DNA of 20,384 nucleotides from a virus: IMG/VR virus record IMGVR_UViG_3300025438_000177, positions 1-20,384 of that record, one strand, 5' to 3'. The translations under genes and the position numbers were made by a program. The notes beneath the pieces are model-generated. The model worked only from the letters and a program-made list of their open reading frames with translations, did no database searches and was not told the origin of the DNA. Positions 1 through 20,384 of this stretch are shown here, piece after piece (positions within the stretch are counted from its first letter, which is position 1; the number at the start of each line of letters is the position of its first letter).

Positions 1-962
1 TCAGTATTATTGCGAACTCTCCACTTGCCATTATTGTTTGACATCTGAAAGCTATCACCATTAGCATCTTCTAAGGTAATAGCTGGCGTGGTGCTTACAA
101 TATGGATGGATTGGTCAGGGCTAGAAGTGCCAATACCTAAAGACTCGGTAGATGCATCCCAGAAAAACTTAGGCGTTGTGCCTGTGTCCTCATAGAAGCT
201 GATGTCTCCGTTGGCGTTGTCTATACGAACGCGCTCCGCAACATTGGAGCCCGAGTCATCAACGGTTCTGATTCTGAAAGTCCCAGATGCTTGTAGTAAC
301 TGTGTATTTTGGTCTGTTACGTCAGATTCACTAAAAACATAGTTAGGAGTTAAAGCCGTATGAACAACATTATTAGAGTTGAAGGTTGCAGTCCCATCAA
401 CAGTCAGCTCATCCATCGTGGCTGTGCCAGTAACGTCTATGCCTGTGGCGGTGGTAATTAGTTTGGTTTCGCCATCATAATACACACGTGATTCAGCGCC
501 AGCGTTACCTAAAAAGTATGGGTTCCCGCTTGTGTCACGTAGTCTTAGACTATCAGCGTTAATTAAAAGATTGCCAGTGCCAACTTCATCAATGTAGCTA
601 TTTGACCCATCATGATAAATCTGTAGGTCAGCACTTGCACCGAACGTAGCCTTGTCATTGTCGCCCAATGCTATGCCGCCGTTAGCTGTAATTTCGCCTG
701 AAGCTGTTAAGCTAGTGAATGCGCCGGTAGAGGCAGACGATGCGCCGACAGAAGTGCCGTCAATTGTGCCGCCGTTAATGTCTACATTGGACGCTATAAA
801 GTTAGAGCCATCAGCCCTTGCAAGCTCAAAGCCACCAGCAGTCGCGCCGTCATGGACAACAAGTGTTTCTTTTGTGGTGTTTACCGAAATCTCACCTTCC
901 AAGCCTGTAAAGGTTGCGTGTTCAGTGGTGGTTCCTCTGCGTCTCTGTACTGCTGTAGTCAT
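1..962 (-). CDS. Tail fibre protein, Mtd-like N-terminus (3' end outside window)
   Basis: The frame is open from an ATG at 962 to the window edge, giving 320 codons with no stop. GGAG lies 7 bases before the ATG. The N-terminus (about residues 5-48) has the QRRRGT...GLEGEISVN...LVVHDG pattern of the major-tropism-determinant N-terminal fold, which in other phages attaches fibres to the virion. Next comes low-complexity Gly/Ser/Thr/Ala sequence, then a block with ADLQIYHDGSNSYI (about 110-125). Near the cut end is SLGIGTSSP, a phrase often found ahead of an S74-type chaperone domain or another fibre tip, which would lie beyond the window. The gene starts 4 bases after the tail assembly chaperone gene, and such chaperones usually accompany fibres. 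The likely role is receptor recognition at the tail tip. The receptor-binding part is not visible. Confidence 0.85.
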   Translation of the reverse strand, partial: MTTAVQRRRGTTTEHATFTGLEGEISVNTTKETLVVHDGATAGGFELARADGSNFIASNVDINGGTIDGTSVGASSASTGAFTSLTASGEITANGGIALGDNDKATFGASADLQIYHDGSNSYIDEVGTGNLLINADSLRLRDTSGNPYFLGNAGAESRVYYDGETKLITTATGIDVTGTATMDELTVDGTATFNSNNVVHTALTPNYVFSESDVTDQNTQLLQASGTFRIRTVDDSGSNVAERVRIDNANGDISFYEDTGTTPKFFWDASTESLGIGTSSPDQSIHIVSTTPAITLEDANGDSFQMSNNNGKWRVRNNT

Positions 963-966
963 CTTA

Positions 967-1305
967 TTACTCCGGCTTAGTTGGCCAAATTATATCATCT
1001 ATGGAAGTTGCGTCAGCATAGGTTTCTGGAATGTCTCGCAGTGCTTGCCTATAAGCTGACCATTTAGTCTTTTTTGCTTTAGATAATGGGCTGTCTGGGA
1101 ATTGCGTCCAATCTGATAACGCCAAAAGATTGTCTCGCATATCGCGCAAAGGAGGTTGATATAAGTCCTCAGTATCTGGCGCAATTATACCCTCAACCAA
1201 AGACTCGCCGTCAGATAGGTTTAACGGCGCATCAGTTGTCAAGCACTGAAGATACCTCAAGACTTTGCCTGTCTCTGTATCTATAACGGAATAAAAATTA
1301 ATCAT
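967..1305 (-). CDS. Tail (fibre) assembly chaperone, Phage_tail_APC-like
   Basis: This is a 112-residue protein. The second half matches the phage tail assembly chaperone family (Pfam Phage_tail_APC, from memory). It has RDNLLALSDWTQFPDSP at about 57-73, followed by W82 and AYRQALRDIP at 84-93. The N-terminal half (YSVIDTETGKV...) is the usual variable part, and the C-terminus ends in a Trp-Pro tail. The ATG overlaps the stop of the large tip protein gene as ATGA, so it is probably translated by coupling. The tail fibre gene follows after 4 bases. Its position between tip protein and fibre fits a helper that folds or attaches the fibre rather than a structural component. It is distinct from the G/GT chaperones at 9495..9982. 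Confidence 0.8.
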   Translation of the reverse strand: MINFYSVIDTETGKVLRYLQCLTTDAPLNLSDGESLVEGIIAPDTEDLYQPPLRDMRDNLLALSDWTQFPDSPLSKAKKTKWSAYRQALRDIPETYADATSIDDIIWPTKPE

Positions 1306-4300
1306 TTCTTAGTCTCCAGCGTCCGAACATAGCCATCAAAAATAACAACAGTGCCGCCAGATGAACTGTATTTTCTTGCATAAACTTTAATGGTATTGGT
1401 GCCATTAACGGTCGTGATAGGAAAAGCCTCAACGCCTCCATACTGATAACTTCTTGACCTAATCAGCACATCGTTCAGATAATAGCTTAACTGCAAGTAA
1501 GGCGCGCCGCTACCTCCAGCAGCAAAGTTTCCTAATACTTCCGCAGGCGCTCCGCTTCCTGTAAAGGTCAAAGTCATAAACAAAGACGCGGTTGTACTGT
1601 TAAAAGTATATGAGCTGGCCAGTGCTGTCGATGTTGGAATTGTCACGGCCTGATCTGCAATCTTCAGAGTATCAACAGCAAGGTTAGCAATTTTAGCTTC
1701 AGTTACAGCAAGGTCTTTAATGTTGGCCGCTTCAATAACGGCATTACTAATCTGCGCCGTGTCAGTAATCACACCAGATGCAGCAATCAAGCCCGCTGTA
1801 ATAGAGTTGGCGGCTATCTTATCTGTAGTGATAGCCTCTGCGAATATCTTGGCAGAAGTAATAGAGTTAGCTGCAATAGCGTCAGCACTAACCGCCCCGG
1901 CCTGAATCTTGCCGGCGGTAATAGCATTGGCGCTAATCTTATCTGAGGTTATCGCATTGGCCGAAATCTTAGCTGCGGTAATAGCATTGGCAGCAATCAG
2001 GTTAGCGGTAATCGCATCAGCAGCAATAGCCGCAGTGGTTATAGATCCGGCACTTATAGAGTCAGCCGTCACAGCACCAGTTGCTATCTTGTTTGAGGTT
2101 ATGGAGTCGGCAGCTATCTTGATCGAAGTAATAGAGTTTGACGCTATCGAATCTGCGGTAACCGCGTTGGCCGCTATTTTAACTGCCGTTATTGAATCGG
2201 CAGCTATCTCTGTAGCGGTTACGGCGTTGGCTGCTATCTTTCCTGCGGTAATCGCGGAAGCACTTATTTCATCAGCAGTAATTGCTCCCGCTGCAATCTT
2301 AGCCGTAGTAATAGCGTCTGCGGCAATACTGTCAGCCACTACCGCACCAGCTTGAATCTTGGCGCTAGTAATGGCGTTAGCAGCAATGGTATCAGCAGTA
2401 ATGGCACCAGCGGCTATCTTATCTGATGTTATGGCGGCAGCGTCTAGCTTTGCAGTGGTGACAGAGCCAGCGGATAATTCAGTTGCAGTAATGGCATCGG
2501 CGGCAATGTCGGCAGCGACAATAGTGTTTGCGGCTATCTTTCCAGAGGTGATCGCGTTGGCTGATATCTCGTCAGCAGTCACAGCTCCAGCGGCTATCTT
2601 GCCAGTTGTAATGGCTGCTGCGGCTATCTCGTCTGCAGTAATTGCTCCCGCTGCAATCTTATCTGTAGTGATGGAATCAGCAGCTATGCTATTGGCAACA
2701 ACTGCGCCAGCGTTTATCTTTGCAGTGGTAATAGCGTTAGCCGAAATAGCATCGGCTGTAATAGCTCCGGCTGCAATGTTTCCCGCCGTAATCGTATTAG
2801 CCGCAATCTTAGCCGAGGTAATGGCGTTTGACGCTATCTTTGTTTCGGTAATAGCTCCGGCAGCGATAACCCCAGCAGTAATGGCATCAGTGGCTATCTT
2901 TGCAGTTGTAACGGCTCCAGAGGCTATCTTTAGCTCACTAACAGCGCCGTCTAATAACTTATCTGCGGTAATAGCATTAGCTGCAATCACATCACCCTGA
3001 ACGGCATCAACTGCTATCTTTGCATTTGTAACGGCATCGTCAGCTAGTTTCAGGGACGTAATTGCGCCGGCCGTAATTGCATCGCTAGTGATTGCGCCAG
3101 CGGCGATAACATCGGCAGTAATAGCATCGGCAGCAATCTTGGCCGTAGTGACTGCATCGTTAGCTAGTTTAAGCTCGCTAATAGCGCCATCTAGTATCTT
3201 GGCAGCAGTAATGGCACCAGCCGCGATAACGTCACCCTGAATGGCATTGACCGCTATTTTGGCATTCGTCACAGCGGCACTGGCTAACTGAGTGCTGGCA
3301 ATCGTTCCCTGAAGGTCAGTCGTTGCAATGGTCGCAATAAATGCAGTCCCATCATAGCGGTAGGTCTTGTTGTCAGTGGTTAAGAATACCTGGCGACCTT
3401 GAAAGTTACCCGTAGTAGGCAATGCCGTCACAATCTCAATAGGGCGCAAATCGTTAGGGAAGTTGGCAGAAGCTAAAGCCCCGCCGATATCAGCAGCAGG
3501 AATCTCCGAAGTCCACGCGCTCCCAGTGTAGCGGTAAATCTTACTGTCAGTGGTCAAGAATACCAGCTTCGGGCCAGTGTATCCGCTTGGGTTTGGCAAT
3601 GCTGTAAGGATGCTAATTGGCTCTATGCCAGAAGCAAAAGAGGCCGCGTCTACTGTTCCAGACTCAATCGAGAAAATGTCATCAGTCCAAGCAGAGGTTG
3701 CCGAATCCCACCGGTAAAGCTTGTTTTCAGTTGTGTGATATTTGATCTGACCGTTAAAGTCGCCGCTTGCAGGTAGTGACGAAACAGGCTCGATGCCGTA
3801 AGCGCCAGACTCAGAAAACAAGTCATTAACCGCCTGACTGAATGAATCGGTGTCAACAAACAGAGTAGTGGCAGATGCAACAGAGGACTCAGCAGATATG
3901 TTGCCACTGTAATCAACAGACTTCAGCCAGTAATAACGGAGAACATTATAGCCAAGGCCGGTTCTTGTGAAGGAGTCACCGCCAGCAACAGAGGTTTTAG
4001 TCGATGTTGCAAAGTTGTTTACCGTGTTCTCCCAGACCTCGACATGGCTGTAATCTGGGTCAGTCGGTGGAACCCAACTAATCGTTACCTCTTTAAGGCC
4101 ACCTGAAGCAGTTACAGAGTCAGGTATTGCAGGGGCATCTGTATCGCCTTGAGCAAGCCCAGACAAAGTAACAAAGTTACTCTTCACGCCTAATTCATTT
4201 ACCGCTCTAATCCTGATGTTGTAATTGGCGCTAGGGGTCACTCCGACAATTATGTACTGGGGAGTTGTTACCGATGTTGAATTGTAGTCCGGCTCGTCAG

Positions 4301-6020
4301 TTTCCACAGCTTCATCAATGGAACCGTAATCAAGAAGAACAGATGCCGCGTCATCAATAAGGCCGTAGTTTTCTGAGGTGTCGTAGTTTGCCGCAATGCT
4401 TCCCAGATCAATAATCGCAGATCCGCGCTGATACTGAACCTCGTAGTGCGTAACGAAAATGTCTGCGCTAGCTGTCCAGTTCAATCTCAAAGATGGCAGC
4501 AGCGTTCCGTCAGACGCGACAACGGTCGTAGAGGTGACAGCAAGGCTTGTTGGTGGCTGGGTAGTTCTACCATTATAAAGGGCAACTTCACCACCTGCCA
4601 AGTAGTCCTGCTGGTCGGAAGATGTCCAGTCGTAGATAGCCGCCGCTGTCTCTATTGCCTGGACGTTAACAACTATCTCGCCGCTGCCGGACAAAGACAG
4701 ATCGTAACCAGTGACCTGAAACACCTTGGCAGACCAGCCCATCTTAGCATTAGTCACCATGATGTTATCACCGGCCCTAAACTTTAGAGCTGATAGATTA
4801 CATGGCACGCTTATTGCCGTTTGCTGTCTTGATCTCAATAAAGCAAGCTTGGCTATGCGCTGCGCTCTGACGTTGTTAGTCGTGAAAGGCAGGGCCAAAT
4901 CAAGGTAGATAGGGTCGCCATCTTCAGTGCTGAATGTAGAGCTTAATTGGGCAGGGTAATCAGCAACAACGTAGTCTTCATCTTCACTTCTAAATACGCC
5001 TTTTACGCCATTATATAAAGACCGGCGTGATTGCTTTGTCTGCACTTCAATGCCACCAACCATAACTGACTCGTCAATTGTGACGGTAGGGGTAACGTAA
5101 GCTGCACCAGAGATAAAATACTCACCGCCGGAATAGCTCAGTGAGCCAGCCATTGCCGTTAGCATTCCCTCGATGTTGTCTTTCTTGGAATTGGCGGTAT
5201 CAATAAGGCCATCTAACGTATAGCGAGGTTGCGTGCCACCAGCGGCTAAAGTAATGGCTTGGTCGCACAAAGTGATGGCAGTCGCTAAGGCCGTAGAATT
5301 GATGTCTAAGGCCGATTCAGCTAACCCGTACTTGGTGTCACGTAGATAGTCGTAAACGCATAAGGCGGGGTTCTGAGTCCATTCAGTAGCGCCTGATACA
5401 GGGTTATAAACTTTCTTGCCTCTAATCACGGCAGATATGTTTGGCAAGCCTTGCGCGAACTCTTCGGCATCGTACTTGAGCCGAACATACATATAGGCAA
5501 CGTCTAGGAGCTTATGGTCATCAGTCCACTGCGAAGATGCTGCAACTAAAGCAGAGTCTGCTGTGGTCTGGCTTCCGTCATGCAGGCCAAGAGAAACATA
5601 AGTACCCCAGTTGCCAACAAAGCTGCCGTTGTCCCATATCTTATCGCTGTTAAAGTAGATTTCTTCAAAGGCATCAATTTCATGGCCCGCCATAGCGATA
5701 ACCATGTGAATGTATTCGTTATCGGTTCCGGTCGAGTCTATGTAAACAATTGCGCCACCCAAACGGATACGGCCATAGACCATCTTGCGCGACGCGTCAG
5801 GCTCTCTAACGGTAATATCTGTGCCTACCATTTGCTGCCCATAACTGGGCTTAGGCATTAACGCGGTTGATATCATAGATAGGCCGGAGCCTATAGCAAA
5901 AGCAGCAGCCATAGTTCCTGCGATACCGAAACCAAACAAGCTAAAACCGCCAACTGCTGCTACAGCGGTAATGCCTGCGCCAGCCGCTCCCACTATTCCT
6001 GCAATTACTGCTGTAGCCAT
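1302..6020 (-). CDS. J-like tail tip / central fibre protein with FN3 domains and decapeptide shaft
   Basis: At 1572 residues this is the largest gene here. Residues 1-55 are hydrophobic and Ala/Gly rich, as in many tip proteins. Residues about 60-480 look like a J-type / phage-tail_3 hub (VREPDASRKMVYGR..., GLPNISAVIRGKKVYNP). Two fibronectin-III-like domains follow, at about 485-622 (the first with an insertion) and 627-720. Three ~57-residue modules occupy 742-914. A shaft of 51 decapeptides spans 907-1416, then a few degenerate repeats. A beta-rich C-terminal domain (about 1458-1572) could form the distal knob. The ATG is preceded by AGGGA. The gene starts 1 base after the GNAT gene and overlaps the next by ATGA. 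It probably sits at the tail tip and contacts the host. No trans-acting chaperone domain is visible at its C-terminus. Confidence 0.88.
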   Translation of the reverse strand: MATAVIAGIVGAAGAGITAVAAVGGFSLFGFGIAGTMAAAFAIGSGLSMISTALMPKPSYGQQMVGTDITVREPDASRKMVYGRIRLGGAIVYIDSTGTDNEYIHMVIAMAGHEIDAFEEIYFNSDKIWDNGSFVGNWGTYVSLGLHDGSQTTADSALVAASSQWTDDHKLLDVAYMYVRLKYDAEEFAQGLPNISAVIRGKKVYNPVSGATEWTQNPALCVYDYLRDTKYGLAESALDINSTALATAITLCDQAITLAAGGTQPRYTLDGLIDTANSKKDNIEGMLTAMAGSLSYSGGEYFISGAAYVTPTVTIDESVMVGGIEVQTKQSRRSLYNGVKGVFRSEDEDYVVADYPAQLSSTFSTEDGDPIYLDLALPFTTNNVRAQRIAKLALLRSRQQTAISVPCNLSALKFRAGDNIMVTNAKMGWSAKVFQVTGYDLSLSGSGEIVVNVQAIETAAAIYDWTSSDQQDYLAGGEVALYNGRTTQPPTSLAVTSTTVVASDGTLLPSLRLNWTASADIFVTHYEVQYQRGSAIIDLGSIAANYDTSENYGLIDDAASVLLDYGSIDEAVETDEPDYNSTSVTTPQYIIVGVTPSANYNIRIRAVNELGVKSNFVTLSGLAQGDTDAPAIPDSVTASGGLKEVTISWVPPTDPDYSHVEVWENTVNNFATSTKTSVAGGDSFTRTGLGYNVLRYYWLKSVDYSGNISAESSVASATTLFVDTDSFSQAVNDLFSESGAYGIEPVSSLPASGDFNGQIKYHTTENKLYRWDSATSAWTDDIFSIESGTVDAASFASGIEPISILTALPNPSGYTGPKLVFLTTDSKIYRYTGSAWTSEIPAADIGGALASANFPNDLRPIEIVTALPTTGNFQGRQVFLTTDNKTYRYDGTAFIATIATTDLQGTIASTQLASAAVTNAKIAVNAIQGDVIAAGAITAAKILDGAISELKLANDAVTTAKIAADAITADVIAAGAITSDAITAGAITSLKLADDAVTNAKIAVDAVQGDVIAANAITADKLLDGAVSELKIASGAVTTAKIATDAITAGVIAAGAITETKIASNAITSAKIAANTITAGNIAAGAITADAISANAITTAKINAGAVVANSIAADSITTDKIAAGAITADEIAAAAITTGKIAAGAVTADEISANAITSGKIAANTIVAADIAADAITATELSAGSVTTAKLDAAAITSDKIAAGAITADTIAANAITSAKIQAGAVVADSIAADAITTAKIAAGAITADEISASAITAGKIAANAVTATEIAADSITAVKIAANAVTADSIASNSITSIKIAADSITSNKIATGAVTADSISAGSITTAAIAADAITANLIAANAITAAKISANAITSDKISANAITAGKIQAGAVSADAIAANSITSAKIFAEAITTDKIAANSITAGLIAASGVITDTAQISNAVIEAANIKDLAVTEAKIANLAVDTLKIADQAVTIPTSTALASSYTFNSTTASLFMTLTFTGSGAPAEVLGNFAAGGSGAPYLQLSYYLNDVLIRSRSYQYGGVEAFPITTVNGTNTIKVYARKYSSSGGTVVIFDGYVRTLETKK
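1773..3302 (-). repeat. 51 tandem decapeptide-coding repeats (30-bp period) in the tip protein
   Basis: Residues 907-1416 split without any gap into 51 units of 10 residues with consensus [I/V]-T-x-x-[K/x]-I-x-A-x-A, for example ITTDKIAAGA, ITADEISANA and VTNAKIAVDA. Hydrophobic residues fall at positions 1 and 6. Lys at position 5 often alternates with Glu, Ser or another residue in the next unit. The array has no Cys, Trp, Tyr, His or Pro and only one Phe (unit 49). After unit 51 the register breaks into 11-residue units and then decays. I infer an extended, probably trimeric beta-structured shaft. The DNA repeats are diverged at synonymous positions. Confidence 0.93.
3279..3797 (-). repeat. 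Three tandem ~57-residue modules ahead of the shaft
   Basis: Residues 742-797, 798-856 and 857-914 of the tip protein share the pattern (G)IEP[VI]..LP...G...G....[YF]...TT[ED][NS]K.YR[WY]...A. The third module runs directly into the first decapeptide, so the two repeat types are joined without a linker. The pattern LP..G..G....T..K.YR is typical of small beta domains in phage fibre stalks. Attachment of the shaft to the hub is inferred. Confidence 0.75.
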
Positions 6021-6021
6021 T

Positions 6022-6477
6022 TTAGTTCCCTAGAAAGCATTTGTGGTAGACACGTTCAATAAGATTAAACCCCATTCTAACCATTAGGCCATCAAACGGG
6101 AACTCAGTTTTCATATTGAGGGTCATTAAAGATACGCCGGAATCTTTGCAGTAGTTATCTGCAAACCTTATAAGCTGCGCGCCTGCACTGCTTTTTCTGT
6201 AGTCCGGCTTAATGTATAGCACATCGGTAGACGCGAAAACATGGCCTTTGTGGTGCATACTTTTCGAGATCATTACCACGCAATAACCCACTAAACCGCT
6301 TTCATCTCTGGCCGTGAATATGTGCAGTATTCCTGCCGCGTCTAGCCTTGCGTATTCTTTCCAGTCTGGGTCTAGCTTGATTGTATCTTGGTTCGGTTCT
6401 GTCTCTGACCAGTGCTTATCTAGCAAGGGGATCATTTCACCCTTCACACTAGGCAGGCACTCAAGTTGATAAATCAC
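6022..6477 (-). CDS. GNAT-family N-acetyltransferase in the tail module
   Basis: This 151-residue protein has the GNAT fold pattern. Strands LHIFTARDE and LVGYCVVMI (about 51-70) precede the motif A strand VLYIKPDYRK with SAGAQLIRFA (86-106), where R94 to G99-A100 form the pyrophosphate-binding turn for acetyl-CoA. A later LMTLNMK strand and a GFNLIERVY end (about 136-144) complete the fold. The start is GTG at 6477. AAGGGG lies 8 bases upstream, and TAGTG couples it to the stop of the preceding tip gene. It sits between two tail-tip genes and ends 1 base before the large tip protein gene. The acceptor cannot be read from sequence. A virion protein (tip or fibre) or a host target are both possible. 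Confidence 0.82.
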   Translation of the reverse strand: MIYQLECLPSVKGEMIPLLDKHWSETEPNQDTIKLDPDWKEYARLDAAGILHIFTARDESGLVGYCVVMISKSMHHKGHVFASTDVLYIKPDYRKSSAGAQLIRFADNYCKDSGVSLMTLNMKTEFPFDGLMVRMGFNLIERVYHKCFLGN

Positions 6478-7094
6478 TATCTATACCCCTTTAGTTCCCC
6501 GCTTGAAGTTCTGTTTGAAGGTTGGGACGCTGGAGAAGGTCTGCCCCATATTATCTCTTGTTGCTGAATCCTGGCGACAAACTCAAAGCCTTTATCCGCT
6601 GGGTGTTCAATCTTTTGATCTTCAGCCGTAAACCTTCGAATAGATGACCGCTCAAAAGCAATCAGTTTGTTTTCTGCTGAGATGGTAATCGTAGATGTCT
6701 CACCTGAATCGGATATGCTCATTACATCCATAAACCCGCTAAACAAGATAACAGGGCTGGAGATAATGTCGGCACTCTCATCAAACGCGCCAAGAAACAA
6801 GGTAATCTTGCGGCCTTGGTATGGCTCATCTCTTGCGATAGCCACCAAAGACTGTTTAATCCCTGAGATAGTTATATTGATACCGTTAGCGGTTAGCTCT
6901 TCCGATTCTTTAACGGGGCTAATCCCCATCAAATCACCAGTGCCAATATAGGTATCACCTGAGTAGACCAGATTGCCTAAGCCAGACCACAAGAATATGT
7001 CAGCCGAATCAAATTCCATCTTGACCAGGTAGATAGGCCGGACTAATTCAGCAGACGCAACCGCCTGCATCTCTGTGCTTAATGTTCTGCTCAT
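6477..7094 (-). CDS. Minor tail / tip protein, DUF2163-like
   Basis: A 205-residue protein. The ATG at 7094 is chosen over an upstream ATG at 7154 because AGAGG lies 7 bases before it and it overlaps the preceding stop as TAATG. The 20 extra upstream residues are the shadow of the previous gene. The sequence begins AELVRPIYLVKMEFDS and contains LWSGLGNLVYSGDTYIGTG (about residues 36-54), a SGIKQSLVAIA segment and repeated beta strands (ITLFLGAF, VILFSGFMDV, STITISAENKL). This recalls the DUF2163 / ORFG13-like tip proteins that follow the distal tail protein. The C-terminus (PSPASQPSNRTSSGE) is low complexity. No catalytic residues are seen. The family call is from memory of its general shape. 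Confidence 0.65.
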   Translation of the reverse strand: MSRTLSTEMQAVASAELVRPIYLVKMEFDSADIFLWSGLGNLVYSGDTYIGTGDLMGISPVKESEELTANGINITISGIKQSLVAIARDEPYQGRKITLFLGAFDESADIISSPVILFSGFMDVMSISDSGETSTITISAENKLIAFERSSIRRFTAEDQKIEHPADKGFEFVARIQQQEIIWGRPSPASQPSNRTSSGELKGYR

Positions 7095-7651
7095 TATAAA
7101 GCCTCTGTAAACGCAAAGGTGAACCCGTATATGGAGGCTGTATCTACAGACCAACCAATGTCGTTAGATGATAGCCGCCAAAGGCTCTTAGGCAAAGTAA
7201 AGACTAGCGCAGTGCTAGTGCTAACCGAGGCCCTTAATGGCGGCTGAAAGCTTAATGTGTTAGCCCCAGAAGCTTTGTCGGCTGTTGCCATATAAAGGTA
7301 ACTACCTAACTGGAAATAGTCACCAGCAGCAACCGCGCTTGATCCTGCGGTAGTCGTGAACGACTCGGCCCTGATAGCTGCGCTGGTTACTGTGGCGGTA
7401 GCTGTGCTTGTATGCAGCGGGCTGCCAAAAGTAAACGTGCCTGACCGACCCTTTAGGCCAACAATAAAAGCTTGTACTGACTTGGCTTCCGCATAGTTAA
7501 GGGCAGGCAGCGTGACTTCACATTCCCACCTAGCGCCCTGATGCTCATACGCCTGCTGGTCAAAGCTAAACGGTGATTCAGATACAGCAACGCTACGCTT
7601 TAGGCGCATATTTAAACTTTGGATACCAACACTGGGAAAAGATAAAGGCAC
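7094..7651 (-). CDS. Distal-tail-like minor tail protein
   Basis: A 185-residue beta-rich protein. The start is GTG at 7651, with GGAG 8 bases upstream inside the 3' end of the tape measure gene. No ATG competes before residue 15. The N-terminal region carries RWECEVTLPALNYAEAKSVQAF followed by GLKGRSGTFTFGSPLH (about 67-82). That pattern, in which a Trp strand leads to a GLxGRxGTF turn, recurs in phage proteins placed right after the tape measure. The middle is Ala/Thr/Ser rich. It ends in TAATG overlap with the next tip gene. Its position after the tape measure suggests it caps the tail tube or joins it to the tip complex, but sequence alone does not prove a Dit fold. Confidence 0.65.
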   Translation of the reverse strand: MPLSFPSVGIQSLNMRLKRSVAVSESPFSFDQQAYEHQGARWECEVTLPALNYAEAKSVQAFIVGLKGRSGTFTFGSPLHTSTATATVTSAAIRAESFTTTAGSSAVAAGDYFQLGSYLYMATADKASGANTLSFQPPLRASVSTSTALVFTLPKSLWRLSSNDIGWSVDTASIYGFTFAFTEAL

Positions 7652-7654
7652 TGA

Positions 7655-9502
7655 TTATGCTCCTAGCATTTTGCTGTAATTACCGCCGCGCATTCTAGCC
7701 TCTGCAACAGCTCCCTTAGCCGCGTTAGCTATCTGGGGCATAAGTGTAGCAATCTCTGCACGAACTGTCTGCTGCACGCCTGTAGTGACGTTAATGGTCT
7801 GGTTAACGGTAACGCCGCCACCACCAATTCTGTTGTTAGGTACAATTGACCCTTGCGAGTTAGGCACGAACATTTCTGGCCCGCGCTCACCTACCATGTA
7901 GGGCGCCCCGTTCTGGACTGAGCCGCCAATAGCTCTAGGGGCAAAGTTGCTAGTATTAAACGGGTCAGCGCCACCTAAAGATGAGCCATACCCGGCAGAT
8001 GAATTAATGCGTGTCTGGGGGTCAAAAAAGCCAGTAATCGCGCCAAATGCAGCATCAACAATATACTTTTGAATCAGCATTTTAATCAGGCTATCTACTA
8101 CGCTTTTTGCCATAGACTTCATGGCATCAGCGAAGTTAGCCGCTCCAGTTACGCCAGCCGTTAGAGCATCAGTCATGCCGTTCAGACCTTGCTTGGTAAG
8201 GTTCTGGATGTTTTCTTGCATTGATGGCAGTGAATCACTCCACGATTTAAACCCAACCTGCAAGTCGTTTGTAGTCTTAACTAAAGGCGTTAGTACATTT
8301 GGCGCAATTTCGCCAAGCTCTTGAATAGTCCTTAGAAGGTCATCAAAGAAAAGGTTAGTATCATCCATGTCAATAATTCCGCCAAGACTGCTGGCGAATT
8401 CTGAATTACCTTCAGATGCTTTTTGAAGCTGTCCGTAAAGAGCTACATATTGCGTGCCGAGCCTCTGTATATCTGCTTTCTGAGCAACTAAACCGCCATC
8501 TGTAATAAACTCCCAAATACTTGGAATGCCGCCATCCTCCAAGTCACCTATCTGATCGCCAAGCTCTGACATTTCCTTAGCAATGCCTTTCATCTGGTTC
8601 TGAATAGACCTAGTTTCAAAACCGGTGAAGAAATCATTTGCTTTGTTGATTACAGTATCAAGACCTTCAGCAAACTTATCTAACGCGCCCAAAGTGACTT
8701 TTACACCTTCTAAAAAACTGACAGCCATAGATTGAGCCAGCTTTTCTATGCCGCCTTCAGCGTCAGTAGTTCTGATAATGAAATTAGTAAACTTAGTAAC
8801 AATCTCATCGATAGCTGGGGCAAGTGCTGCTGAAAATTGATCTTTTAAGCCTTTCACGATAGAAAGCAATTTGGTGATTGAGTCGTTAGCCTTTTCTACG
8901 CCCTGCGCCGCTTCAGTGGACATAGTTAAGCCAAGCATCTTAGCTTCGCCTAGCAATTCCTTTAGCCCGTCACTGCCTAGCGCCAAGGTGTTTACAAGTG
9001 CAGCACCTTCGGAGTCGAACAGTTTAAAGGCAAGACGCAACTGATCCGATTCGTTATCAACCTTCCCGAATGCGTCAGCCAGTGCAATCATGCGCTGATC
9101 TAGCGGCATCCTGTTTAGCTCTTGAGCATTTAGCCTAAGCTCTTTAATTGCGCCCTTAGCCTCTCCCGTTCCTTTAGCTGCTTCCGCTGTTCTTCGCGTA
9201 AACCTCTGTAAGGCCATGTCCATAGTATTCGTTGATACGCCTGTAATCTCAGCAGCGTAGCGCAAACCGCCAAGAGCTTCAGTAGTTGTGCCAATCTTAT
9301 TAGCGGTCTTAGACAGGGTATCTGTGGCGTCTAAAGATTTTTTTATTAAGTAGCCAAATCCAGTAACACCGCCAACGCCTATTAGGGCAGTCTTCATGCT
9401 AAAGATAGACGCGGTTATACCTTTTAATGCACTACCAACTGCGCCAAATGCGGGCTTAGTTTTATCAAAAGCCTTAATTACAATGCTTACATTTTCAGCC
9501 AT
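7655..9502 (-). CDS. Tape measure protein
   Basis: A 615-residue protein. The N-terminus VSIVIKAFDKTKPAFGAVGSAL leads to a hydrophobic Gly/Ala stretch (about 30-60), then helical, coiled-coil-type sequence (EALGGLRYAAEITGVS, RRTAEAAKGTGEAK). The C-terminal portion has GGSVQNGAPYMVGERGPEMFVP, with VGERGPE at about 537-543. This hallmark of tape measure C-termini is followed by the Gly-rich VTVNQTINV segment. ATG at 9502 is preferred; a GTG at 9511 in the same frame would add three residues. The start lies inside the end of the -1 frameshifted chaperone frame (stop 9497..9495), a common arrangement. By the usual ~0.15 nm per residue, the tail would be near 90 nm. No lytic or peptidase domain was seen. 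Confidence 0.92.
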   Translation of the reverse strand: MAENVSIVIKAFDKTKPAFGAVGSALKGITASIFSMKTALIGVGGVTGFGYLIKKSLDATDTLSKTANKIGTTTEALGGLRYAAEITGVSTNTMDMALQRFTRRTAEAAKGTGEAKGAIKELRLNAQELNRMPLDQRMIALADAFGKVDNESDQLRLAFKLFDSEGAALVNTLALGSDGLKELLGEAKMLGLTMSTEAAQGVEKANDSITKLLSIVKGLKDQFSAALAPAIDEIVTKFTNFIIRTTDAEGGIEKLAQSMAVSFLEGVKVTLGALDKFAEGLDTVINKANDFFTGFETRSIQNQMKGIAKEMSELGDQIGDLEDGGIPSIWEFITDGGLVAQKADIQRLGTQYVALYGQLQKASEGNSEFASSLGGIIDMDDTNLFFDDLLRTIQELGEIAPNVLTPLVKTTNDLQVGFKSWSDSLPSMQENIQNLTKQGLNGMTDALTAGVTGAANFADAMKSMAKSVVDSLIKMLIQKYIVDAAFGAITGFFDPQTRINSSAGYGSSLGGADPFNTSNFAPRAIGGSVQNGAPYMVGERGPEMFVPNSQGSIVPNNRIGGGGVTVNQTINVTTGVQQTVRAEIATLMPQIANAAKGAVAEARMRGGNYSKMLGA

Positions 9503-9982
9503 TAGATTCACTCATCAGTTGGAAGTAAGCCACCCATTCATAAAAATGATTAAGTGGCATTTGTTCAGCTTCTTCAATACTTATGTGAAGCCGATCAGCC
9601 AAGGATAATAGGTTTACCCTAAACGGATCGGCCTTTAGTTTTTTATTGCATCCTCTACCGATTCAATCTGAGCAAACATCTGGTTAGCAATCTCAGAGAT
9701 TACCGCAGTTTCTTCACCCATCAAGTCAATACGATCTTCAGCAGAACCAAAAAGCTTGTTGCCGCCTTCGTCTTCAGCCTTCATGCAGATCAGATCAACC
9801 ATCGATCCAATAGTGGTGTTGGTTAGAAAGTTCGGGTGTTTCTTCTGTAGCTGGTCTAAGTCATAGCAAGTAATGCTTCTGCTGAATAACTTAAACGGCC
9901 CAGAGTCATCACCCCATTCAGGAACCAATACTGTGCGCGCCTCTAACTTTCTTCTGTCTCTTAACTCTTTAGCTAGTCCCAT
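9495..9982 (-). CDS. Tail assembly chaperone, GT-like fusion by -1 frameshift
   Basis: After the slip on A AAA AAC, reading continues from the C at 9638 for 47 codons to TGA at 9497..9495, giving a fusion of 162 residues. The extension begins LKADPFRVNLLSLADRL and continues HISIEEAEQMPLNHFYEWVAYFQL. This resembles the T-domain of other chaperones (a helix, then a P-L-x-x-F-x-E-W motif). The frame has no stop between 9638 and 9498, no start codon with a Shine-Dalgarno of its own, and overlaps the first bases of the tape measure gene. In lambda the GT fusion binds the tape measure while the T part recruits tube protein. The same is inferred here. Confidence 0.85.
9590..9644 (-). promoter_or_regulatory. 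Programmed -1 ribosomal frameshift signal
   Basis: The slippery heptamer A AAA AAC is at 9644..9638, in phase with the upstream chaperone frame. After 5 bases, a perfect 7-bp stem GCCGATC (9632..9626) pairs with GATCGGC (9596..9590). Within its 29-base loop a second perfect hairpin, GTTTA-GGG-TAAAC (9624..9612), can form. Heptamer, 5-8 base spacer and stem-loop make the standard layout for -1 frameshifting. Efficiency is not known. Confidence 0.82.
9635..9982 (-). CDS. Tail assembly chaperone, G-like (zero-frame product)
   Basis: A 115-residue, acidic protein between tail tube and tape measure genes, the position of lambda G. It starts MGLAKELRDRRKLEAR at an ATG preceded by AAGGGGAAAACC. It ends ...VEDAIKN with TAA at 9637..9635. 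The last codons ATA AAA AAC contain the slippery heptamer A AAA AAC at 9644..9638, so most ribosomes would stop here. A minority would shift -1 into the T-like extension. Such chaperones coat the tape measure and recruit tail tube subunits, and they are absent from the finished virion. The role is inferred from position and the frameshift, since sequence similarity in this family is weak. Confidence 0.85.
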   Translation of the reverse strand: MGLAKELRDRRKLEARTVLVPEWGDDSGPFKLFSRSITCYDLDQLQKKHPNFLTNTTIGSMVDLICMKAEDEGGNKLFGSAEDRIDLMGEETAVISEIANQMFAQIESVEDAIKN

Positions 9983-10000
9983 GGTTTTCCCCTTAGTTGG

Positions 10001-10402
10001 TTATGCTTGTGCTTCGGTTACTGCTCCGTTGCATTGGATTGAAAAACTAGCCTCTACCATACCATCAAACGCGCCAGTTATAGAACGTGACGTTACGATT
10101 CCATTTCCAGAAAAGAAAGTTTCGCCGGAGCCGGTGCCTGTAGGATAAATTTCAAAGTCAACAGATGCGCGCTCATCAAGCACTAGCTGTTGTGCGTCTG
10201 CCTCGTCCCAGTAAACCTCGATTGATACGGTGTTAGAGCCTAAGCCCTGCTTGTAAGATCTGAAAGTGTCACCCATTACTGAATCTTCAATAGTGTCTGC
10301 TGAGCCTTCAAATGTATACGAACGTACTTCACCAACAACGGCTACAGTCGTCCCAGCCAATTGCATTTTTACAACACCAGATGCGCCTGTTTTAGTCGCC
10401 AT
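10001..10402 (-). CDS. Major tail tube protein
   Basis: A 133-residue beta-rich protein starting MATKTGASGVVKM at an ATG with AGAGG 7 bases upstream. It contains VRSYTFEGSADTIEDSVMGD (about residues 27-46), VSIEVYWDEADAQQ and GIVTSRSITGAFDGMVEASFSIQ. The early ...YTFE...D.IEDS.MGD segment, the central W-x-x-D element and the late strand pairs are typical of long-tail tube subunits. It lies between the tail terminator and the tail assembly chaperone genes, the usual slot. About six copies per ring would form the tail tube. No Ig-like decoration domain is appended. The tube call rests on size, motifs and position. Confidence 0.85.
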   Translation of the reverse strand: MATKTGASGVVKMQLAGTTVAVVGEVRSYTFEGSADTIEDSVMGDTFRSYKQGLGSNTVSIEVYWDEADAQQLVLDERASVDFEIYPTGTGSGETFFSGNGIVTSRSITGAFDGMVEASFSIQCNGAVTEAQA

Positions 10403-10423
10403 GATAATACCTCTATATTAAGT

Positions 10424-10858
10424 TTAAGTTGTGCCGCGAGTGTATTGGTACAAAACGCGAATTGTCATTATAACCCCACCAATGGGATCAATAGAACCTT
10501 CATCAATCTCAATGCGAGTAACCTGCGTATCAAGGGCAAAGCCCCCACGCAAACGATCAACATCAAGACCTTCTTCGATTGCTTCAATTATATCATTTCG
10601 GGCGCTGTCAATCACTGCGCCTTTAACATAGCAAATTAGCTGGTAGTCTATATTTGCCATGCGCTGAGTCATAGACCCGCCCAGACTTGAATCACCACGT
10701 TCCTCGCCCGCGCTCCTAACCAAGATGGCAGGGTATTGAGCGTTTGATAGTTTCTGAAAGTCAAACGGCTCTCTTGTAACGTGCTTAACGCTTACCGGAG
10801 AACTGATCGCCTGCAGGGTAGACACAAGGTTTTCAGCTATATTTTCTCTAATACTCAT
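10424..10858 (-). CDS. Tail terminator protein
   Basis: A 144-residue protein: IRENIAENLVSTLQAI at the start, PFDFQKLSNAQYPAILVR (about residues 31-48) in the middle, then an alternation of strands and helices (YQLICYVKGAV, DIIEAIEEGLDV) ending GVIMTIRVLYQYTRGTT. This alpha/beta pattern, and the location just before the tail tube gene, fit the tail terminator (lambda U-like) that caps the tube and joins it to the head. The ATG overlaps the stop of the neck gene as ATGA. Most of the assignment comes from position and secondary-structure pattern; the family signature is modest. Confidence 0.72.
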   Translation of the reverse strand: MSIRENIAENLVSTLQAISSPVSVKHVTREPFDFQKLSNAQYPAILVRSAGEERGDSSLGGSMTQRMANIDYQLICYVKGAVIDSARNDIIEAIEEGLDVDRLRGGFALDTQVTRIEIDEGSIDPIGGVIMTIRVLYQYTRGTT

Positions 10859-11280
10859 TTTAAATACCTAAAGAATACTTTGCCAAGCCTCTTTTCCTCG
10901 TCTTTATTAAACCCGAAGAAAGGGCGCGTCTTGTTATTCATCGCCGCCTTCTTAGACTCTGTGGCACGAGTAAAGAATATCTCAGCTTGCTGCGCACTTG
11001 ATTTAACAGTCATCGAAGATAACATTTGGCCTGTAAACGATAGGTCTACATTAGACACATTCCGTCCATTCTTCGCCCTGAACCAGGTGTACTCCTCACT
11101 GTACGGCGCAAAATCAAGCCCGTTAATCTGCTCGCCTTTAGCCGTCCTATCTTCAATGATAGTTAAGCCGACCTGCCCAGTAATCAGTAATGCGCGCTTT
11201 ACACTATCAGATAGCTGCTTGCCTTTCTTGCCTATTTGCCTAGCAACCTTCTTGGCGTTGGAGCCAACCTTTATTTCCAT
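10855..11280 (-). CDS. Neck / virion morphogenesis protein (HK97 gp10 or P2 gpS-like)
   Basis: A 141-residue basic protein. The N-terminal part is an amphipathic helix rich in Lys/Arg (AKKVARQIGKKGKQL). The middle has GLDFAPYSEEYTWFRAKNG and LSFTGQMLSSMTVK. The end has RPFFGFNKDEEKRLGKVFF. The pattern G.xFxPYSxxY ... LxxTGxMLxSM ... RPFxGFxxxE is typical of the phage virion morphogenesis / tail completion family. It begins at TAATG with the connector stop, and its own stop overlaps the tail terminator start as ATGA. Its likely site is the neck, linking connector and tail. Confidence 0.8.
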   Translation of the reverse strand: MEIKVGSNAKKVARQIGKKGKQLSDSVKRALLITGQVGLTIIEDRTAKGEQINGLDFAPYSEEYTWFRAKNGRNVSNVDLSFTGQMLSSMTVKSSAQQAEIFFTRATESKKAAMNNKTRPFFGFNKDEEKRLGKVFFRYLK

Positions 11281-11693
11281 TATCTGACAAGCCGGCCATG
11301 GTTAACGGGTAGCTTTTCATCAGCTTCAATCGTGCCATTGTTATCGTCATCGTATTCAACACCGTCTTGAAATACCGCCTCGATCTCTTCACTGTATCGG
11401 GCTTTGTAGAATTCAATCATGCCCTGGAATCTGTCGCCATCGACCCAGTTAGTTAACTGCGGTAATGCGTACTTCCATAGGACTAAATAAGCAGATGTTC
11501 TAGTCCACTGCGAATCTGTTAAGTAATTAGGGATCAGCTCACCAGATAAACCGCGCTTTTCCCACCAGCGGTTTCTGATTTCTCGCTCAATATCTGATTG
11601 TGCTTTTGCGTGTTCTTGACTGAATGAGTCTATGCCCAGAGAAAGTATGTCGGGCAATAACTGCAATAAATCTGCATCTGTTGAAAATGCCAT
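11280..11693 (-). CDS. Head-tail connector (adaptor), with EF-hand-like loop
   Basis: A 137-residue protein. ATG at 11693 is chosen because GAGG lies 7 bases upstream; a TTG at 11699 would place it only 1 base away. A helical body (DADLLQLLPDILSLG, AQSDIEREIRNRWWEKRG, SAYLVLWKYALPQL) resembles gp6/DUF1320-type adaptors that sit under the portal. Near the C-terminus, residues 115-126 read DDDNNGTIEADE, a good match to the calcium-binding EF-hand loop D-x-D-x-N-G-x-I-x-x-x-E. The gene follows the capsid gene and its terminator, and is coupled to the neck gene by TAATG. The connector assignment comes from length, helices and position. Confidence 0.72.
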   Translation of the reverse strand: MAFSTDADLLQLLPDILSLGIDSFSQEHAKAQSDIEREIRNRWWEKRGLSGELIPNYLTDSQWTRTSAYLVLWKYALPQLTNWVDGDRFQGMIEFYKARYSEEIEAVFQDGVEYDDDNNGTIEADEKLPVNHGRLVR

Positions 11694-11707
11694 GTTCAAA
11701 CCTCAGT

Positions 11708-11735
11708 AAAACCCCACCCCCCGAAGAGGGCAGGG
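11708..11735 (-). terminator. Hairpin terminator or attenuator after the major capsid gene
   Basis: Ten bases CCCTGCCCTC pair with GGGGGTGGGG around a C(UUCG)G tetraloop, with three U-G/G-U wobble pairs, followed by only four U. It starts 10 bases after the capsid stop and lies just before the Shine-Dalgarno of the connector gene. The short U-run suggests partial termination, which would lower expression of downstream genes relative to capsid. Confidence 0.75.
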
Positions 11736-11745
11736 AATCTATTAC

Positions 11746-12579
11746 TTAAAGTGCAGTATCGAAAGTCATCTTGACACCGAAAGTATCGTCCAGCTCACCA
11801 ACACCGTAGACGGCTGTGGCGTTAAGCTCAAATGCGCGCAGAGATGCGTCACGTTGCGGCTCAATGTTGAAGTCTTTTTTCAGTGCAATGGCAAGTGCTT
11901 CTGGAGCGAATACCGCGCCAATAGAATCGCCATCACCATCGATGGCAATGTTAGCAGACTCATAGACATTCATGCCTGCAAGTTGACCGACATAAGCGTT
12001 ACGCATAGCTTCGTTCTGCGCGTCACCACCATTCGGATTAGCGAAGGTGTTAGTCAAGCCAGCTTTAAGCTGATAAGCAACAAACGGGTGAACAACAGCA
12101 GAAATTGCGCCGGTAACTTTATTAGCGCGCAAAGTAGCAGCTGCCTTAAAGAGATCAGCTACAGTGATTTCTGCACCGGCAGAACCCAGACCGCTAGAGA
12201 AGCCGGTAAAGAGAGCAAGCAAGTCCTGATCCATCTTAGTAGCAATGGCGTTACCAAGAACGGTGCCAAGCTCGACAGCAGGGTTACCCGCGCCCATTGT
12301 GGCCAGATCAGTCAGGACAACTTGTGCGCCAACTTCACCAACAGTTACAGAAACGGAGCTGGTCGAGACAGTCGTTGAAGTCAAATCCACCGCCTCGGTC
12401 AGATCGCTGGCGCTGATTGCTGGGTACTTTGGAATCTGAATAGTCTTTCCAGACTGTGATCCGATATTGTACTGAGTAACAAGGCCCATCATTAGGGACT
12501 GCTCTTCAGCGGTGAAACGCGCCTGCGCAATAATGTTTACAAATAGATCGTCTAGGGTGGCACTAGTAGTTGCGGCCAT
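11746..12579 (-). CDS. Major capsid protein
   Basis: A 277-residue protein starting MAATTSATLDDLFVNII at an ATG with GAGG 9 bases upstream. The N-terminal arm leads to QSGKTIQIPKYPAIS (about 42-56) and then a Thr/Ser/Val-rich strand region. A long helix region (LGTVLGNAIATKMDQDLLALF) follows. The later half holds SAVVHPFVAYQLKAGL, GMNVYESANI and VFAPEALAIALKKDF..., with NATAVYGVGELDD near the end. This order (N-arm, spine helix, P-loop-like strand, ending in an AxxAVYGVG strand) fits an HK97-fold capsid subunit. It follows the scaffold gene and is itself followed by a hairpin terminator. Length is on the small side for the fold. Confidence 0.9.
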   Translation of the reverse strand: MAATTSATLDDLFVNIIAQARFTAEEQSLMMGLVTQYNIGSQSGKTIQIPKYPAISASDLTEAVDLTSTTVSTSSVSVTVGEVGAQVVLTDLATMGAGNPAVELGTVLGNAIATKMDQDLLALFTGFSSGLGSAGAEITVADLFKAAATLRANKVTGAISAVVHPFVAYQLKAGLTNTFANPNGGDAQNEAMRNAYVGQLAGMNVYESANIAIDGDGDSIGAVFAPEALAIALKKDFNIEPQRDASLRAFELNATAVYGVGELDDTFGVKMTFDTAL

Positions 12580-12626
12580 GATTTAAATCCTCAAAAGATT
12601 AATAGTTAAATAGTAAGTTAGGTTTG

Positions 12627-13289
12627 TCAGGTTGCTTTCTTTTTCATTGCAGCGAAGGCTTCTTTACCGCCCTCATTCCAATTAGCAACCATATCAGCCA
12701 CAGATGCAGACTTCTGTGTGGAGCCACCAGCGTTACCCTGACTGCCTGAACCACCTTGAGAGGCTCGGACATGATGAGGATTGGCCGTTAAGAATTCCGA
12801 CACCAGCTCACCAGTTGACAGCAGAATTCCGCTATCATTGTATCTTGGCGTGCCTTTGCTGTCCAAAACTTCCACATTGCCATCTTCAGACAGCCGGAGG
12901 TTTTGCCGCAACAGGGCCGAAACTTGTTCAGGATTTACAGCGTTATACTGACTCGCAGAACTCAACAAAGCGCCATCCACCAATGTGGACTGAAGCTTGC
13001 TTTTATAACTTTGTATTTCCAAGTCTTTCTTTTCAACAGTTGACTTCAAGAGAGTGTCGAATTCGCCGCGTGATTTCTGGCGCTCAACTTCTGCATCTTC
13101 CTTGTCCTGCAATAGCTGTTTGGCTTCGTTTATATCAATGCCAGATAGCTGCTTTTCAAACTTTCGTTGCTCTCGGCCTACTCGCTCCGCAACAACGCGG
13201 TCCATGTCTGCTTGAGTAAATGTCTTTTCCTGATTTTCTGTTGCTGCTGTTTCAGTATCAGCTTGTTGTTCCATGTTATCTTCGCCCAT
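12627..13289 (-). CDS. Capsid scaffold protein (GP20-like)
   Basis: A 220-residue acidic, charged protein. The first ATG (13289) has AGAGG 8 bases upstream; an in-frame ATG five codons later lacks one. An acidic, Gln/Glu-rich head is followed by FTQADMDRVVAERVGREQRKFE and a long coiled-coil-like region (about residues 25-110), as in phage minor structural GP20 scaffolds. The later part (SGILLSTGELVSEFLTANPHH) is less helical, then a Gly/Ser linker (about 180-192) and a basic C-terminus ending AAMKKKAT, the usual coat-binding type. It sits between MuF-like and capsid genes. It would guide procapsid assembly and then leave. No protease is linked to it. Confidence 0.85.
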   Translation of the reverse strand: MGEDNMEQQADTETAATENQEKTFTQADMDRVVAERVGREQRKFEKQLSGIDINEAKQLLQDKEDAEVERQKSRGEFDTLLKSTVEKKDLEIQSYKSKLQSTLVDGALLSSASQYNAVNPEQVSALLRQNLRLSEDGNVEVLDSKGTPRYNDSGILLSTGELVSEFLTANPHHVRASQGGSGSQGNAGGSTQKSASVADMVANWNEGGKEAFAAMKKKAT

Positions 13290-13342
13290 GTCGCGTGCCT
13301 CTAAAAGAGTAGTTGGTGAATTTAAATTGTATCATATGTTTT

Positions 13343-13414
13343 TTATTTCTTTACTTTCTTCTTTTTCTTCGGACGGCCTACCTTGCTGCCGTATGTTCCT
13401 GCACCTTGTGGCAT
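13343..13414 (-). CDS. Tiny lysine-rich peptide (23 aa) of the MPQGxGTYGSKVGRP type
   Basis: ATG at 13414 is preceded by GAGG with 7 bases of spacing, and the ORF starts 2 bases after the MuF-like stop. It encodes MPQGAGTYGSKVGRP followed by five Lys, then VKK and TAA, 23 residues in all. I recall very similar peptides (MPxGxGTYGSKxGRPxKKK) annotated in other phages, generally near structural or morphogenesis genes, which suggests selection on the peptide. Function is unknown. The strong positive charge suggests nucleic-acid or capsid interior contact. It is too short to be found by usual gene-length cut-offs. Confidence 0.7.
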   Translation of the reverse strand: MPQGAGTYGSKVGRPKKKKKVKK

Positions 13415-13416
13415 GA

Positions 13417-14166
13417 TTATTCCTCGAATACACCTCTAAAATGATGACGGCAATTATAGCCGCCTCGAACCACGAAAGGATCACCGCTTATCTTGCCTGC
13501 CCAACTGCCAGACCAAGCCTCAGTGACTTCTTCTTTGGTGAGAACCTTGCCAACGTGCCTACCACAGAATTCTCTAGTAACGCTATCGTCAGGGCCGAAA
13601 TACTTAAACTTGGTTGCTCCTGCATCAATGGCTATCTTCGTGTTCACCGTTGCATCAAACTGCATTAGCGAATCATGCAAAGACTGGCTGGCATAACGGC
13701 CTAGCTCAGAGCTAACTGAAGCTTTGATTGTAGCTACGCTTAGGGCAAATGTCGTGCCAACTAATGTATTCTCATATAGCTCTTTAGAAACCACATCTAG
13801 ATAGTTCTGGCCTAAGTCCTCAAATCCCTTAAACGTCATCGACTGAAGCTCAGAGATCACGCTAGGGTCAAGCTTTGAGACATTGCCATACGTGTTGAGC
13901 ATAGCGGCAACCTCGTTAGCTACCACCGTGTACTCTCTTACCAGCCCATCTACCGTAGCCAAGTATTCAGACTCAATAGCCTGCCTTAGCTCAACCCTTG
14001 CTTTAATAGCCCATTCCAGATCAAATAAAGCGCCATCTTTTAAAGGGGCAGTTGCCATTATGTCGGTAATACGGTTTTCAAGCGTTACCAGGGCAGCGGC
14101 CAACTTTCCCTGATGGCCTTCCGCTCTAGCGATTACTGACCGTAGCTGGTCAACATCTTCAGCCAT
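13417..14166 (-). CDS. MuF-like minor head (head morphogenesis) protein
   Basis: A 249-residue protein, helical in its first 180 residues (EWAIKARVELRQAIESEYLATV, ELGRYASQSLHDSLMQFD). The C-terminal end has the characteristic motif set: REFCGRHVGKVLT at 198-210 (C201, H204) and GDPFVVRGGYNCRHHFRG at 228-245 (C239, H241, H242). This C-x-x-H ... YNCRHH pairing is the zinc-type signature at the end of phage Mu F-like proteins. It starts at TAATG with the portal stop. It probably binds the portal inside the procapsid. No toxin or other enzyme domain is fused to it. Confidence 0.85.
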   Translation of the reverse strand: MAEDVDQLRSVIARAEGHQGKLAAALVTLENRITDIMATAPLKDGALFDLEWAIKARVELRQAIESEYLATVDGLVREYTVVANEVAAMLNTYGNVSKLDPSVISELQSMTFKGFEDLGQNYLDVVSKELYENTLVGTTFALSVATIKASVSSELGRYASQSLHDSLMQFDATVNTKIAIDAGATKFKYFGPDDSVTREFCGRHVGKVLTKEEVTEAWSGSWAGKISGDPFVVRGGYNCRHHFRGVFEE

Positions 14167-15560
14167 TAAATAGCGCCTATCTCTTCAGGCTCCGGCGGGA
14201 ACTGGCCTATAGTCATTGCAGATGCCTCGATTTCAGCGTGAGAGCGAGCGAGGTTTTCGTCATCAAGTATAAGATCGGCTATCTGCTTATCTATCTCCAT
14301 GCTCAGGGTTACCGACTTAACGCCGGTAGCACGCATTTGCTGAAGGAATACAAGCTCTTGGTCGTAGTCTCTCAAGTCAAAGGAATCAGGGTAGAACACT
14401 TCAACGTCTGGCCTTACGCCCTGCCACTCAGCGAACAACTGCCAAAGCTGCTCCTCTGCCAACTCAAGCAAGTCAGCCTTTTCGGATAATTTCGCATTAA
14501 GCATTTGAAATTCTGTCTGCATAGCCACACCCGACATGGTTACCGCATCTGTACCGCGAACTGCGCCCATATGAGACATACGGTTGATAGACTGAACCTT
14601 ATCCTCAATTGCTGCGCGTACACCGTCCATGTTAGCGCCACTAGGCTGGATCTGGTACGGCTTTAAACTAGGGTCAAGGTCATCCGGCATATTGATCACT
14701 GCGCCTGCGCCTGCACTTGCGTCAGTGGTAAAGCTCTTGACTAGGGTCGGGTGATTTGATATACGAATAAGCTGCTCGATTTCTGACAGCTCTTGATAGA
14801 TAGCTTTCTGCATATAAGCAGCGTCTGACAGATCACTGATACCAATACCGCGAACAACAGACCGCTGAGCAGGTAGGAAAACAGCCGGAATCTTACCTAG
14901 CGAATTTGGCACGCTTTCAATCATCTTTTCAGCATCGTTCAAGGAACTCCAGCTTTCAACTGTATCTTCCCTCCAGACGCGATAAAAGACCTCTTTCTCT
15001 GTGTCGCTGATAAACTCTATAGACTCACGCACCTTCAGATATGTGAGCTTAAAACGGCCGCTAGGTGTCCTCTCGTACTTCCAGTCAAAAACATTCTCAG
15101 GGGTGAACATCGTTACATATGGGCGAATGTCTTGATCAAGCTCTTCTGCCTTGGTGCCTGCGTTTGATGCGGGCTTATCCATCATTAGCCAGACGTTGCC
15201 ATATACTGAAGCCCATACCTGAGCCTGCCTCATAAATGAATTAAAGCTGCGCCCATCTAGGTCGGCATCCTTCATAAAGCTCATTACAGATGCATCATTA
15301 GCCAGTGAGTTAAGCTGCCTTACGGGTGGCACACGCCAAAGAAAAGAGCTGTAGATATGGACCAGATTCTTACAGTGATTATCAATGGGAGTTAAATCAA
15401 GCCGGCGCTGATACTCGTCTTTATCTTCGTTTAAATACTTAGTTAGGTAGCCACCATTCTTGTAATCTTCACCACCCAAATATGATCTTAAAAAGAACTC
15501 CCAGCGATACTTGTTGTTATCGTATTCGGGATGCGTATATTCAATGTCTGTGCTTCTCAT
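14166..15560 (-). CDS. Portal protein
   Basis: A 464-residue protein. ATG at 15560 is preferred over GTG at 15569 because it forms TAATG with the terminase stop and has GG-rich sequence just upstream. It starts MRSTDIEYTHPEYDNNKYRWEFF and contains RRLDLTPIDNHCKNLVHIYSSFLWR (clip-side helix), VWASVYGNVWLMMDKP, RPYVTMFTPENVFDW and later the long helical stem EIEQLIRISNHPTLVK / IEDKVQSINRMSHMG. The clause NPxNVxxW-like and the following Y.R/W strands are typical of phage portal proteins. It lies directly after TerL and before MuF, the canonical order. It would form the dodecameric DNA channel at the head vertex. The C-terminus (FPPEPEEIGAI) is acidic. Confidence 0.9.
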   Translation of the reverse strand: MRSTDIEYTHPEYDNNKYRWEFFLRSYLGGEDYKNGGYLTKYLNEDKDEYQRRLDLTPIDNHCKNLVHIYSSFLWRVPPVRQLNSLANDASVMSFMKDADLDGRSFNSFMRQAQVWASVYGNVWLMMDKPASNAGTKAEELDQDIRPYVTMFTPENVFDWKYERTPSGRFKLTYLKVRESIEFISDTEKEVFYRVWREDTVESWSSLNDAEKMIESVPNSLGKIPAVFLPAQRSVVRGIGISDLSDAAYMQKAIYQELSEIEQLIRISNHPTLVKSFTTDASAGAGAVINMPDDLDPSLKPYQIQPSGANMDGVRAAIEDKVQSINRMSHMGAVRGTDAVTMSGVAMQTEFQMLNAKLSEKADLLELAEEQLWQLFAEWQGVRPDVEVFYPDSFDLRDYDQELVFLQQMRATGVKSVTLSMEIDKQIADLILDDENLARSHAEIEASAMTIGQFPPEPEEIGAI

Positions 15561-16801
15561 TAACTCCACCTTGTTGGCGCTGTAATTATTCTATCAAATG
15601 TGATAGGGAACTGTCTCACGATGAAATAGCCGGTGGCATCATTCATATGGTCAAAGCTGCCCGTCTTGTCTGGTTCCCCATTCTTATCATATGCCTGCTG
15701 CTCTAATCCAAGCGCAATATTCGGGCATTTGTCAACATTCACATAATACATTCTATTCCCTTTCGGGTCACTTAATGCTTTATTGACCGCCGCCACCCGA
15801 TCTCTCACCCGCCCATTCTTTCGCGGGGCGTTTATGGTGAATCCAGCATTCTTGAGCATCTTAATATCACTCATACTTGCATTCGTAGAGCTTGCCGCTG
15901 CACCACTCGCATCAGGGTAAACGATTACCGGATTGCTTGGGTAGCGAGCCTTGATAATATCAATAACTGCTGGCGTATCTGCGGCACCCATTATCTCATC
16001 AACTGCGTACCCTTTGCCACCACGCATGATGTGGATGCTTGCCGCCATGTTATTGACGTTAAAATCCATTCCGATGTGTAAGGGCTCATGCTCTTGGGCT
16101 ACTGCGTCAGTGCCACATAGCTTCCTATCATAATTGGTATAAACCACGCCCGCCGTTAGGTTGACGAACTCGCCCTCTAAATAAGCCTGCAAAAGGTTGC
16201 TGGGGTATGTTTCCCTAAGCGCCTCAATGTAGCCATCAGGCAGGTGGGGGTTGCTGTATGTCGGGGCCACTATCAGCTGGTAGGATTCGGTAGGGTTCTT
16301 CTTCCACTTCTCGTAAACGAATCTAAAGCCTTCGGGAGTCGTGCCTACCGCTACGGTGTTGGTTCCTGATTTCTTTTTTTGCCGATTACGGGCGATGATC
16401 TTATTCCAAGCATCGCGGGCCTTGTCTCTAGGCAGCGTGTCCAGCTCGTCAACCATGCTATCCCCAACCTCATAGCCAACAATTGCATCGGGGTTGTCCA
16501 TAGTACGGAATATAATCGTCTTGCCATTAACTTGGATGGTGTGTTCGTGCTTGTTTAACTTCCAAGGAACGCCAAGGCCGTCAAACATCTCGCCAAATCT
16601 AGGGTATGCGATTGTCCGTACAAGTGGGTAACTGGGTAGGTAGTAGGCTATATCCTCCCCATCACCAAAGATAAGGCGAAGAGTTCTTAGCATTAAGGCT
16701 TGTGTCTTGCCTGCGCCGAAGCCTGCAACCATGGCGGGGAATCTGGCCGTACTGTTTACTAACTGGGTTTGAGGGCTTGTGCCTTTGGCCCTAACCTTCA
16801 T
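15560..16801 (-). CDS. terL: Terminase large subunit
   Basis: A 413-residue packaging motor and nuclease. The ATPase half has Walker A AGFGAGKT (26-33), Walker B-like DSMVDELD with E119 as the likely catalytic acid, and a coupling motif VAVGTTPEG (150-158). The nuclease half has the acidic cluster expected of an RNase H-like fold: D246 in HIGMDFNV, D297 in YPDASG, and D388 in HMNDATGY. The gene overlaps the TerS stop by 11 bases and the portal start by TAATG. It cuts and pumps DNA into the procapsid through the portal. All key residues look intact. Length is at the short end for the family. Confidence 0.95.
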   Translation of the reverse strand: MKVRAKGTSPQTQLVNSTARFPAMVAGFGAGKTQALMLRTLRLIFGDGEDIAYYLPSYPLVRTIAYPRFGEMFDGLGVPWKLNKHEHTIQVNGKTIIFRTMDNPDAIVGYEVGDSMVDELDTLPRDKARDAWNKIIARNRQKKKSGTNTVAVGTTPEGFRFVYEKWKKNPTESYQLIVAPTYSNPHLPDGYIEALRETYPSNLLQAYLEGEFVNLTAGVVYTNYDRKLCGTDAVAQEHEPLHIGMDFNVNNMAASIHIMRGGKGYAVDEIMGAADTPAVIDIIKARYPSNPVIVYPDASGAAASSTNASMSDIKMLKNAGFTINAPRKNGRVRDRVAAVNKALSDPKGNRMYYVNVDKCPNIALGLEQQAYDKNGEPDKTGSFDHMNDATGYFIVRQFPITFDRIITAPTRWS

Positions 16802-17156
16802 CTTCTACCACTTCAAAAGCTGTAATCTGATGGTCGTTAAAAGTCTCTAGCTTATCCGTCTGGCCTAGCCAGTTCTTTCCAAGCCACACAAGCATCGTTG
16901 CATTTCCCTCCATTGCTGCACTATATTGTTTTCTTCTGAGAGAGCTTTTACCGCCTGACCTCTTTTGTCCGATATAGTCCGCAAAAGAACACAACTTTTC
17001 CCGCTTGCAAGCCCTTGACAGCGTGTCGTAATCAATGCTAAGAACGCCGGCAATCTCTTCGCCCGTACATTGAATAGAACACATCTCATCCACCTGATCC
17101 CAATCAATCGGAATAAGCGGCCTATGCGCAGGTTTCTTTGGTAAGTCGTTATTCAT
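16791..17156 (-). CDS. terS: Terminase small subunit
   Basis: A 121-residue protein. It has a helix-turn-helix region (IQCTGEEIAGVLSIDYDTLSRACKR, about 28-52) for recognising packaging DNA. The C-terminal half is RRKQYSAAMEGNATMLVWLGKNWLGQTDK (74-102), a segment typical of small terminases that contains the oligomerisation helices and the N-x-x-M-x-x-W-L-G-K-x-x-L-G motif. The ATG is preceded by CAGG. It overlaps terL by 11 bases. The cos or pac site is expected close to this gene but was not identified. Confidence 0.88.
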   Translation of the reverse strand: MNNDLPKKPAHRPLIPIDWDQVDEMCSIQCTGEEIAGVLSIDYDTLSRACKREKLCSFADYIGQKRSGGKSSLRRKQYSAAMEGNATMLVWLGKNWLGQTDKLETFNDHQITAFEVVEDEG

Positions 17157-17173
17157 GTAGCGGCCTGTGGTTT

Positions 17174-17428
17174 TTAATCTTCTGCACCAAAATTAACAGA
17201 AACGCCCATAGATGGGTTATGAGCGAATAGCTCTACATCTTCTGGGGGTAGTTTACTGGTTCTAACGTCTACGGAGTCAGCCCATAGAATCAAGGCTGCC
17301 TTTATCTGATTGCCGGCCGATGGAGTCTCCATCACGTTTTGAGTAATGTTATCAATTTGGGTCAATAAATCAGACCATTCATTGTCAATACAATCACTAA
17401 TACGTTGGCTAATGTATAACTGTTTCAT
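17174..17428 (-). CDS. Hypothetical protein preceding terS
   Basis: An 84-residue protein, first gene of the packaging and structural run. ATG at 17428 has AAGGGG 5 bases upstream; an in-frame ATG at 17443 has none. It begins MKQLYISQRISDCIDNEW and is mostly helical at its N-terminus, with a conserved-looking LILWADSVD and a C-terminal acidic FGAED end. No recognised family, cysteine pairs or membrane segments. Its position just before terS could suggest a packaging accessory or a DNA-binding role, but nothing in the sequence proves it. Confidence 0.7.
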   Translation of the reverse strand: MKQLYISQRISDCIDNEWSDLLTQIDNITQNVMETPSAGNQIKAALILWADSVDVRTSKLPPEDVELFAHNPSMGVSVNFGAED

Positions 17429-17464
17429 GTTTGCCCCTTGCATTTCTGCGCTGTTGGCCTATAC

Positions 17465-17493
17465 ATAATAATCAGTTTTCTTTACTCAGTAAA
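17465..17493 (-). promoter_or_regulatory. Candidate sigma70-like promoter of the packaging/late operon
   Basis: On the minus strand TTTACT (17493..17488, four of six matches to TTGACA) and TATTAT (17470..17465, five of six to TATAAT) are exactly 17 bases apart. This places a start near 17458, about 30 bases before the start of the gene at 17428. It lies just downstream of the terminator at 17513..17543, so this gap separates two transcription units. Not shown experimentally. Confidence 0.5.
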
Positions 17494-17494
17494 G
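17480..17494. promoter_or_regulatory. Perfect 7-1-7 palindrome overlapping the -35, candidate operator
   Basis: The 15-base CTTTACT-C-AGTAAAG (plus-strand sense) is a perfect inverted repeat with one central base. It covers the -35 hexamer of the candidate late promoter. A dimeric regulator is the natural inference. No cognate regulator gene is in the window. Confidence 0.45.
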
Positions 17495-17512
17495 GTTAAT
17501 GTATTTTACCAT

Positions 17513-17543
17513 AAAAAAAAAGACTCTGTTAAGAGCCTCTTTT
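17513..17543 (-). terminator. Rho-independent terminator closing the small-gene block
   Basis: On the minus strand GGCTCT-TAAC-AGAGTC forms a 6-bp stem (one G-U), extended by A-U pairs, and is followed by nine U. The stop codon TAA of the 25-residue ORF lies in the loop. The plus-strand version is weaker but could also terminate. Confidence 0.85.
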
Positions 17544-17606
17544 GAATTCATCTTTTGCTATTGCCATCAATCCTACTACCACTACTATTATCCCGTACAG
17601 TACCAC
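17529..17606 (-). CDS. Candidate 25-aa single-span membrane peptide
   Basis: GTG at 17606 has GAGG with 6 bases of spacing. The product reads MVLYGIIVVVVGLMAIAKDEFKRGS: a hydrophobic core of about 15 residues (LYGIIVVVVGLMAIA) followed by a charged KDEFKR tail. Its stop sits in the loop of the terminator at 17513..17543, a typical end for the last gene of a transcript. No known family. The short length and the non-ATG start leave real doubt. Confidence 0.45.
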   Translation of the reverse strand: MVLYGIIVVVVGLMAIAKDEFKRGS

Positions 17607-17918
17607 GTCACACCTCAACCGTTGATTAAGGGCGCATTGTACCGGTTATCTTGTATGATCTTAAATCATGATATTTCATGAAGGGTATGCATTTGGTGGT
17701 ATGCCCTTTGTCGCGGCAGGCGGGCCAACCTGAGTCACCAGCCCGAAGGCTATCGCTAGTTTCCTGCGATTAAAATAGCTAATGCATAATATGCCCCCTT
17801 GGTTGTGTATTGTTTGTTGATCATGGATTACCGGATTGCAATCGCATGGATTAGCAGAGTGGCTCGTTGCGATCATAGGTGAGCCAAGCCTACTTCAAAG
17901 GTCAGGGGAAACCTCGAT
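17607..17918. other. About 310 bases without a convincing gene
   Basis: This stretch between the membrane-protein gene at 17919 and the GTG start at 17606 has only a weak 66-residue ORF (see 17676..17876) and a 22-codon ORF (17756..17824) without a good Shine-Dalgarno. It holds a hairpin TCATGA-TATT-TCATGA (17666..17681), a hairpin AGCC-CGAA-GGCT (17740..17751) and two GGTATGC direct repeats at 17684..17704. No terminator-like U-run or clear promoter is seen. It could hold regulatory sequence or part of the packaging site. Confidence 0.5.
17676..17876 (-). CDS. Doubtful 66-aa ORF
   Basis: An open frame from ATG at 17876 to TGA at 17678. The product begins MIATSHSANPCDCNPV and ends GPPAATKGIPPNAYPS. 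It is rich in Pro, Asn and Ile with no recognised family. The closest purine-rich stretch upstream (AGG about 14 bases before) is a poor Shine-Dalgarno. It is listed only because it fills an otherwise empty stretch. Confidence 0.22.
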   Translation of the reverse strand: MIATSHSANPCDCNPVIHDQQTIHNQGGILCISYFNRRKLAIAFGLVTQVGPPAATKGIPPNAYPS

Positions 17919-18098
17919 CTAATTTAAATAAGCGTACATGGAGATTGTCACAAAGGCAACCAGAACCCCTAGCGATGCAACAAATAGCAGCCTTTTAGCT
18001 ACCTTGTACTTAAAGGCGTAGCTGTCAGCAATTAGCCGGTCTGCAAGCCTGTTAATCTCTTCTACCATTACGGTTAATTCTTTATCTCTATCGTTCAT
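17919..18098 (-). CDS. Small membrane protein (59 aa), C-terminal anchor
   Basis: A 59-residue protein: charged helical N-terminus (DRDKELTVMVEEINRLADRLIADS, likely coiled-coil, residues 3-26), a basic stretch (FKYKVAKR), then one membrane segment (LLFVASLGVLVAFVTISMYAYL, about 37-58). ATG at 18098 is chosen because it forms TGATG with the preceding stop; a GTG one codon earlier is the longer alternative. A cytosolic coiled coil with a C-terminal anchor is seen in several phage membrane proteins, including some holin-like and superinfection-related ones, so no function is assigned. Confidence 0.7.
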   Translation of the reverse strand: MNDRDKELTVMVEEINRLADRLIADSYAFKYKVAKRLLFVASLGVLVAFVTISMYAYLN

Positions 18099-18307
18099 CA
18101 CCAGGTCACCCCGTTGTCAAAGGAAAACCTGTGCCTGCAAACCTTTAACGCAGCGGTCACCCTAGCCGTGTGGTGGTCGCTCTTGCGCCATTCCTCACCG
18201 TTCCAATAAAAGCTAAAATTGTGGCTGCCTATCTTATAGAATAGGCCATTAAGAATGCCAGCCGCTCCGTCAGGTATGTCCATTTTAAAATCAATAAGGC
18301 GCTTCAT
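18098..18307 (-). CDS. Hypothetical protein, 69 aa
   Basis: A 69-residue protein starting MKRLIDFKMDIPDGAAGILNGL. It contains HNFSFYWNGEEWRKSDH (about 29-45), an aromatic, strand-like segment, and a basic Cys/His/Arg patch (KVCRHRFSFD) near the end. Both ends are coupled: ATGA with the previous gene and TGATG with the next. No recognised family. It is likely translated only together with its neighbours. Confidence 0.65.
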   Translation of the reverse strand: MKRLIDFKMDIPDGAAGILNGLFYKIGSHNFSFYWNGEEWRKSDHHTARVTAALKVCRHRFSFDNGVTW

Positions 18308-18672
18308 TGTCCCACATCATATCCTGCAAACTCTTCTGACTTGATATTAAAGACCTCGTTATAAACTTCATTAACAATATCGCTTAAATGAAGCTCCAAA
18401 TACAAATAAATGTCCCCGCGCAAAATAAGAGAAATGTCTTCGTTTTCAGTTTCCTCGTACAGGTATCTTAAAAACACTGCCTGCTTGATTACGCAAGGCG
18501 GCAAAACGTCATCCCACCAAGACCGAAAATTAAGCAAAAAGTTGTAGCAAATTTCATCTTTATGCTCGTCTGACATTACAATAAGGCTGCCGTCAAAATG
18601 GCGGTAATCTTTTATCATTCCTGGCAGGTTATCTTCAAGCCAGATTTTAAAATCAATCTCAGGGTGGCTCAT
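18304..18672 (-). CDS. Hypothetical acidic protein, 122 aa
   Basis: A 122-residue acidic protein. ATG at 18672 has AAGGGG with 8 bases of spacing and overlaps the stop of the preceding small membrane-protein gene as TAATG; a TTG two codons earlier is the longer alternative. It reads MSHPEIDFKIWLEDNLPGMI, with Trp-rich LLNFRSWWDDVLPP and helical stretches (ISLILRGDIYLYLELHLSDIV). No known domain. It is helical and soluble, with no visible metal-binding or membrane residues. Confidence 0.7.
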   Translation of the reverse strand: MSHPEIDFKIWLEDNLPGMIKDYRHFDGSLIVMSDEHKDEICYNFLLNFRSWWDDVLPPCVIKQAVFLRYLYEETENEDISLILRGDIYLYLELHLSDIVNEVYNEVFNIKSEEFAGYDVGQ

Positions 18673-18833
18673 TAGCAAATCCCCTTGAGACAGTCGTTGA
18701 ATTCCATGGTTGAAGCCATGCAGTAAAGGCCAAACAATACAACAGCGGCTAAAATGCCCATTCTGTTATCGTTTTTAAGTTCTTCGGCCTTATCAATTGC
18801 TTTAATTTGGTTGTAGCTCATATCGTGTTTCAT
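18672..18833 (-). CDS. Small membrane protein, 53 aa
   Basis: ATG at 18833 has AAGGGG 6 bases upstream, and the stop overlaps the next start as TAATG. The product has a charged N-terminal helix (MSYNQIKAIDKAEELKNDNR), a membrane segment (MGILAAVVLFGLYCMAS, about 25-41) and a short tail with two cysteines (NDCLKGIC). Type is unknown; the C-terminal Cys pair could form a disulfide if exported. The signal of coding is the good Shine-Dalgarno and the exact overlap. Confidence 0.75.
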   Translation of the reverse strand: MKHDMSYNQIKAIDKAEELKNDNRMGILAAVVLFGLYCMASTMEFNDCLKGIC

Positions 18834-18874
18834 CTTATTCCCCTTGTTTGAATGCCCCCGAAAGGGCGGTTTAA

Positions 18875-19093
18875 TTAGGCGCTTATGATTGGTGACATTG
18901 AAAAGTTGCCTAGCGGCATAAAAAATTCAACGTCATCATGGCTATGGATCTTTGCTCGCTTGCTCTCACCTGTATGGGGGTGCAAAAATGTAACTGATTT
19001 TTCGGTGCGCTTGATAACATTGACTTCAAAAGTGCTGTCACTGTTACAAATGAAGCGTCCGATATAAGTCTTGTTTGCCATTAAAGTTTTCAT
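18875..19093 (-). CDS. Hypothetical protein, 72 aa
   Basis: A 72-residue protein with AGGGG 7 bases before the ATG. It reads TYIGRFICNSDSTFEVNVIKRTEKSV at about 9-34, then HPHTGESKRAKIHSHDDVEFFMPLGNFSMSPIISA. The order of beta strands, a KR..KIH..DDVEF middle and a G-x-[FY]-S-M-x-P-I end recall small proteins seen on plasmids and phages, though I cannot name the family. It is His-rich in the centre. Confidence 0.72.
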   Translation of the reverse strand: MKTLMANKTYIGRFICNSDSTFEVNVIKRTEKSVTFLHPHTGESKRAKIHSHDDVEFFMPLGNFSMSPIISA

Positions 19094-19125
19094 GGTGTAG
19101 CCCCTGCTGCGTTGAATGAGGTGTA

Positions 19126-19154
19126 ACTATGATCCTTTTACTTGACGTTGTAAA
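19126..19154 (-). promoter_or_regulatory. Weak candidate promoter upstream of the 72-aa protein gene
   Basis: On the minus strand TTTACA (19154..19149, five of six to TTGACA) and CATAGT (19131..19126, four of six to TATAAT) have a 17-base spacer. It is the only obvious candidate in the 85-base gap. It could drive the genes from 19093 downward. A related CTTTAC half-site is present here too. Confidence 0.3.
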
Positions 19155-19178
19155 GCCTTATTTTACATATAGGCTAAA

Positions 19179-19382
19179 TTAATTATCCCTAAGGTGGCAT
19201 ACTCGGCACTCCAGGAACATTTTTTTTCCCCCAAACCCTTTAATGCAATCGCACCCACTTGAATCAACCTCCCCGTCCCCCAGATAGAAATTACCGCTAC
19301 CAAAACAGATTTCGCAGTATGGGCTCGGCGCAAATAGCTTAAAGTCTAAAACTGGCACCATTTCTTTGTTGCAACATATCAT
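19179..19382 (-). CDS. Small cysteine-rich protein with DnaJ-like CxxCxGxG zinc motif
   Basis: A 67-residue protein. ATG at 19382 has AGGAG 8 bases upstream; the longer TTG start (19403) has none. It has eight cysteines: CC at 3-4, CEIC at 23-26 followed by FGSG (CxxCxGxG), CDC at 44-46 followed by IKGFG, and CRVC at 59-62. The pattern resembles the zinc centre of DnaJ, but no J domain is present and the spacing is compressed. It might bind one or two zinc ions and help proteins or bind nucleic acid. Confidence 0.7.
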   Translation of the reverse strand: MICCNKEMVPVLDFKLFAPSPYCEICFGSGNFYLGDGEVDSSGCDCIKGFGGKKMFLECRVCHLRDN

Positions 19383-19399
19383 TTTCAATTCTCCTAAAA

Positions 19400-19789
19400 T
19401 CAATTATATGAGACTGGCTCATAACTCTCACTAGCCAGCATCTTCTTGTGTTCTTCCCTATAGTGCTTGGCGATCTCAGCCCTTAGCAGCTTGTTGGTTT
19501 TCATTAATACCTGCCACTTCTCTCTCAGTATATCGAGATGCCCCTGACCTTTGTATTGTTCAAGCCATGCGGTGAAGTCTAAGGGGTTAGCCGTGAAGGT
19601 TAAATGGCAGTAGTGGCAAAGGCATACAGCGTTCATCATTGACCACCTAACGGACTTTGCTGCCCTGCCGAATATGTGCGCACACTCCATGCGCCCGTCT
19701 TGCTTGTGGCAGTGTTCGCACTCATAGCCAGCGCTCTGCCTTACAACGTCACTAAACCACTTATCGGCCGCGTCCCTTTTAATGGCCAT
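19400..19789 (-). CDS. HNH endonuclease, NinG/Rap-like
   Basis: A 129-residue protein. ATG at 19789 lies within the end of the DUF3310 gene and is preferred over TTG at 19795. The core has a CxxC knuckle (C24, C27), GRMECAHIFGR with H38, MMNAVCLCHYCH with N53, a second knuckle C58/C61, and H62. This is the HNH pattern with two zinc-binding pairs and is close to NinG-type Holliday-junction/recombination nucleases (N-terminal WFSDVVR, then C..C...H...N...C..C). A basic C-terminal helix (KLLRAEIAKHYREEHKKM) follows. It may process recombination intermediates, or work with the terminase as some phage HNH proteins do; the sequence does not separate these. Confidence 0.82.
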   Translation of the reverse strand: MAIKRDAADKWFSDVVRQSAGYECEHCHKQDGRMECAHIFGRAAKSVRWSMMNAVCLCHYCHLTFTANPLDFTAWLEQYKGQGHLDILREKWQVLMKTNKLLRAEIAKHYREEHKKMLASESYEPVSYN

Positions 19790-20108
19790 CTTCAAATTCC
19801 ACCGAATCGATTAGCCTGTTTAGATACCATTGTGCCTTGTGCAAATCTTCAGCCGGCTTGCCTTTTAGGTTATAGCGCCAAAGGTATTTCATGCAATTGC
19901 CTTTAAGGTAGCCGGCAAAGGCTTGCGCGGACATAGATGATTCAATCGCCTCAATACACTCTACTGCCCCGCTGCCGTAATGACTGGGGTGATTTACCAC
20001 ATCCTCCGCATTTTTGTGGCATTCAGCCATGGCCTTATCAATACTGTACTCTACTGCCGGTATTTCTTTTCTTAATCTTTCCCAATCTTTAACGTCTGGA
20101 TCAACCAT
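19779..20108 (-). CDS. DUF3310 family protein
   Basis: A 109-residue protein with the conserved VNHPSHYGSG (38-47), ECIEAIES (50-57), FAGYLKGNCMKYLWRYNLKGK (64-84), DLHKAQWYLNRLI (88-100) pattern of DUF3310. The His-Pro-x-His-Tyr and K-Y-x-W-R-Y parts are typical of this phage family; biochemical function is not established, though links to nucleotide metabolism have been suggested. AGGGG lies 7 bases before the ATG. The HNH gene overlaps its last codons. Confidence 0.88.
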   Translation of the reverse strand: MVDPDVKDWERLRKEIPAVEYSIDKAMAECHKNAEDVVNHPSHYGSGAVECIEAIESSMSAQAFAGYLKGNCMKYLWRYNLKGKPAEDLHKAQWYLNRLIDSVEFEDGH

Positions 20109-20110
20109 CT

Positions 20111-20293
20111 TTATTCCCCTATCATTTCTTCGTTAAATTCAATCTCTGAAGGTATAAGATCCATGCAGCCAGTGCATACACCGTAAGCCATATCATCACC
20201 ACCAAGCCAATACTCAAGAACACCCGCACAATCATCACAAAACTGACGATGTAGCGGCATACTTTTTGGAGGAAACTGCACAACGTCACCCAT
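20111..20293 (-). CDS. Small zinc-finger-like protein, 60 aa
   Basis: A 60-residue protein with two cysteine pairs, CDDC (19-22) and CTGC (40-43), spaced like a zinc ribbon. It begins MGDVVQFPPKSMPLHRQF and ends EIEFNEEMIGE, acidic. The start overlaps the upstream ORF as TAATG. The next gene begins 2 bases after its stop. It could bind DNA or protein through one zinc. Confidence 0.65.
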   Translation of the reverse strand: MGDVVQFPPKSMPLHRQFCDDCAGVLEYWLGGDDMAYGVCTGCMDLIPSEIEFNEEMIGE

Positions 20294-20384
20294 TAGCCCA
20301 CCTTTATCTTTACGCGGGAATCTTCGCCCGTATCTTTGTGGTAAACAACCGCTGTCATTGATCGCTCCGCTCCGTAACCTGAGT
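20293..20384 (-). CDS. 3' end of an upstream ORF (5' part outside window or 21-aa peptide)
   Basis: An open frame ending at TAA (20295..20293), overlapping the zinc-finger gene start as TAATG. An ATG at 20358 with GGAG 6 bases upstream would give MTAVVYHKDTGEDSRVKIKVG (21 residues). The frame also stays open to the window edge, so a longer protein may begin beyond it. A second frame (TQVTERSDQ, stop 20357..20355) ends at this ATG as ATGA, which favours the short start. Identity unknown. Confidence 0.4.
   Translation of the reverse strand, partial: SGYGAERSMTAVVYHKDTGEDSRVKIKVG

Follow-up and report, generated by a model that had tools for sequence, protein, structure and literature searches.

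A gpJ-like central tail fibre protein carrying a decapeptide shaft of variable length in an environmental phage

The length of a tail fibre is usually treated as fixed for a given phage. The locus described here encodes a tail protein with 51 consecutive decapeptides, a number that differs among its relatives. The DNA was taken from IMG/VR virus record IMGVR_UViG_3300025438_000177, and the whole stretch that was analysed, 20,384 bases and hereafter the window, belongs to a phage known only from environmental DNA. A first-pass annotation of the same letters had noted the array, assigned it to a tail tip protein, regarded it as unusually long, and proposed that it forms a slender central fibre, in which the copy number of the repeat may change among relatives and set fibre length.

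The array is part of an ORF of 1572 amino acids (1302..6020, on the minus strand, as are all the other genes named in this paragraph). By its profile and PDB matches the product is a gpJ-type central tail fibre/tail-tip protein, in agreement with the earlier assignment. The J protein matched phrog_5616 (E 3.7e-85) and phrog_31, central tail fiber J (E 7.5e-65), and among PDB entries it matched T5 pb3 (E 1.1e-9) and lambda gpJ (E 1.1e-4), the homologous domains being those of the N-terminal hub. The gene is also placed as a gpJ-type gene would be, past the tape measure (7655-9511) and distal tail protein (7094-7651) genes and ahead of fibre and chaperone genes. The chaperone-like tail assembly protein (967..1305; Pfam Phage_tail_APC, E 1.1e-18) overlaps the end of the J gene, and a further tail fibre gene, at 3-962, encodes an N-terminal domain of the Major tropism determinant type (Mtd_N). 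Within the tail operon, a GNAT-type acetyltransferase gene (6022-6477; phrog_1249, Acetyltransf_7) lies between J and a tail protein gene (6477-7154), and its product might modify a structural protein. A diversity-generating retroelement was considered for the Mtd_N fibre and rejected, as no reverse transcriptase was found in the window or in a 32-kb near-identical contig. Assigning a host from prophages was likewise abandoned, since just distant relatives (25-36%) were found, in MAGs and genomes of varied phyla.

From its N-terminus the J protein consists of a hub, a putative FN3-like collar, three modules each about 55 residues long, the shaft, the junction and the tip. The baseplate-hub part (residues 1-488; 4557..6020) is marked by phrog_31 over residues 156-534 and by T5 pb3 over residues 164-526, and the closest cultured hubs, at 31% identity, are those of Roseobacter phages. 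Residues 489-720 (3861..4556) form a putative fibronectin-III-like region, for which the Pfam fn3 match is weak and sub-threshold (E 1.1e-4, 22.7 bits against a curated cut-off of 25). Three tandem modules of about 55 residues (742-900; 3321..3797), recognized in the translation by the motif ..G.xFLTTDxKxYRYxGxAW.., matched no Pfam family at E<=1; modules resembling them sit ahead of the shaft in several relatives. The shaft is introduced by the lead-in TDLQGT (residues 901-906; 3303..3320), and DLxG[TQ] is found directly before unit 1 in nearly all relatives. Following the shaft is a junction (residues 1417-1458; 1647..1772) that contains one-residue slips at V1417 and V1428 and four degenerate decads (VITDTAQISNAV...VDTLKIADQA), the last of which ends at residue 1458. 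It is conserved in relatives, with a pLDDT of 51-58 across most of its length in the AlphaFold2 monomer. The protein ends in an exchangeable tip domain (residues 1459-1572; 1305..1646).

The shaft itself consists of 51 x 10 residues in frame (residues 907-1416), and the span that had been given for it, 1773..3302 on the minus strand, falls exactly on codons of the ORF, so that the count of 51 uninterrupted decapeptides stands. Position 1 is I in 37 units and V in 14, and position 6 is I in 45 and L in six; the claim that these two positions are always Ile, Leu or Val thus holds at 102 of 102 sites, for which the chance probability, with a total of 120 such residues among 510, is approximately 1e-88. 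Elsewhere in the unit, position 2 is T in 42 of the 51 units, position 3 is A, S or T, and positions 8 and 10 are A in 39 and 40 units, respectively. Lys had been described as frequent at position 5, where it occurs in 28 of 51 units, and Cys, Trp, Tyr, His and Pro as missing, which they are, together with Met and Arg. Residue autocorrelation stands at approximately 0.45-0.56 for lags of ten and its multiples and at about 0.1 for most others, apart from a minor peak of 0.26-0.28 at odd multiples of five that arises because each unit has two hydrophobic sites. Three long antisense ORFs face the shaft on the plus strand, within 1720-3000 of the window (1720-1905, 1909-2355 and 2359-3000); these are a by-product of the repeat codon pattern.

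At the DNA level the units share a mean identity of 55%, the best pair reaching 90%, and the dN/dS of the shaft is 0.095 against relative L003 and 0.081 against L022, indicating purifying selection. Changes fall mostly at positions 4 and 9 (and at 7 against L003), and few are seen at 1 and 6. The low dN/dS and the sparing of positions 1 and 6 argue that the array is a maintained fold. Judged from these comparisons the units are old and diverged, and because they are both divergent in DNA and under purifying selection (dN/dS <0.1), recent tandem expansion was rejected as the origin of the array. Units with and without Lys at position 5 tend to alternate in the window shaft, to a degree matched in 7 of 5000 shuffles. 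A structural period of 20 residues was considered for this pattern and discarded; the alternation is present in some other shafts and missing from many, and for that reason it is probably a trace of past duplications.

Two AlphaFold2 monomer runs were carried out, one on the shaft end and tip (mean pLDDT 75.8) and one on the first 31 units (mean pLDDT 69.1; 56-87 by block). With the exception of two or three irregular units at the start of the 31-unit model, a strand spans positions 1-6 and a turn positions 7-10 of nearly all units in both models. The array is therefore predicted to be an ordered beta-solenoid rod and not disordered or globular, the outcome that the first-pass annotation had named as fatal to its shaft, although confidence in the shaft models is moderate and a solenoid is the form that AlphaFold2 is inclined to give to any repeat. 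Right-handed beta-solenoids, TibA among them (VIA Z 14.7, rmsd 4.4 over 271 residues against the shaft monomer model), and leucine-rich-repeat solenoids are the structures that the 31-unit model most resembles, a likeness pointing to a coil of about two decads in a monomer. Its best match among predicted viral proteins was the J protein of phage DSS3_VP1. By simple arithmetic at 4.8 A per layer, on an assumed topology, the shaft would measure about 12 nm if a coil takes two decads, and about 24 nm if single decads form the layers of a triple-stranded helix.

Several other folds were considered for the shaft and rejected. The period of ten is neither heptad nor hendecad, and no helix appears in either AlphaFold2 model, which excludes an alpha-helical coiled coil. 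The quadrilateral beta-helix of the pentapeptide repeat family, A(D/N)LXX, was set aside as the shaft gave no Pfam pentapeptide match at E<=1. Octads of the T4 gp5 type, VxGxxxxx, do not fit an autocorrelation that peaks at 10 and its multiples with none at 8, nor a position 3 that is not G. The absence of gp5-type spikes from the list of structures matching the shaft model, on the other hand, is not evidence against a gp5-type fold.

The tip (residues ~1457-1572) was predicted confidently, with pLDDT mostly 76-93, as a TNF/C1q-like jelly roll. Its closest structural counterparts included Chlamydia Pgp3 (6gjt; VIA Z 13.2, rmsd 2.3 over 113 residues), the fucose-binding BC2L-C domain (Z 12.3), the PLTL lectin (Z 12.2) and BclA (Z 10.4-10.7), and many C1q/TNF chains matched at Z 10-12. 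Since the known members of this fold are trimers, the predicted tip points to a likely trimeric fibre with a possibly glycan-binding tip; the hub homologues are trimeric as well, so that three chains probably come together in the fibre.

Relatives of the window protein were then compared by shaft length. Those of the close clade share its start, DLxG[TQ], and its junction, ITxGLIAA[SA]G-VIT. The suggestion that copy number differs among relatives was confirmed, with 11, 27, 31, 51 and 67 uninterrupted units found between the same flanks in contigs that are metagenome assemblies. Copy number is nevertheless steady within lineages: five contigs differing by at most 17 residues all have 67 units, and all contigs of an 11-unit group have 11 units, though their tips differ. 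Among 59 relatives that were found by their hubs and have a complete 3' end, 20 have at least seven units and 39 have five or fewer, and as the latter are the majority, long reach is not required by the family.

Unit-level alignment against the window placed the differences in whole blocks. L003, which has 31 units and a hub 96% identical to that of the window, is without window units 8-15 and 19-30, whereas L022, L120 and L184, with 67 units, have 16 extra units after unit 16. Inside the window shaft, the most alike eight-unit blocks lie 12 units apart (19 against 31, 70% DNA identity), blocks at units 18/19 and 30/31, also at a lag of 12, are among the most alike pairs, and units 2-5 and 10-13, eight apart, are among the most alike four-unit blocks. 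These internal super-repeats of 8 and 12 units have the sizes of the blocks missing from L003, and the 12-unit one also matches the place of the missing block, which is the trace expected from unequal recombination between super-repeats. A rule of lengths set in steps of four units was suggested by the near clade, where 11, 27, 31, 51 and 67 are all 3 mod 4, as follows from indels there of 8, 12, 16 and 20 units; it was rejected as a general rule, as a wider sample with the same junction has 9, 18, 23, 24, 36 and 42 units.

Despite its near-identical hub, L003 carries a tip that differs from that of the window and is 98% identical to the tip of L192, which has 67 units and a hub only 52% identical. 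The tip class of the window is also found on the 11-unit shafts of L029, L109 and L110 (58-60% identity), and within the 11-unit group hubs that are 84-100% identical carry many tip classes. These alignments indicate that tips are swapped between near-identical hubs, that they change faster than shaft length, and that tip class and length are not tied to each other. The shaft and tip can also travel together: in L004/L005 both match the window at 97-100% DNA identity, against 67-78% for the greater part of the hub. The J gene in this comparison is strongly mosaic, with 67-82% identity over residues 1-500, 93-100% over 501-650, 78-82% over 651-800 and 97-100% over the rest. Many tips of different classes among the J relatives end in LE[TVL]KK or similar, a motif that might reflect a common fold or a site of recombination conserved where the gene ends.

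The array proved less exceptional than had been thought. Its supposed unusual length was not borne out, as 67 units are present in IMG/VR relatives and 49 and 51 in cultured phages, and the viral contigs fetched contained 125 distinct decad arrays with six or more units. Alteromonas phage PT11-V22 (L260) has 49 uninterrupted decads in a tail protein, and Arthrobacter phage Mimi (L259) has 51, 29 and 41 in one protein. Shorter arrays occur in the J proteins of DSS3_VP1 (24), Paracoccus phage Pkon1 (18 and 18) and Vibrio phage SHOU24 (8), and in Marinitoga phage MPV1 (16). The hosts of Mimi and PT11-V22 are unrelated, and the annotation of their array proteins goes no further than tail or minor tail protein. 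The decapeptide repeat matched no Pfam family (E<=1), an NCBIfam scan gave no match, and searches of open papers turned up no account of it. The window thus encodes a protein of known kind, a gpJ-like central fibre, whose variable-length shaft is common yet seems not to have been described.

We consider it probable (about 0.68) that this protein is a trimeric, modular central fibre in which an ordered decad spacer carries a TNF/C1q-like, cell-binding tip and in which length is tuned by recombination. The N-terminal half would form the tail-tip hub and the FN3-like collar, and the three small modules would lead to a rod of 51 beta-strand-turn decapeptides, with three chains probably side by side or intertwined. 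The tip on this rod would bind the cell surface, and the rod would act as a passive but ordered spacer that sets the reach of the tip. Its length would evolve as internal blocks of 8, 12, 16 or 20 units recombine unequally with the frame kept, and tip or shaft-plus-tip cassettes would be exchanged by recombination at the conserved junctions.

The strongest competing explanation is that the shaft transmits torque or force, so that tip binding twists or compresses it and opens the tail tip. When lambda gpJ binds LamB, its beta-prism, which lies between the receptor-binding domain and the collar, turns, and the collar and tail open (PMC11101478); the shaft holds the same place as this prism, between a putative FN3-like collar and a tip. 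A transmitter of this sort should be constrained in length, yet among relatives shafts of 11 to 67 units occur on similar hubs, and no helical segment like the lambda AHS was predicted in the parts modelled, the first 31 units and the shaft end with the tip. We regard this explanation as unlikely, if still deserving of some weight. The tolerance of 11-67 units suggests instead that the shaft is mainly a spacer, through which any signal would be length-independent.

Much less probable is that the array itself binds the receptor or cell surface multivalently, by a Thr/Asp/Lys ladder on one solenoid face, with length setting avidity and not reach. Regular ladders of T2, D4 and K5 do run along the strands, and the monomer model is similar to two adhesins, TibA and antigen 43; however, it is the tip that varies and recombines, as expected of a receptor-binding element, and relatives differ freely at the surface positions 4 and 9. 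A tether or low-complexity linker that is flexible and for the most part disordered, and whose exact sequence is irrelevant, would fit the Ala/Ser/Thr/Gly-rich, low-complexity composition of the shaft, but it is very hard to reconcile with the invariant hydrophobic character of positions 1 and 6, a dN/dS below 0.1, 510 residues without a frame break, and strands in both models, and we give it hardly any credence.

A broader proposal can be made tentatively, and we hold it at somewhat less than even odds: that the repeat is an unnamed and widespread phage beta-fold serving as a modular, reach-setting shaft, shaped by unequal in-frame recombination between super-repeats of 8-20 units and by independent tip swaps, and that signalling from the tip, unlike that through the short twisting prism of lambda, would have to be independent of length, given that similar hubs function in relatives with anything from 11 to 67 units. 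One protein family supplies natural forms with 11, 27, 31, 51 and 67 units, conserved flanks and exchanged tips. With these it can be tested whether the distance spanned by a central fibre is adapted to the envelope of the host, and whether the tip can set off DNA release however long the rod is. Phage tail proteins often contain the repeat, which nevertheless has no Pfam family.

Among known systems, the triple-stranded beta-helix of T4 gp5 and VgrG is a slender trimeric spike built, as is predicted for the units here, from short strand-plus-turn repeats. Its repeat is an octapeptide, VxGxxxxx, whereas the window shaft has a period of ten, with I/L/V at positions 1 and 6 and Gly fixed nowhere. 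TibA and antigen 43 are right-handed beta-solenoids, and it is TibA, with coils of about 19 residues, that aligns to the shaft monomer model; both are monomeric autotransporter passenger domains, and the likeness is one of predicted fold. The predicted overall architecture resembles that of the BclA spore filaments, in which a repeat stalk of varying length carries a trimeric TNF/C1q-like head. The BclA stalk is collagen-like Gly-X-Y whereas the decads here are beta, so that the analogy is one of architecture, with no homology of the stalks. The same uninterrupted decad pattern occurs in J or other tail proteins of PT11-V22, Mimi, DSS3_VP1 and Pkon1, but with other hubs and flanks, and in several of these the array lies midway in a longer protein. 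A counterpart in organization is lambda gpJ (PDB 8IYK, 8XCK, 8XCJ; PMC11101478), a trimer with a homologous hub, to whose collar, beta-rich fibre and C-terminal receptor-binding beta domain the putative FN3-like collar, the shaft and the putative receptor-binding tip of the window protein would correspond. Where lambda gpJ has a shaft of alpha-helices followed by a short mixed beta-prism and an Ig-like tip, the window protein has 51 decapeptides and a predicted TNF/C1q-like tip.
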